A stretch of DNA of 56,988 nt, taken from a virus. Positions within the stretch are counted from its first letter, which is position 1. Each line of letters opens with the position of its first letter. Shown piece by piece: positions 1-56,988 of the stretch. Below the pieces are notes generated by a model. The model saw only the letters and a program-made list of their open reading frames with translations, had not been told where the DNA came from and did not search any database. The stretch is taken from the IMG/VR virus record IMGVR_UViG_3300009012_000001, positions 1 to 56,988 of that record, one strand, 5' to 3'. Both the position numbers and the translations under genes were made by a program.

Positions 1-123
1 AGCGACTCCATCTCTGCGAGGGTGATGCGCCATTCCACGGCCTGCGTCATCGTCTTCCCCCCTTTTGCGTCGTCCCCCGCGGGGACCATGGTGACTTTTC
101 CTCGGACCCCGTCGCCGAGTTCG
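1..123. repeat. Terminal direct repeat, left copy
   Basis: The first 123 bases are identical to bases 56866-56988. The prohead protease reading frame continues in phase across the join, so this is the overlap of a circular assembly (or of a circularly permuted genome) and not two gene copies. A true short terminal repeat cannot be excluded from sequence alone, but it would have to lie inside a coding frame. Confidence 0.95.
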
Positions 124-803
124 TAGTGTTTCGCGGCCTTCCAGGTCGCGTGCTGCACGAGGCTGTCGCGCGCGTGCGGCAGGTGGGCCACGGCGGGGAT
201 TTCCCCGCCCAGCAGCGCCACCGCGCCGAGCACGCGCGGGAACGTCTTCCCGTCGCGTTCGAAGTCCCAGAAAATTTCCGCGCTGGGCGGCCCGTACTTG
301 TGGTCGAGGATGCCCGCGCAGACCTCCGGCGCCACGTCGCGGATGTCCGCGACGAGCGCGCCGTCCTGCACGCGCAAATCCTTCACCCAGCCGACGGCCG
401 GGGCGCCCGTGTCGGAAACGTGCCCCAGTTTGAACGGTGGCTCGAACCCGACCTCGCGAAACGCGGCCGCCATGGCCGCGAGGTCCTCGACGGAATAGGG
501 GTCGCCGTTCCACGTCCCGGGCCGGAAGATGGGCCAGCCTTCGATGGCGCAGGCGTAGGGTTTGGCTGTCGCCGCGTCGGTCGCGTGTTTGTTCGCCTCG
601 ATGGCGCGCAGTTGCGCTTCGGCGTCCCCCTGCGTGGGGTGGCAGCCCAGCGTCTTCGTGCGCGTCGAATCGACCACGCACCACTGGTTCCCCCGTTTCT
701 CGACGAAGTAGTTGCGCGCGACGGTCAGCGGGCCGTCGCCGTGCGCGTCGCGCCCGGTCGGCGTCGTTTGCTGCGTCCTAACCGCGCTCGAATTCCCGTC
801 CAA
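1..803 (-). CDS. Prohead protease / scaffold protein, N-terminal part (continues at 56988)
   Basis: This is the N-terminal 5' part of a gene split by the linear cut; the rest is at 55902-56988. Joined after removing the repeat, the frame is 588 codons. The first about 240 residues look like a Mu gpI-type capsid maturation protease. A KLGH motif places a His at about residue 128, and PPSAEI places a Ser at about residue 174, the expected catalytic pair of phage prohead serine proteases (family knowledge; the residue assignment is inferred). The chosen start is TTG at 803, 7 nt after GGGGAGG. It overlaps the end of the glycosyltransferase gene by 26 nt. No ATG or GTG fits upstream of the conserved region. 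The product would process the procapsid and release itself from the head. Confidence 0.8.
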   Translation of the reverse strand, partial: MDGNSSAVRTQQTTPTGRDAHGDGPLTVARNYFVEKRGNQWCVVDSTRTKTLGCHPTQGDAEAQLRAIEANKHATDAATAKPYACAIEGWPIFRPGTWNGDPYSVEDLAAMAAAFREVGFEPPFKLGHVSDTGAPAVGWVKDLRVQDGALVADIRDVAPEVCAGILDHKYGPPSAEIFWDFERDGKTFPRVLGAVALLGGEIPAVAHLPHARDSLVQHATWKAAKHYELGDGVRGKVTMVPAGDDAKGGKTMTQAVEWRITLAEMES

Positions 804-1509
804 AGGCAATCCCTCCCCGCAATATCATCGTCGCGGGCCACAGCGGGCTGCGTCCCCACTTCTGCACGAACAGGGCGTGGGCCGATTCCTCCATCTTCTT
901 GTAGGCGGCGCCGTCCCGGTCGTGCGTCTGCGTGTTCAGGTGCAGGACGACGACTTTGTGGTTGCGGTAGGCACGCAGCCCGGCCTGGTATAGGCGCATG
1001 ATGAGGTCGTTGTCGCTGGCCAGGGACTGGTAGGCTTCGTCCAGACGCCACCCTTTGCGGAACAGGACCAGCGGTCCGTACCAGCCCTCCGTGATGAAAT
1101 CGCTGGGCGCGTGGTTAAGCATCGCCCCGACTTCCTGCGCGGCGAGTGACGCGATGCCGCAGTCCCGGTAGCGGTCGAAGCACTCCAGCAGCGCCTCCAG
1201 CCAGCCGGGCTTCGTGATGATGTCGTTTCCGGTCCAGCCGATGAAGTCGCCCGTGGCCGCGTCGATGCCGGCGTTGATGTCCTTCGCCAACGTCGTGCGA
1301 TTTGGAGAATACAGGTACTTCATGTGGTCCATGTCGTGCGCGACCTTGAAACTTTCCGGTTCTAACTCCTTCGATTCTGTTTCCACCACGATGAGTTCGA
1401 ACGGCACCTGCGTCGTGTCGCGCAGAATCTTGATGGCCGCTTCGGTCAGGTGCCGTTGCCACGGGTGGGAGATAAGGACCGGCAAAACAATGGAAACACT
1501 AGGCGTCAC
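778..1509 (-). CDS. Family 2-like glycosyltransferase
   Basis: About 243 residues with a GT-A layout. It opens with a hydrophobic strand (SIVLPVLISHP), then a FELIVVETES strand, and at about residue 85 ATGDFIGWTGND, which is in the usual place of the sugar-nucleotide/metal-binding region. It is a single domain, about the usual size for small phage family 2 enzymes. A longer frame begins at a TTG (1539), but GTG at 1509 has GGTGG upstream and overlaps the previous gene by 11 nt, so I prefer it. It sits between the portal and protease genes, far from the main sugar block at 39.8-47.5 kb, so it may decorate virion proteins. Donor and acceptor are unknown. Confidence 0.75.
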   Translation of the reverse strand: MTPSVSIVLPVLISHPWQRHLTEAAIKILRDTTQVPFELIVVETESKELEPESFKVAHDMDHMKYLYSPNRTTLAKDINAGIDAATGDFIGWTGNDIITKPGWLEALLECFDRYRDCGIASLAAQEVGAMLNHAPSDFITEGWYGPLVLFRKGWRLDEAYQSLASDNDLIMRLYQAGLRAYRNHKVVVLHLNTQTHDRDGAAYKKMEESAHALFVQKWGRSPLWPATMILRGGIAFGREFERG

Positions 1510-1705
1510 GATTTTTATGCCACCGTTCCAGTGATTCAATCCGTGCGGTCAATTCGTCGATTCTGTCGCACAATTTCTGAATCACGCGCCTCGACATCGG
1601 GTCGTTGAAAACCCATCGTGTCGGGTCTTTAACCTCAATCCCTAACCGTTCCGCAATCTTCGCGTCTATCCCCATCAGTTCGCGGAATTTCTCCTGATTC
1701 GTCAT
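1499..1705 (-). CDS. Small hypothetical protein
   Basis: 68 residues, charged, with predicted helices; the C-terminal third (IDELTARIESLERW) looks like a short coiled coil. It lies between the portal-MuF gene (16 nt upstream) and the glycosyltransferase it overlaps. The position in the head module suggests a minor structural or assembly role, but nothing in the sequence fixes a function. Confidence 0.6.
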   Translation of the reverse strand: MTNQEKFRELMGIDAKIAERLGIEVKDPTRWVFNDPMSRRVIQKLCDRIDELTARIESLERWHKNRDA

Positions 1706-1720
1706 TCAACCCCTCCCCAT

Positions 1721-3991
1721 CTATTTGAACCCTGGAGCCGCGAGCATTTCCGCGCGCCCGAGTTGTTCGGGCGTGATGAGGTCCGCTTCGTCGACCTGCA
1801 CGCCGACGGTGACGGGCACCAGCACGCTGCGGCAGTTGAAGTGGTTCGGCGGCGTGAGGCGGTCCAGTTCCGGCTCGTCCAGCGGGAAGACCTTGCCGTC
1901 CAAGAAGCGGCAGACCTCGGTGGTGCGGTCGTCAATGACGGCCGAATACATCATGCCGCGCACGAACCCCGCCAGTTCCGGGGCGCGCGCGGTCACGAGG
2001 CGCCCTTGGTTGAACGCCTCGGTCGCGTTCGTGCGTAGGATGGTTTCCAAGCGGAACGGGTCGACCACGTCGCCGTCGCGGATGAGGGTCGGGTCGCCAA
2101 TGTACGGCTCGAAAATATCGTGCAGTTTATGCATCGTATCGGATTGAGGTTCGCCAATTTTCAGCGCGTTGAGCAACACTTCCCGTGCTTGACCCAGCAA
2201 GCGGTTACTCAGTACGCCGGAAATATGGAGCACTTTCTGCGATAGCCAACGCAGGGCCTCGACTGGGACGAACCCGACGTCACCTTGAAACGTGCGCGGC
2301 AGTTCGGCACGCGCGGTGCCCTCGCCCAACCGATAGAGGGTTCGGACGAATTCGCGCAGGGTATCTTGGATGTCCCCGAAGCCCGACAATGCGAGGTCGG
2401 TTATGAACTTGCGGTTATCGGGACGGAAATTTCGTTCAACGGTAGCGAGCAGTTTGTCGCGCACGGCCCGGAACAGCGGGACGAGCGCCTGGCGCGTGCG
2501 CTCCTCCGACTGCGACAAGCCCGCCTCGATGCGGGCGTAGTTCGTGGCGCGGTCGTAGCGATACGGTTTTGCCACAATGGCCTTCGTGGCGGTGGCGGTG
2601 GCCTTGGCCGCGGCGGCGACCTCGGCCGGGACCGTGACGGTGGCGGCGTCGCCCTGGCCGTTCCCTCCCCCCGGCGCGGCCACGGGGGCGGCGGCGGCCT
2701 CCGCCTTGGCCGCGGCGGGCAGGGGCACGGTGCTGTCCGCCAGCGGCGGGAACTTCAGGATTTCGCGGATGTGCGTTTCGTCCTCGTCCTGCGGCCGGAC
2801 GACGCCGGCGCCGACGGCGGCGAGCCAGGCGTCCATCATCGCCTTGCGGTCGTATTCCGTGAGCGGGATGAACTGGAACCGCGGGTAGTCGTCGACGACG
2901 TAGTTCGCGTCCACCAAAGGCCGCACGACCTGCTCCGCCATGACGCGCTCCTCGATGTCGCGGCGGATTTTTTCGACGACGAGCATGAACACGTCGAAGT
3001 TGACCTTGGCCCGGGCGTAGGACCCCTGCGCCACGTCGGCGGTCAGGCCTAGGTGGCCCGGCATGAGGATGGCCCGGGCGATGGCCTGGTCGAAATGCTC
3101 CAGCGCGGGCACGAACTCCGACTGCGTCCGGCCCTGCACCGGGCTGCTCCAGATGTCCAGCGCATCCGCGCCGCCGGGGCGCGGCAGCAGGCCGTGCGTA
3201 GCCGCCTGCCAGTTCGTCACGACGGTCTTCATTTGCTCGACCTGCTCCGGCGTGTACCGCGCCGGGTCGTACTCGAAGAACAGCCCGGGCACGGCGTGGC
3301 GTTCCAGGTACATCAGGAACCACTTCACGACGTTGTCCTTGGCCCACCACCAGCGGTAGGCGGCCTCCAAGTCGGACCGACCGTAGATGTTGCTGAATTC
3401 CATGTCGTGGCTGTAGAGCACGAAGCGGTCGCGCGGCAGGCGCTTGGGGGCGTAGCCGACCTGCATCTGCAGGACGCCGTCCGGTTTGAGGTTGCCGAAT
3501 TCGTCCATGTCGAACAGGAAACTGTCCGGCCGCCGCGTTTTCAGCGCGCCGTACCAGACCTTCCCCGCGAAGTCGCCCGGCGGCGCGGGCGCCCAGACTT
3601 TCTCGGTGACGGAGAACCCGTAAATGAGCGCGCCCAGGATTTCCAGCAGGTCGTCCTCGACGGTCCCTTCCAGGTTGCGCAGGCACGCGTCGACGAACCG
3701 CGTGACCTCCCAGTCCTCGGCGAAGTCGCGCGGGCTTTCCACCGTCCAGCCCGACGCCATGACGGCGTGCTGCTTAAACGCGACGGCCGCCTTGACCTGG
3801 TCGTCCTGGCGCATCTGGTCAAACACGCGCAGGCCCTGGCGCGTGACAAGGATGGACGGGTTGTATTGCAGCCACGTCACGCCCGGCCAGATGCGGCGCG
3901 GGTCGGCGAGCGCGACCTCGCCCGTCGGCGGCGTGGGCGGGCGCTGGAACGTCCGCCACGCCAGGGACACCCGTTCGGCGAGGGTCGGCAT
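1721..3991 (-). CDS. Portal protein fused to MuF-type head morphogenesis domain
   Basis: 756 residues. The first about 430 look like a Mu gp29-type (DUF935) portal, with conserved stretches such as WPGVTWLQYNPSILV, DDQVKAAVAFKQHAVM and MPGHLGLTADVAQGSYA. A low-complexity Ala/Pro/Gly linker at about 435-480 leads to a MuF/SPP1 gp7-type domain at the C-terminus (IDDRTTEVCRFLDGKVFP and TPPNHFNCRSVLVPV). In Mu these are two separate proteins. The portal forms the dodecameric vertex through which DNA enters, and MuF proteins are minor capsid proteins, some of them injected. The ATG overlaps the TGA of the upstream nuclease gene. Confidence 0.9.
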   Translation of the reverse strand: MPTLAERVSLAWRTFQRPPTPPTGEVALADPRRIWPGVTWLQYNPSILVTRQGLRVFDQMRQDDQVKAAVAFKQHAVMASGWTVESPRDFAEDWEVTRFVDACLRNLEGTVEDDLLEILGALIYGFSVTEKVWAPAPPGDFAGKVWYGALKTRRPDSFLFDMDEFGNLKPDGVLQMQVGYAPKRLPRDRFVLYSHDMEFSNIYGRSDLEAAYRWWWAKDNVVKWFLMYLERHAVPGLFFEYDPARYTPEQVEQMKTVVTNWQAATHGLLPRPGGADALDIWSSPVQGRTQSEFVPALEHFDQAIARAILMPGHLGLTADVAQGSYARAKVNFDVFMLVVEKIRRDIEERVMAEQVVRPLVDANYVVDDYPRFQFIPLTEYDRKAMMDAWLAAVGAGVVRPQDEDETHIREILKFPPLADSTVPLPAAAKAEAAAAPVAAPGGGNGQGDAATVTVPAEVAAAAKATATATKAIVAKPYRYDRATNYARIEAGLSQSEERTRQALVPLFRAVRDKLLATVERNFRPDNRKFITDLALSGFGDIQDTLREFVRTLYRLGEGTARAELPRTFQGDVGFVPVEALRWLSQKVLHISGVLSNRLLGQAREVLLNALKIGEPQSDTMHKLHDIFEPYIGDPTLIRDGDVVDPFRLETILRTNATEAFNQGRLVTARAPELAGFVRGMMYSAVIDDRTTEVCRFLDGKVFPLDEPELDRLTPPNHFNCRSVLVPVTVGVQVDEADLITPEQLGRAEMLAAPGFK

Positions 3992-4377
3992 CAGATGGCC
4001 ACGGCGTAGCCGCCCGCGATGAGGACGCCAGCCAAGTCGCGCCCGTCGGGCAGCGTGACGCTGGCCACGTAGCGGCCGAATGTGGTCACGTCGGGCACCG
4101 TCCGGACGACGCAGGGCGCGCCGACGGGGAGCACGGTCATCACGTAGGCTTTGCTGGCCAGCCCCGCCTCCTTCGTGGCGCCGGTGACTTCGGGCGCGTT
4201 CACGCCGAGCAACCGCACGGTCGCGTAGCGGTATTCGTTGAACCCCAAGTCGACCAAGAAATCATAGGTGTCCCCGTCCACGACGTGCCGGCAAATGGCG
4301 CGGTACGGCCCGAAGGCGTACAGGCCCGCCAACGACGGCGGGAACGCGGCGAATTCGGCGGGGAGGCGGTCGCTCAT
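3991..4377 (-). CDS. Staphylococcal nuclease-like (thermonuclease fold) protein
   Basis: 128 residues. VVDGDTYDFLVDLGF near residue 30, VRLLGVNAPEV near 55, and FGRYVASVTLPDGRDL toward the end match the SNase order of motifs (metal-binding Asp, the RLxGxxAPE strand, then FGRxLA). The start is ATG 4377, whose ATGA overlaps the upstream zinc-motif gene. It lies between terminase and portal, where small nucleases often accompany packaging. It may trim DNA during packaging or degrade host nucleic acid; the role is inferred. The family catalytic Arg/Glu pair is only partly recognisable. Confidence 0.75.
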   Translation of the reverse strand: MSDRLPAEFAAFPPSLAGLYAFGPYRAICRHVVDGDTYDFLVDLGFNEYRYATVRLLGVNAPEVTGATKEAGLASKAYVMTVLPVGAPCVVRTVPDVTTFGRYVASVTLPDGRDLAGVLIAGGYAVAI

Positions 4378-4724
4378 GCCAGCAGCAGCATCAGGCGCCG
4401 CAGCGTGTCCTCGGTGGGCGGGCCGCTCGTGTCGTCGAGCAGCCGGCGGAGCCGTTCCTGGCTCCGGGCCCGCCGGCGTTGCGCCATTTCCGGTTGTCGG
4501 GCGGCCGCCCCCCGCAGGACCCCCGCCTGTGAACAGCGCAGGCCACAAAACCGCCGACGGTCTGGCGTCCGGTAGAACGGTTTGTGGCAGACAGGGCACT
4601 GGGCAATCTCCGCGGGCCGTCCGCAGAGCGGGCAGCGACGGCGGACGCCGCCGCTCACCACAGGAATCCGCTGGCGGTCTTCCACACCAGGCTCAGGGTA
4701 AGCATTCCGGTCGTCCGCCGTCAC
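4374..4724 (-). CDS. Small zinc-binding protein
   Basis: About 116 residues from a GTG at 4724 that overlaps the preceding TGA (GTGA). Two CxxC pairs (CPLCGRPAEIAQCPVC) and a third Cys pair (RRFCGLRCSQ) suggest one or two zinc ribbons. The Arg-rich tail (QRRRARSQERLRRLL) suggests nucleic-acid contact. An alternative ATG at 4763 lacks a ribosome site. It lies next to the terminase genes and could be an HNH-like packaging cofactor or a DNA-binding adaptor, but the HNH histidines are not evident. Confidence 0.6.
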   Translation of the reverse strand: MTADDRNAYPEPGVEDRQRIPVVSGGVRRRCPLCGRPAEIAQCPVCHKPFYRTPDRRRFCGLRCSQAGVLRGAAARQPEMAQRRRARSQERLRRLLDDTSGPPTEDTLRRLMLLLA

Positions 4725-4957
4725 GGAGTGGTCGTCGGGACGGGCATCCGCCCAGAAATCCATTCCTGCACCAACTGGTGCGCTTGGACCTCGCCGAGCA
4801 CGCATTCTGCCACCACGGTGCCGGGTTGCTGGGCGGCGACCGTCGCCCGCACAGAACACGCTTTATCGTCCATGCCGAACGCGAGGGTGTACGCCCCGCG
4901 GCGGCCCGCCAAGTCGCTGGTGGGCACCGCCAACATCAGCACGACCAGGAACCACAT
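4721..4957 (-). CDS. Small secreted or membrane-anchored protein
   Basis: 78 residues with a short hydrophobic N-terminus (MWFLVVLMLAVPTS) typical of a signal peptide or anchor, then a polar domain with two cysteines. A good ribosome site (GGAGGTG) precedes the ATG, and that site lies inside the last codons of the terminase gene. No family recognised. In this position it may be exported to the host envelope. Confidence 0.55.
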   Translation of the reverse strand: MWFLVVLMLAVPTSDLAGRRGAYTLAFGMDDKACSVRATVAAQQPGTVVAECVLGEVQAHQLVQEWISGRMPVPTTTP

Positions 4958-4961
4958 GTCG

Positions 4962-6248
4962 TCACCACCTCCAGGGCGCGTCCTGGGCCACGCGGTCGCC
5001 CAACAGGACGGGCGTGTGCGCCTCCGTTCCGACCGGTCCGCACAGTTGCCACGCCAGCCCGAGCGCCATCACGCAGTCGTCGTGCAGCCCCTCGGGCGCG
5101 GCGTAGCGGAAGCCCGCGCGCGTGACCTCGTAGCCGAACGATTCCAGTTCGCCGACCAATTCGGGGATGTCGGGGAACGTCATTTGCCGTTGCTCAATGC
5201 CCACGGCCAGAAACTCGACAAGACGCTGTTTAGTTTGCGCCGTGAATACGAACGGAGCCACGGGGGCGCCCATGCGCTGGAGGTCTTCGACCACAGCATC
5301 CTGCGCGCCCGTTGCATCCACGTAGGCCGCGGCTCGATAACGCAGCAATACATGGGCAATGCGGTCCTTTTGGAGGTGCCAGTCGATGCGAGTGAAACGG
5401 TCGAACGCCACCACCGACCGCGCCATCCGGTCCATGACACATACGACCGTGAAGTCTTCATGTCGTCCGAGGTCCACACCCGCCACATAATGTCGGCGAG
5501 CCAGTTCGTCGACGCTGGGGAATCGTTGGTCGAGTGCTCCATCGATGCACGCCCTCACATTCCGGAAGACCGACGCTTCGTCGTCCTGCGCCTCCGCCTC
5601 GAACAGTTCCCGATACACGCGGGCGGGCAGGTTCCGCTTCGCGTCGTCCAGTTTCTCGCGCGGCACGGCGGGGTTGTCGGCCGACCGCATGAACACGTAG
5701 TCATAGCCGCGCTCGCCCGCCTTGGCGCGCTGGCATAACTTCCAGAACCAATTGCGTCGGCCGCGCGGGGTCGACAGCACCAGCAGCCGACCGCGCGTCG
5801 CGGTCAGCGTGGTCTGGACCGCGAACAGAACCTCCTCGCGCATGCCCTGCGTGGCCTCGTCCAACACCGCGCCGTGGACGTCCTCGCCGTACAGCGTCTG
5901 CGGCTTCTCGCCGCTACGGAATTCCAGGACGCTGCCGTTCGGCAGCGGGACGCGCATCGCGGACTGGTTCGGTTCAATGGCCATGCCGGCGCGCAACAGC
6001 ATGCGCACGATGCGGCCGAACGCGATTTCCGTCTGGCGGTAGATGGGCGCCACCCACCACCACCGCGTCCCGGGCCGCTCCCAGGCCTGGCGCAGCAACC
6101 ACAGAATGGCGCCACTGGTCTTGCCCGACTTCGTGCCCGCCTCCACCAAGACGATGGACGCGCCGGACTCAATGAGCCTTCGTTGGCCCGCCGAGTTCGG
6201 GCTGGGTAGTGTCAGGGTGAACTCCGCCCGGCTCGAAGACGGCGACAT
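4962..6248 (-). CDS. Terminase large subunit
   Basis: 428 residues. ATPase motifs are seen: a Walker A variant EAGTKSGKT at about residue 37, a Walker B-type AVLDEATQ at about 130, and the coupling motif LLVLSTPRG at about 155. The C-terminal nuclease domain begins at AGVDLGRHEDFTVV (about 265) and contains further acidic positions (YVDATG, LHDDCVMALGLAW) expected of an RNase H-like fold. It cuts concatemeric DNA and pumps it through the portal. It follows the small subunit with an 80-nt overlap and precedes the nuclease and portal genes. Confidence 0.93.
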   Translation of the reverse strand: MSPSSSRAEFTLTLPSPNSAGQRRLIESGASIVLVEAGTKSGKTSGAILWLLRQAWERPGTRWWWVAPIYRQTEIAFGRIVRMLLRAGMAIEPNQSAMRVPLPNGSVLEFRSGEKPQTLYGEDVHGAVLDEATQGMREEVLFAVQTTLTATRGRLLVLSTPRGRRNWFWKLCQRAKAGERGYDYVFMRSADNPAVPREKLDDAKRNLPARVYRELFEAEAQDDEASVFRNVRACIDGALDQRFPSVDELARRHYVAGVDLGRHEDFTVVCVMDRMARSVVAFDRFTRIDWHLQKDRIAHVLLRYRAAAYVDATGAQDAVVEDLQRMGAPVAPFVFTAQTKQRLVEFLAVGIEQRQMTFPDIPELVGELESFGYEVTRAGFRYAAPEGLHDDCVMALGLAWQLCGPVGTEAHTPVLLGDRVAQDAPWRW

Positions 6249-6528
6249 AGTGGCGATGGATGACCTCGGAGTCCCCGGACATGTGGATGTCCCACGCGGC
6301 GCGGCCGTGCAGGCGGTCCAGCACGTCCCGCGCCGCCGCCAGCCGCACGGAATCCTGGTTAGAGGCTTGCATGGCCCGGATGAGCGTCGCGATGGCCAGC
6401 GGTTCCAATTGCCGCAGCGCCTCGCGGTAGGCCAAGCGCGGGCGGCCGCCTCGTTCCCCGCCCCGGCCGGACGGGTTCAGCGTGCCGTGGACCACGCGCC
6501 CCTGCTTGTCGCGCTGCACCGGGGTCAT
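6169..6528 (-). CDS. Terminase small subunit (probable)
   Basis: 119 residues from ATG 6528. The N-terminal pattern NPSGRGGERGGRP followed by a helical region (REALRQLEPLAIATLIRAM), then RLAAARDVLDRLHGRA, is typical of small DNA-recognition subunits of phage terminases. It lies directly upstream of and overlaps the large subunit. Its ATGA overlaps the methyltransferase gene. It would recognise the pac site and load the large subunit. Called from context plus pattern, as sequence conservation in this family is weak. Confidence 0.75.
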   Translation of the reverse strand: MTPVQRDKQGRVVHGTLNPSGRGGERGGRPRLAYREALRQLEPLAIATLIRAMQASNQDSVRLAAARDVLDRLHGRAAWDIHMSGDSEVIHRHYVAVFEPGGVHPDTTQPELGGPTKAH

Positions 6529-7550
6529 GGCGCCGCCGCGAGTTCCGCCTGCTGGCCCGTGTAGGATTCCCAGCGCGCGATGGCCACCGCGCACCAGCGG
6601 GGTTCAATATCCATGGCGTAGCAGGTGCGGCCCATCATCTGCGCGGCGATGAGCGTCGTGCCCGTGCCCACGAACGGGTCGTAGACGTCCCCGCGGTGGT
6701 TGCGCAGCGGGAACAGCATGCATTCCACGGGCTTCTGCGCGCTGTGGCCGCCGTCCACGTTCGGGTCGAGCGCAATCTCGCGCACCGTCGTTTCGGTGTG
6801 GTCGCCTATCCAGCCCGCGTCGTGCCCGTGCCGCACGGCGTACCAGTCCACGCGGTTGTCGGCCGTCACGGGCGCCACACGGCGGGCCGCGTACCATAAC
6901 GCCCCCTTCGCCGCCGCCTCGTTGCGCCAGCCGGCGTCGTACTCAACCCCGTAGGGCGGGTCGGTCACCATCAACGTCGGCACGGCCCCGTCGAGCAGTC
7001 GCGCCACGTCGGAGGCCGCCGTGGCGTCACCGCAGAACAGCCGATGCGGCCCCAACCGCCACAACTGCCCGACCTGCACGTCCGGGCCGACCCCGTCCGG
7101 GTTGGCCAGTTCGGGCGGCGGCGGCGTGAGTTGGCGCAGCAATTTGTCGATGTCATCGGCGGAGAACCCCGACAGCGTTTCGTCGATGTCCGACGCGCGC
7201 AGTTGCCTGAGGACCTCGCCCAACTTCGGCAGGTCCCATTCCCCCTGAATTTTGTTGAGCGCGACGTTGAGCGCCTGCTCCTGCGCCGGCGCGAGGTCGA
7301 CCACGCTGACGTCGACTTCACGGGCGCCCTGCTCCCGCAGAACCTTCAGACGCTGGTGGCCGCCGATGAGGCGGTTCGTGCGCTGGTTCCAGACCAACGG
7401 CTCCACGAACCCGAACGCCTCGATGCTGCGTTTCAGCGCGTCGTAGGCTGGGTCGCCGGGGCGCAGGTCCTTGCGCGGGTTGTAGGCGGCCGGGACGAGC
7501 GCGTCCAGCGGCATGCGCCGCAATTCGACCGTCCCCCAGGCTTTTGCCAT
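6525..7550 (-). CDS. ParB-domain DNA methyltransferase
   Basis: 341 residues from ATG 7550; a start at 7598 would add 16. The N-terminal about 95 residues are a ParB/sulfiredoxin-type domain (AAYNPRKDLRPGD, RLIGGHQRLKVLREQG). The C-terminal part is an amino-DNA methyltransferase with DPPYG (motif IV) at about 200 and, near the end, AQKPVE and DPFVGTGTTLIAA (motif I). The motif order is that of the beta class, which methylates the exocyclic amine of A or C. Such fusions are common next to terminase genes and probably protect phage DNA from restriction or mark it for packaging. Target specificity is unknown. Confidence 0.88.
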   Translation of the reverse strand: MAKAWGTVELRRMPLDALVPAAYNPRKDLRPGDPAYDALKRSIEAFGFVEPLVWNQRTNRLIGGHQRLKVLREQGAREVDVSVVDLAPAQEQALNVALNKIQGEWDLPKLGEVLRQLRASDIDETLSGFSADDIDKLLRQLTPPPPELANPDGVGPDVQVGQLWRLGPHRLFCGDATAASDVARLLDGAVPTLMVTDPPYGVEYDAGWRNEAAAKGALWYAARRVAPVTADNRVDWYAVRHGHDAGWIGDHTETTVREIALDPNVDGGHSAQKPVECMLFPLRNHRGDVYDPFVGTGTTLIAAQMMGRTCYAMDIEPRWCAVAIARWESYTGQQAELAAAP

Positions 7551-7576
7551 GGTATTTGCTTTGGGATGCGGTTCCG

Positions 7577-7657
7577 TCACAGGTTGCGGTTCGCCCATTT
7601 CACGGCGGCCCAGACGAGCACCGCGACCACGGCGGCCAGGAGCCACCACCACGTCAG
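7577..7657 (-). CDS. Possible 26-residue single-pass membrane peptide (CTG start)
   Basis: This frame reads as one clean membrane segment (WWWLLAAVVAVLVWAAV) followed by a basic tail (KWANRNL). The only start that fits is CTG, placed exactly so that CTGA overlaps the stop of the preceding gene, mirroring the ATGA/GTGA couplings elsewhere in this genome. The rare start codon makes expression doubtful. It could also be an accident of composition. Confidence 0.3.
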   Translation of the reverse strand: MTWWWLLAAVVAVLVWAAVKWANRNL

Positions 7658-7881
7658 GGCTCGTCGTGCCCCTTGTGCTTGCCCTTGTCTTTGCCCTGCC
7701 CGTGGTCGTCGGATGCGTCGCCCGCCGTTGGGGCGCCGGGTTCGGTCCCGATGCGTGCGCGGCCCGTTTCGGCGAGGATGACGTTCGCCACGCCGGGTTC
7801 AGCGGCCCAGCGCGTCGCGTCGTCCTCGCTGCCGTCCCGCGTTTCCGTCCTGCCGTCGGTCATCGTCACGGTCCAATACAT
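7654..7881 (-). CDS. Small hypothetical protein with charged tail, first gene of the late operon
   Basis: 75 residues from ATG 7881, with GAGGTG about 6 nt before the start. The N-terminal half (MYWTVTMTDGRTETRDG) looks like a small beta-rich domain. The C-terminus is a Lys/His/Asp-rich tail (DDHGQGKDKGKHKGHDEP). It is the first open frame after the terminator-containing leader and precedes the packaging genes. Function unknown. Confidence 0.6.
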   Translation of the reverse strand: MYWTVTMTDGRTETRDGSEDDATRWAAEPGVANVILAETGRARIGTEPGAPTAGDASDDHGQGKDKGKHKGHDEP

Positions 7882-8009
7882 GGCATCACCTCGTGGTGGA
7901 TTTGGGGACGGGACGGGCCCGCAGTCCTTGAACGGGGCGGGGCGGGGACAAGGGGTTCCCCGGACACGCGCCCACCGCGGGCCGTCCGACGTCCCCACGG
8001 AACACAAAA
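7882..8009 (-). other. Untranslated leader of the late operon
   Basis: 128 bases between the terminator-like hairpin at 8010-8025 and the first late gene. It is GC-rich with no convincing sigma-70 promoter and no open frame that I trust. Late transcription presumably enters from upstream, across the hairpin, or from an unrecognised promoter. Confidence 0.4.
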
Positions 8010-8025
8010 CGCGCCCGAAGGCGCG
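8010..8025 (-). terminator. Intrinsic terminator with UUCG tetraloop ahead of the late genes
   Basis: Read on the minus strand, CGCGCC-TTCG-GGCGCG forms a 6-bp stem with the extra-stable UUCG loop, followed at once by TTTTGTGTT. This is a classic rho-independent terminator pointing leftward, placed 128 bp before the first late gene. It resembles a lambda tR'-type site that must be overridden for late expression. Confidence 0.75.
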
Positions 8026-8045
8026 CACAGGATGCACCGATTTCC

Positions 8046-8069
8046 ATTCTAGAGTACCAGACGTGTCAA
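8046..8069 (-). promoter_or_regulatory. Promoter-like element ahead of the late terminator (weak)
   Basis: On the minus strand TTGACA (8069-8064) is followed by TAGAAT (8051-8046), both near consensus, but the spacer is only 12 nt instead of about 17. As written it is not a standard sigma-70 promoter. It may be activator-dependent or accidental. It sits just upstream of the terminator at 8010-8025. Confidence 0.3.
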
Positions 8070-8182
8070 GCGTTCGCAGGTTCCGCCCAGGATAGGCGCA
8101 GGTTTCGCGCAGTTTGTCCCCCTAATGTGTGCGGGTTGTCCACAGCAACCGAACAGAAATTCCGTACCAGGGGTTGATTGTT

Positions 8183-8204
8183 CTACCGCTACATCTTGCG
8201 GTAG
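8183..8204. promoter_or_regulatory. Operator-like inverted repeat CTACCGC-N8-GCGGTAG
   Basis: A perfect 7+7 inverted repeat with 8 nt between the arms. The outer TTCTACC/GGTAG-type half-sites are the same as those over the promoters at 15.7, 17.0, 17.5, 20.3, 21.0, 23.7 and 44.4 kb. It lies between the end of the leftward operon and the rightward gene at 8385. A TTGATT lies at 8174-8179 but no matching -10 is evident, so it is called as a binding site only. Confidence 0.5.
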
Positions 8205-8245
8205 GAGAATCGATGGCGGCAGGGAAGACTGAAGGCAACAAAATA

Positions 8246-8274
8246 GCCCGGCGTCTGGGAGTGGAACGCCGGGC
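8246..8274 (-). terminator. Intrinsic terminator for the leftward (integrase/Ro60) operon
   Basis: GCCCGGCGT and ACGCCGGGC form a perfect 9-bp stem with an 11-nt loop. On the minus strand it is followed by TATTTTGTTG. It lies downstream (leftward) of the operon that ends with the HNH gene at 8973 and would separate it from the late genes. Confidence 0.7.
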
Positions 8275-8384
8275 AGGAACTGCGGTGATGCCCCAAGGCC
8301 CTTCACCTGCATTATTACCCAGCCACACCGCAAATTCCTGCCTCCCTCCCCAAAAATCCGGGCAACCTTTTAGGAGGGCTTCCC

Positions 8385-8876
8385 ATGGTCGCTCAGTATA
8401 GGCAGTCCTTCATAACTGCTAAAGAAACTACAAAAGAACAAGACAATGCCTATACTGAAACACCCCGTCGGTACGCCGAGCCGCGATGGCGGACGTCGGG
8501 CAAGCAGCGGGCGGCCAGCGCGGTGGCGTGGCGGTTCCGGGCGCTGTTCTATCCGACCAGCTGGGTGCCGTTGCCGAGCCTGCGCCTGCAGGCGTTCCGG
8601 CTGTTCAAGGCGGGCTGGACGGAACGGGACCTAACTGGAGCCATGGACGAGGCCGCCAAGGCCCCCTGGCGGCGGGAACGGCCCAAAACCCTATGGTTTT
8701 TCCTGGGATGGGTCAAACGCGCTCGGGCGCGCGCGGCGGCGCAAGCCGACCGCGAACACGAGGAACGCGTCAGACAGAATGCCCTGGAACCAAGGTCCCA
8801 GGGGATGGGGATTCAGTGGGAGAAAGTGCTGCCGTGGTGGACCCCAACGAAGGAACCAAACCCAAGTCCGCCGTGA
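8385..8876 (+). CDS. Hypothetical basic protein, isolated rightward gene
   Basis: 163 residues starting at ATG 8385 behind an ideal AGGAGG. It is the only plus-strand gene left of 17 kb. The body is helical and basic (FRALFYPTSWVPLPSLRLQA, AGWTERDLTGAMDEAAKA, WVKRARARAAAQADREHE) with a Pro-rich end. Its solitary position beside operator and terminator elements is where a replication initiator or late regulator might lie, but no known domain is recognised. The same frame continues after the TGA with a protein-like stretch (SWEGWRKAWEEIRDLSYAL) to about 8960, so the original gene may have been longer. Confidence 0.55.
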   Translation: MVAQYRQSFITAKETTKEQDNAYTETPRRYAEPRWRTSGKQRAASAVAWRFRALFYPTSWVPLPSLRLQAFRLFKAGWTERDLTGAMDEAAKAPWRRERPKTLWFFLGWVKRARARAAAQADREHEERVRQNALEPRSQGMGIQWEKVLPWWTPTKEPNPSPP

Positions 8877-8972
8877 CGCCGCCGTGGGTCCTGGGAGGGA
8901 TGGCGCAAGGCGTGGGAAGAAATCCGCGACCTGTCCTATGCATTGCACCATCCTTCATCCCATGACCCCCAG

Positions 8973-9323
8973 TTAGTGAAACAGTTTAGTCTGTTTGGCC
9001 CGTCGCATCCGTCGGTCCGACGGGTCGTTTCCCTCCTCGTCCATCAGTTCGTGCAGCCTGTCGTGGCACCACGCGCACACGGCGATGCAGTCGTTCATCT
9101 CCTGGTCGTCACCGCCGAACACCGCTTCGTAACTGCGGTGGTGAACGTGCAGCGGGCCGTCATGGTCGGCGTTGATTTGGCACCTCCCCCCCGCCCGTGC
9201 GATGACCTGGGCGCGTACGTCCCGCCACTGCGGGGACTTCAGATACTCTTCGTACACCAACATGCGGAAGTCACCGTCCTCGACGATGGATTCCGCAACC
9301 GGTTGCGGTGAAGATATTCTCAT
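8973..9323 (-). CDS. HNH endonuclease
   Basis: About 116 residues. EYLKSPQWRDVRAQVIARAG then CQINADHDGPLHVHHRSYEA and CIAVCAWCHDRLHELMDEE give the HNH order: first Cys, a central HVHH with the catalytic His, then a CxxCH zinc site. This is the free-standing phage HNH type found near packaging or as a homing enzyme. The start is uncertain: ATG at 9362, 9323 or 9263, none with a strong ribosome site. It is the last gene of the leftward operon. Confidence 0.78.
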   Translation of the reverse strand: MRISSPQPVAESIVEDGDFRMLVYEEYLKSPQWRDVRAQVIARAGGRCQINADHDGPLHVHHRSYEAVFGGDDQEMNDCIAVCAWCHDRLHELMDEEGNDPSDRRMRRAKQTKLFH

Positions 9324-9428
9324 CCCTGATGCGATTTCTCCGCAAACTTCATCGCCAGCCATGAGGGACGATTTTTGAGGGTTCACTCCGTACGAATCCC
9401 CCCCTGCCGAAGCGCAGACGGCGAGAAC

Positions 9429-9477
9429 GGGAAGGACAGGGAGGGACAGGGAGGGACGGGGAGGGACAGGGAAGGAC
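9429..9477. repeat. G-rich tandem repeat, about 10-bp unit
   Basis: About five copies of a GAGGGACAGG-like unit on the plus strand. The run contains many GGG triplets and could form a G-quadruplex. It lies in the gap between the HNH gene and the zinc-finger gene (9324-9564), where I see no other feature. Confidence 0.8.
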
Positions 9478-9564
9478 GCCATGAAAAAGTGCAGTCCGTT
9501 GGAATCGGGGTCCTATTCAATGCAAATCTCTTCAGGACGCACGATTGCGGGGTGTTGCTACGTT

Positions 9565-9786
9565 TTACGCCAATTTTCGCCAGCAGGCCGCGTAGACGGC
9601 GTCGTCCCGACAGCCCGCCAAACAATGCAGGTACACCTTCCCCCGCTGCGTTCGCACCATCAGCGACGGAATGCGGTCGTCGTGCGCGGGGCAGTGCAGC
9701 ATATGCCCGCGCGCACAAGCGCATTGTGTCTTGCCGCACCGCAGGCTGCGCAGGACCTTGTCGGTGATTCGGGTTTTCGCCGTCAC
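9565..9786 (-). CDS. Stand-alone CHC2-type (primase) zinc-finger protein
   Basis: 73 residues from a GTG at 9786 (GTGA overlap with the upstream gene). CACARGHMLHCPAHDD, then RIPSLMV and GKVYLHCLAGC, reproduce the zinc-ribbon layout of DnaG-type primases (C/H pair, CPxHxDxxPS, HCxxGC). In primases this domain reads the template start site. Here no catalytic TOPRIM domain follows, and none is seen elsewhere in the window. It may act with the host primase or the adjacent 175-residue protein. Confidence 0.75.
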   Translation of the reverse strand: MTAKTRITDKVLRSLRCGKTQCACARGHMLHCPAHDDRIPSLMVRTQRGKVYLHCLAGCRDDAVYAACWRKLA

Positions 9787-10310
9787 GCCGTCCCCAGTAT
9801 CGCGCGCTCCAGGTCCGTCAGGTCCCAGGCCGCCACGAGTTCGTAGACGTCCCCGTCGAACGGGCGCAGCAGGACCGGGTCGCGCGCCACGACGTCGCGC
9901 CATTCCGCCTCCCACAAGATGAGGTCGTCCTTGGCGGCCAGCGTGCGCACCGCCGGCGGCATGGGCGGCACCAGCGCCCTACCGGCACACCCGCCAATCA
10001 AGAGAACGCCGCGCAACAGCGTGTCGGTGTGCTTGTCGTCGGGATTTTCGTACGCGCTGACATCCGGATTCCAACGGACGCGCGCCCATGTGATTCGCGC
10101 CACCGCCAGTTTCGGGAGATGGGACGTGTTGCGACCTCCCTTGATGACGGCGTCGCGCACGTCGAGGAGCCGCGCCCCGCGCAGAATCGCCTCCGCCGCG
10201 CGCACCACGCGCCGTTCGGCCTCCGTCTCGGCCGTCGCGGGACCGCGTTCCGTCACGTACCGCCGTACCACCGATTCCGCGTCCGATACTGCAAACGTCT
10301 TCAGGTCCAT
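9783..10310 (-). CDS. Hypothetical protein upstream of the primase-type zinc finger
   Basis: 175 residues from ATG 10310, with GAGGTGAGGG before the start; an in-frame GTG at 10319 is less likely. The N-terminal half is Arg-rich helix, and the C-terminal half has hydrophobic strands (LLRGVLLIGGCAG, DLILWEAEWRDVVA). No family recognised. Its GTGA link with the zinc-finger gene suggests joint function, possibly in DNA replication; this is inference from position only. Confidence 0.6.
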   Translation of the reverse strand: MDLKTFAVSDAESVVRRYVTERGPATAETEAERRVVRAAEAILRGARLLDVRDAVIKGGRNTSHLPKLAVARITWARVRWNPDVSAYENPDDKHTDTLLRGVLLIGGCAGRALVPPMPPAVRTLAAKDDLILWEAEWRDVVARDPVLLRPFDGDVYELVAAWDLTDLERAILGTA

Positions 10311-10339
10311 CGCCCTCACCTCTCCCCTTGGATTGTGGT

Positions 10340-10861
10340 TCAGTCAACGATGTGCAACAACGTCGGCTTGCCCATCTTCGCCGCCTGCTTTGCCGTCCAG
10401 CACGCGCCGCTTTTCACATGGTCGGTGCGCCCGTCGTGGTAACAGAACGGGAACCGTCGGCCACGGTAGCCCGGCGGGTAGTCCTTGGCGACGACGACGT
10501 GGACTTCGTCGGACGCGCGGGCGATGTCCATGTCTCGGGCCTTGTAGCCGTAGTCGCGGGACCCTGGCACCGCGTCCACCTTGCCCCACGAATGAAGCAT
10601 TGGAGCCTTGATGTCCAGCGCCAGACCATATTCGCGTGCGATGTCTTCCGCCCAGATGTCCACGCCGCCCAGCGGGCTGTGGCCGGAGACGACGACAAGA
10701 CCATCGGGCGGCAGGACACGTGGGCATGCCCCAGTCAAAATTGCCACCGCGATTTTTTGCGCCGCGTCGGCGAGGATGTCCCGGATGGTCTGCTTCGCCT
10801 TCGCCGCGCGTTCCGGCGTGAACTTGTCCGCCCCGTTGCCGACGATGCCGATGGCGCGCAT
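10340..10861 (-). CDS. SLOG / YspA-like Rossmann-fold protein
   Basis: 173 residues from ATG 10861. AIGIVGNGADKF opens a Rossmann-like strand-loop. Then GLVVVSGHSPLGGVDIWAED, near residue 70, is the GG-D/E signature of SLOG (DprA/LOG-like) domains. RDMDIARASDEVHVVVA follows as the second nucleotide-side strand. SLOG proteins bind or make nucleotide-derived ligands and are common in phage accessory regions and defence-linked loci. The ligand here is unknown. Confidence 0.65.
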   Translation of the reverse strand: MRAIGIVGNGADKFTPERAAKAKQTIRDILADAAQKIAVAILTGACPRVLPPDGLVVVSGHSPLGGVDIWAEDIAREYGLALDIKAPMLHSWGKVDAVPGSRDYGYKARDMDIARASDEVHVVVAKDYPPGYRGRRFPFCYHDGRTDHVKSGACWTAKQAAKMGKPTLLHIVD

Positions 10862-10863
10862 GG

Positions 10864-11205
10864 TTATTCCGCGCGTTTCCCCGCCGCGATTTTCGCGTGC
10901 CATTTGGCGACCATGGCCTCGTGCCCCGCTCGGGCTTCCGCTTCCGTGGCGTAGCGGTCTATGTCCAGTTCCGTCATGTCAGTCTTGCTACGGAACACCA
11001 TCGTCTCAAAAATAATCGGCCGACTTGCCCCGCACATGAACCCGTGGTCAATCCCCAGCCAGACCGTCGAAATCCATGTCCCGTCAGGCAGGGTTGTCTG
11101 TGCGACCCGTTTGTACGTCACGTCGTGCAAGCACTTTTCAATGTCTGCGTACGCGCCGTCCGGGAATGGCGTCCCGTCGCGTCGATACCATAACGGACGA
11201 TGCAT
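10864..11205 (-). CDS. Conserved-looking hypothetical phage protein
   Basis: 113 residues. The N-terminus reads WYRRDGTPFPDGAYADIEKC, then TTLPDGTWISTVWLGIDHGF and a C-terminal helix (EAEARAGHEAMVAKWHAKI). The layout (a short instruction-like beta domain, then TEAEAxxGH) is one I associate with small uncharacterised phage proteins of many hosts. No function is assigned. Confidence 0.6.
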   Translation of the reverse strand: MHRPLWYRRDGTPFPDGAYADIEKCLHDVTYKRVAQTTLPDGTWISTVWLGIDHGFMCGASRPIIFETMVFRSKTDMTELDIDRYATEAEARAGHEAMVAKWHAKIAAGKRAE

Positions 11206-11209
11206 GCGG

Positions 11210-11377
11210 TCACTCCGTGTGCGGCCAGGATTGGCGGCACGCTGGGCAGACCCACGACCACCTTCGCCAGCCGCCGTGTTCTGGCCACAGGTAATGGAGA
11301 AACTCCGCCACGGTCCCGCAGGACGGGCAAACGTGCGTGGTGCGGTAGACCGCGTCGGGCAGGTCAGTCGGGGTCAT
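11210..11377 (-). CDS. Zinc-ribbon mini-protein
   Basis: 55 residues from ATG 11377 (ATGA overlap with the methyltransferase gene). Two CxxC knuckles (HVCPSCGTVAEF and WVCPACRQSWP), 30 residues apart, form a single zinc ribbon rich in Trp. It probably acts as a small nucleic-acid or protein adaptor. Confidence 0.6.
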   Translation of the reverse strand: MTPTDLPDAVYRTTHVCPSCGTVAEFLHYLWPEHGGWRRWSWVCPACRQSWPHTE

Positions 11378-12633
11378 GGGAACAACGCCAGTTGTCCTTC
11401 CGGCCATGTAGGTGGCCGCTGGTTTTCCTCCGGCTCCGCCAAAATAGGGGTCGGGCCGCCTGCGACGACCGCGCCGTGGACGGCGGCGTCAACGGGCACG
11501 TCGGTGGCCGACTTTATGACAACCTCCAGTGGCTGCACCAAGTCTGCTTCCAGCGGCGCCAGACGTTGACGCATCAACGGGATGTAATCCGGCTGCAGGT
11601 CGATACCGATGGAGTTCCTGCCATTCTTCGCCGCAACGAGGAGCGTGGTCCCGCTGCCGGCGAATGGGTCGAGCACCGTCCCGCCAATCGGACACCCTGC
11701 GAGGATGCATGGGAAGACCAACGCTTGGGGGAATGTGGCGAAGTGCGCGTGGGAGAAGGCTTCCGTGGGAATCTCCCAGACGGTGCGTTTGTTGCGCACA
11801 TTCTGTACCTCGTCTGGATGATGGGTCCCGAATCCACGAGTACGCATCAGTTCCCTGTCCGCGCCCATAGTCAATTCGGGAGCCGTCAAGTTTTCTCGCG
11901 CTGCCCATGATTCGGATGAGTTCCACTCGCCAACCGACGGTTCCTGAATTGCCTCCGTATCGTAGTAGTATCTCTCCGCCTTCGCCAGCAAGAACAAGTA
12001 TTCGTGCGCCTTTGTCGGCCGGTCCGTCACGCTCTCCGGCATGGGGTTGGGCTTACTCCAAATGATGTCTGAGCGGAGCCACCAGCCATCCGCCTGGAGG
12101 GCGAAGGCCACGCGCCAGGGGATACCGACGAGGTCCTTTGGTTTGAGCCATGCATCGTGCTGTCCAGACGATACGGTTGAGGCGTACGAATCGCCCAGAT
12201 TGAGCCACAGTGTCCCGTCATCCCGCAGCACTCGCCGCACTCCCCTGAAAACCTCGACGAGATGATGGACGTAGAGGTCGAACGTGGGTTCGAGACCGAG
12301 GGAACCACGCCACGCATCGCATTTTTGGCAGCACGACGACGGGACGACAAACCGTTGATGCTCGTGGGGTTTCCCGCCTTCTAGCGTGCTTCCCTCGACA
12401 CCACCACCAGCCGATACTTTCTCGACATTGTCTTCCCATTGGTGGGAACATTCCATCTCCCCATCCCATATCTGCGCGACGAGTTTGTAGTCGCGCAATC
12501 CCCAGTACGGCGGCGAAGTCACCACGCAGTGGACCGATTCGTCAGGGATGGTTTTTAGTACGTCTAACACATGCCCGACGCAAATCGTGGCGCGAGAAAC
12601 AGTCTGGGAGAAGTCAGTCGGGTTCGATGCCAT
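11374..12633 (-). CDS. DNA methyltransferase, SPPY type, with inserted zinc motif
   Basis: 419 residues. TSPPYWGLRDY (motif IV) lies near residue 38. DPFAGSGTTLLVAAKNG (motif I) is at about 325, then SIGIDLQPDYI. The order IV then I marks the beta class, and SPPY is most often seen in N4-cytosine enzymes, so this is probably m4C, with m6A possible. Between them an insert holds ECSHQW and SCCQKCDAW, a likely zinc site in the target-recognition region. It presumably guards phage DNA against host restriction, or acts on a different target from the ParB fusion enzyme at 6525. Confidence 0.88.
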   Translation of the reverse strand: MASNPTDFSQTVSRATICVGHVLDVLKTIPDESVHCVVTSPPYWGLRDYKLVAQIWDGEMECSHQWEDNVEKVSAGGGVEGSTLEGGKPHEHQRFVVPSSCCQKCDAWRGSLGLEPTFDLYVHHLVEVFRGVRRVLRDDGTLWLNLGDSYASTVSSGQHDAWLKPKDLVGIPWRVAFALQADGWWLRSDIIWSKPNPMPESVTDRPTKAHEYLFLLAKAERYYYDTEAIQEPSVGEWNSSESWAARENLTAPELTMGADRELMRTRGFGTHHPDEVQNVRNKRTVWEIPTEAFSHAHFATFPQALVFPCILAGCPIGGTVLDPFAGSGTTLLVAAKNGRNSIGIDLQPDYIPLMRQRLAPLEADLVQPLEVVIKSATDVPVDAAVHGAVVAGGPTPILAEPEENQRPPTWPEGQLALFP

Positions 12634-12916
12634 ATTCGTCCGTGCGATATTCGCCGTTGATGACGTCCAGCAGCAGATGCATGCGGCGGACCGCCACCGT
12701 CCCGGGCGCGACGGCCGGCGTACGCGCCGCCGTCAGGTAGACCCCGCGGCGGCTGTCCCGGCACAGCCACGCCACGGAGGACGGGGCCTGCGCATTGTAG
12801 GCCCGGATGCGTACGCATTCCAATAGGTGCGGCCGCGCGAAATCGACCAGGAAGAAGACGGCCAGAACCACTCCCAGCCACCAGCGCCGCGCGCCATCGG
12901 GGTCCAGCGGTATCAT
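12614..12916 (-). CDS. Small membrane protein
   Basis: 100 residues from ATG 12916 (ATGA overlap with the upstream gene). One membrane segment near the N-terminus (WWLGVVLAVFFLVDF) is followed by a polar domain with two Cys. The end overlaps the methyltransferase start by 20 nt. No family recognised. Confidence 0.55.
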   Translation of the reverse strand: MIPLDPDGARRWWLGVVLAVFFLVDFARPHLLECVRIRAYNAQAPSSVAWLCRDSRRGVYLTAARTPAVAPGTVAVRRMHLLLDVINGEYRTDEYGIEPD

Positions 12917-13350
12917 AAAAATTTGGTAAGCACATGGAGACCAGATTTTGTTACCCCCGCAGAACGCCACCCCGCCTTCTTGAAACAATAACCTGGGTTC
13001 GGACTCTTGATTTTACGCGCGTCCACGAATGTCCACGCAGTGTTCTGGCCCCATTTGTCAACGGCGGCCTGCTCTGCTTCGAGGATGATATCGGATGACA
13101 GCCGCGGCGATTCGTTACGGAAAATCGTGCAATGATACCCAGCGCGGTCGTCCATCCGCAATTCTGGCCGTGGATACATCCAAACGAAGAGGACCAATCC
13201 GCTCACATCGCGTAGGACGAGTTTGCGTCCCGAGTATGCGAACTGCCGAGCTCCAACCGTGCGCCGCGAATAATGACGGTCGGCCAACTGCGCCATTTCC
13301 GCATCGAAATGGGTCGTTTTGACCAATCCCTCAAACAATGGTAATAGCAT
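12913..13350 (-). CDS. GNAT-like conserved phage protein
   Basis: 145 residues. RHYSRRTVGARQFAYSGRKL, LVLFVWMYPRPE, then LSSDIILEAEQAAVDKWG and GYCFKKAGWRSAG follow a layout I associate with acyltransferase-fold (GNAT-like) phage proteins of unknown target. The GYCFKKAGW stretch corresponds to the usual 'xxFYxxxGF' end strand of the family. Substrate unknown; assignment is by pattern only. Confidence 0.55.
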   Translation of the reverse strand: MLLPLFEGLVKTTHFDAEMAQLADRHYSRRTVGARQFAYSGRKLVLRDVSGLVLFVWMYPRPELRMDDRAGYHCTIFRNESPRLSSDIILEAEQAAVDKWGQNTAWTFVDARKIKSPNPGYCFKKAGWRSAGVTKSGLHVLTKFL

Positions 13351-13352
13351 TG

Positions 13353-13550
13353 TCAGGCGAGTTCATCAGGGTGGACCTCGATGACCGTGCGCTGTTCGAC
13401 GCGGTGGACGACGTTCTCGCGGCCGCCCGCATTGAAGTTCCCGAAATGCATCCCCGCCCGCCGCAGCGCGTCCGCTTCCGTGTCCGCCTCGGCGGTCCAC
13501 CCGCAGCCCTCGTGCAGGCAGGCCAACAGGTACAGGCGGCGGATTCTCAT
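13353..13550 (-). CDS. Small hypothetical protein
   Basis: 65 residues from ATG 13550 (ATGA overlap). LACLHEGCGWTAEADTEADALRRAG looks like a half zinc-ribbon (Cys-x3-Cys plus His) followed by a helix, typical of domains that strip or sense sheet-like metal sites. Function unknown. Confidence 0.5.
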   Translation of the reverse strand: MRIRRLYLLACLHEGCGWTAEADTEADALRRAGMHFGNFNAGGRENVVHRVEQRTVIEVHPDELA

Positions 13551-13837
13551 TCCGCGGCGGTCAAGTACCGTTGCCACGCCGCCGTGAGGGCGTCCAAATC
13601 GTCTGCCATCTTGACGGCCGACAAGTCGTAGGACGTCGTGAACCCGTACTGCCGCGCGTCCCCGTCCAGGCCCAGGACAGCCTTGCCGGTGGGATAATCC
13701 CCGTAGAGTTGGCCCAGGACGCAGCGCCAGCCGGAATGGATGTCCAACGACGCCGCGTCCACCTCCGCCCGCCACCCCGGCCGCCGCGCGTCCAGCAACG
13801 CCGCCCCCGCCCGCACCCGTTCCTCGACCGTCTTCAT
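13547..13837 (-). CDS. Hypothetical protein, paralogue of the protein at 25571
   Basis: 96 residues from ATG 13837. The pattern ERVRAGAALLDARRPGW, then CVLGQLYGDYPTG and a C-terminal GFTTSYDLSAVKMAD matches the product at 25571-25876 in order and spacing (FLDRRIPHW, CILGHIFG, GLT). Two copies lie in two different operons of opposite strand. The family is common in phages but has no known role that I can name. Confidence 0.6.
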   Translation of the reverse strand: MKTVEERVRAGAALLDARRPGWRAEVDAASLDIHSGWRCVLGQLYGDYPTGKAVLGLDGDARQYGFTTSYDLSAVKMADDLDALTAAWQRYLTAAE

Positions 13838-14004
13838 CGTCGTTCCCCCTTGTCGCCCGGTTTGTCCAACGTCAGCATCACCAACGCGCCCGGGATGGCG
13901 TCCTCCCGCGCGACGACCACGACGCCCCGCGCGGCGCACTGGCGGATGAACTCGTCCACGTCGACCGTCCGCGTGTCCACGGCCACCTTCATCGGGAATT
14001 TCAT
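13834..14004 (-). CDS. Small hypothetical protein
   Basis: 56 residues from ATG 14004 (ATGA overlap with the Ro60 gene); ATG 13992 is also possible. It has an alternating beta-helix pattern (KVAVDTRTVDVDEFIRQCA, GVVVVARED). It is translationally coupled to the Ro60-like gene, so it may serve the same process. No known family. Confidence 0.5.
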   Translation of the reverse strand: MKFPMKVAVDTRTVDVDEFIRQCAARGVVVVAREDAIPGALVMLTLDKPGDKGERR

Positions 14005-15443
14005 TCCGCCGCGACGACCGGGGCTGCCATGTCCGTGCCATCCTTCGCCGCCGCGTAATCGCCCTCGGCCTCCTCCACGCGAATCCAATCTACGATACGG
14101 TCGCTGAACCCGTTCACGCGCGTCCAGCCCTGCCGCGTGTCCAGCGCGGGCGCGTAGGGCGCCACGTTGACCACGTAGGCGGCCCGGGTCCACGCCTTCC
14201 GGATGCCGTCATGCGCCTGTTCGTCCGTCACGACAACAACGCGGTCGAACCCAGCGGTCTTCGGCGCGATGGCCTCCAATGCCGCGTCCAGGTACGTCGC
14301 GCCGTGCCCCTGGCTGCGGTGGATGCCTTCCAGCAGGCCGAACCCGCGCAGGTTCGCCACCTCGACCGCCGCGTTGCTGAACGTCCAGACCCGGCATTCC
14401 TCGCACAGTTCGCGCAGCAGGATGGCGAGCGCCCCCGCCGTGTCGATGCGGGTCGGGACGAAGGACGGGGCGTAGCCGTGGCGCAGGCGCGCCCGCAGGC
14501 CGCCCGTGGCCATGGGGGAATCCATCGACTCGGACACGTCGACGACCAGCGCGGTGCGGCCCGCCAATGTCGGCCGTCCGGCCAGCGTCGCCACCATCGC
14601 TCGGTCCAAGGCGTCCGCGAACTTCGGGACCGCCCGGTACGCCGACACGAACTGGAACGGCAACGCCCGCGCCGTGCGGACCCGTGCCGGGTTGGTCAGC
14701 GCCTCCTCGACGATGGGCGTCGGGACGTCAGCGGCTTCCATGTTGCGCAGGTTGCGCAGCAAAGCCAGGTAGCCCAGCGACCGCTCGCGCAGCAGGCGTT
14801 CCCATGTCGCCTTCTTGTCCGCCCCGCCCGACAGCGCGACCTCCCAGGTATCCGGCGGCTCCAGTTCGCCCGCGAGCAGCGACTTCCACAGCGCCGACTG
14901 TGCCTCGTCGGCTGGCTTCGGGTGCGCCAGGCGCAGCACGTCGCGCAGCCGCACGACGCCCTCGCCGCCGCGGTCGTACTTCGCCAACTGGTAGGCGTCG
15001 AACTTGCCGAACGCCAGCGCCAAGCCGCGCTTGACCTGCGCGCTCAGTTTGGCCGGGGCGTTCGGCGTCTTGCCGTCGCCCCAGTAGAGGGCCAGGAATT
15101 CGGTGAGTTCGTCCGCGCGCCGGACGACCTGGGCCAAGGTGTCCCCGACCAGCCGCCCGCGGGACAGGCGCGCCAACTGCCGGACCAGCCACAGCGGGAC
15201 GTGGCGCAAGGAGAGGTCCGTCCGCGCCGACACCGCGATGGCCGCGACCGCGGCGGGGTCGACCCGCTCGCACAAATCCGCGATGCGGGTCGCGATGTCC
15301 GCGCCCGATTCATAGTAGGTGTCTTCCCAGAGCAGGCAGGACGCGACGGCGCGCCGCAGTTCCAGTTCTGGGGATTGCGCCATCGCCCGCCCGCCTTCGT
15401 GCGTCCGCGGCCGCGCCGCGGTCGGTCGGTTCGTCTTGGCCAT
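14001..15443 (-). CDS. Ro60/TROVE RNA-binding ring protein
   Basis: 480 residues from ATG 15443 with AAGGGGGCG as ribosome site. Residues about 20-290 form the helical-repeat TROVE domain (SLRHVPLWLVRQLARL, ALYWGDGKTPNAPAKL, RNLRNMEAADV, ALPFQFVSAYRAVPKF). The C-terminal about 180 residues are a von Willebrand A domain with the metal-site motif DVSES and TDEQAHDG. Ro60 proteins form a ring that holds the ends of misfolded RNAs and binds Y RNA. Bacterial homologues work with PNPase and Y RNA in RNA quality control. The gene has its own near-consensus promoter (15701-15673) and a 230-nt leader. Phage copies are known but rare. Confidence 0.9.
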   Translation of the reverse strand: MAKTNRPTAARPRTHEGGRAMAQSPELELRRAVASCLLWEDTYYESGADIATRIADLCERVDPAAVAAIAVSARTDLSLRHVPLWLVRQLARLSRGRLVGDTLAQVVRRADELTEFLALYWGDGKTPNAPAKLSAQVKRGLALAFGKFDAYQLAKYDRGGEGVVRLRDVLRLAHPKPADEAQSALWKSLLAGELEPPDTWEVALSGGADKKATWERLLRERSLGYLALLRNLRNMEAADVPTPIVEEALTNPARVRTARALPFQFVSAYRAVPKFADALDRAMVATLAGRPTLAGRTALVVDVSESMDSPMATGGLRARLRHGYAPSFVPTRIDTAGALAILLRELCEECRVWTFSNAAVEVANLRGFGLLEGIHRSQGHGATYLDAALEAIAPKTAGFDRVVVVTDEQAHDGIRKAWTRAAYVVNVAPYAPALDTRQGWTRVNGFSDRIVDWIRVEEAEGDYAAAKDGTDMAAPVVAAE

Positions 15444-15523
15444 GTCGTTTACGCCCCCTTGAATTTTTGCTGGCGGGGGAAAGGCGGACGGGGGTATCCG
15501 GGTGTCACCCCGGACCCTTCTGC

Positions 15524-15549
15524 GACGAAGTATCCCCGGCCTGCGCCAC
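15524..15549. repeat. Ro60-leader direct repeat, copy B
   Basis: GACGAAGTATCC-N5-CTGCGCCAC on the plus strand, 21 of 26 positions identical to the copy at 15630-15655. The five differing bases are all in the central gap, so the two flanks are conserved as separate blocks. Confidence 0.8.
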
Positions 15550-15629
15550 CGCCAACGTTGGCCTGCGATGAAAACCACCCGACGGGAAAAGGCGAACCCG
15601 GAGCGCCCCTTGCGGGGCATCGCGGTCAA

Positions 15630-15655
15630 GACGAAGTATCCGAATTCTGCGCCAC
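15630..15655. repeat. Ro60-leader direct repeat, copy A
   Basis: Partner of 15524-15549, 106 bp away. It lies just inside the predicted start of the Ro60 transcript. Confidence 0.8.
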
Positions 15656-15666
15656 GGCGGATGGCA

Positions 15667-15701
15667 GGTAGAATATTACCTTATCTACCACGGGGCGTCA
15701 A
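15667..15701 (-). promoter_or_regulatory. Ro60 promoter with GGTAGA/TCTACC operator
   Basis: Minus strand: TTGACG (15701-15696), 17-nt spacer, TAATAT (15678-15673). An inverted repeat GGTAGA-N11-TCTACC (15689-15667) covers the spacer and the -10. The half-sites are the same as at the other promoters of the set. The -35 overlaps the stop codon of the upstream gene. Confidence 0.85.
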
Positions 15702-16039
15702 GAGGGGTCGTACCACCGCCGCCACCAGGGGATGGGTCTGGGGCGCGGGCGCCGGCGCCGCTTCCCCGACGCGCGGTTCTGGTAGGGCGGTGGGGGCATC
15801 CCCAGCGGCGGGTCGCGGAAGGCGGCCCACACCTCCGGGTCGACGCCCCACAGGCGGGCCAGGGCGTCGCGTTCCGCGCGCGCGCCGTCGAACTCGCGCG
15901 CCATTTGCTGGCGCAGCCCGTCCGGCGCCCCGGCCTCCAGCACACAGAGCAGCGCGACTTCCTCCATCGTGTACGAAGGTTTGTCCGCCAGCGGGAGCGC
16001 GGCGCGGAACAACCGCCACCACCGGCCGCGCGCGGGCAT
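15698..16039 (-). CDS. Hypothetical protein coupled to integrase
   Basis: 113 residues. Its ATG overlaps the integrase stop (TAATG). The first half is helical (WWRLFRAALPLADKP, EEVALLCVLEAGAPDGLRQQ); the tail is strongly basic with Pro and Trp (KRRRRPRPRPIPWWRRW). The position suggests an integrase accessory or excision-type factor, but it is larger and less HTH-like than usual excisionases. No family recognised. Confidence 0.55.
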   Translation of the reverse strand: MPARGRWWRLFRAALPLADKPSYTMEEVALLCVLEAGAPDGLRQQMAREFDGARAERDALARLWGVDPEVWAAFRDPPLGMPPPPYQNRASGKRRRRPRPRPIPWWRRWYDPS

Positions 16040-16872
16040 TAGAATGGCAACGCCTCCACCGCCGCGCGCGTCATGCGCGCCGACACGTGCGTGTAGATTT
16101 GGGTCGTAGCGATGCTGGCGTGCCCGAGTAGTTCCTGCACCACGCGGATGTCCGCCCCGCCCTCCAACGCGGCCGTGGCGAACGCGTGCCGCAGACTGTG
16201 CGGGTTCCACCGCCGCCCCAGCGCGCGCAGGGTGGCGCGGTAGCAGACCGCCTTGACCGTGGACGGGGACATCAACCGTGGCCGACCCACGCCGCGTCGA
16301 CCGGGGAACAATGGCCCGTCCGTGCGCCCCAGCGCGGCGATATGGTCCTCCAGCACCGCCAACGTGTCGCCGCTCACCGGCACGAGCCGTTCCCGGTTGC
16401 CTTTCCCCAGGACGCGCAGTTGCCGCTGCCCGCGCAGGACGTCCGCGACCTGCAGGCTGCGCGCCTCGGACGCGCGCAGGCCGCAGCGGGCCAGCAGCGT
16501 CAGCAACGCGCGGTGCCACGGGTTCTTCGTCCGGTCCAGCAGGGTCTTCACGTCGTCTGACGACGGGCAGCGCGGCAGGCGACGCGGCACGCGCGGGGCC
16601 TCCACGGCGGCGAACGGGTTGGAGGGGAACGCGGACGACGCGGCGAGGAATTTGCCGAACGACCGCAGGCAGGCGACGCGACGGGCCACCGACGACGCGG
16701 CGTTCCCGCGCGCGCGCTGCGACGCGACCCAGGACGCGGCCGCCTCCGGCGCGGCCCGGCGCCGGGCGTGCCGCACGAACTCCAGCAGGTCGCGTCGGTA
16801 TTCCGCGATGGTGCGCGGGCTCGCACCCCGCACCCCCAGCCACGCGAGGTAGGACCGGATGTGCCGCCGCAT
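16039..16872 (-). CDS. int: Tyrosine recombinase (integrase, XerC/D-like)
   Basis: 277 residues from ATG 16872. An N-terminal SAM-like core-binding domain (ASPRTIAEYRRDLLEFV) precedes the catalytic domain. The active-site set is visible: Arg in ARCGLRASEA (about residue 155), Lys in VLGKGNRERLV, HSLRH (His and second Arg), LGHAS (His) and Tyr in TTQIYTH (about 265). It would integrate or resolve the circular genome, and its small size and Xer-like motifs could mean use of a dif-type site. I could not identify an attP core. Confidence 0.9.
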   Translation of the reverse strand: MRRHIRSYLAWLGVRGASPRTIAEYRRDLLEFVRHARRRAAPEAAASWVASQRARGNAASSVARRVACLRSFGKFLAASSAFPSNPFAAVEAPRVPRRLPRCPSSDDVKTLLDRTKNPWHRALLTLLARCGLRASEARSLQVADVLRGQRQLRVLGKGNRERLVPVSGDTLAVLEDHIAALGRTDGPLFPGRRGVGRPRLMSPSTVKAVCYRATLRALGRRWNPHSLRHAFATAALEGGADIRVVQELLGHASIATTQIYTHVSARMTRAAVEALPF

Positions 16873-16898
16873 CGCCGCGGCCCCCTTTTAACAACGAA

Positions 16899-16920
16899 GG
16901 GCCGCCGTCTGGGGCGGCCC
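16899..16920 (-). terminator. Hairpin ahead of the integrase (terminator or attenuator)
   Basis: GGGCCGCC and GGCGGCCC form a perfect 8-bp stem with a 6-nt loop. On the minus strand it is followed by TTCGTTGTTAAAA. It lies in the divergent region 16873-17066, between the integrase start and the rightward promoter P1. It may limit integrase transcription. The rest of that gap holds P1 and nothing else that I recognise. Confidence 0.5.
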
Positions 16921-17003
16921 TGGGCCAACGCGCGCCCGCTCTCAGGGTCCGCCGGGTCCATTGGATGCCCGTCCCCGTGGTTCCTCCTCCTCTGGGGCGG
17001 GGG

Positions 17004-17059
17004 TTGACGAGCCTTTCTACCTGTGGTATAATAGTAGGGTGGGTAGAACCCAGGGGAGG
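17004..17059 (+). promoter_or_regulatory. Promoter P1 of the rightward operon, with operator and conserved leader
   Basis: TTGACG (17004-17009), 17-nt spacer, TATAAT (17027-17032) with an extended TGG. TTCTACC (17015-17021) and GGTAGAA (17042-17048) form an inverted pair flanking the -10. The leader ends in CCCAGGGGAGG, the ribosome site. About 56 bp in all are shared with P2 (20251) and P6 (29397). Confidence 0.9.
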
Positions 17060-17066
17060 CCCGACA

Positions 17067-17498
17067 ATGCCGAACCGCCATACGTTCCCCAACCCGTTTC
17101 CGGAGAAACACTGCGCCGTGCTCGCGTTCGCGTACGCCGCCGGCATGGACGAATCCCACGCCGTCAACTTGGCGAACCAGATGAAAGCGCGAAGAGGTCC
17201 CACCGGTCGCCCGTACCTGACGGCCTGCGGGGCGGCGTACAACATGCAGGCGACAACCGTCTTTCAGGAGTGGTGCATGGCGTCTGGGCTCCGGGTCGTG
17301 TCGGAACTCTGGCGCCCGCACTGCACAGTGGCCACGTTCGCCCGCCGCTACCCGGAGGGCCGATGGATTGTGTGCAGCCGCACCCACGCGGTCGCCTGCT
17401 TGGACGGCGTCTTGCACGGGTTCTGGCTGGACGGCGCCCGCGTCGTGTTCGCGCGCCGCGTGGAGCAAGTAGACGCGGGCGCGGCGAGCGTGGTATAA
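17067..17498 (+). CDS. Hypothetical protein, possibly papain-fold-like
   Basis: 143 residues. HCAVLAFAYAAGM, ACGAAYNMQATTVFQEWC, PEGRWIVCSRTHAVACLDGV and LHGFWLDGARVV. The order Cys ... GRWIV-x3-HAVAxxDG resembles cysteine-peptidase-like (papain-fold) phage proteins with a conserved His on a 'THAVAxxDG' strand, but the nucleophile is not certain. It is the first gene after P1. Its last codons (GTG GTA TAA) contain the -10 box of the next promoter. Confidence 0.55.
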   Translation: MPNRHTFPNPFPEKHCAVLAFAYAAGMDESHAVNLANQMKARRGPTGRPYLTACGAAYNMQATTVFQEWCMASGLRVVSELWRPHCTVATFARRYPEGRWIVCSRTHAVACLDGVLHGFWLDGARVVFARRVEQVDAGAASVV

Positions 17499-17510
17499 TG
17501 CTAGCGGAGG
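17470..17510 (+). promoter_or_regulatory. Promoter P5 of the RHH regulator gene, with operator
   Basis: Extended -10 TGG-TATAAT (17494-17499). The -35 is poor (TAGACG, 17470-17475, 18-nt spacer). The -10 is followed by CTAGCGGAGGTAG (17501-17513), matching the P4 element closely. The stop codon of the upstream gene is inside the -10. Confidence 0.7.
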
Positions 17511-17521
17511 TAGCACACCAC

Positions 17522-17725
17522 ATGGGACCGGCGACGTTGGAACGCCCGCGGACACCAAGCAGCGGGCTCCAACTCAACATCAAAGGCGTGCCGCCAGACC
17601 TGATGCGGGCCATGCGCATCGCCGCCGCCACCGAGGGACGGTCGATGAGCAAGGTCGTGGTCGGGCTGATTGACCATTACCTGCAGGAGCGCCACCCGGA
17701 CATCCTGCGCAAGACGAAACGGTAG
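17522..17725 (+). CDS. Ribbon-helix-helix transcription regulator
   Basis: 67 residues from ATG 17522, 11 nt after GGAGG. The pattern LQLNIKGVPPDLMRAMRIAA then GRSMSKVVVGLIDHYLQE is Arc/MetJ/CopG-like: a short beta strand (LQLNIKG) that enters the major groove as a dimer ribbon, then two helices. Such dimers bind short direct or inverted repeats. The gene has its own promoter carrying GGTAG half-sites, so autoregulation and control of the whole GGTAG-box promoter set is a reasonable inference. An upstream in-frame ATG at 17498 lies inside the -10 and is rejected. Confidence 0.82.
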   Translation: MGPATLERPRTPSSGLQLNIKGVPPDLMRAMRIAAATEGRSMSKVVVGLIDHYLQERHPDILRKTKR

Positions 17726-17751
17726 GGGTCCGGACCAAGGGGGGAACGCGA

Positions 17752-18519
17752 ATGCGATACGGGTCCGCCGTGCGCTCCGCCGTACGCAAACAGGGGTTCG
17801 TGCCGGGGGGTCGGCCCGCGCCGCCCGACCTGTCGGCGATGGAAGGACGGCACGAAGTCGCCACCGCCCTGGTCAAGGAATGGGGGTTCAACCCATCCAA
17901 GCGCCAGCGCATCAGCGACGCCGCGCTGGAAGAATCCATCGCCCGCGCGAACATCATCTACCCGCTCGCCGTGGTCCGGCTGGAGCTGCGGACGGACGGC
18001 GGGCCCGCGTGGCTGTGCGTGGACGGCAATCGCCGCCTGCGCATCGCCCAGCGCCTCGGGCTCGCGCGCGTCCCCGTCGTGGAGGTCCCCGGCGAACGCG
18101 TCGTCGTCGAATTGAACAGCACCGGGAAGACGTGGGACACGCAGACCTGGGCGCAGTACGTGGCCCTGGTGCCCAGGGCGCTGCCGCACGTCCCCGAACA
18201 CGCCCGCCTGCAAATCGAGCGCGCCATCGTCGTGCTGGGCAAGGCCGCGTACACCACCTACGTCGTGGACAACACACTGACCGCCATCGACTACGGCGCG
18301 CGTGTGGCCGGCTACCTCGGCCGCAGCGGCGACATCGCCTTCATCCGGACGGCGGCGTTCTGGATTGCCCGGCACCGCCTGACCCGCGCCGTGGACACCG
18401 CCCTGCGCGGCGGGTTCCGCAAGGACGCGCTCGCGGAGGCCATCGCCGCCGACACGCCCATCGCCGTCTTCGCCGCAGACACGCACGATGACCCCGTCAA
18501 ACTCCACGGAGGGCGGTGA
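17752..18519 (+). CDS. ParB-like nuclease-domain protein
   Basis: 255 residues with ribosome site AAGGGGGGAA. WLCVDGNRRLRIAQRLGL (about residues 80-100) is the ParB/sulfiredoxin signature (DGxxRLxA). After it, VPVVEVPGERVVVELNSTGK continues the fold. The C-terminal half is helical (RLQIERAIVVLGKAAY, RHRLTRAVDTAL), perhaps a DNA-binding or oligomerisation part. There is no ParA partner, so plasmid-type partition is unlikely. A DNA-binding or CTPase-switch regulator is possible. Confidence 0.75.
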   Translation: MRYGSAVRSAVRKQGFVPGGRPAPPDLSAMEGRHEVATALVKEWGFNPSKRQRISDAALEESIARANIIYPLAVVRLELRTDGGPAWLCVDGNRRLRIAQRLGLARVPVVEVPGERVVVELNSTGKTWDTQTWAQYVALVPRALPHVPEHARLQIERAIVVLGKAAYTTYVVDNTLTAIDYGARVAGYLGRSGDIAFIRTAAFWIARHRLTRAVDTALRGGFRKDALAEAIAADTPIAVFAADTHDDPVKLHGGR

Positions 18520-18521
18520 CC

Positions 18522-18944
18522 ATGGACGCGACCGCGACCGGCATCAGGATTTGGCTGTACGAACGCCAGAACAGCAAGCGCCCGTTCCGCGACGTGGCGT
18601 TCCCGACGTGGGCGGACGCACCGTTCGCCACGTACCAGTTCACCGGCCCGCAGAGAACGGCGGGCTGGGTCATCGACGCGGAAGGAAAGCGGTGGTTCTG
18701 GCGCGACCGCCCGTACGAGAAGAAACGGTCCGCACGGCGGCCCGACGTGAAGCGGTTCGCGTTATGGCTGCGCCCGTGGCAACGGGCGCTGTTGCTGCGC
18801 GTCATCGACGCCGCGTTGGTGGATGTGCATGACGGCGCGCTAGTGGACGCTGTGTTGCCTCCCGCCGAACGGGAATGGCTGGAGCACGCCCGCGCCATCG
18901 TCGCGGGGACCACGGCCGAGGAAGGCGCGGAAGACGACACATGA
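18522..18944 (+). CDS. Hypothetical protein
   Basis: 140 residues from ATG 18522 (GGAGGG upstream). A GTG at 18516 overlapping the previous stop is the alternative. Aromatic-rich N-terminal half (YQFTGPQRTAGWVIDAEGKR, FWRDRPYEKKR), helical end. No family recognised. Confidence 0.55.
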   Translation: MDATATGIRIWLYERQNSKRPFRDVAFPTWADAPFATYQFTGPQRTAGWVIDAEGKRWFWRDRPYEKKRSARRPDVKRFALWLRPWQRALLLRVIDAALVDVHDGALVDAVLPPAEREWLEHARAIVAGTTAEEGAEDDT

Positions 18945-19213
18945 CCCGCTTGGACGCCCTCAAAGCCCGCTTGGCGGTCGTCCTCGCTGAAGATAAGGAA
19001 GGTGTGGCTGTGAGTCCAGAGTGTCCATATTCTGATGCGGAATTGGACTTACTCGACCATGCCCGCGAGGACATCGAGCGGCTGGTGGCGGTGGTGGAAA
19101 CGGCACAGGCTTTGACCAAAATACCGGAGAGCGAAATGTCACTCCGTGATTTCAAGGAAGACCGATTGATGGATGCCCTCGCCTACTGGCTGGAACCGGA
19201 GGAGCAGGGATGA
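18941..19213 (+). CDS. Hypothetical coiled-coil protein
   Basis: 90 residues from ATG 18941 (ATGA overlap). Mostly helical and acidic (LDLLDHAREDIERLVAVVET), consistent with a coiled coil. The base composition is lower in GC than in neighbouring genes, hinting at a different origin for 18.95-20.0 kb. Confidence 0.55.
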   Translation: MTRLDALKARLAVVLAEDKEGVAVSPECPYSDAELDLLDHAREDIERLVAVVETAQALTKIPESEMSLRDFKEDRLMDALAYWLEPEEQG

Positions 19214-19602
19214 ACAAGATGGATTTGGAAACGTGGCGACAACAGGAAGCAGACCTCGCCACCCTCCGCGCCGAGTTGGATGCGAAGACCGCTGAGGCCG
19301 TGCGGTTGCGGGAGGCCGCATTAGACGTGGTGACGGTGCATGCTGATGTGGTCGGCGACAATCCTGGTGGAGCGATTGGAAGACTTCATGCAGCCCTCTC
19401 CTCCATGCCTGCCACCCAGAAGGAAGTCGAACGGGTGCGGGCGATGGAACGGATAGCGGAGGCAGCGAAGGAAGTCCGTGCGTGGGGTGTCGCGTTCAGC
19501 GACTCCAGGCTAGAGTACGATGAAGTGCAAGTCACAAAAGCGGCAGTGAAGGAACTGGACGATGCCCTCGCCGCCTACGAGCATCTATCGGACAAGCGAT
19601 GA
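19210..19602 (+). CDS. Hypothetical coiled-coil protein
   Basis: 130 residues (ATGA overlap). Two heptad-rich stretches, QEADLATLRAELDAKTAEA and KEVERVRAMERIAEAAKEV, flank a Gly-containing middle. It could pair with the preceding acidic coiled-coil protein. No function seen. Confidence 0.55.
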   Translation: MNKMDLETWRQQEADLATLRAELDAKTAEAVRLREAALDVVTVHADVVGDNPGGAIGRLHAALSSMPATQKEVERVRAMERIAEAAKEVRAWGVAFSDSRLEYDEVQVTKAAVKELDDALAAYEHLSDKR

Positions 19603-20015
19603 CCACACAAACTGAACTGGCATGGCTAGCAGGATTCGCAGATGGCGAAGGGAGCATTCAAATCAACTACAATCGGGCGCGAGATTTCTACGCCCTACGG
19701 TTCACGCTCACGCAAAAAGACCAAACCGTACTCATCAATATCCAGAACCAATTCGGTGGAGTGTTGGCGATTTCTGGCAAAGGTCCCCACGTCTGGTATC
19801 GTTTGGTCTGGAGTACGCGCCAAGCTGCTGAACTCTTGCGGTTATTGATGCCGTTCCTTGTCGTGAAGCGCACACAGGCGGAATTGGCGTTGCGGTTCCA
19901 AGAAGTATCTGGACGACAGCGTAAGTGGGCACGCGCATCACCCGAAAGACGAAAGATGATGCGACAAATGGCTGAGGAGATGAAGGACCTCAGACGCGAG
20001 CAGGTGGTCAAGTGA
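19599..20015 (+). CDS. LAGLIDADG homing endonuclease
   Basis: 138 residues (ATGA overlap). One LAGLIDADG-type motif, LAWLAGFADGEGSI, near the N-terminus, followed by the usual FYALRFTLTQKDQTVL and LLMPFLVVKRTQAEL blocks. One motif means it acts as a homodimer. It is free-standing, with no intron or intein seen around it. Lower GC than its neighbours fits recent arrival as a mobile gene. Confidence 0.85.
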   Translation: MTTQTELAWLAGFADGEGSIQINYNRARDFYALRFTLTQKDQTVLINIQNQFGGVLAISGKGPHVWYRLVWSTRQAAELLRLLMPFLVVKRTQAELALRFQEVSGRQRKWARASPERRKMMRQMAEEMKDLRREQVVK

Positions 20016-20278
20016 TTGGCACCCCGCCCGTCCCGCTGCGGTTGATGTTGAAAGCCGCGCTGCGGCAGAAGGCCACGCACCTCCGCTGGTTCCTGCGCGA
20101 CGCCCTCTTTGACGCAGCATTCGCCCGCCGCCACCTGCTGGACCTGGACCCCGCCGCCGCGCGCGCCTACCTGCGCTGGCGGGCCATGCGCGACGCGTGG
20201 GTCAGGGCGGGCTGCCCCGCCCCGCCGCCCTGGTCCATGCTGGACTGGGGTTGGCACAGGGTTCTACCTGTGCTATAA
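20012..20278 (+). CDS. Small hypothetical protein
   Basis: 88 residues from a GTG overlapping the previous stop (GTGA). Helical, Arg- and Ala-rich (LRLMLKAALRQKATHLRW, RHLLDLDPAAARAYLRWR). Its last codons (CTA CCT GTG CTA TAA) form part of promoter P2, so transcription of the next unit starts at the end of this gene. Confidence 0.55.
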   Translation: MIGTPPVPLRLMLKAALRQKATHLRWFLRDALFDAAFARRHLLDLDPAAARAYLRWRAMRDAWVRAGCPAPPPWSMLDWGWHRVLPVL

Positions 20279-20307
20279 TGATAGCGTAGGTAGATTCCCA
20301 GGGGAGG
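20251..20307 (+). promoter_or_regulatory. Promoter P2 with operator and conserved leader
   Basis: TTGGCA (20251-20256), 17-nt spacer, TATAAT (20274-20279). TTCTACC (20262-20268) and GGTAGA (20289-20294) flank the -10. The leader ends in CCCAGGGGAGG. Near-duplicate of P1 and P6. Confidence 0.9.
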
Positions 20308-20315
20308 CGAGACGG

Positions 20316-20522
20316 ATGTACGTCAGCCCGAATTTCAAGACGAAGAAGCAGTTGAAGGAAGCCCTCGCTACAGGACACCGCGTTGAAGTGTTCTCGCCAG
20401 GCCCGTTCCCAGCAAAGCAAGACGGCGAGGAAACGGTCGAAGGCCCGCATTTCCCGCAGCCCCACACATGGTACGCGCGGGTGTTGGTGGAACACGGCCG
20501 CGTGGTCAAGGTGCTCGCATGA
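20316..20522 (+). CDS. Small hypothetical protein
   Basis: 68 residues, first gene after P2. KTKKQLKEALATGHRVEVFSP then TWYARVLVEHGRVVKVLA looks like a small beta-rich domain. No family recognised. It is linked by ATGA to the next gene. Confidence 0.6.
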   Translation: MYVSPNFKTKKQLKEALATGHRVEVFSPGPFPAKQDGEETVEGPHFPQPHTWYARVLVEHGRVVKVLA

Positions 20523-20749
20523 GCCCCACCCAGGACGCGGCCAAGCGGATGCACGCGGCGTCGGATTTCGCGCGGAGCCTGCGCGGCAAACGCGCGGCGG
20601 TGCGTGCCACGGCAGATAAGGACGGCGTCAAGCGGTACGAGTTCGGCCTGATGGACGCGGCGGGCAAGTTCGTGCCGTTGGCCAGCGGGCCGACGTGGGA
20701 AGAGGCGGAACGCGCGCTGGTGCTGGCCACGAAGGAGCCTCGACGATGA
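20519..20749 (+). CDS. Small hypothetical protein
   Basis: 76 residues from ATG 20519. The N-terminal helix (AAKRMHAASDFARSLRGK) leads to a DGVKRYEFGLMDAAGKFV hairpin and a C-terminal helix. Its small strand-helix layout is common among phage accessory proteins. No function visible. Confidence 0.55.
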   Translation: MSPTQDAAKRMHAASDFARSLRGKRAAVRATADKDGVKRYEFGLMDAAGKFVPLASGPTWEEAERALVLATKEPRR

Positions 20750-20928
20750 CACACCTCGACACGATGTTCGAAACTTGGCGAACCCTCGGCGAGAAGCCAT
20801 GTACCTGCGGTCATCGGCTGGAACATCATGCCCGCGGCGGCTGCTTGGTCAGTTACTGCCGCTGCGAATCGTTCACGTTGGCGGAAGGCGACCCCGTGTC
20901 CATCCAAGAGGAAATCGACCGTGCCTAA
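20746..20928 (+). CDS. Small zinc-finger protein
   Basis: 60 residues from ATG 20746 (ATGA). CTCGHRLEHHARGGCLVSYC then RCESF gives a Cys/His zinc site (CxCGHxxxxH, CxxxxCxC). A related layout appears in the product at 21587. Confidence 0.55.
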   Translation: MTHLDTMFETWRTLGEKPCTCGHRLEHHARGGCLVSYCRCESFTLAEGDPVSIQEEIDRA

Positions 20929-20951
20929 CGCCTGGATTCGAACGCCACCCG

Positions 20952-20981
20952 TTGACGGGCAGCCTTCTACTAAGGTAGAAT
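20952..20981 (+). promoter_or_regulatory. Promoter P3 of the outer-membrane protein gene, with operator
   Basis: TTGACG (20952-20957), 18-nt spacer, TAGAAT (20976-20981). The perfect palindrome TTCTAC-TAAG-GTAGAA (20965-20980) covers the -10, and a further GGTAG follows at 20983-20987. It drives the outer-membrane protein gene with its ribosome site GGGGGAGGA. Confidence 0.85.
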
Positions 20982-21014
20982 CGGTAGGCACGTAACTTTC
21001 CGGGGGAGGACTCC

Positions 21015-21584
21015 ATGAGGAAAACGCAATGGTTCGCGATGGTCTTGGCGCTGGCCGTGTCGGCGTCGTTCGCGCCCCAGGCCGCAGCCGCGCAGGCGGC
21101 TGGGGTGAAGGGCGAATCCAGTTTCGAGGTCTTGGTCCCGTTCACGTCTGGTGGCAGCGAGGTGGACTTCACGCTCCGCTACCGCGCCACGCCATCCTGG
21201 GCGTTGGGCATCGGGCTGGCGGCGTTTAGCGGCGGCGGCATCACGGGCCGAGCGTTCGGCGTCGGCGCCGCGTATTACCCCGCCACGGCCAGCCCGACGG
21301 TCGAACCGTACCTGTTCGGCGAGTTCGTGTCGCTGTCGGCCAGCAGCGGGACGGCGAGCGGCAGCGCCAGCGGCATCGTCCTGGGCGTCGGCGCGTCCCG
21401 GAAGACCAACGAGCAGGTGACGTTCCGCGGCAGCCTCGGCTGGGCGAGCATCGGCGGCGCGTCGGAACTCGTCTACACCGCCGGGTTGGACTACGCGTTC
21501 GCCCGCAACGAATACGTGACGCTGGGCGTCACCGGGGGCGGCGGGTCCAGCGCGTTCTTCGCGGGGCTGGGGTTCAAGTTCTAG
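21015..21584 (+). CDS. Outer-membrane beta-barrel protein (Lom/OmpX-like)
   Basis: 189 residues. A signal peptide is clear: MRKT, a hydrophobic core (WFAMVLALAVSASFA) and a likely AQA cleavage site near residue 26-28. The mature part alternates hydrophobic and small residues in strands separated by Gly/Ser turns (VDFTLRYRATPSWALGIG, YLFGEFVSLSASSG, LDYAFARNEYVTLGV) and ends in FAGLGFKF. A terminal Phe is the usual outer-membrane insertion signal. The size fits an eight-strand barrel. Phage-borne proteins of this kind change the lysogen surface (adhesion, serum resistance or block of superinfection). It is the only gene under P3. Confidence 0.8.
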   Translation: MRKTQWFAMVLALAVSASFAPQAAAAQAAGVKGESSFEVLVPFTSGGSEVDFTLRYRATPSWALGIGLAAFSGGGITGRAFGVGAAYYPATASPTVEPYLFGEFVSLSASSGTASGSASGIVLGVGASRKTNEQVTFRGSLGWASIGGASELVYTAGLDYAFARNEYVTLGVTGGGGSSAFFAGLGFKF

Positions 21585-21586
21585 CC

Positions 21587-21799
21587 ATGGCGAGTTTGGC
21601 CGGGCAGGACGCAATCGGTGGACGCGCTCACGCGGGCGCGAACGGACAGTTCGACTCTCCCGTCCGGCAAGCCCGGCCATCGCTTCCCTTCACGGTCTGC
21701 GGCAGTTGCGGCCACACGCGCGCGGAGCACGTCACGCCGACGTGGTGCGCGGCCGACGGCGACCGCTGCACCTGCGGAGCGTATGAGGAGCAACCATGA
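21587..21799 (+). CDS. Small zinc-finger protein
   Basis: 70 residues starting just after the outer-membrane gene. VCGSCGHTRAEHV and CAADGDRCTCGAYEE form a compact zinc site (CxxCGHxxxEH, CxC). It is similar in layout to the product at 20746. Confidence 0.55.
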   Translation: MASLAGQDAIGGRAHAGANGQFDSPVRQARPSLPFTVCGSCGHTRAEHVTPTWCAADGDRCTCGAYEEQP

Positions 21800-21912
21800 A
21801 ACGGTTGCGCGCGATTTGGCGATTCCTTCGCGGCTGGTGGTTGGTCTATGAATGGGACCGATACGAAAACTGGATTGCCTATTCATCCCATGGGAATGGA
21901 CGTCATGCCTAG
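21796..21912 (+). CDS. Very small Trp-rich protein
   Basis: 38 codons from ATG 21796 (ATGA overlap): MKRLRAIWRFLRGWWLVYE then WDRYENWIAYSSHGNGRHA. Basic, amphipathic and Trp-rich, it could associate with membranes. It overlaps the next gene by 8 nt if that gene starts at 21905. Confidence 0.45.
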   Translation: MKRLRAIWRFLRGWWLVYEWDRYENWIAYSSHGNGRHA

Positions 21913-22897
21913 TAAGACAGCACCACGCGGCGCACCTGCGTTGCAGGCACCGTTGCTGCCCGTCGAGGCTGCGTCCTCGGAAGAAGCCGAAGACAAGGCC
22001 TTGGCCACCGCCTTCGCGGGCGGCCAGGAATTCGCCGAATCGTACCTCTACTGCTACCGCGACGAGCGATTGAACAAACTGGTCGTCGGCCCGAACGTCG
22101 ATTTCGTGCGGCAGTTGGTGGACCGCGTCGTGAACCGTGCCGGCCGCGCGGACCTGGACATTTCCGAGCAGCAGCCCGTCGTCGAACACTTCCAGCGGGA
22201 GGGGAAAGCTTGGGTGCGCGTCGTGACCTGCGCCGTCGACCGGAAGACGGACAAACGGAAATGGGCGGTCGTGGAGGAACCCTACGTCAATCGCCACACG
22301 GCCTACGCCGCGCTGCAGAAGGCGGAACGGCGCGCGCTGGAGGGTCACCAAGCCTACGACCGCAAGCGCGTGGCCCGCGAAATCCAGCGGATGCTGCGGC
22401 GGTCCGGTCTGGACCCAACGGACTTCGTCGTCGCCGGCAGCATGGGCCGCAGCGAATGGGCCGCGTTGTTCGCGCGCGCCCGGGCGAACGGTGTGGCGCC
22501 GGAGGCGGTGCGGGCGGCAGTGCGGGACAAGGTGGGCAAAGGGTTATCGGAATTGGGCAATCCGGAAGAGGTCGCGGCGGCCGCAGCGGCCGTGGATGCG
22601 CTCGTGGCCACGGTGGCGGCGGACCAGCAATCCCCTGGGGAAAGCCGCGCCGAGGCGGGGGCTCCACCCCCCAACGACGCGGACCGGCTGCTCGCGGTCT
22701 GCCGCGACTATATCGCCAAATTAGGCCTCGCGCGGGAGTCGACCGCGTGGCTGTGGGCGCGCGTGGGCAGCCCCCAGAAGACGGTGGGGGACTATTCGCG
22801 GATGGCGCGCGCCCTGCAGTACCTCGCCGTCGGCTACACCAAAGAACGCGCGGTCGAGCATGCGATATTGGAAGTGCCGCGGACGGTGGCGCCGTGA
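21905..22897 (+). CDS. Hypothetical protein; weak resemblance to single-strand annealing proteins
   Basis: 330 residues from ATG 21905 (GGGAATGGA upstream); ATG 21848 would add 19. The middle reads AFAGGQEFAESYLYCYRD, LVVGPNVDFVRQLVDRVVNR, WVRVVTCAVDRKTDKRK, then ALQKAERRALEGHQAYDR. The order (small-residue loop with 'GPN', a central strand with an acidic D-x-K/T-D turn, then a helix 'KAERRAL') recalls ERF/RecT-like annealases, but the match is weak. The C-terminal region (GVAPEAVRAAV, GYTKERAVEHAI) is helical. If confirmed it would be the recombination protein this genome otherwise lacks. Confidence 0.4.
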   Translation: MPSKTAPRGAPALQAPLLPVEAASSEEAEDKALATAFAGGQEFAESYLYCYRDERLNKLVVGPNVDFVRQLVDRVVNRAGRADLDISEQQPVVEHFQREGKAWVRVVTCAVDRKTDKRKWAVVEEPYVNRHTAYAALQKAERRALEGHQAYDRKRVAREIQRMLRRSGLDPTDFVVAGSMGRSEWAALFARARANGVAPEAVRAAVRDKVGKGLSELGNPEEVAAAAAAVDALVATVAADQQSPGESRAEAGAPPPNDADRLLAVCRDYIAKLGLARESTAWLWARVGSPQKTVGDYSRMARALQYLAVGYTKERAVEHAILEVPRTVAP

Positions 22898-23058
22898 ACG
22901 GGTTCAAGGGCTTGACGGGCGCGCTGCGCGCGGAGGTCCTGCTGGACGAAGCGGACGCGCTCGCGGCCAACATCGCCGCGGCGGACCGGGACGACCTGCC
23001 GGGCATCCAGGCGCGGCTGCAGGACATCATCGGCGAACTGCGGGGGATGGTCGCATGA
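22894..23058 (+). CDS. Small hypothetical helical protein
   Basis: 54 residues from a GTG overlapping the previous stop (GTGA). Two helices, VLLDEADALAANIAAADR and PGIQARLQDIIGELRGM, resemble a small dimeric coiled coil. No family recognised. Confidence 0.5.
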   Translation: MNGFKGLTGALRAEVLLDEADALAANIAAADRDDLPGIQARLQDIIGELRGMVA

Positions 23059-23468
23059 ACCCGAAACCGAAATTCGAGAAGATGGAAGCGGTGGTGCGGG
23101 GCGACGCGGCGTTGCGGTTCCGGTATTTCAGCGCGGATGGCACACGCCAATGCGTCATCGGCGGGCTGGTGGCGGCGATGCCGCGGTCCGCGCGCCTGCG
23201 GCGGCTATTGAGCGGGGTCCAGGCCGATGGCGTGTCGATTCGGGCCATGGAGTTGCGCGACGCGCGGCGGCGGTTGGAACGATTCTACGGCGTGGGGGAC
23301 GGCGTGCTCGTCGACTTGCAATACATCAACGACAACATCCCCCGGCTGGCGGCGCGTCGGCGATTCCTGCTGCGGTTCCTCGCCTTGTTGGCGAAAGGCG
23401 GGGACTCGAACGCCGCCTATACGCAGACGCGCGTGGAAGCCGTGGGCCAGGGCGCGTGGAAAACGTGA
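23055..23468 (+). CDS. Hypothetical protein
   Basis: 137 residues (ATGA overlap). RFRYFSADGTRQCVIGGLVA and SVRAMELRDARR-type helices; Arg-rich, basic C-terminal half (RLAARRRFLLRFLALLA). It may bind nucleic acid. It immediately precedes and is coupled to the LexA-type gene. Confidence 0.55.
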   Translation: MNPKPKFEKMEAVVRGDAALRFRYFSADGTRQCVIGGLVAAMPRSARLRRLLSGVQADGVSIRAMELRDARRRLERFYGVGDGVLVDLQYINDNIPRLAARRRFLLRFLALLAKGGDSNAAYTQTRVEAVGQGAWKT

Positions 23469-23734
23469 CGGCGCGCAACAACGGCGGGCCGACGCGGCGG
23501 CAGCGCGAGGTCCTGCGCGCCATCCGGGACCACCTCCGGGCCAACGGTTACCCGCCGACGGTGCGCGAACTGTCGCGGATGCTCGGCCTGCGGTCCACGG
23601 CGACGACGCAACAACACCTCGTCGCGCTCGCGCGCAAGGGCTACTTGGAGCACGACCCCGTGAAGGCGCGGGCGTTGCGGGTGGTCTGGCAGGACCCAGA
23701 CGCCCCTGGAGTCGTGGGGGAAGCAGGGTCTTGA
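23465..23734 (+). CDS. LexA-type winged-helix DNA-binding domain, without protease domain
   Basis: 89 residues from a GTG overlapping the previous stop. RRQREVLRAIRDHLRANGYP, PTVRELSRMLGLRSTATTQQ and HLVALARKGYLEHDPVKA follow the LexA N-terminal domain almost step by step, ending in ARALRV. The self-cleaving serine-protease half of LexA is absent. It could repress phage promoters or compete at SOS boxes. It would not be cleaved by RecA directly. The gene is followed at once by promoter element P4, a candidate target. Confidence 0.85.
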   Translation: MTARNNGGPTRRQREVLRAIRDHLRANGYPPTVRELSRMLGLRSTATTQQHLVALARKGYLEHDPVKARALRVVWQDPDAPGVVGEAGS

Positions 23735-23740
23735 CAAGGG

Positions 23741-23765
23741 TGGTAGAATCATAGCGGAGGTAGAA
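23741..23765 (+). promoter_or_regulatory. Promoter P4 with operator, downstream of the LexA-type gene
   Basis: Extended -10 TGG-TAGAAT (23741-23749), then CATAGCGGAGGTAGAA, matching P5. A TTGACA lies at 23731-23736, only 7 nt before the -10, too close to serve as its -35, so an extended -10 promoter or an activator is needed. The GGAGG in the operator doubles as ribosome site for the gene at 23771. Confidence 0.65.
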
Positions 23766-23770
23766 ACGCG

Positions 23771-24265
23771 ATGGGTGACGCCGTGGACGAAAAACGCACC
23801 GAGTCATTGCCGGACGCGTTGGACATCCCGAAAGTGAAGGACCTGCCCGCGCCGCATTTCTCCATGAGGGCCGGGAAACAGTACGTGGACTGGAAGGACC
23901 CCCACAACGCGGCGTTCATGCCAGTGCTGCAACGCATGCGGGCGCGGTATGGGAGCGAACGGGAGATGTTGAAAGCGGTGACCACCCACTGGAAGTTGCC
24001 GACGTCGAGCGCGGTCCAAAACGCTTATTACACGTGGAAAAAGACTGGGTCCCCATCCGGGAAATGGCCGTCCGACAATGGCGAGCGTCGCTCCTCCGCG
24101 CGGAAAGCGCCGAAGTTCGCGGACGTGGCGGCGGCGTCTTCTGACGCGGTCGTGGCGCCCTACGGGTCGGACGGGTCGGTGCTCATCGTCGCGACGGTGG
24201 ACGGGGTGCGACGGACGTACATCGGCTATCCCGCCGACGTCACCGTGAGAGGGAAACAGGGATGA
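23771..24265 (+). CDS. Hypothetical protein, possibly DNA-binding
   Basis: 164 residues, first gene after P4. The N-terminal third is acidic (RTESLPDALDIPKVKDLPAP). The middle has MLKAVTTHWKLPTSSAVQNA followed by YYTWKKTGSPSGKW, which could be a helix-turn-helix. The C-terminus has beta strands (VLIVATVDGVRRTYIGYP). Function unknown. Confidence 0.55.
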   Translation: MGDAVDEKRTESLPDALDIPKVKDLPAPHFSMRAGKQYVDWKDPHNAAFMPVLQRMRARYGSEREMLKAVTTHWKLPTSSAVQNAYYTWKKTGSPSGKWPSDNGERRSSARKAPKFADVAAASSDAVVAPYGSDGSVLIVATVDGVRRTYIGYPADVTVRGKQG

Positions 24266-24735
24266 CCGTCGCGGAACGTTTTTGGACGAAAGTCGAACGG
24301 CACGGAGCGAATGCGTGCTGGTTATGGCATGGCGCGGTGATGAGCAAGGGATATGGGGAATTGAATCTTGACGGCCGCCCGACGCTCGCCCATCGCCTAT
24401 CGTTCATGTTGCACGGAGGCATCGTGCTTCCGGGATTTTTCGTATGCCATACTTGCGACAACAGGCTGTGCGTCAATCCTAGACATTTGTTCCTCGGCAC
24501 CGTCGCCCACAACCAAGCGGACATGGCGGCAAAAGGCAGAAGTGCCAATGGAGAACACCACCCACAAGCGAGGTTGACGTGGGAGATGGTCCGCAGCATT
24601 CGGGCAGCGGCGGCGACGGGGAGAACCTCGCGCACGATTGCTCTCCAATTCGGATTGCCAGCGAATGGCCGACATGTCCGAAGAATCGTCGCGGGCACTA
24701 TTTGGAAAGAGAGGAGCCACACATGCCTGGGTTGA
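24262..24735 (+). CDS. HNH homing endonuclease
   Basis: 157 residues (ATGA overlap). MTVAERFWTKVERHG, CWLWHGAVMSKGYGELN, LAHRLSF, then FVCHTCDNRLCVNPRHLFLG are the hallmarks of the HNH_3 type (WTKV, CWxWxG, YG, HR, CHxCDNxxCxNPxHL). A C-terminal helix-turn-helix-like part (TSRTIALQFGLPANGRHVRR) should bind DNA. It is free-standing, lower in GC than its neighbours, and probably mobile. Confidence 0.9.
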   Translation: MTVAERFWTKVERHGANACWLWHGAVMSKGYGELNLDGRPTLAHRLSFMLHGGIVLPGFFVCHTCDNRLCVNPRHLFLGTVAHNQADMAAKGRSANGEHHPQARLTWEMVRSIRAAAATGRTSRTIALQFGLPANGRHVRRIVAGTIWKERSHTCLG

Positions 24736-25010
24736 CGGATTACCCATTGAAGTACGCTGCTTGTCGCGATTTAGGACATAACTGGTGGTATTTGGAATGG
24801 CGCAACGGCACGCGCACAGTGCGGTGCAACCAATGCACGACCGAACGCAAGGACACGTTGAACAACGCCTTTCGCGTCCAGAAACGGCGCTACAACTACC
24901 CGAAGGGCTACACGGTCAGCGGGCGATTGCGCATCGAGGCCGCGCTGGAGGTGCGGGCGCGCCTCGCGCGGCTGGCCAAGACGCAGCACATCCGGTGGGC
25001 CGGGGCATGA
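24723..25010 (+). CDS. Small basic protein with zinc motif
   Basis: 95 residues from ATG 24723 after GAGAGGAG. AACRDLGHNWWYLEWRNGTR then VRCNQCTTERKD gives a Cys-His / CxxC zinc pattern of a kind I associate with small proteins of actinophages and other phages ('CRDLGHxW', 'CxxCxTxR'). Basic C-terminal helix (EAALEVRARLARLAK). It overlaps the end of the HNH gene by 13 nt. Confidence 0.6.
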   Translation: MPGLTDYPLKYAACRDLGHNWWYLEWRNGTRTVRCNQCTTERKDTLNNAFRVQKRRYNYPKGYTVSGRLRIEAALEVRARLARLAKTQHIRWAGA

Positions 25011-25363
25011 ACACTATCACGGCGGACATCCAGACACTCCTCGTCGTCATCCGCGACAACCGAACCAAGCACCGCGCCGTCTTCGAGGAAGCCCTGGAGG
25101 GATTCCGGGCCAAGGCCGTCGAGGAATTGGACCGCATCGTCGCGGACCTGCGGGCCGGGCGGATGCCAGCGCACCTGTACGTGTCCTGGCCGCGGCCGGA
25201 AGACCATACCAAGGATTACGACCGCGTCATCCGGATGCTCACGATGCACACTGGACCGACCATCGACATGACAGAATCGGATTTCGCCATGTACGTCATG
25301 GACGACTGGGCATGGAAGGCGCAGTTCATGGCCACGGCGTCCAACTACACGAGGACGGCGTGA
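25007..25363 (+). CDS. Conserved-looking hypothetical phage protein
   Basis: 118 residues (ATGA overlap). KHRAVFEEALEGFRAKAVEE, then PAHLYVSWPRPEDHTKDYDR and IDMTESDFAMYVMDDWAWKA. The layout (helix, 'P.DHT.DYDRVI.ML', 'F..YV.DDW.W..QF') is one I associate with uncharacterised phage proteins. No role known to me. Confidence 0.6.
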   Translation: MNTITADIQTLLVVIRDNRTKHRAVFEEALEGFRAKAVEELDRIVADLRAGRMPAHLYVSWPRPEDHTKDYDRVIRMLTMHTGPTIDMTESDFAMYVMDDWAWKAQFMATASNYTRTA

Positions 25364-25401
25364 ACGAAGACAAGGTCAACCGCTGGTGGGCTGGGGCGTG
25401 A
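25360..25401 (+). CDS. Possible 13-residue coupled micro-gene
   Basis: GTG at 25360 overlaps the previous stop (GTGA), and its own stop overlaps the next GTG (GTGA). The peptide is MNEDKVNRWWAGA. It may be a translational-coupling leader for the membrane protein at 25398 and not a functional peptide. Confidence 0.35.
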   Translation: MNEDKVNRWWAGA

Positions 25402-25574
25402 ATTGGCTGTTGCTGTCCCGCGTGATGATGCTCGTGGCGTTTGGCATGTTGGTGGGCGTGACGGCACACGAACGCCAAGTGGTCGCGGCCGTGGTGTTAG
25501 TGGCGGCGTGGACGTTCACGGTGGTTGCGGTGGCGTTCCATTTGGGCGCCACCGACAAGGGGGCGAAACGGTGA
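25398..25574 (+). CDS. Small membrane protein, two segments
   Basis: 58 residues from GTG 25398. Two membrane segments (WLLLSRVMMLVAFGMLVGV and VVAAVVLVAAWTFTVVAVA) are separated by a short HERQ turn. The tail is polar. It is coupled (GTGA) on both sides. It could be holin-like, but it lies in the accessory operon away from lysis genes. Confidence 0.55.
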   Translation: MNWLLLSRVMMLVAFGMLVGVTAHERQVVAAVVLVAAWTFTVVAVAFHLGATDKGAKR

Positions 25575-25876
25575 AGACCAAGGAAGACCGGATGGCCGAA
25601 CGCGGCGCGAAGTTCCTGGACCGTCGCATCCCGCACTGGCGGAAACTCGTCGTGCGGGCGGACTTCAACATCGGCGATGGCGAGTTCTGCATCCTGGGCC
25701 ATATCTTTGGGCGGGCGCCCACGGACACCCTCACGGCACCGTTGTACGGATATGAACGGGGGCTCCGGGCGTTGGGATTGACGGAGCGCGCGGCGGAAAC
25801 GCTGGGATTCCAACCGGACGGGGACGAGGACGGCCTGCAGCGCGCCTGGCGGCGGCTCCTGCGGAGGCGGGGCTGA
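25571..25876 (+). CDS. Hypothetical protein, paralogue of the protein at 13547
   Basis: 101 residues from GTG 25571. MAERGAKFLDRRIPHWRKL, then FCILGHIFGRAPTD and GLRALGLTERAAETLGF. Same motif order and spacing as 13547-13837 on the other operon. An ancient duplication within this genome or two separate gains are equally possible. Confidence 0.6.
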   Translation: MKTKEDRMAERGAKFLDRRIPHWRKLVVRADFNIGDGEFCILGHIFGRAPTDTLTAPLYGYERGLRALGLTERAAETLGFQPDGDEDGLQRAWRRLLRRRG

Positions 25877-26127
25877 TGTGGGACGCCATCGCGAAGTGCG
25901 ACGCCATCGTCGGGGACTACGTGCAGCGCCTTGACCCCGTGCTCGTCTACGCCAAGAACCTGCCGTTCCTCTGCACGCAGCAATACCTGGGCCAGCGCAC
26001 GCTATGGGTGGCGCTAGCCATCCTCGGTATCGCATTGGTTGGTGTGACGTGGGCGCTGGTATGGATGGACGTGACCAACCAGCGGACGGAACGGGACCGA
26101 CAACTCGGGCATCCGAGTGTTCGGTAA
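25876..26127 (+). CDS. Small membrane protein
   Basis: 83 residues (TGATG overlap). The N-terminal amphipathic part (DAIVGDYVQRLDPVLVYA) leads to one membrane segment (LWVALAILGIALVGVTWALV) and a short charged tail. No family recognised. Confidence 0.55.
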   Translation: MWDAIAKCDAIVGDYVQRLDPVLVYAKNLPFLCTQQYLGQRTLWVALAILGIALVGVTWALVWMDVTNQRTERDRQLGHPSVR

Positions 26128-26170
26128 TGTGCCGCTAATGATAGTTAGGGGTACATGAAAAGAGGGGGGA

Positions 26171-26398
26171 ATGGAGATGCTGGGCAAACTGTTCGAGTTC
26201 GCCATCCTGCACCACAGCCAGCCGACCAAGGCGGAGGAAGAGGCGGGCAAGAAGCCCATGACCACCGTGCTGGTGGACCCGAAGCGCATCGTCGCCGCCG
26301 ACGACAGCAAGGCGCTGCTCATCGCCGCGCGGGAAATCCCGCAAGAATACCTGGACGGGCGGCTGGACGAAATTGAGGTCATCATCCGGCCTTTCTGA
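26171..26398 (+). CDS. Small hypothetical protein
   Basis: 75 residues from ATG 26171 (ATG 26177 has better spacing from GGGGGG). VDPKRIVAADDSKALLIAA then REIPQEYLDGRLDEIEVIIR looks like a small alpha/beta domain. No function visible. It starts a new translational unit after a 43-nt gap. Confidence 0.6.
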   Translation: MEMLGKLFEFAILHHSQPTKAEEEAGKKPMTTVLVDPKRIVAADDSKALLIAAREIPQEYLDGRLDEIEVIIRPF

Positions 26399-26466
26399 AG
26401 GCGCCTCTCCCGGTCCCGCAAGGGAAACGGGCGGAGGCGAAGCCGACGATAGGGGAAGAGCCGTCC

Positions 26467-26664
26467 GTGCGGGAATTGCTGAAGTCCCAACCGAACTTCC
26501 CGCAAAGGCGGAAACAATACCAACCCGCGTGGTCGATGTCGGACTCGTCAACATCGGCCTTCACGAATTTGGCGGTTACGGCGGGCAGCACGGCATCGAG
26601 CACGTCCTACCGCGGCGCGACATTGTCCGACGCCGTGACGGGAGGTGACACGCCGCACGGATAG
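26467..26664 (+). CDS. Doubtful small open frame in a 326-bp gap
   Basis: The 26399-26724 interval holds no clear gene. This 65-codon frame opens with GTG (AAGAGCC upstream) and has moderately high GC at third positions, but its product (Ser/Thr-rich, ALSTAFTN-type) resembles no known protein. I see no promoter or terminator that I trust in the interval, so it may be decayed or regulatory. Confidence 0.25.
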   Translation: MRELLKSQPNFPQRRKQYQPAWSMSDSSTSAFTNLAVTAGSTASSTSYRGATLSDAVTGGDTPHG

Positions 26665-26724
26665 GCGGCATCTGGCACGCGGCACCACCCATCCGCACGA
26701 CCCGACAAGGGGAGGGGAACCCAG

Positions 26725-26943
26725 ATGAAGACAGGACGGCTCATCGTACTCGACCGCAGCGGGCACACCACGGTGGAATACAACCGCGCTGACCCTGCGG
26801 ACGTGGCGCGCGCGGACAAGGTCCTGGCCGACGCGCTCGCCCAGGGGCGCCTCGCCTACCGCGAGGACACCCAACAGGTCGTCAGGACCATCGACCCGGA
26901 GGCGGAGGAAATCGTAGTCCTGCCGCGGCTGGTGGGCGGGTAA
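26725..26943 (+). CDS. Small hypothetical protein
   Basis: 72 residues with a strong ribosome site (GGGGAGGGGAA). It begins with RLIVLDRSGHTTVEYNRADP and continues with VARADKVLADALAQGRLAYR and a VVLP strand. It is a small beta-alpha-beta arrangement seen in some phage accessory proteins. No function is assigned. Confidence 0.6.
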   Translation: MKTGRLIVLDRSGHTTVEYNRADPADVARADKVLADALAQGRLAYREDTQQVVRTIDPEAEEIVVLPRLVGG

Positions 26944-26950
26944 ACAGTCT

Positions 26951-27334
26951 GTGCCGTATCTGTTCACCGACACGCCCGACGGGCGTGCCACCGAATTCCT
27001 GAAGACGCGGATGGGGACGGACGCGTTCGACGCGCTCGTCGAGCGCGGCTACGTGGACGTCCCCATCCCGGACGACCAGTACCGTCTGGGCGGTCCGATG
27101 GGCGGCGTGCGCCTGGTGCAGCATGGGGCCATCCGCGTCACGGCTGGCGGCACCGTCAACATCGTGCATCAGGGGACCAACAACCTGTGCGTTTCGTTGT
27201 GCGTCTACGTCGTGCTGGGGACGCCGACGGATGAGAACTTCCTTCGGTCCATCCCGCTGGCCGACCGCGTGTTCACGTTCTGGTTCCTGGCGCGCGTCGA
27301 CCCCCAGGCCTTGCTTCGGGCGGCGAACGCATGA
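26951..27334 (+). CDS. Tandem paralogue family, copy 1
   Basis: 127 residues from GTG 26951. ATEFLKTRMGTDAFDALVER, GYVDVPIPDDQYR, then FTFWFLARVDPQALLRAANA. The same three blocks recur in the next two genes. Copy 1 lacks the GDCC motif (it has CVSLCVYVV). No known domain; see the next two entries. Confidence 0.65.
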   Translation: MPYLFTDTPDGRATEFLKTRMGTDAFDALVERGYVDVPIPDDQYRLGGPMGGVRLVQHGAIRVTAGGTVNIVHQGTNNLCVSLCVYVVLGTPTDENFLRSIPLADRVFTFWFLARVDPQALLRAANA

Positions 27335-27735
27335 CGGCCGATGAAGAAACGGCGGAAGCGCGGGCCGCCGCGTTTTTGGAGCGTCGGATGGGAGACGTTG
27401 CGTGGCGGGCGTTTCTCGCGTCCGGCCATGTCGACATCCCCCTCCCAGACGGCCGCTATGCCAGCGGCGGAGGATGCCCATGCCCGGTGTGTTCGCGCCC
27501 GCGTCGGTTGGTGAACGCGGCGCTGCGCGTCACTCATGGCGCGAAATTGACCGTCGTCATCCGCGACACCGGAGTTTGCCTCGGCGACTGTTGCGTCTAC
27601 GTCGTTGGGGAACGGGATAATGATGGCGACCGATGGCTTCCGGTAGGCGACAAGATTTACGCGCTATGGGCCATCGCGCGCGTGAATGCCAAAGTCCTGT
27701 TCCAAAAAGGCCGATGGACCTGGGCAGCACCATGA
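27331..27735 (+). CDS. Tandem paralogue family, copy 2
   Basis: 134 residues (ATGA overlap). AAAFLERRMGDVAWRAFLAS, GHVDIPLPDGRYA, an inserted zinc-like CPCPVC, then VCLGDCCVYVV and KIYALWAIARVNAKVL. Same layout as copies 1 and 3. The added Cys pairs suggest a metal site absent from copy 1. Confidence 0.65.
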   Translation: MTADEETAEARAAAFLERRMGDVAWRAFLASGHVDIPLPDGRYASGGGCPCPVCSRPRRLVNAALRVTHGAKLTVVIRDTGVCLGDCCVYVVGERDNDGDRWLPVGDKIYALWAIARVNAKVLFQKGRWTWAAP

Positions 27736-28346
27736 TGCCTACTATCCCGTGGCTCGCGGACCTGCGGGCCGAACGGTTCCTACGGAAACGGATGGGGACG
27801 GCCGCCTACGCCACGTTCCAACTGCGCGGCTTCGTGGACGTCCCCATCCCCGATGGCACCTACAAAACCTTCCTCGGCCAAACCGCGCTCGCGCGGGCGG
27901 CCGTCCGCGTGGCCGCGAACGCGAAGATGTCGGTCGTCAGTCAAGACGACGGCCGGCCCATCGGCGACTGCTGCGTCTACGCCGTCGACGACCGCGCGGA
28001 TTTTCTGACGGACGGCCGTTCGCGGCTCCCGGTGGCCGACCAAATCTACGCGCTGTGGTTCCTGGCGCGCGTCGACCCGCATCGGCTCTTGGCGAACGCC
28101 AACTACGCCGCGCGGGCGGCCGTCGCCCCCATGACGGTCAATCCCCAATGGGCGGTCACCGTCGCCCCCATGACGGTCACCGTCAGCACGGCGAACATCG
28201 TCAGCACGGCGAACATCATCAGCACGGCGAACATCGTCAGCACGGCGAACATCAACGATATCACCATCACCATCATCGCCGACGGGCGGCAGTGGCGCAT
28301 CAACAACGGCGCATGGCGCGTCATCGACACGGGCGGCGGGACGTGA
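27732..28346 (+). CDS. Tandem paralogue family, copy 3, with C-terminal hexapeptide repeats
   Basis: 204 residues from ATG 27732 (ATGATG overlap). The first about 130 match copies 1 and 2 (AERFLRKRMGTAAYATFQLR, GFVDVPIPDGTYK, IGDCCVYAVDD, IYALWFLARVDPHRLL). An extra tail follows, with two PMTV-type units and four STANI repeats (V/I-STANI), then INDITITIIADGRQWRIN. The tail is likely a small beta-stacked structure. Function of the family is unknown. Confidence 0.65.
   Translation: MMPTIPWLADLRAERFLRKRMGTAAYATFQLRGFVDVPIPDGTYKTFLGQTALARAAVRVAANAKMSVVSQDDGRPIGDCCVYAVDDRADFLTDGRSRLPVADQIYALWFLARVDPHRLLANANYAARAAVAPMTVNPQWAVTVAPMTVTVSTANIVSTANIISTANIVSTANINDITITIIADGRQWRINNGAWRVIDTGGGT
28182..28253. 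repeat. Four tandem 18-bp repeats encoding STANI units
   Basis: GTCAGCACGGCGAACATC occurs four times head to tail (the third copy begins with A). Upstream, a 19-bp unit (28122-28140 and 28161-28179) is also duplicated. The identical codons point to recent slippage or gene conversion. Confidence 0.9.
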
Positions 28347-28349
28347 CCC

Positions 28350-28526
28350 ATGCGGCTGTTCGAAATCCTCGTCGCGGCCGCGGTCCTGGTGAGCAGCCTG
28401 GTCTACATCGTCAACACGCTGGTCCAATGGAAGGAGCGGAAATCCCATGTGGGCGATTCAACTGCTGATATTCCTGGCGGGGACGGCGGTGGCGGTGGCC
28501 ATCGGCCTCCGCGCCTACCGCGTTGA
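28350..28526 (+). CDS. Small membrane protein overlapping the prohibitin-like gene
   Basis: 58 residues from ATG 28350. One membrane segment, ILVAAAVLVSSLVYIVNTL, then a basic, Gly/Pro-rich tail. The end overlaps the SPFH gene by 80 nt. The N-terminus is convincing; the Gly-rich tail may be out-of-frame noise. Confidence 0.45.
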   Translation: MRLFEILVAAAVLVSSLVYIVNTLVQWKERKSHVGDSTADIPGGDGGGGGHRPPRLPR

Positions 28527-29340
28527 GCCGCGGCATCACATCAACCCGACCCTGCTGGTGCTGGCCGTCGTGGTCTGGGTCGGCGCGGTTTCGTTGGTGT
28601 CGGCGTTCGGGCAGGTGCCGGCGGGCTACCGCGGCGTCGTGTTGCGGTTCGGCGCGCCGACGGGGCAGGTGCTGGACCCCGGCCTATTCGCCATCATGCC
28701 CGCCGTGACGAGCGTGGCCATTATGAGCATCCAGACCGAGGCGTACGAAACGGACGCGGCGGCCGCCAGCAGCGACCTGCAGGACGTCCACACCAAGGTC
28801 ACGCTGAACTTCGCGCTCGACCCCGCGGCGGTCGTGACCGTCTACCAGAACCTGCGGCACGACTACATCGCGCGCATCGTCAAGCCGGCCATCCAGGAGG
28901 CCGTGAAGGCGGCCACGGCGGAATACACGGCGGAAGAACTCATTACCAAGCGGCCAGCCGTCCGCGACCGCATCGAGCGCATCCTGGAGCAGCGGCTGTC
29001 CAAGTTCGGCATCGCCGCACAGGCGCTGTCCATCACCGACTTCGAGTTCAGCAAATCCTTCAACGACGCCATCGAGGCCAAGGTGACCGCGCAGCAACGC
29101 GCGCTGGAGGCGCAGCGGACCCTGGAACGGGTGAAGTTCGAAGCCCAGCAGCGCATCGAGCAGGCCAAGGCCCAGGCCGAAGGGCTGCGCCTGCAGCAGG
29201 CCGTCGTCACCCCCGAACTCATCCAACTGCGCCGCGTCGAGGCGTTGCTGGCCGCCATCGAGAAATGGGACGGCAAGATGCCGACCGTCGTGACGGGGTC
29301 CGGACCCGTGCCGCTGCTGGATGTCTTCCGGCAGCCCTAA
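28447..29340 (+). CDS. Prohibitin-like (SPFH/Band 7) membrane protein
   Basis: 297 residues. Two membrane segments occur near the N-terminus (QLLIFLAGTAVAVAIGL and LLVLAVVVWVGAVSLVS). Next come QVPAGYRGVVLRFGAPTG (Band 7 opening strand), LDPGLFAIMP, then KVTLNFALDPAAVVTVYQNL and VRDRIERILEQRLSKFGI. The coiled coil EAQRTLERVKFEAQQRIEQA follows. SPFH proteins build membrane rings or scaffolds. It is the largest gene of this operon. A phage copy may protect host membranes or shape an infection-associated compartment; the role is inferred. Confidence 0.85.
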   Translation: MWAIQLLIFLAGTAVAVAIGLRAYRVEPRHHINPTLLVLAVVVWVGAVSLVSAFGQVPAGYRGVVLRFGAPTGQVLDPGLFAIMPAVTSVAIMSIQTEAYETDAAAASSDLQDVHTKVTLNFALDPAAVVTVYQNLRHDYIARIVKPAIQEAVKAATAEYTAEELITKRPAVRDRIERILEQRLSKFGIAAQALSITDFEFSKSFNDAIEAKVTAQQRALEAQRTLERVKFEAQQRIEQAKAQAEGLRLQQAVVTPELIQLRRVEALLAAIEKWDGKMPTVVTGSGPVPLLDVFRQP

Positions 29341-29396
29341 ACCCAAAAACCTCAGAAAACCCGCCAAAACGCGGGGAATGTGATGGGTGGGACCCC

Positions 29397-29455
29397 TTGA
29401 CAGGGGGTTCTACCTATGCTATCTTTATACCAGAGAGGGAAGCACCCAGGGGAGG
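29397..29455 (+). promoter_or_regulatory. Promoter P6 with operator-type half-site and conserved leader
   Basis: TTGACA (29397-29402), 17-nt spacer, TATCTT (29420-29425). TTCTACC (29408-29414) and the leader CCCAGGGGAGG are shared with P1 and P2, but the downstream GGTAG half-site is changed (ACCAGAGAGGG), so operator control may differ. The 29341-29396 stretch before it holds nothing else that I recognise. Confidence 0.85.
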
Positions 29456-29464
29456 GAACAGACG

Positions 29465-29683
29465 ATGGCAACCATACCCGAGTACCTGACCAGCACCCAC
29501 CCCGGCGACATCTGCCGGAACCAGCATTGCCAGGAAGCAGTGAAGCAGAACGCGGAAACGCACCGCTACTTCATCACGATGGGTCACGCGGGATTCAACA
29601 GCATCAGGAACAATGGAATCGGATACGCGACGTGGGACCGGGCGCACGCAGCCTTCAGGTTCTACCTCCAAGGTGGTCGATGA
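29465..29683 (+). CDS. Small hypothetical protein
   Basis: 72 residues, first gene under P6. TSTHPGDICRNQHCQE has a Cys-x-x-x-His-Cys site, followed by YFITMGHAGFNSIRNNG and a C-terminal helix. No family recognised. It is coupled to the next gene (ATGATG). Confidence 0.6.
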   Translation: MATIPEYLTSTHPGDICRNQHCQEAVKQNAETHRYFITMGHAGFNSIRNNGIGYATWDRAHAAFRFYLQGGR

Positions 29684-29826
29684 TGGACCCAGACATCCAG
29701 AAGGGTATCCTCGCCGCCCTGGAACGCATCGCGGCCGCGCTCGAAGGGCTGGCCAACACGGTCAGCGAACCACGCGAGGGGTTCCCCAGCATCCGCGTCA
29801 CGGACTACCCGAAGACGCGGCCATAA
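29680..29826 (+). CDS. Small hypothetical protein, last of the rightward operon
   Basis: 48 residues. A helix (KGILAALERIAAALEGLANT) and a Pro/Arg tail. It ends 27 bp before the oppositely transcribed lysis genes. I see no strong terminator between the two operons. Confidence 0.5.
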   Translation: MMDPDIQKGILAALERIAAALEGLANTVSEPREGFPSIRVTDYPKTRP

Positions 29827-29853
29827 TGCCGACCGGCCTTCCGCAGGTGCGGT

Positions 29854-30162
29854 TCATCGCGGCGGCAACGGGGTCGGGGCGGGTGACGGCTTGAAGTCAA
29901 TCCATTCGTGGATGCCAGAACTGGCGAACCCCTGCGTCACCGCCGCGACGAGCGTCACCAGCGCCGCCCGCAGGTCCCCCGGCAACTGCTGAAACAAGGC
30001 TTCCCCCACGACGGCGCCCGCGAGGTTGAGCAGCATCGCGGTCGTGCGCGGGTTGCGCTTGACCCACGGGTTGACCTTCAGCCAGTTCACGATGGCCTGC
30101 ACCACAAACGGCTGGCCAATCAGCCACAGCGCGATGGCGTAGGGGACTTGGCCAGGGTCCAT
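29854..30162 (-). CDS. Small membrane protein, holin-like; paralogue of the protein at 36999
   Basis: 102 residues. Two membrane segments, YAIALWLIGQPFVVQAIVNW and TAMLLNLAGAVVGEALF, then a region ALVTLVAAVTQGFASSGI. The layout and the final 'G-I-H/Y-E' resemble the product at 36999. Directly after the endolysin gene, a holin role is likely but not proven. Confidence 0.6.
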   Translation of the reverse strand: MDPGQVPYAIALWLIGQPFVVQAIVNWLKVNPWVKRNPRTTAMLLNLAGAVVGEALFQQLPGDLRAALVTLVAAVTQGFASSGIHEWIDFKPSPAPTPLPPR

Positions 30163-30534
30163 CTAACTCACGACGTAGGCGTGCGGGTCAAACTCCACAT
30201 GCACGTGCGGTTGCGGGCTTGGCCAATAGAGGCTCTGCGGCAACGCGGGCGGTTTCGTCGGGGCTTCGTAGAGCACGTCGTAGCCTGGCAGCGCGGCGGC
30301 GATGGCGACGATGAGCGCGGGCAGGACGGCGGCGTCGACGTGAAACGTCTTGTAGTCGTGCGCCAGCCCCAGGTAGTGTTTGGAGCCGACCATGTGCGCG
30401 CCGTCGGTGCCAGACGTGATTTGGCAGTCGTAGCCGCGGGCGGCGAACAGGGCGGCCACGACGAGGTCGGCGAGGACCATGCGCGGGTCGAGCGCCTTCA
30501 ACTGGACGTCGGACTTCAACGTCACCAGAGTCAT
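30163..30534 (-). CDS. Endolysin, M15-type peptidase
   Basis: 123 residues from ATG 30534 (ATGA overlap). ITSGTDGAHMVGSKHYLGLA then HDYKT and, at the end, PHVHVEFDP. The H-x-x-x-S-x-HxxGxAxD ... HxHxEF metal pattern is that of D,D- or L,D-carboxypeptidase-type M15 enzymes that cut peptidoglycan cross-bridges. Small for the family, single domain and no wall-binding part, as in Gram-negative phages. It lies with membrane proteins that probably serve as holin and spanin. Confidence 0.8.
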   Translation of the reverse strand: MTLVTLKSDVQLKALDPRMVLADLVVAALFAARGYDCQITSGTDGAHMVGSKHYLGLAHDYKTFHVDAAVLPALIVAIAAALPGYDVLYEAPTKPPALPQSLYWPSPQPHVHVEFDPHAYVVS

Positions 30535-30839
30535 GGCCGCCGCCGCGTGGTCCACCAGAACAGGCCCAGCAACCACCACGACCCCAGGGCCGCCAGCGCG
30601 CGGGCGCCCTGCGACGCCCATAGCAACCAGGGACTGATGACCGTCACATCAATGGCGCGAATGGCGGGATGCTGGACCAGGAGAATGGTGGCGACGCCGT
30701 CCATAATGGTCACGCCCGCGAGGCCGCGCAGGAAAATCTGCCATGGACCGAGCAGGCGGCCACGGTAGCCGATGAGGAACGCCGACATCGGCAGGATGCG
30801 CGCCACGGCCAAGGTCGCCGAAACTTCGAAGGCCGTCAT
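30531..30839 (-). CDS. Membrane protein of the lysis region
   Basis: 102 residues. Three hydrophobic stretches (VARILPMSAFLIGY, GLAGVTIMDGVATILLV and WASQGARALAALGSWWLLGL), then a basic end (WWTTRRRP). Linked by ATGA to the endolysin gene. A second holin candidate. Confidence 0.55.
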   Translation of the reverse strand: MTAFEVSATLAVARILPMSAFLIGYRGRLLGPWQIFLRGLAGVTIMDGVATILLVQHPAIRAIDVTVISPWLLWASQGARALAALGSWWLLGLFWWTTRRRP

Positions 30840-31009
30840 TCGTCCCGAAGGGCCTTCCGCAGCCCGTCGGCCAAGGCGTTCTCGTCCAGTTTCTTTTCCA
30901 GGTCCTCGCGCGATTTCTTCGCGTCGTTGAGCGTCTGGATGACGTCATCAGGTAACGTCACGGGCACGGGTTCGTCCTCCTTCTTCCCTCGGCGTCTTAC
31001 CATCTGCAT
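30836..31009 (-). CDS. Small acidic-basic helical protein
   Basis: 57 residues from ATG 31009 (GGGGCGGAG upstream). A basic start (VRRRGKKEDEPVPV) and a coiled-coil-like helix (DAKKSREDLEKKLDENAL). It overlaps the next gene by ATGA. Possible lysis or tail-assembly factor. Confidence 0.5.
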   Translation of the reverse strand: MQMVRRRGKKEDEPVPVTLPDDVIQTLNDAKKSREDLEKKLDENALADGLRKALRDE

Positions 31010-31034
31010 ACTCCGCCCCTTCTGCGCGGCGGTA

Positions 31035-31325
31035 TCATCCCCCACCCGACGTTTCCCGCATCACGGTCCGGGCCACCTCGCGCATCTTGTCCGCCATGGT
31101 CGCGGCCTGCGCGTTGACCCGGATTTGCTCGGTTAGTTCTTTCTGCAGCGCGTCCACGGACGCGCGCAAGACGGCGATGTCCTGGTCTTTCTGCTTACTG
31201 ATGTAGCCGGGGACAATCCATCCCATCAGGAACGCGATGACGGCGGCGGCGAGCACGCCGGCCGCTCCGTAGCGGGTCAGCCAATCGAACAGTTGCGGTT
31301 CGGGGATTTGGAGCAGCCACGGCAT
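31035..31325 (-). CDS. Membrane-anchored coiled-coil protein, spanin-like
   Basis: 96 residues from ATG 31325. An N-terminal membrane anchor (YGAAGVLAAAVIAFLMGWIV) is followed by a long helix (DIAVLRASVDALQKELTEQ) and an Ala-rich end. Inner-membrane spanins (Rz type) have this layout, which fits a two-membrane host. The outer-membrane partner is not seen. Confidence 0.5.
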   Translation of the reverse strand: MPWLLQIPEPQLFDWLTRYGAAGVLAAAVIAFLMGWIVPGYISKQKDQDIAVLRASVDALQKELTEQIRVNAQAATMADKMREVARTVMRETSGGG

Positions 31326-31344
31326 CCATCCACCCCATGGCGAA

Positions 31345-31710
31345 TCAGTCGGCCATCCCGCCGTCACGCAGCAGCGCGATGAGCCGCGCCACGGCGTCGG
31401 TGAGGTCGTTGGTGCGGTTGACGATGCTGACCATCGCTTGGCCCAGCGGGGGCAGCAGGAAACTGTTGATGTAGGTGGGCATCAACGCGGCGCTGTCCGG
31501 GGCCGCCGGCGGCCGGGGCGGCAGGTCCAGTGGCGGCGGCTGCAGGGCCGGGACCGTCGCGGCGTGGGCGAGGCGCGCCCACAGCGCGGGGTTTGCTGAC
31601 CGCAGCATGCGCAGCGTCGGTGGCGTCGTGGACGTGTCCTGCCACAGGTCGCCCGGGCCGCGCATGAACCGCAGCGCGTCCGCCGAATCCGTGCCCGTGT
31701 AGCGAATCAT
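31345..31710 (-). CDS. Hypothetical tail-region protein
   Basis: 121 residues. An N-terminal polar part (RYTGTDSADALRFMRGPGDL), a Pro-rich middle (PPPLDLPPRPPAAPDSAAL) and a C-terminal helix (SIVNRTNDLTDAVARLIALL). The mid region resembles linkers in tail proteins. Its ATG overlaps the previous stop. Confidence 0.55.
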   Translation of the reverse strand: MIRYTGTDSADALRFMRGPGDLWQDTSTTPPTLRMLRSANPALWARLAHAATVPALQPPPLDLPPRPPAAPDSAALMPTYINSFLLPPLGQAMVSIVNRTNDLTDAVARLIALLRDGGMAD

Positions 31711-31847
31711 ATCGTGCTGTTGACCGTGAAGGTCATGTCATAGACCGTCATGGTCGGGGTCAATCCATAGTTCCCGCTGGACATCATTTCCACCACGCCG
31801 GTCAACCAGCGCGTCGAATAATCACCCAAGCCAGCAGACCGAATCAC
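31707..31847 (-). CDS. Small hypothetical protein downstream of the tail fibre
   Basis: 46 residues from a GTG that overlaps the tail-fibre stop (GTGA); its TGA overlaps the next ATG. DYSTRWLTGVVEMMSSGNYG then LTPTMTVYDMTFTVNS. Beta-rich; may be a fibre-associated protein. Confidence 0.5.
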   Translation of the reverse strand: MIRSAGLGDYSTRWLTGVVEMMSSGNYGLTPTMTVYDMTFTVNSTI

Positions 31848-32880
31848 GATGATGAGACCTTGAACCGCGCGTACTCGAGCAGGATATCGCTTTGGGCGGC
31901 CCCGAGCACGCGGGACACGTGCGTCATCCCGAGCACGGCACGGCTGACGATATTTGTCGTCAGCGTTTGCTGCAACGACCCATTGAAATAATAGTCAATA
32001 CTGTTCGGCTTGGCGATCACCTTGAATTGATGGAATGTATTGACGGCCACGTTAATGTCAGACCCATCGGTACCCGTCCCTTCCTTTTTCTGTTGGGGTC
32101 GCAACTTCCCGCTGTTCACCATGGTCCAAGCGGCGAAATCCGAGAGCAATGTCGTCAGCAGTCCGCCCGCTTGCGCCAACCCGATGAGAATGCCCGCCGA
32201 ATTCGCGCGCCAGTTGGTGTCGAGGGTAGGGAAGAAGACCCACGCTTCGTAACTGATGCTGCCCCATTCCCCGACATGCGCCGTCTTTTTGGTGATGAGA
32301 TCAGCACTGTCGCCGCCATCGGCGATGAGGTCCACAATCCCTCGGCTCACGGGGGAAGTCCGAACTAAACTCGTCCCGACGATCCCAGCCCGCATCGTCC
32401 AATATGTGTCGATGTCGGCCAACGCGCCGCCGGTCACGTTCGCACTGGCCACGATGAACGTATTCGCGATATCCCGGTCGCCCGGCGTGTCGGGTAGGTT
32501 GCTAATATTCCCCGTATCCGCGTAGATGGTCCGCCACGTCAGCGCTGACGTCCCCAAATCATAGGTACTCGCCGCCTGCGGTTTGAGTGTCTGCGGGTCG
32601 AGCACACCCGCCACGCCATGGATGTGGTCGCGGATATTGCTGGAAAATCCTCGTTATCGCTAACGAGATTGGACTATATCTTACTGCGAGATTCCGCAGC
32701 CCCCGCATGTAGTCTCTGAGGGGTCCCGATGGACTTCCCTGCTGATTGGCCGCACCCGACGATTGTCACCGACTCCGGTACGTCGGGATACCCGGCTGTT
32801 CCAGCATATAGCGGGGTTACGAGGCCAACTTATCCGACCTCGACCTGATTCATTTGGGCCGCCGTGAGCACTTGGCCCAC
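31844..32880 (-). CDS. Tail fibre / lectin-like protein, interrupted by a group I intron
   Basis: Exon 1 is 32880-32837 and exon 2 is 32639-31844; splicing removes 32836-32640 and joins ...AQMNQVEV-NIRDHIHGVAG... in frame (840 nt, 279 codons). 'VLTAAQMNQ ... NIRDH' is a usual opening of tail fibre proteins, so the frame restoration is strong support. The C-terminal about 200 residues, with beta-strand pairs (YEAWVFFPTLDTNWRANSAG, FHQFKVIAKPNSIDYYFNG), look like a LamG/concanavalin-type sugar-binding domain. The GTG at 32880 is chosen as start; an upstream ATG frame (32927) is out of phase by one base, see findings. Confidence 0.75.
32640..32836 (-). ncRNA. Group I self-splicing intron, 197 nt, no internal gene
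   Basis: All core elements are readable on the minus strand. P1: exon CGAGGU pairs with intron GCCUCG, giving the needed U-G at the 5' splice site. P3: CCCCGC / GCGGGG. P4: GCUG (in ATGCTGGAAC) / CAGC (in AATCAGCAGGG). P6: GTCC / GGAC hairpin. P7: GACTA (in CAGAGACTACA) / TAGTC (in AAGATATAGTCC). P8: CTGCG / CGCAG. P9: CTCGTTA-GCGA-TAACGAG. The intron ends in the required G (32640). It should splice with guanosine as cofactor. The tail-fibre frame closes exactly when it is removed. Confidence 0.95.
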
Positions 32881-32914
32881 GCTAGAAAGTCTGGAATGAA
32901 TACGCCATCCCAGG

Positions 32915-33451
32915 TCAACGCCTCCATCCCCACGCAAACTCCGCGGCGGTCTTGGCGTGTTTTCGAAGGTTGCACGACGAACAGGCGCAGCAGATGTTGT
33001 CTGGCCAATTCGTCCCGCCGCGGGCCAATGGAATCTTGTGGTCTACATGAAAACGCCCATGCAATTGCCGCCAACAATAGAAACACTGTGCGCGTTGTGT
33101 CGCGTAGATACGCGCGACATCGTGGATTCCGTACCAACCAATCGCCTGCGCCTTGCGGGCTCGCCGATAGCGACGACGCGCACGCAGGCGCGATTCAACA
33201 CGCAACCTCGTGGCATACCGCCTTCGGTAACGACGTTGACTTTCCAATCGGCGACGAGGATACCGCTGACGGTATCGTGCCGAAGCCATCCTATTCGCAG
33301 CGCGGATTTGTTCTGGATGTCGTGCCTTCAACAATCGCCATGCCTTGCGTCCACAGGCGCGGCATGATGGGCATAATCCGTCGTACCTCTGTCTGTCGCG
33401 GGAATATGCGACAAATGGTTTCCAACGGCGGCATTTCGTGCAACGTTTCAT
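32915..33451 (-). CDS. HNH endonuclease with N-terminal zinc finger, next to the group I intron
   Basis: 178 residues (ATGA overlap with the upstream gene). An N-terminal zinc finger (CTKCRRWKPF and LCPSCRAC), a long basic helix rich in RY/RR pairs, then RAQCFYCWRQLHGRFHVDHK and IPLARGGTNWPDNICCACSSCN, the HNH core (CxxC, DHxxP, GG, N, CxxCN). It ends 78 bp upstream of the 5' splice site, so it lies beside the intron, not in it. GC is lower than in flanking genes. It probably cuts the intron-less tail gene to promote spread of the intron. Confidence 0.88.
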   Translation of the reverse strand: MKRCTKCRRWKPFVAYSRDRQRYDGLCPSCRACGRKAWRLLKARHPEQIRAANRMASARYRQRYPRRRLESQRRYRRRYATRLRVESRLRARRRYRRARKAQAIGWYGIHDVARIYATQRAQCFYCWRQLHGRFHVDHKIPLARGGTNWPDNICCACSSCNLRKHAKTAAEFAWGWRR

Positions 33452-33720
33452 TCGATGGCCACATATGTTCCTTCGACAAGGCGCGTGATTCTTCCGTCTG
33501 GTTCGATGCGGTATTCACCTGCCGCCGGGTCAAGATGGTGATTCCGCAGAATCTGTTCCCCATCGGCCCGCTCGATGTCCTCAGATTTCTCAATACGCTC
33601 TTCGGCCAATCGCACTAATCGTCGCCACTCCGCCGTCGCCACACCAATCATATAGGCATCGTGGTCGCGCCGCTTGCGCTGTTCAAGAATCTTGGCCAGT
33701 TCCTCATCCGTGATTCTCAA
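33448..33720 (-). CDS. Hypothetical protein
   Basis: 90 residues from a TTG that overlaps the previous stop (TTGA). Helical N-terminus (DEELAKILEQRKRRDHDAYM), then RNHHLDPAAGEYRIEPDGRI. It is coupled on both sides. It may belong with the HNH gene as part of the insertion, or be a tail protein. Confidence 0.5.
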   Translation of the reverse strand: MRITDEELAKILEQRKRRDHDAYMIGVATAEWRRLVRLAEERIEKSEDIERADGEQILRNHHLDPAAGEYRIEPDGRITRLVEGTYVAIE

Positions 33721-35195
33721 AATGCCAGCTCTCTCCCCGAATCTAGTTTCCCGAGCGTGGCGTGGTCGAGCACCAGCCACGGCCCTGTTTCCTGCAGGTG
33801 CGCCGCGTAGGTCGTCGTGTGCTCCAGGCCACGCACCAGGGCGATGTCGTGCGCCAATCCCGTGACCACAAACCCCGTGCCCACCGCCGTGTTCGATTCC
33901 ACGAGGTAGACGAGGTCCCCCAACTCCCGCGCCAGGACGTCTGGGAAGACGTTCTTCAGCGCGAACGTCACGTCAGGAACCGGGTCCTTGCGCTGCAGCA
34001 CCAGGAAATCGGCGTAGTCCTGGGCGTGTTGGAACTTGCCGATGAAGTCGCTTTGCAGCGACAGGTTCCGGACGCCGTAGAGGGTTTGGCTACTGGCGGT
34101 CGCCGATTGTCGCAGGATGTCGGGCTGGCGCTGGATGCTGTAGCCGCGGACCTGGAATTTGTTGAGGTAGGTCTGGTCCGACGACCCATTGAAGACCGTC
34201 GCCACCGCCGTGGTGCCGAAAAACGTGACGCTGGCGGACGCCGTCGCCGTGCGGTCGAACGAGAACAACCCGAAAAACGGGTCGGTCGGCACCAAATACC
34301 CGCTAATCGTGCTCAGGATGTAATCCGCGCTCCGCGTCACCGACACGCTTTGCGCGGGCGTGTCGCGTTCCAACGAGTCCGGGTCGAGGTAGGTGAGCCA
34401 GAATCCCACGGATGACGACGCGGAGATTGTGGGAACCTCCTGCAGCCACGCCACCGTCTGCACGGACGAGGCGATGCGCCGCGGGGTCCCCTGGACCTTG
34501 ATGGCGTTGACGACTTGGTCGTCGGACAGGGTGTAGCCGAACCCGAAAAAGTCATTGACGTAACTGGCCACCGCCGAACTGCCCAGGTCCAGGTAGCGCG
34601 TGCGCAGGTTGACCCGACCGGCGCCGTCGACCCACAGGTGGGAATACCCGAACCGGGCGATGTCTTCCAGCGCGCGCACGGGCTCGTATTCGCGGAACCA
34701 CGCGAACGGGATGAGGTCCCACGGCGGCAACACATCCACGCTGCGGTCGGCCGCCGCCACCCCCGCCGCCGACAGCACGTCGGTGGCGAGGCTGCTGGGG
34801 GCGATGTCGACCGCGATGGACGTGTCGATGCGCCGGCGGGCGAGGTCCTTCACGCGGTCGGTGGCCTGCATCCGCGCCGTGCGCCGTGCCAATTCTGGGT
34901 CGGGCGCCCACGCGTCGACAAACCCAGCGAACAGTTGGTAGGTGGTGACGTTGTGGATGGCGAGGATGCGGACCCGCTTGTTCGGTTTCAGGTTCGGCGC
35001 GTACGGCGAGGCGGCGTTCTCCGGGCTGAACAACCCCGCGTTGTTGTCCAGGAGCAGGTCGCACCGCCCGGGGGACAGGGAGTCGAAGATGGTCGCGCGG
35101 TCGCGTGTGACGCCGACGCGCAGGCAATAGGACGACAGGTTCGTGTAACTCCCCGCGACGAATTCGACGCCGACTTCGTAGGTGGGCGTGGCCAC
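33717..35195 (-). CDS. Tail tip / baseplate hub protein
   Basis: 492 residues. The N-terminal part (VTRDRATIFDSLSPGRCDLL, LLDNNAGLFSPENAASPYA) and the repeated beta-strand pattern up to the end (VYLVESNTAVGTGFVVTGLA) resemble the central tail-tip or hub proteins of siphophages. The gene follows the tape measure directly, the usual place. Its ATG is 1 base from the tape-measure end. Confidence 0.7.
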   Translation of the reverse strand: MATPTYEVGVEFVAGSYTNLSSYCLRVGVTRDRATIFDSLSPGRCDLLLDNNAGLFSPENAASPYAPNLKPNKRVRILAIHNVTTYQLFAGFVDAWAPDPELARRTARMQATDRVKDLARRRIDTSIAVDIAPSSLATDVLSAAGVAAADRSVDVLPPWDLIPFAWFREYEPVRALEDIARFGYSHLWVDGAGRVNLRTRYLDLGSSAVASYVNDFFGFGYTLSDDQVVNAIKVQGTPRRIASSVQTVAWLQEVPTISASSSVGFWLTYLDPDSLERDTPAQSVSVTRSADYILSTISGYLVPTDPFFGLFSFDRTATASASVTFFGTTAVATVFNGSSDQTYLNKFQVRGYSIQRQPDILRQSATASSQTLYGVRNLSLQSDFIGKFQHAQDYADFLVLQRKDPVPDVTFALKNVFPDVLARELGDLVYLVESNTAVGTGFVVTGLAHDIALVRGLEHTTTYAAHLQETGPWLVLDHATLGKLDSGRELAF

Positions 35196-35196
35196 G

Positions 35197-36591
35197 TCAG
35201 CCCACGCGCCCGACCGGGCCGGCCGTCAGGAGGCGCCCCACGCGGCGGGCGAAGTTGTCGAACGTGTATTCGTCCCAGAACTGCGGCGCGTTGAAATTGA
35301 CCGTCAGCCCGGCCCCGCCCGCAGCGGACGCCCCGGCCAGCGGGCTGACCGTGACGCGTTCCGCGCCCGCTTCGCCGACCATTATCGGCGTCGGGCGCGT
35401 GGCGATAAACGACCCGCCTCGCTGCAGGAACAAAAACGGGAAGATACCGCCGAGGATGCCGGTGATGAACGACGCCGCCGCCTGCACGAGCGCGAGTTGT
35501 TCGATGGCCGCGTTCGCCGCCGCCACCCACAGTTGGCTGAAGAGGTCGGTCCCTTGCGTCGTCACCTTCAAGACGCCCGCCAACATCGTTTCCACGCCGG
35601 CCTGGATGCGCTGCTGTGCATCCAGCGCCGCGTCCGCCTGCGCGTTCTGCGATTCGACCCACGAGTTTTTCGCCATCAGCGCCGCGTCCGCCGCCGACAA
35701 CGCCTGCACGTCCGCCGCGTCGGATGCCGCGTTCTGTGTTTCCGTGTAGGTGTTCAGGGCCTGGATGCCGATGTCGAACAGGGCTTTCTCGCTGTCCACG
35801 CCGACCTGTTTCTGCTTGCGCGCGGCGTCCTCCGCCGCCTTGCCGATGGCCACCCAGCGGTCCGTCATGGCCTGCTGCCCGCGCAGCACCGGGACGCTGT
35901 TGATGAGCCACTGCTGCATTTCATGTTCCTGTGCGGCGGCGGCAGCAGCCCGATTTGCCGCTTCTTCGGCCAAACGGTCGCGCAGGTCCGCGCTGCGCGC
36001 CGCTTGTTCCGCCCAGAAGCGGTTCACCCCACGCATGACAAGTGCGAGGCGTTCCTGGGCAGACATCGTCAGGTCGAGCGCTTGGCCCGTGTTGACAATG
36101 GCTAATGCGTTTTGTTCCTGCGCCGTGGTGGTGTCTTTCAGGGCCTGTTGCGTCCGGCGGAGGTGTTCCTCATACGCTAAATAGGCGGCGACGACGCCGC
36201 CCACCGCGAGCAACGTCAACCCCATCGGGGACAGAATGGCGGCCGTCGCCGTATTCAAGGCAAGCGTCGCTGCCGTCACGGCTTTGGTAATCAATTCCTG
36301 GCTTTGCAGCACGCCGCGGTAGGCCGCGACCGCGCCGCGGGCCGTGGACACCGCGACGAATGCCGTTTCGAGGCTGTCCGCGAATTCCTTGCCGGCCGTC
36401 CCCCCGGTCATCCGCGCGATGCGCGCCATGTCGAACAACACGAAATTGAACGCCTGCGTGGCGACGCGGGCCTGGGTCAGGGTCTGCGACGAGGTCGACG
36501 CGAACCGCTGACTGGACTGCGCGACTTGGTTGAAGGACTGGATGGCTTCCGCCGCGCCGGTCGTGGTGAACCGGAGGGCTACGTCCGCCAT
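35197..36591 (-). CDS. Tail tape measure protein
   Basis: 464 residues, very Ala-rich, with long helices (AQSSQRFASTSSQTLTQARV, LNTYTETQNAASDAADVQ), a hydrophobic segment (MGLTLLAVGGVVAAYLAYEE) and, near the end, VGEAGAERVTVSPLAGA, which is typical of the C-terminus of tape measures ('GExGxExVxP'). At about 1.5 angstrom per residue it predicts a short tail of about 70 nm. It lies between tail chaperone and tail tip genes. Confidence 0.85.
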   Translation of the reverse strand: MADVALRFTTTGAAEAIQSFNQVAQSSQRFASTSSQTLTQARVATQAFNFVLFDMARIARMTGGTAGKEFADSLETAFVAVSTARGAVAAYRGVLQSQELITKAVTAATLALNTATAAILSPMGLTLLAVGGVVAAYLAYEEHLRRTQQALKDTTTAQEQNALAIVNTGQALDLTMSAQERLALVMRGVNRFWAEQAARSADLRDRLAEEAANRAAAAAAQEHEMQQWLINSVPVLRGQQAMTDRWVAIGKAAEDAARKQKQVGVDSEKALFDIGIQALNTYTETQNAASDAADVQALSAADAALMAKNSWVESQNAQADAALDAQQRIQAGVETMLAGVLKVTTQGTDLFSQLWVAAANAAIEQLALVQAAASFITGILGGIFPFLFLQRGGSFIATRPTPIMVGEAGAERVTVSPLAGASAAGGAGLTVNFNAPQFWDEYTFDNFARRVGRLLTAGPVGRVG

Positions 36592-36692
36592 CGCTCCGCA
36601 TCCTTGCGGATTTTCATCAGCAGGTAGTTGAGGTCCTCGGGCGTGTGCGCCCGCATGTCGTCGCGCGTCCAGCCATAGACGGATGCGAACAC
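36579..36692 (-). CDS. Second part of the tail assembly chaperone, possibly reached by frameshift
   Basis: 37 codons from a GTG at 36692: FASVYGWTRDDMRAHTPEDL then NYLLMKIRKDAERWR. This is the usual second chaperone segment that phages make as a fusion to the first (here 36703-36996). The open frame extends back into the first gene in the +1/-2 phase, so a -2 or +1 shift near its end would fuse them. It overlaps the tape-measure start. Confidence 0.5.
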   Translation of the reverse strand: MFASVYGWTRDDMRAHTPEDLNYLLMKIRKDAERWRT

Positions 36693-36702
36693 ATGCAGGG
36701 CG

Positions 36703-36996
36703 TCAAGCCGGGACGACCGGAGCGGCGGCGGCCTGAAATTTGTTGATGGCCGCCGCGACGGCGCCGATATCGGCCTGTGTCATGGCGCGAACGTCGTCGC
36801 GCGTGACCTCCGGGTTCGCGGCGCGCAGGATGATATGCAGGTAGGTCCCGACCTGCTTGATGGTCATGCGCTGCCCGTCGAACGGGACGCCGGCGTCCTC
36901 CAAATCCTCCAGCGTCCCCTGCCGCAGCGGCAAGGCCTGACGCAGGTCCACGCGCTTGCCGTTGACGTCGAACACGATGTCGAACTCAGTGGCCAT
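36703..36996 (-). CDS. Tail assembly chaperone (first part)
   Basis: 97 residues from ATG 36996. EFDIVFDVNGKRVDLRQALP, LEDLEDAGVPFDGQRM, then ANPEVTRDDVRAMTQADIGA. The size and location between tail tube and tape measure match tail assembly chaperones. It helps polymerise the tube around the tape measure. Confidence 0.65.
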   Translation of the reverse strand: MATEFDIVFDVNGKRVDLRQALPLRQGTLEDLEDAGVPFDGQRMTIKQVGTYLHIILRAANPEVTRDDVRAMTQADIGAVAAAINKFQAAAAPVVPA

Positions 36997-36998
36997 GG

Positions 36999-37277
36999 TC
37001 AGGCGGCGGGCTTGGTGGCCTCGTAAACGCCCGTGCTGGCCAGCCCCGCGATGACGGCGGCGACGAATTGCGCGAACGCGGCCGCCACGCTCGTCGGCAC
37101 GGTCCGCAACACGTAATCGCCGACGAGGATGCCGACGATGTTGACGACGCCGGCCGCGATGGTCGGGCCGTGCGGGGTGTTCCCGATGAACGCGAGCGCT
37201 TTCAGTTTGTTCACCACCCAGGTGACGGCGGCGGCCTGTCCGAGCAGCCACACCGCGATTTGCCAGGGGATGTCCAT
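36999..37277 (-). CDS. Small membrane protein, paralogue of the protein at 29854
   Basis: 92 residues from ATG 37277. Segments WQIAVWLLGQAAAVTWVVNK, ITAGVVNIVGILVGDYVL-like (AAGVVNIVGILVGDYVL) and a final AAFAQFVAAVIAGLASTGVY. It follows the layout of the lysis-region protein at 29854 but sits inside the tail module. It may be a tail-associated membrane protein or a second holin. Confidence 0.6.
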   Translation of the reverse strand: MDIPWQIAVWLLGQAAAVTWVVNKLKALAFIGNTPHGPTIAAGVVNIVGILVGDYVLRTVPTSVAAAFAQFVAAVIAGLASTGVYEATKPAA

Positions 37278-37290
37278 GGGTGACGCCTCC

Positions 37291-38253
37291 TCAGAAGGAT
37301 GACTTCGGGAGCGTGGTGAGGTCAATCCAGTACGCGGTGGCCGAACTCACTAAGTACCGCGCCCGGCCTTCGAACGCCACCGTCAGCCGCTCGCGCCCTG
37401 GCATGCCCAAGGGGAACGCGGTGTAGACCACCCGTGGCCATTCGAACGTGAGGGCGAACGACGACGCCTTGAAGAACGACAGTTTGAACACCTGCTCAGT
37501 CTGCGACACAAAATTTGCATATTCGGTCTGGTTGTCGAACCCGATGGTGCCCGTGAGGCGCGCGGTCTGCGGGCCGCGGGCGCGCATGAACGCGACTTCC
37601 GCCGTATTGTTCAGCGCAGGGACGCCCTCGACCTGCCCGTCCAGCACGAACGTGAACGCCTCGATGTTCGCCACCGCCGCCCCGGCGATTTGTAGGCTCG
37701 CGCTGTCCCAGGTGAACGGGTCGGTGGGCGAGGCGGGGAACGTCGGCGCGCTTTTGGCGATGACACTGGTGGTCTTCGCCACGACGCCCAGCGTCAGGCG
37801 CAGGTCCTGGTTGGGCTGCACGGCGAATGTACCGCGTCCGAACTGCGCCCCGGCGTACCGCTGGGATGAGGTGACGTCCCGGAAAATTTCCAGCGTGTAG
37901 GACGGGAATGGCGCGCTCGTGCTGGCGTCTCCGGTCGGGGACAGGAACGTAAACTTGTGCAGGACCCCAGACAGGACAGCGGTGACCGACCCAGAGTTCG
38001 TCAGCCCGCGCAGGGCCTGGCGCAGGAATTCTGGGTGCCCCTGCGCGACGAGGTCGCCTTCCACGCGCCGCAAGCCGGCGGTGTCGTCCGGTTCGGCCCG
38101 GGTGCCGACGATGTTCTCCGTGTCGAAGCGGTCGATGGCCAGCGTGACGTTCTCCGACATCGCGTAGGCGAAGTCGCCGCTGGCCACGGCGACCGGCGTG
38201 CCCCAGGTCGTTTCCCTCGCAATCCCAACATGTCCAGCGGCCCCATAGGGCAT
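37291..38253 (-). CDS. Tail tube (major tail) protein
   Basis: 320 residues. GHVGIARETTWGTPVAVASG at the start is the usual opening of siphophage tail tube proteins ('G.....Q..TWGTPV.......'). Long alternating strands follow (YTLEIFRDVTSS, FTFVLDGQVEGVPALNN, LKLSFFKASSFALTFEW-type). It forms stacked hexameric rings between connector and tape measure genes. Confidence 0.8.
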   Translation of the reverse strand: MPYGAAGHVGIARETTWGTPVAVASGDFAYAMSENVTLAIDRFDTENIVGTRAEPDDTAGLRRVEGDLVAQGHPEFLRQALRGLTNSGSVTAVLSGVLHKFTFLSPTGDASTSAPFPSYTLEIFRDVTSSQRYAGAQFGRGTFAVQPNQDLRLTLGVVAKTTSVIAKSAPTFPASPTDPFTWDSASLQIAGAAVANIEAFTFVLDGQVEGVPALNNTAEVAFMRARGPQTARLTGTIGFDNQTEYANFVSQTEQVFKLSFFKASSFALTFEWPRVVYTAFPLGMPGRERLTVAFEGRARYLVSSATAYWIDLTTLPKSSF

Positions 38254-38266
38254 CGCAGTCTACCTC

Positions 38267-38713
38267 CTATGCCGTGGTCGCCCGCACGTCGGCGACGAGG
38301 TCGACCGTGCCGCCGCGCAGGGTGTCTTGGTCCGATTCCAGGAACGTGCCGCCCGCCAGCCACGATTCGGTGACGGTTTGGTTGAGCGACGAGTTCCCCA
38401 GCAACGCAACTTCCACATCGGCGAGCAGTTCGTCGCGCAACTGCGCGGCCTTGGCCATGCCGTCTAGGCTGAACTCCCAGCATTCCAGCGTGTAGGTCAC
38501 CAGGAACCGCGCCACGGTATGCGCCGCGATGGGCTGGATGGCGACGGGCAATTCACGGCGCGCTGGGCGGACGTTGACGAACGGGCATAGTTCCGGGCCG
38601 AGCGCGTTCCCTTCATCGACGACCACGCGGATGGCCCGCGCGGCCAAGGTCGGGTCGGCGAGCAGGATATTGGCGATGGCTTCGGCGACGGCGTGGTAGG
38701 CCACCCTACCCAC
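38267..38713 (-). CDS. Tail completion / terminator-like protein
   Basis: 148 residues from GTG 38713 (8-nt overlap with the previous stop). YHAVAEAIANILLADPTLAA, then RELPVAIQPIAAHTVARFLV and an acidic C-terminus. The position between the virion morphogenesis gene and the tail tube matches a tail terminator or Mu gp37-like protein. Confidence 0.6.
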   Translation of the reverse strand: MGRVAYHAVAEAIANILLADPTLAARAIRVVVDEGNALGPELCPFVNVRPARRELPVAIQPIAAHTVARFLVTYTLECWEFSLDGMAKAAQLRDELLADVEVALLGNSSLNQTVTESWLAGGTFLESDQDTLRGGTVDLVADVRATTA

Positions 38714-39296
38714 GGCGGCGGACCACCTCGTCGACGTACGCCTGCAGCGTGTCTTCGGCCAGTTGCCGCGCGAGTGGTTCAGACGGTAGCATCGGCCGCG
38801 CGGGAATGCCGGGGTGGTGGACTTCCCGCGCGAACGCATAGAACCCGCGCCGCGCCTTACGTGGTTTCCCACGGCCTGCGCCCTGCGGGGCGGCCGTGAT
38901 GAACCGCAAGAACTTCCGGGCCTTCGGCCGGATGACATACGGCCGCGTCCCGAACTGGTGGAAGACGGCCTTCTGGTCGTTGGTCCCGACCGTGACGTCG
39001 TTCACGCCGAGCGCGTAGGCCGAATCGGGCGCCCCCGGGACGAACGATTGTGCCATGCGGCCCGTGTCGCGCAGGGGCTGCGCCGTCCCGGCCCCGCGGC
39101 CTTTGCGACGCGCGGCAACGGTGTTGGGCGACAGCGGCGCCCAGGGGCGTTCCAGGCCGCCTGCGCGGAAGTTCTGGTCTATCCACGCGACGACCCGCTG
39201 TCCGACCAAGTCCATCATCACGCGGCCGTCCACGGCGGCCCCCAGGGCGGTCAGGCGGCGCACGGCGTCGGCAGCATCAACGTGGACCTCTATCAT
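38706..39296 (-). CDS. Virion morphogenesis / tail completion protein (Mu gpG / HK97 gp10-like)
   Basis: 196 residues (ATGA overlap). Opening helix (DAVRRLTALGAAVDGR), then WAPLSPNTVAARRKGRG with PLRDTGRMAQSF, FHQFGTRPYVIRPKARK, and a helical end. The 'W-x-P-L-S/A-x-x-T' and 'L-R-D-T-G-x-M' motifs are typical of this head-tail joining family. Confidence 0.75.
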   Translation of the reverse strand: MIEVHVDAADAVRRLTALGAAVDGRVMMDLVGQRVVAWIDQNFRAGGLERPWAPLSPNTVAARRKGRGAGTAQPLRDTGRMAQSFVPGAPDSAYALGVNDVTVGTNDQKAVFHQFGTRPYVIRPKARKFLRFITAAPQGAGRGKPRKARRGFYAFAREVHHPGIPARPMLPSEPLARQLAEDTLQAYVDEVVRRRG

Positions 39297-39817
39297 CGGT
39301 TGTCCAGCAGCCGACTCTTGGTCGTGATGTCGCGTTTGTCCAGTTCATCCGTGACCTTGTTCGGGTCCTGGACCTGCCACGTGCTTGGGCCTTCGTGGAA
39401 CGTCGGCGTATAGTTCATGGTCGTGCTGAAAATGTCCGCGATGTCCGTGCGGCCGCCGATGACCGCGCCGCTGCTGGTCACTAGCGGGATGAGCCCGCTG
39501 GCGATGGCGGCGATTTCCTCGTCGACCGTCCGGTATTGGTCCAGCAGTTCCGTGAGGCGCGGCCCCGGCAGCGGGATGAGCCGCCGCGACAGCAGCAACA
39601 GCAGGGCCTTCGTGGTCGCGACGGTGGTGAGGTACGGCACGTCTGACGTGAACGGGATGTTGTAGGCCCGGCTGATGCGCGCGTTGATGTCGGCTTCCGC
39701 CATGCCGGCGAAGTTCGCGATGGACGCCGACGTCAGCGTGGACGCGGAACCAATGTCGGGGAGAGTAAGCATCATAAGCGAAACGCTCGAATAACTCACT
39801 GGCAACGTCGGAGGCAT
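39293..39817 (-). CDS. Head-tail connector (DUF1320 / Mu gp36-like)
   Basis: 174 residues. MAEADINARISRAYNIPF (near residue 40), VATTKALLLLLSRR and an acidic middle. The pattern 'AEA-D-INARI-x-x-Y-x-x-P' is the mark of this family, which adds to the head after packaging. It lies immediately after the sugar block, so that block separates it from the other head genes. Confidence 0.75.
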   Translation of the reverse strand: MPPTLPVSYSSVSLMMLTLPDIGSASTLTSASIANFAGMAEADINARISRAYNIPFTSDVPYLTTVATTKALLLLLSRRLIPLPGPRLTELLDQYRTVDEEIAAIASGLIPLVTSSGAVIGGRTDIADIFSTTMNYTPTFHEGPSTWQVQDPNKVTDELDKRDITTKSRLLDNR

Positions 39818-39818
39818 G

Positions 39819-40751
39819 TCAGCCCGTCACTCCCTCTCGCACGAGGCCGACTTGTTCGGCGACCAATTCCGTGAACCCGACCAATGGATGCCATCCCGTC
39901 GCGGTCATAAACTTCCGCGGGGCGGCGACTAACGCGGGCGGGTCGTTCGGCCTGGCCAGCGCTGGGTCCGTCCTGACCTTCGCCACGTCGACGCCGAGCA
40001 GGCCGCACGCCGTCCGCACGACGTCCCAGACACGGCGACCGTCACTAGAACCGATGACCCAGTCGTCTGGCGGCTGCAGCAACGCCACACGCATGGCGCG
40101 GACCATGTCGTCCGCATGGCACCAATCCCGGACGATTTCCTGGTCACCCAGGACCAATTCGTCCACCCGCCCGTCCTTGATGGCCCGCACGCCCGCGCAG
40201 ACCTTGTAGAACACGCCGTACCGCTTGCGTGGCGATTCGTGCTGGTACAGGATGCCGCAGGTCACGGGCAGTCCGTACTGCAGGCGGTACATCCGCGCCA
40301 GATGGTAAGCGGCGAGTTTGCTGCCATCGTAGGGCGTCAGCGGATGCATCGGCGTACCTTCGTGCTGTGGGGCGGGCGCGAGCCCAAACATGCCGCTGCT
40401 CGCCGCGACGAAGACCTTCGGCGGTTTGGGCATCGTCCGCGCCGCCTCCAGCACGGCCAGTGTCCCGCCGACATTGACGTGGTGGTAACGCCACGGCGCG
40501 TCCCAACTGTCCGTGACGAGGTTGAGCGCGGCGAGGTGGTAGACTTCGTCGGGGGCGCGTTCCCCGAGGAGTTGGCGTACCAGCCACGCGTCCGTCACGT
40601 CACCCTTCGTCACGAACCCAGCCGACGGGGCGGCGTCCCGCAGCGACGGCGTCGCCGCGTCCATGCCGGATACCTCGTAGCCCATCCCGGCCAAATGCCG
40701 CGCCAGATACCACCCGTCCTGTCCCGCGATGCCCGTGATGAAGGCTTTCAT
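39819..40751 (-). CDS. GDP-mannose 4,6-dehydratase-like sugar-nucleotide enzyme
   Basis: 310 residues from ATG 40751 (ATGA overlap). AFITGIAGQDGWYLARHLAG holds the Gly-rich NAD(P) loop (TGxxGQDG), VYHLAALN, then SSGMFG and YDGSKLAAY (catalytic Tyr-x-x-x-Lys), PRKRYGVFYKV and WVIGSSDGRRVWDVV. The 'TGxxGQDG' loop and the 'HESPRK' stretch point to the GDP-mannose 4,6-dehydratase group, which makes 4-keto-6-deoxymannose donors. It is at the end of the sugar operon. Confidence 0.8.
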   Translation of the reverse strand: MKAFITGIAGQDGWYLARHLAGMGYEVSGMDAATPSLRDAAPSAGFVTKGDVTDAWLVRQLLGERAPDEVYHLAALNLVTDSWDAPWRYHHVNVGGTLAVLEAARTMPKPPKVFVAASSGMFGLAPAPQHEGTPMHPLTPYDGSKLAAYHLARMYRLQYGLPVTCGILYQHESPRKRYGVFYKVCAGVRAIKDGRVDELVLGDQEIVRDWCHADDMVRAMRVALLQPPDDWVIGSSDGRRVWDVVRTACGLLGVDVAKVRTDPALARPNDPPALVAAPRKFMTATGWHPLVGFTELVAEQVGLVREGVTG

Positions 40752-41506
40752 GCTGGCAGAATCACCGCCCCCAAGAATTCCTCGCCTTTCCCGATATATT
40801 GGCATCGTTCGACGCGGCCGAACCCCTCGACCCGCAGGGCGAGTTTGGCTGGCGAGTACCAATCGGCAAAGTCCCCGACCTCGTCGCAGGCGCGCACAAA
40901 CCGCTGGAATGCCGTGTGCGTGCTGATGTCCATGTCAATCGGCGGTAGGGGGATGCCCAGCGCCGTCCAGCGTCGGTCGGAATACACGAGGATGCGGGCC
41001 TCCTCACACCAGCCCAACGCCTCGCGGAGAATGTCCCGTATCTGCGGCGTGTGGTGAAGCGTCCCGGACGAATAGAAAATTTCCATGTCGGACCATGTCG
41101 GTGTTCCGTCCATCATCACCGACGCCTTGCAATTCGCGTAGCCGTGGAGTTCCAATACGCGGATGGCCAGCGCAACGTTGTCCGGCACGATGTCGGTGAC
41201 CATGACGTCGTTCCCCGCCCGCGCGAACTGCAGGGCCTCCAGCCCGACGCCGCACCCGAAATCCAGGATGCGTTTGCCGTGCGTCGTGTCCAGCCCGAAG
41301 AACTCGCGCCATCCGTTGTGCCAGTTGCGCCAGCCGTTGACGTCGTAGCGGGTCCGTTCCATCTGCGCGATGGTGGCCCGCAGGTGGTCGTCGGACCACT
41401 GGAGCATGTGCGCCGAGGAGATGTAGCCCACGTCGTCCACGGGCGGGCGCGCCCATTCCGCCTTGGCCCGCACGGCGTCATAGCCCACGGTCGTAACGCC
41501 ATTCAT
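40748..41506 (-). CDS. SAM-dependent methyltransferase
   Basis: 252 residues; GTG 41488 is an alternative start. ILDFGCGVGLEALQFARAGN near residue 82 is motif I of class I methyltransferases, then VMVTDIVPDNVALAIRVLEL, and FYSSGTLHHTPQIRDILREA. In this block it probably methylates a sugar. It could also act on a protein. Confidence 0.8.
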   Translation of the reverse strand: MNGVTTVGYDAVRAKAEWARPPVDDVGYISSAHMLQWSDDHLRATIAQMERTRYDVNGWRNWHNGWREFFGLDTTHGKRILDFGCGVGLEALQFARAGNDVMVTDIVPDNVALAIRVLELHGYANCKASVMMDGTPTWSDMEIFYSSGTLHHTPQIRDILREALGWCEEARILVYSDRRWTALGIPLPPIDMDISTHTAFQRFVRACDEVGDFADWYSPAKLALRVEGFGRVERCQYIGKGEEFLGAVILPA

Positions 41507-41651
41507 TCATGGCGGCGCGCCACCACGCCGTGGCCCACCCGTCTTCTACCACGGATTCTTGCGACACCACCAACCCTTCGAACAAAAACGCCTGCATGTC
41601 GGGCATCCACATTGGCGTCCCCAGTTGTTGCGACCACGCGTACAGGTTCAT
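41478..41651 (-). CDS. Small Trp-rich protein in the sugar block
   Basis: 57 residues from ATG 41651 (ATGA overlap). MNLYAWSQQLGTPMWMPDMQ, then SQESVVEDGWATAWWRAAMN. Aromatic-rich, helical, no homologue recognised. The end overlaps the methyltransferase by 29 nt. Confidence 0.5.
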   Translation of the reverse strand: MNLYAWSQQLGTPMWMPDMQAFLFEGLVVSQESVVEDGWATAWWRAAMNEWRYDRGL

Positions 41652-42064
41652 CGGAACACGCCATCAATCGCGTGCGGGCTGTAGGGCGGGTCCCAATGCT
41701 GGGTCGGGAAATGTGCCGCATCGTCGCGTTCGTCCACGGCGAGCATCCACAGCGCGCCGACGTAGCCCAGCCAACTCTCGAAGGCCTGCCGTCGGTCCGC
41801 GACGGGCCGCCGCGGGTCATAGCATTTCGCGCGGTGGACGCGCAGATACCACAGCGCCAGCACGTGCGACAGCACGGCGGCCAGCCGCATGTTCCCGTCA
41901 TACCGCCCGTGTGTGGGAAACGTGCGGATGACTTCCCGCATGACCTGCACGAGCCACTTGTCTTCCCGCGTCCGGTCGTGGCGCGGGTCGGGGGAGGGCC
42001 GCGATGCCCGCTTGATTTCTTGCTGCACGAACGCGACCCACCAGACCGGGGAATGCCCCGTCAT
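41648..42064 (-). CDS. Hypothetical protein in the sugar block
   Basis: 138 residues from ATG 42064. SPVWWVAFVQQEIKRASRPS, DKWLVQVMREVIRTFPTHGR, then VLALWYLRVHRAKCYDPRRP. Helical and aromatic-rich. No family recognised. The start follows the C-methyltransferase by 22 nt. Confidence 0.5.
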   Translation of the reverse strand: MTGHSPVWWVAFVQQEIKRASRPSPDPRHDRTREDKWLVQVMREVIRTFPTHGRYDGNMRLAAVLSHVLALWYLRVHRAKCYDPRRPVADRRQAFESWLGYVGALWMLAVDERDDAAHFPTQHWDPPYSPHAIDGVFR

Positions 42065-42086
42065 CCGGTGAATCCACTGCGCCGCC

Positions 42087-43265
42087 TCATTGGACGTGCG
42101 GCTGCGGGAGCGGGACAATCCACCGCCCCCGGTAGTCTGGTTCGCGCGCCTGGAACGCTTCAATGAAGTGGAACGGCAGGCAGAACAACCACGCCGGCTT
42201 CCGCCGCCGCATCTCCTCCTCGCTGATAATGGGGATTCCGCTTCCGACGGTCCGTTTCCCCCATTTGTCGGGGTTGCGGTCGGCGATGTACGGAACGAGG
42301 TCGGGCCCGATGCCGTACGCCTGCAGGATGGTGTTCCCCCGCGTGCTGGCGCCGTAGCCCGCGATGGTTTCCCCGGCGGCCGCACGGCTGCGCAGCATCT
42401 GCAGCGTCGTCTTCTTGTTCCACGCCACGCGCCGCGCGAACGCGGGCCAGTCGGCTGCGACGGGGTCCGTGCTGATGCCGCCGCGCCCATGCGTGATGAA
42501 GCAGCGGAACGACCCGCCGTTGACGTCGTTGAACTGCACTTTCGCGATGTGCAGGGCGTGTTTTTCCACCAGTGCCGCGAAGGACTGCACGTCGTAATAG
42601 CACAGGTGTTCGTGGCTGACGTTGCCCACGTCGTTGGTGCGGACCATGGCGGGCGCGTAGGCCATCTGCACCACGAAAACGCCGTCGGTGGCGAGGCACG
42701 CCTTGACCGCGCGCAGGAACGCGTTCGGGTCGTCCAGGTCGTAGAACATGGCGACGGCGAAAACGGCCTTCGCTTTACCGTAGGTGCTGACGAACGACCC
42801 GACGCCACGCGCGGGCGGGAAGAAGTCGCAGACGATGGTGTTCCCGCCGTCTTCCGCCGCCGTCCGCAGGTTGGTGGCTGGGTCGAATCCGATGCGCCGT
42901 GCCTGCGGCGGGAGCATCCGCAGCAGCGTCCCGTCGTTGCTGCCGATGTCCACGACCACGTCGCCCGCTCGCAGGTCCACCATCCGGCCCGCGTCGTCCA
43001 CCACGTCGCGCAGGGCGCGGACCATCTGTTCGTTCGTGCCGCTGCGATACCAGTAGCCGCGTTCGTAATGCCACGCCTGGGGCACGGTGTGCGTCAGTTG
43101 CACCAGCCCACACCCGTCGCAGCGCACCAGGGCGAGCGGCGCGCGGTGCCCGTCCTGGTCCGCGTCGACGAACGTGCTGACGTAGTGCTCGCCCAGGCGC
43201 AGGACGTCAATGAGCCGCGGGCTGCCGCAGGCGCGGCACGCCCGGATTTCTCTGACCGAGTCGAT
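42087..43265 (-). CDS. Sugar C-methyltransferase with zinc site; start codon not standard
   Basis: About 392 residues if read from 43265. The frame shows IRACRACGSPRLIDVLRLGE and YVSTFVDADQDG, then VRCDGCGLVQLTHTV with GYWYRSGTN, all typical of the NovU/TylCIII-type C-methyltransferase zinc-binding N-terminus (two CxxC pairs). VVVDIGSNDGTLLRML is the SAM site, and GYGASTRGNTILQAYGI the C-terminal domain. No ATG, GTG or TTG lies between the upstream TAG (43274) and the first CxxC. The best candidate is ATC at 43265, 9 nt after AGGAAGGGG. A truncated GTG start at 43127 would delete the first CxxC pair. Confidence 0.75.
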   Translation of the reverse strand: MDSVREIRACRACGSPRLIDVLRLGEHYVSTFVDADQDGHRAPLALVRCDGCGLVQLTHTVPQAWHYERGYWYRSGTNEQMVRALRDVVDDAGRMVDLRAGDVVVDIGSNDGTLLRMLPPQARRIGFDPATNLRTAAEDGGNTIVCDFFPPARGVGSFVSTYGKAKAVFAVAMFYDLDDPNAFLRAVKACLATDGVFVVQMAYAPAMVRTNDVGNVSHEHLCYYDVQSFAALVEKHALHIAKVQFNDVNGGSFRCFITHGRGGISTDPVAADWPAFARRVAWNKKTTLQMLRSRAAAGETIAGYGASTRGNTILQAYGIGPDLVPYIADRNPDKWGKRTVGSGIPIISEEEMRRRKPAWLFCLPFHFIEAFQAREPDYRGRWIVPLPQPHVQ

Positions 43266-44397
43266 GGACGTCTACCCCTTCCTGGTCCGGCACGATGCGC
43301 CAGGGGTCGTACACCACCGACCCTGGGGCGAACGGCGTGGTCTGCCACCGTCGGTCGTTCGTGCCGATGAGGACGACGGCGGGGCCCAACGGCGTGGCGT
43401 CGTCGAACGTAGCGACGTCCTCGCCGCGGTCTTCGAGGATGGTCTTGACCAGCAGCGCGTGGCTGCCCGTCGTGATGTCCGTGCCCGCCTTGTACGCCAC
43501 CCCGCAGATGGCCTTCGGCAGGTCGTGCGCGCACATCAGGTCGGCCAGCCATTCCGCCTGCCGTTCCCGCGCGAGCATCACGGCCTCGAACAGGTCGTAG
43601 GACAGGCCCGCCTGGCGCGCCAGATGTGACAGGGCGATGTTGTCGCGGGGGTGGCAACCCCCGCCGTCGCCCATGCCGGCGGACAGGTAGGCGGGGCTCG
43701 TGAGCCGTTTGTTGGCCATCCGGAGCGCGCCGAGCACGGCGTCCACGTCGCAGCCCGTCTTGTGGCACAGTTCCAACATCGTGTTGGCGAACGCGAGTTT
43801 GAGGCCGATGAACGTATTGTAAGCGACCTTCGTCAATTCGGCGTCGCGCACCGACATTTTGATGATGGGCGCCTCCACGGTCTGGCGGTAGAACGATTCG
43901 GCCACCCATTCCGCCTTCAGGCTGTCGCAGCCGAGCAACACGAATTCCGGATGGAGGTAGTCGCGTTCCACCGTGCCCATGGCGATGAACGACGGGTTGT
44001 AGACGTACGGCACGCCGCCCAACACCGGCTTCAGGTCGCGGTCCGACGTCCCCGGCAGGACGGTGCTGACGACCGCGACGCAGGTGTCCGACCCGGGCCG
44101 GACGTGCTCGACGAGCCGTGCTACCGCGTGCCGGAGGTGGCCGTAAAAGAAGTCCGCTCGGTCGGCGGGCAGGCGCGTCACGCCCTCATATTCCGGGCCG
44201 TGCGGCGTCTGCACCGCGACGAACACCAACTCCTGCCGGGCCACGTCGGCGAGGGCGCCCGTGGCCAGCCCGGCCGCGCGCGCGGCGTCCATGCGGTCCT
44301 GGGCCAGGTCGTGCCCGACCACGGCGTGGCCCTTGCCCCGCACGGCCAACGCCACGGGCAGGCCGAGTTTCCCGAGCCCGACGAACCCGACGTTCAC
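43207..44397 (-). CDS. UDP-glucose / GDP-mannose dehydrogenase-like enzyme
   Basis: 396 residues from GTG 44397 (AAGGGG upstream). VGFVGLGKLGLPVALAVRGK is the NAD site. The middle helix KVAYNTFIGLKLAFANTMLE has the invariant Asn. GDGGGCHPRDN holds the catalytic Cys (GGGC-x-PRD), and the C-terminus AICGVAYKAGTDITTGSHAL closes the fold. It oxidises a sugar nucleotide to a uronic acid. Its last about 20 codons overlap the C-methyltransferase N-terminal frame. Confidence 0.85.
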   Translation of the reverse strand: MNVGFVGLGKLGLPVALAVRGKGHAVVGHDLAQDRMDAARAAGLATGALADVARQELVFVAVQTPHGPEYEGVTRLPADRADFFYGHLRHAVARLVEHVRPGSDTCVAVVSTVLPGTSDRDLKPVLGGVPYVYNPSFIAMGTVERDYLHPEFVLLGCDSLKAEWVAESFYRQTVEAPIIKMSVRDAELTKVAYNTFIGLKLAFANTMLELCHKTGCDVDAVLGALRMANKRLTSPAYLSAGMGDGGGCHPRDNIALSHLARQAGLSYDLFEAVMLARERQAEWLADLMCAHDLPKAICGVAYKAGTDITTGSHALLVKTILEDRGEDVATFDDATPLGPAVVLIGTNDRRWQTTPFAPGSVVYDPWRIVPDQEGVDVHRLGQRNPGVPRLRQPAAH

Positions 44398-44406
44398 CGA
44401 ATCCCC

Positions 44407-44435
44407 TTGACGGCAGGGTGGTATCTTGGTATAAT
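44407..44435 (+). promoter_or_regulatory. Promoter P7, near-consensus, pointing into a non-coding gap
   Basis: TTGACG (44407-44412), exactly 17-nt spacer, TATAAT (44430-44435) preceded by extended TGG. GGTATAAT-GC-TACC forms the operator-like pair, and another GGTA precedes it. It is on the plus strand, opposite to both neighbouring genes, and no coding frame starts downstream. Confidence 0.85.
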
Positions 44436-44441
44436 GCTACC

Positions 44442-44572
44442 TGGATGGGGCGGCGCGGACGGCGGGACGCGCGAAACCGTCACAGGGAAGCCCGCCATGC
44501 GAACCACAAGCGCGTAGCCAGGCCGGGGCACAACCCGGTCACGAGTGGAAACCAACGCCGCCCCGCCCGGCC
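44442..44572 (+). ncRNA. Candidate structured non-coding RNA
   Basis: Starting about 7 nt after P7, the RNA is closed by a perfect 9-bp helix, GGGGCGGCG (44447-44455) with CGCCGCCCC (44556-44564). Inside are GACGG/CCGTC (44458-44462 / 44477-44481), ACGCGC/GCGCGT (44467-44472 / 44510-44515), CCAC/GTGG (44504-44507 / 44545-44548) and a CCGGG-GCACAA-CCCGG hairpin (44523-44538). The second pair starts in the loop of the first, so a pseudoknot is likely. In a genome where genes usually overlap, a 181-nt intergenic stretch (44398-44578) with its own opposite-strand promoter is strong evidence for an RNA gene. It matches no RNA family I can name. A tRNA-like T-arm is absent. Confidence 0.7.
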
Positions 44573-44578
44573 GTAATT

Positions 44579-47524
44579 TCACCAGTACGCCCCCACGAAC
44601 GGCGCGGCGGCGTCCTTGGCGCGCCAGGTCAATTCCGCTTCCAGGTCCTCCATCGTGGCGAACCGGAAGGTCTGGGGGCCGACCCCGTTGGGCGGGACGG
44701 TGTAGTCCCTCGACGCGGCGAGTTCGAACTTGAAGTCGAACCCCTGGCCCAGGATTTTGTTCGCGTCGGAGGCGTAGGTCAACGTGTCCGCGTTCATGTA
44801 CCCCGGTTTGCCGCGGAAGTATTGCCGCCACGTGTCCAGCACGGTCTGGCACCGCTGGCGGACCTGGTCGGTCACGCGCATCCCGTTTTGCTGCAGTTCG
44901 TAATTGGCCAGCAGCAACTGGTCGCGGCAGATGAAGTGTTTCTGCAGCAGGCGGTCCGGGTAGGCGGCGATGTCGCGCTGCAGCAGCGGCCAGTTCCGCC
45001 AGAACCGTCGGCGGCGCACGGCCTCGGTCAGGTAGCCCGTGTGGGCGATGGCCGCGTCGGACAGCACGACCGTCAGGCCCGGCCCCTCGTTGAGCCCTAG
45101 TTCTGGGTGCTCGTGAATCATGCCGAAGAAGCGCATCGTCTTCCCGCCCTGCGGGGCGCGGCGGAACAGGCGCACGGGCAGGTCGGGCTTGAAGGTCGTG
45201 TCGCAGGCGAAATGATGCTGGCGGATGGAATACCCGTTGAAGATGTTCGCGCGCAGGTACTTGGGGACGCGTTCCGGGTCCATCAGCCGCTCGTCCGTGT
45301 CAATCCACAGCACCCAGTCCATCGCGCAGGCGCCGAGCGCGTCGTTGCGCGGGGCCTCGAACCCGTGCGCGACGGCGTCGCGGGCCGGGACGACGCGGGC
45401 ACGGAACGAGTCGGCGATGCGCCGCCCCTCCGGGGACAGGCCGGTGTCGGCGACCACGAATTCGTCGACCACATCCACCAGCGACCGCAGGCACCAGCGC
45501 ATCTGGTCCTCCGCGCCCGCCCCCGCGATGACCGCGGCGGACACGGTCTGCCGCGGCCGCTGCAGCCGCAGTTTGCGGCCCATGTCGATGGGCCGGACGG
45601 GGGTCTGGTCGGCTTCGTAGGACACGAGGTGCCAGCCCAGGGCCTCGCCCGTGCGTTCCTCCAGCGTGAACGGCATGGTCTGGACCGAAAACCGCGGCTT
45701 GTGGCCGAACATGTCGTGCAGGTCGTGCGGGTCGAATTCCCAGACATGCGCGCGGTGCGGATAGAACCCGTCGGCCAGCGGGTTCGCGCTGAGGTATTCC
45801 CACGGCCCGTACGGCACGGTCAGGAACACGGCGCCGCCGGGCTTCACCCATCGTTCGAGTTTGGTGACGGTCGTCCACGGTTCGGGCAGGTGCTCCAGCG
45901 TTTCGCCCATGAACAGCAGGTCGAACGGAGCGTCCGCAGCCAGGTCCGCGTCCTCGTCGCCCACGCGGAATTCCAGGTTCGCGGGACGGACGGCGCGTTC
46001 GGCGCGGAATCGGTTGGCCCAATCCACGCCGTGCTTGTCGACGTCCACGCCCAGGAATTGCCGCTCAGGAAATTGGTTGCTGAAACCCACCGTGTAGCAG
46101 CCGTGCGCGCAGCCGTAGTCGAGGACCCGGACGGCCGTGGGCCGCTCGCGGAGGGACTGGACGCAGGCGGCGAACCGTTGCTGGTTCGTTTCCGCGTCGA
46201 AGTCCGGCGCGTGCGTCTGCCCGATTTTCTCGTACTGCGCCGTGTAGTCATCCGGCCCTCCGTCGGTGAACGCCCACTGCTCGCGCAACAGCGCCCGGAT
46301 GCGGCGGGCGGGTTCGTCGTCCAGGCCCGCGACCGCTCGCTTCGCGGCAAGGATGTCGCTGTGGCGGATGAAGTGGTAGGCGAGCCGATGCGGGCTGTCG
46401 TTGTTCGCGGCGATGAGCCGGTCGAACCCCGCCGCCCAGTCCGCGGCGACGCCGGACCAGTCCAGCGCCTTGGCGCGTTCCAGGCCAGCGCGGCTGGCCG
46501 CGTCCCACGCCGCGTCGTCGCGCACATAGCGCAGCACGGCCTGCACGAACGGAGCGACATAGTCCGGGTTGACACGCGCACCCGTCCCCTCGCCCACGAC
46601 GGCGGGGATGTCCACCAGCGTCCCGGCGCCTGGGGCCAGCGTTTCCGGGAGCGCCCCGCGCGCGCTGCTGACGACGGGCAGACCGCACGCCTGCGCCTCC
46701 ATCGCGCTGATGCAGGACACCTCCGCGAACGCCGGCTGCATCGGGGACGGCGTCGGATAGACGTACACGCCGCCCGTGAGGTAGTGCGCGTAGAGTTGGT
46801 CCTTCGTCAAATGCCCCAGCCATTCGACGCGGTCGCCGAACGCGCGCATCCGCTCGTCGATGGACTGGTAGAACGGCCGCATCTCCTGGACGGTGTTGTC
46901 GTACCCGCAGACGCACACCCGCAGGGCCGGGTCGGCGGCGAGCAGCGCCGGGAACACGGCGCCGAGCAGGACGTCCAGCCCGCGCTCCGGCCGGGCCGCG
47001 AACAGCAGCTTCTTGCGGTCGCGCGCCGCGCCAGGAGCGATGTGCGCCCGGACCCGCGCCAGGTCCACGCCGTTGCGCGTTGTCCACAGGGCGTCGTCCG
47101 GCAGCGCGTACACCTCCCGGTACTGCGCCCGCATGAACTCGCTGAGGACCATCACGCGGTCCACGTTCCACATGGTGCCGCGGAAGCGGGCGGCCTGGCG
47201 GCCCAGGGCGAGGTCGTGGCACCACAGCAGGTTGAGGCGGCTGGCCATCCGCTGCCCCAGGGCGTCGGGCGTGCGCTGGACGACGCAGACGTCGTGCGGC
47301 ACCGTCTGCGCGTAGACGCCGAACTGGTCGGCGGGGAAATAGGGGACGCCGTCGTACTCGCCCGGGCGGCCGTGGCTGAAGACGCGGACCCGCAGGCCCA
47401 GTTTGGCGAGTTCCCGGGCCACGCACAACGCGGCGGTTTCGGACCCGCCGAGGGCCGCGTGGTCCAGCGTGTCGCCCTGGAAGGGCATGCCAGGCGCGAA
47501 CATGAGGACGTCCAGCCCAGTCAT
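44579..47524 (-). CDS. Tri-domain protein: glycosyltransferase (GT-B), methyltransferase, glycosyltransferase (GT-A)
   Basis: 981 residues from ATG 47524 (ATGA overlap). Residues about 1-400 are a GT4-type transferase (DVLMFAPGMPFQGDTLDHAA, FAARPERGLDVLLGAV, AMEAQACGLPVVSSARGALP). About 430-660 are a SAM methyltransferase (RVLDYGCAHGCYTVGFS, DLLFMGETLEHLPEP, VFLTVPYGPWEY). About 680-981 are a GT2-type transferase (VVDEFVVADTGLSPEGRRIA, DWVLWIDTDERL with DTD, RLFRRAPQGGKTMRFFGMIH). Fusion suggests the steps act on one nascent glycan. It shares the operon with the sugar-nucleotide enzymes. Confidence 0.85.
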   Translation of the reverse strand: MTGLDVLMFAPGMPFQGDTLDHAALGGSETAALCVARELAKLGLRVRVFSHGRPGEYDGVPYFPADQFGVYAQTVPHDVCVVQRTPDALGQRMASRLNLLWCHDLALGRQAARFRGTMWNVDRVMVLSEFMRAQYREVYALPDDALWTTRNGVDLARVRAHIAPGAARDRKKLLFAARPERGLDVLLGAVFPALLAADPALRVCVCGYDNTVQEMRPFYQSIDERMRAFGDRVEWLGHLTKDQLYAHYLTGGVYVYPTPSPMQPAFAEVSCISAMEAQACGLPVVSSARGALPETLAPGAGTLVDIPAVVGEGTGARVNPDYVAPFVQAVLRYVRDDAAWDAASRAGLERAKALDWSGVAADWAAGFDRLIAANNDSPHRLAYHFIRHSDILAAKRAVAGLDDEPARRIRALLREQWAFTDGGPDDYTAQYEKIGQTHAPDFDAETNQQRFAACVQSLRERPTAVRVLDYGCAHGCYTVGFSNQFPERQFLGVDVDKHGVDWANRFRAERAVRPANLEFRVGDEDADLAADAPFDLLFMGETLEHLPEPWTTVTKLERWVKPGGAVFLTVPYGPWEYLSANPLADGFYPHRAHVWEFDPHDLHDMFGHKPRFSVQTMPFTLEERTGEALGWHLVSYEADQTPVRPIDMGRKLRLQRPRQTVSAAVIAGAGAEDQMRWCLRSLVDVVDEFVVADTGLSPEGRRIADSFRARVVPARDAVAHGFEAPRNDALGACAMDWVLWIDTDERLMDPERVPKYLRANIFNGYSIRQHHFACDTTFKPDLPVRLFRRAPQGGKTMRFFGMIHEHPELGLNEGPGLTVVLSDAAIAHTGYLTEAVRRRRFWRNWPLLQRDIAAYPDRLLQKHFICRDQLLLANYELQQNGMRVTDQVRQRCQTVLDTWRQYFRGKPGYMNADTLTYASDANKILGQGFDFKFELAASRDYTVPPNGVGPQTFRFATMEDLEAELTWRAKDAAAPFVGAYW

Positions 47525-47805
47525 GCGCGCGTCTGCCGCACCACGAACCGCTCGCGCCGCACGAAATTGTAGGCGCTCCCGGCCACGGTCTTCAGCGCGA
47601 ACCATTCCCACAGGTACAATTCGCTTTCGCTGGTCGGCATCGTGAACAACGCGTAGTAATGGGTGGTGTCGGACTGCTGCGCCGTGATGGACGCGACGAC
47701 CGTGCCCGCCACGCCCGTGACCTTGAAGATGGGCGCGGAATCCGGCGCCACCGAACTGACGAACGTGAACTGGACCGTGTCGTTCGTTTCGAAGACGTCG
47801 GTCAC
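47521..47805 (-). CDS. Hypothetical beta-rich structural protein
   Basis: 94 residues from a GTG that overlaps the previous stop (GTGA). ETNDTVQFTFVSSVAPDSAP, then GVAGTVVASITAQQSDTTHY. The layout resembles a small Ig-like or jelly-roll fold. Between the repeat-rich tail protein and the sugar block. Confidence 0.55.
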   Translation of the reverse strand: MTDVFETNDTVQFTFVSSVAPDSAPIFKVTGVAGTVVASITAQQSDTTHYYALFTMPTSESELYLWEWFALKTVAGSAYNFVRRERFVVRQTRA

Positions 47806-49007
47806 TGCGTCGTCCGGACCGCCCCGACCTGGATGCCGACGGGGTCCGTAGCCTCCAGCCGCCGTCCGACGACGTCCGCCGCGCCCGTGAACCGCCCCAA
47901 GGCGTCCGCCGCCGCCGCCCGCCGCCCGAGCGCGTCCGCCGCCCCGACCGCGCGCCCGAGGTAGTCCATCGCGTCCACGCGGGCGAACATCACGCGGATG
48001 AGCACCGTGATGACGCTGGTCACCACGCTGTCCAGGAGCAGCGTGCCGTCGCGGACGAACAGTTCCCGCAACTCGCGCATCAGGTCGGAGATGAACAGAC
48101 GCTCCTGGCGCGTCAAGTCCACGGTCGAAAACCGCCAATCCAACAGGTAGACGCCATCGGTGAGAAGCCGCTGCCGTACTGTCTGCGGATACGCCGCATC
48201 AGTGAGAAACATCTTGTCCAGAAAGCCGTGCAGTGCGTCTCGGATGGCACGGTCGGAGAGGAACAACCCGTCTTGAATCAGATGGTCTTGGGCACGGATG
48301 GCGCGGTCGTCGAGGTAGAGATAGTCCGTCACGGCGCGGAGGATGACGCCGACTGCCCCGCGTTCGACGGCCGTCGCCACCGTATCGAGGAGATACATCC
48401 CCTCGCGACGCGCCATCTCCAGCGTCTTCGTCGCGCGGTCGGAAAGGAACAGTCCTTCGAGGAACTGCCGCGCCAATTCCGATTTCCGCATATCGGACAG
48501 GAAGACGCCTTCACGCAGGAACCGTTCGAGTGCGCGCACGGCGGTGTCGGCGAGGTACACGCCGTCGGCGGCGAACCGCTGGCGGATGGCCTGGACCAGC
48601 GCGCTCTCGCCGAGCAGAAGCGCGTCGACAAACGGCCGCGCCAATTCCGACCGCCGGACGTCGGACAGGTACGCCCCGTCCCGCAGGAATTTCTCCAGGA
48701 GTTTGACCGTCGCGTCGCCCATCAACGGGGCATCTCGCGTCAGTTTCTCTTGGATGCGAGACAACACATCGCTGAGGAAGAATCCCTCGCGGAACGGTTT
48801 TTCTTGCGCGCTCGTGCGCGGGTCGGCCATCAGGAACGTATCGAGAAACTTGCGCTCGATAATCTTCGCGACAAAGTCCGCGAGATAGAGTCCGTCGCGG
48901 GTCGTAATCCCGAACTGTTTGGGGAACGCCGCCGTCCACGAGTCCGAGGGCGCCAACTTGGGCGGGCGACGATAGACCCCGCGCCCCCGCCCGACGGGTT
49001 GCGTCAT
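47802..49007 (-). CDS. Repeat-rich tail protein with about fifteen 18-19-residue repeats
   Basis: 401 residues. From about residue 38 to 330, units of about 18-19 residues recur, with consensus R/L-D/E-G-hydrophobic-Y/F-L-S/A-D-x(10-12). Examples are RDGLYLADFVAKIIERKF, REGVFLSDMRKSELARQF and IQDGLFLSDRAIRDALHG. A second 10-residue repeat closes the protein (five units like AADALGRRAA). It resembles the 'DSLSLSDSVSR'-type repeats of some phage tail proteins. The units probably stack as a rod with alternating turns. The N-terminal about 35 residues are basic and Pro-rich and may attach to the virion. Confidence 0.7.
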   Translation of the reverse strand: MTQPVGRGRGVYRRPPKLAPSDSWTAAFPKQFGITTRDGLYLADFVAKIIERKFLDTFLMADPRTSAQEKPFREGFFLSDVLSRIQEKLTRDAPLMGDATVKLLEKFLRDGAYLSDVRRSELARPFVDALLLGESALVQAIRQRFAADGVYLADTAVRALERFLREGVFLSDMRKSELARQFLEGLFLSDRATKTLEMARREGMYLLDTVATAVERGAVGVILRAVTDYLYLDDRAIRAQDHLIQDGLFLSDRAIRDALHGFLDKMFLTDAAYPQTVRQRLLTDGVYLLDWRFSTVDLTRQERLFISDLMRELRELFVRDGTLLLDSVVTSVITVLIRVMFARVDAMDYLGRAVGAADALGRRAAAADALGRFTGAADVVGRRLEATDPVGIQVGAVRTTQ

Positions 49008-49462
49008 GCTTCCTCCAGCACGACGACGGCGGACACGGTCAACGCGGCGGCGGGTGCGGTCGGAAACTGGATGGCAATCCGCGAGCTGGTGACCGCCGAG
49101 ACCGTGATGCGCGTTTCGGGCGTCGGCAGATAATGCCAGCCGTTAATGATGTTCTGACTGTCCCGCCAGAGCGTGGCCAACACGGTGGACGCGCTGCCGG
49201 TCGCGCCCCGCACAATGCCGCCGAAGACGACCGTGTTGCCATCCAGCAGGTTTTGCGGGGTGATGGAGGTCCCCAGCGCGGAAAAACTCTGCGCGGTGCG
49301 GATGATGGCCACCGGCAACTGGGTGCTCGTGGTGCTCGCGTCCTGGCTGACCTTGACTTCGTGGATGGTGAAGCCCGCGATGGATGACGGCTGAATGAAG
49401 AGCAAGTCCGACGCGACGCTGACCGATGTCCCAGACAGGACCGCTGTGTAGAGTCTGCCCAT
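49004..49462 (-). CDS. Hypothetical virion protein
   Basis: 152 residues (ATGA overlap). Many short strands (RLYTAVLSGTSVSVASDLLF, IAGFTIHEVKVSQDAS, ALTVSAVVVLEEA) give a beta-sandwich pattern. It lies between the repeat-rich tail protein and the two large paralogous proteins. No family recognised. Confidence 0.55.
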   Translation of the reverse strand: MGRLYTAVLSGTSVSVASDLLFIQPSSIAGFTIHEVKVSQDASTTSTQLPVAIIRTAQSFSALGTSITPQNLLDGNTVVFGGIVRGATGSASTVLATLWRDSQNIINGWHYLPTPETRITVSAVTSSRIAIQFPTAPAAALTVSAVVVLEEA

Positions 49463-49466
49463 GGGC

Positions 49467-50717
49467 TTACATCCTCAGTTGGGTGCGTTCGCGGTTTCGG
49501 AAAATGAATGTCGGTGCCGCGACAACCGTATCGCCAAACGCGAGATAGCCGATTTGGCTCAGGACGGAATCCTGGGCAGTCCACGTGACATTGAATCCGG
49601 ATGCCACGCGGCCAGTCAAGCTTCCAGTCCAGAGGGCGATGAGGCCATCGGCGCTGGAAACTTGCAACACTGCCACGATATCATTCCGTCGATTCGCATT
49701 CGAGAGATTGAGGTCTTCCACGCCTTGCCAGACCGTCCCCGCCCGAGCAAAATCGCCCGCCCCGATGCCACACATCGCATGGGCGGTGATGGTCGTCGCA
49801 CTCGCATCCTGCCACGTCGCCAACAGGAGCCCCGCGGCGGAAAACCCCACCGTCACGGCCTGGCTATTTGCGCCCACGATACCACTTTTCGCGAACACGT
49901 CGACGGCGTAGGTGCCGCCCCGCAAGGCAAGATACGCGATTTGGTAGGCACTCGCCGGGGCGTCAATGATATTGAGGCTAAACCCATCCGTCAGCATGGC
50001 CGTATGGTCCACTTGGAAATCAATGGCGGCAGTATCAGTCAATCCCACCAAGCAGGAGTCCGCCCGCTGATGACGCATCGCGTCCACCCCGGTGGTCATG
50101 GTTTGATTGTCTGCCGCCGTCAGCGCCCACGCCCAACGTTTGGTCGCGGATTGCGCCGCCCCCAAGGTCCACTTGAGGTTCGCCAAACTGTTCCCGAGTT
50201 GGCTCGCGAGCACGTTCGCGGCGAGGAACAACACGGTATCAGGTTGGAATCCGACGCCGCCAATAGTCTGTGTCCCCGTGACCGCCGCCAACGAAAACAC
50301 ACCGACTTTGGCATTCGTCAAATCCGTCCCACCCAACGCCAAGTAATGAATCCAGAGGCTCGTGGCGGTGGTGGACCAATTGAGATTGAAGCCATCGGAC
50401 CACAACGTCGAACAATCACAGTCGTATTGGACGCTGCCCGTACCATCAAGCAACACCTGAAGTGCCTTGGTGGACATGCGATGCGCCGTATTCGTCGTCG
50501 CGACCGCATCATCGGCACCGACCCCCACCGTGAATTGCGCATCCGATGATGTCGCGAATCCAAACCCCCACGCCACGCCGGCGACCGTCCCGCTCCCAGT
50601 GGTCATCCGGTCCGACCACAAGAGCAGGGCTTTGGGCTGGAATCCAAGCCCGCCCGTCGATTGAACACCCGTGGCCACGGGCGACCGGAGAATATCTTTG
50701 CGCACGGAGAAGGCCAT
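49467..50717 (-). CDS. Virion protein, paralogue of the protein at 50725
   Basis: 416 residues from ATG 50717. It repeats a unit of about 130 residues two to three times: GFQPKALLLWSDR, WGFGFATSSDAQFTVG, then LWSDGFNLNWSTTATSLWIH and YLALGGTD; the second unit has GFQPDTVLFLAAN, MRHQRADSCLVGLTDTAAID and MLTDGFSLNIIDAPASAYQI. The same unit builds the adjacent 541-residue protein. Probable tail-fibre or decoration protein. Confidence 0.65.
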   Translation of the reverse strand: MAFSVRKDILRSPVATGVQSTGGLGFQPKALLLWSDRMTTGSGTVAGVAWGFGFATSSDAQFTVGVGADDAVATTNTAHRMSTKALQVLLDGTGSVQYDCDCSTLWSDGFNLNWSTTATSLWIHYLALGGTDLTNAKVGVFSLAAVTGTQTIGGVGFQPDTVLFLAANVLASQLGNSLANLKWTLGAAQSATKRWAWALTAADNQTMTTGVDAMRHQRADSCLVGLTDTAAIDFQVDHTAMLTDGFSLNIIDAPASAYQIAYLALRGGTYAVDVFAKSGIVGANSQAVTVGFSAAGLLLATWQDASATTITAHAMCGIGAGDFARAGTVWQGVEDLNLSNANRRNDIVAVLQVSSADGLIALWTGSLTGRVASGFNVTWTAQDSVLSQIGYLAFGDTVVAAPTFIFRNRERTQLRM

Positions 50718-50724
50718 CAGGTCG

Positions 50725-52350
50725 TCACAGAATGTTGGTCCACGTCCGGTCCTCTTTCGCGCCGTTGTAGATGGCGTAGAACGACCCGTCATCAATCACC
50801 ACGGCGGTCGCCTTGGCGTAGCCCGCCGGCAACATCGCGGGGACATCGGACGCAAATCCCGCGGCCCAGGCATCGCTGCGCGGGTCGAACCAGATGTACG
50901 TGCAGGCTTGAGGGTCCAAGAGATGGAATTGGCGCGCGTAGTTTTCGACGAACGCACTGCCCCGGTCGATGCTATAGGATGACGGCTCGTAGGCGGTCAC
51001 CATGACGACATCCGTCCCCGTCACAGCGGCCCAGGGCCGGAAGTTGTTCACCTGCGAATTATCAATCGCCGCATCCACCACATACCAGACCTTCCATGAC
51101 TGCTGGTCCGGCGAAATGGGCAGGATGTCGACCGTGCAAATCTGGGACGCGACGGCGGGGTTCGGCGACCACGTCAATTCCCAGGTCGCGACCGCCGCCG
51201 TCAAACTACTCGTCGCCGCGGCCGTCACTGAATTCGGCGCGGTCGCCATCCGCATGGCCTGCGATTGCGTGACCGAGGACGCGGCCATGCCCAACACGGC
51301 GTCACGCGCCTCAACCCAGACCGCGCCTTGATTCCCCATGAGGTCCGCCGCGCCGAGACTGAATTCGCAATCCCCCTGGATGGTCGTCGCCGACGCCAGC
51401 CCCCAGGAGCACCACAGCATCGCCAGCGGCGAGGTCGGCGCGGACTCGGTGTAGACTTGCGGGGCCGGATTGGTCGGTTTCTCAGACGTGCGGACCATGT
51501 CGCGGTGCAGAGCGGCGTTTTGGTTGACCGCGTCGACGTGCTTCCACGCCAGGTAGCCGAACTGGTAGCCCGTCGCAGGGGCGGTGACATAGTTCAACTC
51601 GAACCCCGTCGGTTGAATCGTGTTGAACGCCGCGCGGTATTCCAACGCCCCTGTGTCGGTCAGGCCGAGCAGCAATGAATCCGCCCGCTGCGTCCGTACC
51701 GCGTCAACTAACGTGGTCATCGTCTGGCCCGACCGCGCCCCGACGGCCAACGCCCATTGCTGCAGTTGCGACACCGCCCCCAATGAATACTTCGCGTGCT
51801 CCAACCCACCGCCCACCGCCGCCGTCGCGGACAGCAGGCACATCGCCGTGGGGGAATAGCCGACGCTGGTCACCTTCGTCCCGGCCGTCGTGCGCATGGT
51901 GTCCACGCCGGACGTGACCTGTTCATAGTCCGTCCCGCCGACCGCCAGATAATGCACCTGCGCCCCGCTCACGACGGCGGTCCAGTCCAAGACGAACCCG
52001 TCCGCCCCGAAACTGTTCGCCGCCGCGCCCATGAGGAGCGCCCCAGACGAATCGGGGAGGTTGATGGCGCGCGCCGTGGACCAGTGCCGCGCCGCCTGCG
52101 TCGTCGTGCGACTGGCGACCGCGAACCCGGCCGCGCACTGATTCGACGCGGTGGCGAACCCGTACGTCAGCGAGGCGTTCGGCACGAATCCGTCGTCGGT
52201 CTGGCCTGTCCCGAAACAAATCAGGAATTTCGGCGGGAACCCCAGTCCGGTAATGGCCTGCGGCCCAGTGGTGCCTGGGCAGAGTGCGACGCCTTTGGTC
52301 GTAAAGGCACTTATGGCGGTACGCGCGGCGTGGCACGCACCGCGTCCCAC
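50725..52350 (-). CDS. Virion protein built of the same repeated domain
   Basis: 541 residues from GTG 52350 (GGCGG upstream); the start is uncertain. Units read GFPPKFLICFGTG, then VHYLAVGGTDYEQVTSGV and GYSPTAMCLLSA, QTMTTLVDAVRTQRADSLLL and FELNYVTAPATGYQFGYLA. The order matches the 49467 protein. The C-terminal about 200 residues (WKVWYVVDAAIDNSQVNNFR, FHLLDPQACTYIWFD) are unique and may be the receptor- or capsid-binding part. Confidence 0.65.
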   Translation of the reverse strand: MGRGACHAARTAISAFTTKGVALCPGTTGPQAITGLGFPPKFLICFGTGQTDDGFVPNASLTYGFATASNQCAAGFAVASRTTTQAARHWSTARAINLPDSSGALLMGAAANSFGADGFVLDWTAVVSGAQVHYLAVGGTDYEQVTSGVDTMRTTAGTKVTSVGYSPTAMCLLSATAAVGGGLEHAKYSLGAVSQLQQWALAVGARSGQTMTTLVDAVRTQRADSLLLGLTDTGALEYRAAFNTIQPTGFELNYVTAPATGYQFGYLAWKHVDAVNQNAALHRDMVRTSEKPTNPAPQVYTESAPTSPLAMLWCSWGLASATTIQGDCEFSLGAADLMGNQGAVWVEARDAVLGMAASSVTQSQAMRMATAPNSVTAAATSSLTAAVATWELTWSPNPAVASQICTVDILPISPDQQSWKVWYVVDAAIDNSQVNNFRPWAAVTGTDVVMVTAYEPSSYSIDRGSAFVENYARQFHLLDPQACTYIWFDPRSDAWAAGFASDVPAMLPAGYAKATAVVIDDGSFYAIYNGAKEDRTWTNIL

Positions 52351-52682
52351 AACGTCCGCCAGACATCATCCGTCACCACGGTCCCGGTTTTCTGATTGAG
52401 CACCGCGAACCCGACAGGCGCCAGCGCCCCCGCTCCGTAGTCTCCCGTCACGGGGTCATACCAGTAGACATCCGCGGTGCCCCAGCGCGGGTCAGTGCCG
52501 TGGACATAATCGACATACGCCTCCACGGTACTACTCCCCACCACACTGGCATAGGGACGCTGGCGGTCGGAATAGAACGCGATGATTTGCACGCCCGTTG
52601 CCGGGGCGAGGGTCCACGGCAGTTGTGCGGACGTGACCATACTCTTATCCGCATACCAGATACGCCACCCCACAATCGCCAT
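52311..52682 (-). CDS. Hypothetical virion protein
   Basis: 123 residues. VGWRIWYADKSMVTSAQLPW, QIIAFYSDRQRPYASVVGSS, then GTADVYWYDPVTGDYGAGAL. A Trp/Tyr-rich beta domain. It overlaps the next gene by about 40 nt. Confidence 0.55.
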   Translation of the reverse strand: MAIVGWRIWYADKSMVTSAQLPWTLAPATGVQIIAFYSDRQRPYASVVGSSTVEAYVDYVHGTDPRWGTADVYWYDPVTGDYGAGALAPVGFAVLNQKTGTVVTDDVWRTLWDAVRATPRVPP

Positions 52683-52728
52683 GGCTCGTCGTCCGCGGTC
52701 GCGGCGGGTGCCTGACGCATCAACTCCT

Positions 52729-53235
52729 TTACGAACTGCCGACGTTGGTTTCCAGCGTGATTTTCAGCAAATCCGAATCGGCCAGCGTCACGGACGCGAA
52801 CGTGACGCGCTGGAATTCCGCGCCCTGGCCGCTGCCGACGTGGTTGAAAATCCCGGACTCGCGGATGGCGACGGACTGAATGGACTCCGCCGCCCCGCCG
52901 AAGGTCGCCACGGCGGTGTAGACGTTGACCGTCGTGAGGCCGGCCGTGTTCGTGGACAGCGCCTTGCGCTTGATTTCCCCGTATAGCCCCGGCGTGCTGC
53001 CGTCCGTCAGGGCCTCGGCCGTGGTCCCGGTGCCGACGGCCATCCACGCCATGATGGACCCCGGCGCGGTCTGGTTTGAGTCGCCCGCCACGCGCCGGGC
53101 CAGGAATTGGCGGCCGCTGGTGGGGTTGAGGTTCTGGTATTCGGCGTGTTCGTCGGGTTCGTCCAGGTAGTAGCCGCGCCACCCGCGGTAGACGTCCACA
53201 TAGACGCGGCCCCAAATGACGAGCGGTTCGGCCAT
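52729..53235 (-). CDS. Hypothetical virion protein
   Basis: 168 residues. VIWGRVYVDVYRGWRGYYLD, then GSIMAWMAVGTGTTAEALTD and VNVYTAVATFGGAAESIQSV. Strand-rich, the C-terminal part resembles tail or decoration proteins ('AVGTGTTA', 'YTAVATFGG'). 46 non-coding bases separate it from the next gene. Confidence 0.6.
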   Translation of the reverse strand: MAEPLVIWGRVYVDVYRGWRGYYLDEPDEHAEYQNLNPTSGRQFLARRVAGDSNQTAPGSIMAWMAVGTGTTAEALTDGSTPGLYGEIKRKALSTNTAGLTTVNVYTAVATFGGAAESIQSVAIRESGIFNHVGSGQGAEFQRVTFASVTLADSDLLKITLETNVGSS

Positions 53236-53246
53236 CGGAATCCCCC

Positions 53247-53327
53247 CTACCTCCGCGTATTGGTGCCGACTGGACGCAGGATGGTGGTGACGGTTTGCCC
53301 AGATGATTTCGCCTTGGGTGTCGTCAT
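53247..53327 (-). CDS. Possible 26-residue peptide gene
   Basis: ATG 53327 overlaps the previous stop (ATGA). MTTPKAKSSGQTVTTILRPV then GTNTRR: basic and short. It follows the coupling style of the genome but shows nothing that identifies a function. Confidence 0.35.
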   Translation of the reverse strand: MTTPKAKSSGQTVTTILRPVGTNTRR

Positions 53328-53656
53328 CGCATTTTCACCACGAGTTGGAAGTCGCGCTGGGCGCCCTGCGCGGCGCTCGATTCCAGGCGCAGGTAGGGGA
53401 ACGGGAAGGCGATGTCCTGCAGCGTGACGGCCGCCGACCCCGTGCCGACCAACCACCCCCAGGGGCCGGTGCCGTCCGATTTCCCCAGGCGCACGAAGTT
53501 CGCGGACGTCTGGTCCACGTTCCCCTGGATGAACAGGGAACACGCCGTGAGGACGGGCGCCCACAGGCCGAACAGGGTGCCGTTCGGCACGGCGACCGTG
53601 CTGCTGACCGTGGCGCCGTTGGCGATGGTGACCGTCGTAACCGTGACCGCTGGCAT
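53324..53656 (-). CDS. Hypothetical virion protein
   Basis: 110 residues. VTTVTIANGATVSSTVAVPN, FGLWAPVLTACSLFIQGN, then ITLQDIAFPFPYLRLESS-like strands. Beta-rich; in the head/decoration cluster. Its TGA overlaps the small ATG at 53327. Confidence 0.6.
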   Translation of the reverse strand: MPAVTVTTVTIANGATVSSTVAVPNGTLFGLWAPVLTACSLFIQGNVDQTSANFVRLGKSDGTGPWGWLVGTGSAAVTLQDIAFPFPYLRLESSAAQGAQRDFQLVVKMR

Positions 53657-53669
53657 AGGCGGCCCCCCT

Positions 53670-53993
53670 TTATTGGGTCCGGAAAATCAGGCCCATGATG
53701 TGGTATGTCGCGGCCGGGGCGGCCCCATCGGTGGTCTGCAGCGTGATGCCGACGCCAGGGTTGATGCTGGTGACGATGTACGACCGCGACGCCAACGACG
53801 CGGCGGCGGTCGGCCCCTGGATGCTCAGGAAGATGAGCGAATCGGAGTCGACCACGGTGGTGGCCACGCTCGTCGTGGCCGTGGTGACGCTGAGGAGTTT
53901 GAACGCCCACGGGTTCGTGTTGCCGATGACCGTGGTGACGGGCCCGCGGAGCATCCCGCGGAAAATCTGTTCCGCTGTCTGTCGACCGGGCAT
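53670..53993 (-). CDS. Hypothetical virion protein
   Basis: 107 residues. TAEQIFRGMLRGPVTTVIGN, then TTATTSVATTVVDSDSLIFL and VGITLQTTDGAAPAATYHIM. Strand-rich; probably a minor head or decoration protein. A strong hairpin lies in the gap upstream. Confidence 0.6.
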   Translation of the reverse strand: MPGRQTAEQIFRGMLRGPVTTVIGNTNPWAFKLLSVTTATTSVATTVVDSDSLIFLSIQGPTAAASLASRSYIVTSINPGVGITLQTTDGAAPAATYHIMGLIFRTQ

Positions 53994-54011
53994 GATGGTG
54001 TCCTCCCGTGC

Positions 54012-54043
54012 CCGGCGGCGTGTCCGTCAGGGACCGCCGCCGG
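54012..54043 (-). other. Intergenic hairpin in the head operon
   Basis: CCGGCGGCG (54012-54020) with CGCCGCCGG (54035-54043), plus inner GTCC/GGAC, gives about 13 bp with a 5-nt loop. There is no T-run on either strand, so it is more likely an RNA processing or stability element than a terminator. Confidence 0.5.
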
Positions 54044-54069
54044 CGTGATGCCGGCGCCAGGCCGGGGGG

Positions 54070-54270
54070 TTACGGTGCGGTGGTGTCTTTCAACACTTTG
54101 CCGAGCGCGGCTTCCACCCCGGCGCGGACCACGTCCTCGTTCGGCTGGCTGAACGCGTCCATCTTCCGGCGCGCGACGCGTTCGATGTCACGCCAGACCG
54201 TGATGGGGTAGTCCTTGATGTCGCCCTTGTGGAAGTTCGTGCCCACGTCCTTGGTGAAGACCCGCTGCAT
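54070..54270 (-). CDS. Small hypothetical head protein
   Basis: 66 residues from ATG 54270 (GGGAG upstream). VFTKDVGTNFHKGDIKDYPI, then IERVARRKMDAFSQPNEDVV. Helical C-terminal half. It follows the major capsid gene after a terminator-like hairpin. No family recognised. Confidence 0.55.
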   Translation of the reverse strand: MQRVFTKDVGTNFHKGDIKDYPITVWRDIERVARRKMDAFSQPNEDVVRAGVEAALGKVLKDTTAP

Positions 54271-54289
54271 GGCGGCTCCCGTGAACGAA

Positions 54290-54326
54290 GGGGAGGGCCG
54301 CATCCTCGCGGGTATCGGCCCTCCCC
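54290..54326 (-). terminator. Terminator-like hairpin after the major capsid gene
   Basis: GGGGAGGGCCG (54290-54300) pairs with CGGCCCTCCCC (54316-54326), 11 bp without mismatch and a 15-nt loop. On the minus strand it is followed by TTCGTTC, a weak T tract. It may partly terminate, so that capsid mRNA exceeds the distal genes. Confidence 0.6.
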
Positions 54327-54350
54327 CGATTCTGCCTACGCCACCGCGCC

Positions 54351-55325
54351 TTACAGCGTGGCGTTGATGAGGTACGCCAGGTTCGGCGCGATGATTTTCT
54401 CCTGTTGCCAGTACCCGGCGGCGATGACCTCGACCTTCGCGCCGGGGTCCGCGCCTTCGTACCGTTCCACGGCCATCGGCCCGGGCAACCCTTCGGGCGT
54501 CCACTGGAACGCCAGCCCGAACGTGGCCGTCTGCAGGCTCAGGCCGGGGACCACGCGCGCCAACAGGGCGTTGTTGCCCCAGATGTTGGTGATGGACGGC
54601 GTGGCCGCTTCCGGGGCGTTGTTCTTGATGCCCCGGCCCAGCAGGAGCGTGTCCACCATGAACACGGCGGACAGTTCCGCGTCGGTGAGGTAGCCGCCGC
54701 GCGAATACTTATACATGTCCAGCAGCAGCGGATGGCGCCGGACAATCATGTAGGTGTCCACGTCCAGCATCAGCGTGTTGGCCATCAATCCGGTGCGCTG
54801 GCGGATGAACGCGTGCCCCGAGGTGATGTCCGCGATGGGGTCGGAGTTGGGGTAGTTCGACCACGCCGTGGCGGACAACACGACGCCGCTGCCGAGGTTG
54901 CTGATGGACGTGACGAGGTTGGCCACGCGCACTTCCATGTCGCGCAGCAGGGCCTCGGTCACGATGCCGGTGGTGTTCTCGCGCAGGCGCAGGGCCGCGT
55001 CCGCGTTGGCGAGGTCTTCCAGGGCGTTCTCCCCAGCCAGCGCGTAGTTGTTGCAGTAGTACGCGTCGGAACTGACCTTCCATTCGACGCGGCGAGGCGA
55101 CGTCTTGGCCTCGCGCAGGGTAACGGGCACCTGGAGCCACGAGTTCGGGTCCAGGACGTAATACTTATTGGAACGGTTGATGACCGGCACGGGCGGGCAG
55201 ATTTTGGTGGCGAGGAAGTCTTCCGTGCTCTGGAACGCCTTCACCGCCACGTTCGTGAGCGGCACGTCCAGATGCGCGTCCCGCCCGGACACGGTGGTTT
55301 GGTAGACCCTCACGTCGCCGGGCAT
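54351..55325 (-). CDS. Major capsid protein
   Basis: 324 residues from ATG 55325 (GGAGGAG upstream). DVPLTNVAVKAFQSTEDFLA, KYYVLDPNSWLQVPVTLREA, WKVSSDAYYCNNYALAGE, then MANTLMLDVDTYMIVRRHPL and MYKYSRGGYLTDAELSAVFM. The order (long N-terminal arm with repeated acid-basic helices, then a 'NTLMLDVDTYMIVR' strand and a 'L-T-D-A-E-L' helix) fits phage capsid proteins of the HK97 fold. Its operon position, right after the protease/scaffold and decoration genes, fits the Mu-like head. Confidence 0.82.
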   Translation of the reverse strand: MPGDVRVYQTTVSGRDAHLDVPLTNVAVKAFQSTEDFLATKICPPVPVINRSNKYYVLDPNSWLQVPVTLREAKTSPRRVEWKVSSDAYYCNNYALAGENALEDLANADAALRLRENTTGIVTEALLRDMEVRVANLVTSISNLGSGVVLSATAWSNYPNSDPIADITSGHAFIRQRTGLMANTLMLDVDTYMIVRRHPLLLDMYKYSRGGYLTDAELSAVFMVDTLLLGRGIKNNAPEAATPSITNIWGNNALLARVVPGLSLQTATFGLAFQWTPEGLPGPMAVERYEGADPGAKVEVIAAGYWQQEKIIAPNLAYLINATL

Positions 55326-55406
55326 GTGCGTGTGTGCTCCTCCCTGATGGTGCGCGGTGCTCCCGCTTCGGCTCACGGGGAGGTCGTGCGGACTGCGCGG
55401 TGCGGC

Positions 55407-55793
55407 CTAGATGGCGCCGGCCCACCGGAACGGCGGGAAGATTTCGAACGTGTAGATGTTCCCCGTCGCCGTGGTGACGAGCGGACGCCCGAACACCATG
55501 TCGCCGGACCCCGCAGCCACGGCGCGGCCGGAGCCGTCCGTGGTGGCGAAGGCGTTCGCGGTGATGGTGCCGCCGGCGTAGACCTTGCTGAGGCCCAGGA
55601 TGCCGACGGTGACGTTCTCGCCGGGGTTCCCCGGTTTAGTCTGCGTGACCCCGCACAGGGCGGAGTCGGTCTTCAGCGACGCCACGTTCACGGTGTTCGC
55701 GGCCGCGAACCGGGCGAGGTGATACTGCGCGCCCGAGGCGAACCCGGACTGCACGACGAACGCCTCGGCCCAGATGATGTGCGCTTCGGCCAT
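55407..55793 (-). CDS. Capsid decoration protein (DUF2190-like)
   Basis: 128 residues. QYHLARFAAANTVNVASLKT, CGVTQTKPGNPGENVTVGIL, then YAGGTITANAFATTDGSGRA. The order matches small capsid-cement proteins of Mu-like heads ('GVTQNKPxxGexVxV...AGgxItaG...D..GraV'). It probably stabilises the expanded capsid. The gap 55794-55901 holds only a short hairpin around 55812-55830. Confidence 0.7.
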   Translation of the reverse strand: MAEAHIIWAEAFVVQSGFASGAQYHLARFAAANTVNVASLKTDSALCGVTQTKPGNPGENVTVGILGLSKVYAGGTITANAFATTDGSGRAVAAGSGDMVFGRPLVTTATGNIYTFEIFPPFRWAGAI

Positions 55794-55901
55794 GGTCTAT
55801 GTCCCCTTTCGACTCACGGGGAGTCGATGCGCCCGCGATGTGTGACAGGCACGGCACGGGCGGTTCTGCGTCGCGATGGCCTACGGGGGCGTGGGCGCAG
55901 T

Positions 55902-56988
55902 CTAACTGCGCGCGTAGGCGTCCTTCAACTGCGGGTCGGCCGCGAAGACCGCGGCCTGGATTTCCTTCACCTGCTTGATGGGGTCCATCTTGTGTTCCCG
56001 GGCGTAGTCGGCCATGCGCTTGGCCAGTTCGGCGCGCGCGTTGGCCTCGGGCGGCCGCTCCGGCCGGTCGACCAGGACGGTGGCCAGTTCGCCGTACAGC
56101 CGCCGCTTCTGGCGGTTGTGCCAGTCGGAAAACTCGCGCAGGATGTCCCGGACGTCCACGTCCTCCAGGACCGCGTCGGACCGGCCCTCCAGGTAGCGCG
56201 GGAACTTCTGCACGCGCGGCCCGCCGGTGGCGAAATCGTACAGCGGGACCAGGAACCGCTTCGGGATGGGCGCCTCGACCGTCGCGGCGAAGGACGCCAC
56301 GGCGGCTTGGCGTTCCATTTCTTTCCGCTCGGCTTCCTTGGCGGACAATTCCTTGATACGCGCCTCCTGCTGCTCGTACAGCCGGCGGTCGATGAGTTCG
56401 CTGCCGACGAAACGCGCCTTGAATGCATCCAGCGCCTTAGCCTCCAGCCCGAATTCCCGCTGCATCGCGGCGAGGATGGAGTCCAACACCGGTTCCTTGG
56501 GCTGCTCCTTCACGGGCGGCACGACGGCCGCCGCGGCGGCCGTCGTCGCGGTGGTGTTCGTGGTGCCAGTCGTGACCGTGTGGACCGTCTGGTCCGTCAT
56601 CGTCTTCGAATCCCCCTTCGCCGCGAAACAGGCTTCTTTCAGGCTGTTGCAGATGGCCCCCGGGTCGACCGGGGCGTCCCCGCCCGGTTTGGGCGGGTTG
56701 TCCATGCACCGGGTGCGGAACCCCTCCGCGTCCCCGTACTTGTCGCACAACCCGCGCAACATGGGTTCCGGGATGTTCTCCATCTGGAACGTCCCGTCCG
56801 CGTTGCGCGGCACCTTCAGTTCCGTGTACCGCAATTCCCGCATCTTCGCCGCGCATGGAGGGCACAGCGACTCCATCTCTGCGAGGGTGATGCGCCATTC
56901 CACGGCCTGCGTCATCGTCTTCCCCCCTTTTGCGTCGTCCCCCGCGGGGACCATGGTGACTTTTCCTCGGACCCCGTCGCCGAGTTCG
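55902..56988 (-). CDS. Prohead protease / scaffold protein, C-terminal part (continues at position 123)
   Basis: This is the C-terminal part of the gene that begins at 803. The first codons here repeat those at 1-123. An internal ATG (56915, residue 252) has a strong ribosome site (GGGGGGAAG), so a separate 337-residue scaffold may be made from the same frame, as with lambda Nu3. The region has MESLCPPCAAKMREL, a Thr/Ala/Pro linker (about 365-395), then helices typical of scaffolds (EQQEARIKELSAKEAERKEM, ELAKRMADYAREHKMDPIKQ). It shapes the procapsid and is removed by the protease part. Confidence 0.8.
   Translation of the reverse strand, partial: ELGDGVRGKVTMVPAGDDAKGGKTMTQAVEWRITLAEMESLCPPCAAKMRELRYTELKVPRNADGTFQMENIPEPMLRGLCDKYGDAEGFRTRCMDNPPKPGGDAPVDPGAICNSLKEACFAAKGDSKTMTDQTVHTVTTGTTNTTATTAAAAAVVPPVKEQPKEPVLDSILAAMQREFGLEAKALDAFKARFVGSELIDRRLYEQQEARIKELSAKEAERKEMERQAAVASFAATVEAPIPKRFLVPLYDFATGGPRVQKFPRYLEGRSDAVLEDVDVRDILREFSDWHNRQKRRLYGELATVLVDRPERPPEANARAELAKRMADYAREHKMDPIKQVKEIQAAVFAADPQLKDAYARS
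56866..56988. repeat. Terminal direct repeat, right copy
   Basis: Identical to 1-123; see the left copy. Removing it gives a circle of 56,865 bp. Confidence 0.95.

What the first reader, a model, noticed from the sequence alone, without database searches (positions are those of the whole stretch)
44398..44578. Orphan near-perfect promoter driving a structured RNA from inside the opposite-strand sugar operon
TTGACG-N17-TATAAT with an extended -10 points rightward into a 181-nt gap, the largest in the sugar/late operon, where genes usually overlap. The gap is closed by a 9-bp perfect helix, holds a CCGGG/CCCGG hairpin, and has two more helices arranged as a likely pseudoknot. No frame starts after the promoter. 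The promoter carries the same GGTA/TACC half-sites as the Ro60 promoter. The RNA matches no class I can name and could be a new family.
Basis: partly seen in the sequence, partly recalled or inferred. Interest (0 to 1): 0.85.

Follow-up and report, generated by a model that had tools for sequence, protein, structure and literature searches.

The report
Phage RNA gene co-regulated with Ro60
A bacterial virus carries a strong, regulated promoter that fires against the direction of its sugar genes into a short stretch that makes no protein; the promoter is shared with the virus's RNA-handling gene Ro60, so the stretch probably encodes a small RNA, but no relative of that RNA was found and its claimed elaborate fold is not proven.

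Summary
The promoter is real. TTGACG-N17-TATAAT at 44407-44435(+) carries a palindrome, GSTA-N6-TASC, that occurs six times in the window (0.49 expected), each time on a -10-like element. It is not an orphan but part of a phage regulon, and its closest match is the Ro60 promoter. The other four members sit 15-33 nt before start codons. Only Ro60 (two Y RNAs in its leader) and this promoter lead into non-coding sequence.

The 137 nt downstream are non-coding in all frames. They are bracketed by a 9-bp helix near both ends, matched by only about 0.3% of shuffles or genome windows. Folding energy, helix number and the proposed pseudoknot are no better than chance.

The gap is the upstream edge of a sugar-gene cassette that related phages lack. 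No homologue was found, so covariation cannot be tested. It is not a Y RNA: a covariance model built here scores it 1.3 bits, against 56 and 45 bits for the two Y RNAs in the Ro60 leader.

Best reading: a lineage-specific regulatory RNA at a moron site, co-regulated with Ro60. An antisense or relic promoter remains possible.

The parts
44407..44435 (+). sigma-70-type promoter TTGACG-N17-TATAAT with extended -10
44428..44441 (+). palindrome GGTA-N6-TACC over the -10 element (operator-like site of the regulon)
44442..44578 (+). RNA1: proposed non-coding RNA; start inferred from the promoter, 3' end unknown
   Evidence: non-coding in all six frames; transcript inferred, not shown
44447..44455 (+). 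5' arm of the 9-bp closing helix
44556..44564 (+). 3' arm of the 9-bp closing helix
44521..44540 (+). G+C-rich hairpin (CCGGG/CCCGG) inside RNA1
44445..44576 (+). 43-codon ORF after the promoter, judged not a gene
   Evidence: codon log-likelihood -0.14 per codon, gene median 0.37; no homologue
43207..44397 (-). UDP-glucose/GDP-mannose dehydrogenase-like gene; its Shine-Dalgarno-like AAGGGG (44403-44408, minus strand) overlaps the start of the RNA1 -35
   Evidence: Pfam PF00984, PF03721
44579..47611 (-). glycosyltransferase/methyltransferase gene that RNA1 runs towards
   Evidence: Pfam; relatives
39819..44578 (-). sugar-gene cassette plus RNA1 gap, between the glycosyltransferase and the connector gene 39293-39817; absent at this junction in relatives
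15667..15701 (-). Ro60 promoter, same subclass as the RNA1 promoter
15571..15667 (-). first Y RNA module in the Ro60 leader
   Evidence: 55.8 bits with model R1
15463..15561 (-). second Y RNA module in the Ro60 leader
   Evidence: 44.6 bits with model R1
14001..15443 (-). Ro60 (TROVE) gene
   Evidence: Pfam PF05731; 92 phage records with relatives

Best explanation
A lineage-specific non-coding RNA gene at a moron site of a phage. Shown: a near-consensus promoter with the phage's own operator, of the same subclass as the Ro60/Y RNA promoter; non-coding sequence after it; a helix joining both ends of that sequence; a position at the upstream edge of a sugar cassette that relatives lack. Inferred: a phage regulator switches this promoter together with Ro60 and the other promoters of the set; it makes an RNA of roughly 120-140 nt whose ends pair and which stops near the gene border (perhaps by Rho, since no intrinsic terminator was found); the RNA acts as a regulatory or protein-binding small RNA in the phase in which Ro60 and the Y RNAs are made. 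Its target is unknown.
For: GSTA-N6-TASC occurs 6 times against 0.49 expected, always on a -10-like element. TTGAC plus this site occurs only at Ro60 and RNA1, never in shuffles. The other four members lie 15-33 nt before start codons; only Ro60 and RNA1 do not, and the Ro60 leader holds two Y RNAs. No coding signal in any frame. Closing helix near both ends: 0.35% of shuffles, 0.29% of genome windows. Cassette position. Precedent: convergent small RNAs at moron sites of EHEC prophages (PMC4104026).
Against: No transcript data. No homologue, so no covariation. Folding energy and helix number ordinary. No intrinsic terminator after it, so the RNA need not be short.
Confidence: 0.45

Rival explanations
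1. The promoter makes a long antisense transcript, or colliding polymerases, against the glycosyltransferase and upstream late genes, holding them down while the regulon is active; the gap has no function as an RNA of its own.
For: It points straight into the 3' end of a late gene on the other strand and no intrinsic terminator lies between.
Against: Does not explain the end-closing helix. Untranslated antisense RNA is usually ended by Rho (general knowledge).
Confidence: 0.23
2. A relic: the promoter came with the cassette or was left from a lost divergent gene and now makes nothing of use; the closing helix is chance in a G+C-rich gap.
For: The gap is the edge of an insertion; no homologue; ordinary folding.
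Against: Promoter and operator are near-perfect and match the regulon of this same phage, which argues for upkeep.
Confidence: 0.2
3. A nearly leaderless mRNA for a 43-residue basic peptide (ATG 44445 to TAA 44576).
For: The ATG lies 3 nt after the predicted start, and the frame ends just before the neighbouring gene.
Against: Codon log-likelihood -0.14 per codon, below the 5th percentile of genes and inside the shuffle range; no homologue; no Shine-Dalgarno.
Confidence: 0.06
4. A leader of the dehydrogenase mRNA on the minus strand (riboswitch- or attenuator-like).
For: The 181 nt precede a gene with a good Shine-Dalgarno.
Against: Minus-strand fold z -0.05, with 101 of 200 shuffles as stable; no minus-strand promoter in the gap; does not explain the plus-strand promoter.
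Confidence: 0.04
5. A Ro60-bound Y RNA.
For: Shares its promoter subclass with Ro60 and has paired ends.
Against: 1.3 bits with the Y RNA model at full sensitivity, against 55.8 and 44.6 for the two modules in the Ro60 leader; motif absent.
Confidence: 0.02

Closest known systems
Convergent small RNAs at moron sites of lambdoid prophages in EHEC (EcOnc01-03, AgvB, AsxR; PMC4104026)
   Same: Non-coding RNA with its own promoter, on the strand opposite to cargo genes inserted in a phage late operon.
   Different: Those are 51-60 nt, mostly Hfq-bound and have mapped ends and some known targets; RNA1 would be longer, has no terminator found, no sequence relation shown, and lies at the upstream rather than the downstream edge of the cargo.
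Bacterial and phage Y RNAs (Yrl) that partner Ro60/Rsr (PMC7790460, PMC12282133)
   Same: Promoter subclass shared with the Ro60/Y RNA leader; paired ends.
   Different: Lacks the GTGGNGNAG...TACTTC motif and scores 1.3 bits with the model built here.
Operator-linked promoter sets of temperate phages (general knowledge)
   Same: One palindromic operator repeated over the -10 elements of several promoters.
   Different: The regulator of this phage was not identified; that it is a repressor is inferred from the operator position.

Membership tests
Ro60-associated Y RNA | Conserved module GTGGNGNAG...TACTTC with closing and inner helix | tested here: not met
   Best plus-strand score in the gap 1.3 bits, filters off; motif only at 15527-15549 and 15633-15655 in the window
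Ro60-associated Y RNA | Binds Ro60 | not testable with these tools
   needs a pull-down
Phage small RNA at a moron site | Own promoter inside or beside inserted cargo genes | tested here: met
   promoter; cassette absent at this junction in relatives
Phage small RNA at a moron site | No protein encoded | tested here: met
   all six frames negative
Phage small RNA at a moron site | Discrete stable transcript | not testable with these tools
   no expression data; no intrinsic terminator found
New structured RNA family | Structure conserved by covariation among homologues | tested here: inconclusive
   no homologue found
New structured RNA family | More stable or more helical than chance | tested here: inconclusive
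   only the closing helix stands out; energy and helix count ordinary
Known Rfam family | Match at gathering score | tested here: not met
Protein-coding gene | Codon use like other genes of the phage | tested here: not met

The most novel reading that the evidence does not exclude
RNA1 is the first seen member of a new family of structured phage RNAs that is made together with Ro60 and the Y RNAs and works with them, for example as a second RNA of the Ro60 particle, or as its substrate or regulator.
Probability: 0.1. Interest if true: 0.7.

Novelty: new member of a known kind. Interest (0 to 1): 0.38.

Why it matters
Small RNA genes in phages are rarely annotated because they have no reading frame. 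Here the phage's own operator marks a non-coding stretch as part of the same regulon as Ro60 and its Y RNAs. If a transcript is confirmed, it would be a second non-coding product of that regulon and a simple test case for what Ro60 does in phages.

Tried and rejected
Y RNA: rejected by covariance model and motif. Protein gene: rejected by codon statistics and lack of homologues. tRNA or tmRNA: none in the window. Known RNA family: none at the gap. Minus-strand leader: no folding signal. Homologue searches that led nowhere: phages by distant BLAST (best E 0.6), plasmids, exact promoter in viral contigs, core pattern in viral contigs (one hit, L069, which looks like part of a reading frame), Ro60/RNA1 promoter pattern in viral contigs (none), eleven related records (only 14-18 nt matches). 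The short matches in L007 (end of a DNA methylase-like frame) and L011 were inspected and judged chance. A pattern of the other promoter class hit 15 viral contigs, about what I estimated for chance; not followed up. A portal-protein scan gave one short relative.

Full report
WHAT WAS CHECKED. The window is a 56,988-base IMG/VR virus record. The gap 44398-44578 lies between a minus-strand dehydrogenase gene (43207-44397) and a minus-strand glycosyltransferase/methyltransferase gene (44579-47611). The promoter TTGACG-N17-TATAAT is present at 44407-44435 on the plus strand with an extended -10. It matches 11 of 12 consensus bases; the next best sites in 40-50 kb match 9.

THE PROMOTER IS NOT AN ORPHAN. 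A scan of the whole window found further strong promoter-like sites at 17004, 17470, 20251, 20952 and 29397 on the plus strand, besides the Ro60 promoter on the minus strand, all with CTACC/GGTAG-like half-sites. The core is a palindrome over the -10 element, GSTA-N6-TASC. It occurs six times in the window against 0.49 expected, and no shuffle reached six. All six lie on -10-like hexamers: 15680(-), 17492, 20272, 23742, 29418 and 44428(+). Five have a recognisable -35; the one at 23742 has an extended -10 but no good -35 at the usual distance. TTGAC followed by this site is found only at Ro60 and RNA1 and in no shuffle. The consensus letters were derived from these sites, so the statistics are optimistic, but the margin is wide. 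The other four sites are followed within 15-33 nt by a start codon with an open frame; Ro60 and RNA1 are the exceptions.

THE DOWNSTREAM SEQUENCE. Contrary to the finding, a 43-codon frame (ATG 44445 to TAA 44576) starts after the promoter. Its codon log-likelihood is -0.14 per codon, against a gene median of 0.37 and a gene 5th percentile of 0.007, and all six frames of the gap are negative. It has no match in phages or PHROGs. I treat the stretch as non-coding.

STRUCTURE. Only the 9-bp closing helix is unusual: a helix of at least 9 bp placed near both ends is found in 0.35% of dinucleotide shuffles and 0.29% of genome windows of the same length. The margins were set after seeing the sequence. 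The folding energy is ordinary (z -0.85; 23 of 105 GC-matched genome windows are as stable). A version trimmed to the closing helix gives z -2.2, but the trimming was chosen afterwards. The number of helices of 5 bp or more equals the shuffle mean (14 against 14.2), and two helices of the proposed pseudoknot share two bases. The pseudoknot is therefore not supported. The minus strand shows no folding signal.

GENOME CONTEXT. Relatives of the glycosyltransferase were found in 20 viral loci and two genome loci. In most of those with enough sequence the gene is followed closely by head/connector genes like window 39293-39817; a 51%-identical copy on a proteobacterial MAG contig shows the same junction. 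In the window 39819-44578 lies between the two. The sugar genes and the gap are thus probably an inserted cassette, a moron-like position. The closest relative record (L053, 57,073 bases) has no promoter of this class and no RNA1 match.

NO HOMOLOGUE. Searches in phages, plasmids, viral contigs by pattern, and eleven related records gave only short chance-like matches. Covariation cannot be tested, so 'new family' stays open. Two limits apply: the metagenome collection could not be scanned, and BLAST and exact patterns would miss a strongly diverged RNA.

NOT A Y RNA. The Ro60 leader holds the motif GTGGNGNAG-N4-12-TACTTC twice (0.02 expected). The same motif lies close to Ro60 in other phages, in up to five copies. 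I aligned 24 such modules with their variable inserts cut out. The two-helix structure covaries strongly: 134 cells changed on both sides against 58 in shuffles, and a covariation score of 0.67 against 0.22 shuffled and 0.21 at best when slid by 1-3 columns. The structure was drawn from a few of these sequences and the 3' parts were picked partly by complementarity, which favours it. The model finds the two window modules at 55.8 and 44.6 bits. It also finds modules outside its training set, near Ro60 in L006 and L010 and in Caulobacter phage CcrPW, Brevundimonas phage Papperlapapp and Microcystis phage Mvi-JY20. RNA1 gets 1.3 bits on its own strand with filters off. Rfam reports no Y RNA at the window's modules. 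That the modules bind Ro60 is inferred from their position and from published work on bacterial Y RNAs (PMC7790460; PMC12282133).

HOW IT MOST LIKELY WORKS. I favour a short RNA gene, switched with Ro60 and the rest of the regulon, in the manner of the convergent small RNAs at moron sites of EHEC prophages (PMC4104026). Promoter, operator-like site, absence of coding and position are shown; transcript, 3' end, partner and target are inferred or unknown. A promoter meant for antisense interference, or a relic promoter, are the main rivals.

VERDICT. A real, probably regulated promoter in front of a non-coding stretch, with one suggestive helix. It is interesting as a marked candidate RNA gene in a Ro60 regulon, but without transcript or homologue it is not a demonstrated new RNA family.

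Noticed in passing
window 15463-15667 (-); also L006, L007, L008, L009, L010, L011, L054, L065, L070, L071, L072: Tandem Y RNA modules in or near the leader of phage Ro60 genes, two to five per phage, some with a tRNA-like insert; strong covariation, and Rfam does not report those of the window.
   Followed up: partly
L054 2792-2859 (Xanthomonas phage 10KY502B, OQ622092.1 20624-20691): The annotated tRNA-Thr overlaps a Y RNA module (motif at L054 2793-2815), so it is probably a tRNA-like Y RNA rather than a tRNA.
   Followed up: partly
window 17492, 20272, 23742, 29418 (+) and 15680 (-): Five further sites with the GSTA-N6-TASC palindrome on -10-like elements: an early regulon whose regulator was not identified.
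   Followed up: partly
window 32650-32865 (-) and 32915-33451 (-): A group I intron (Rfam RF00028, 53.5 bits) next to a frame that looks like an HNH homing endonuclease.
   Followed up: no
window 39819-44578: Sugar-gene cassette between glycosyltransferase and connector gene that is absent at this junction in related phages.
   Followed up: partly
L067 (JACQOE010000096.1): A proteobacterial MAG contig carries a related phage region (glycosyltransferase 51% identical), a hint to the host group of this lineage.
   Followed up: no
window 44491-44517 (+): Inside RNA1 an AGGGA stretch (44485 region) precedes ATG 44497 and a six-codon frame (MRTTSA, stop 44515-44517); probably chance.
   Followed up: no
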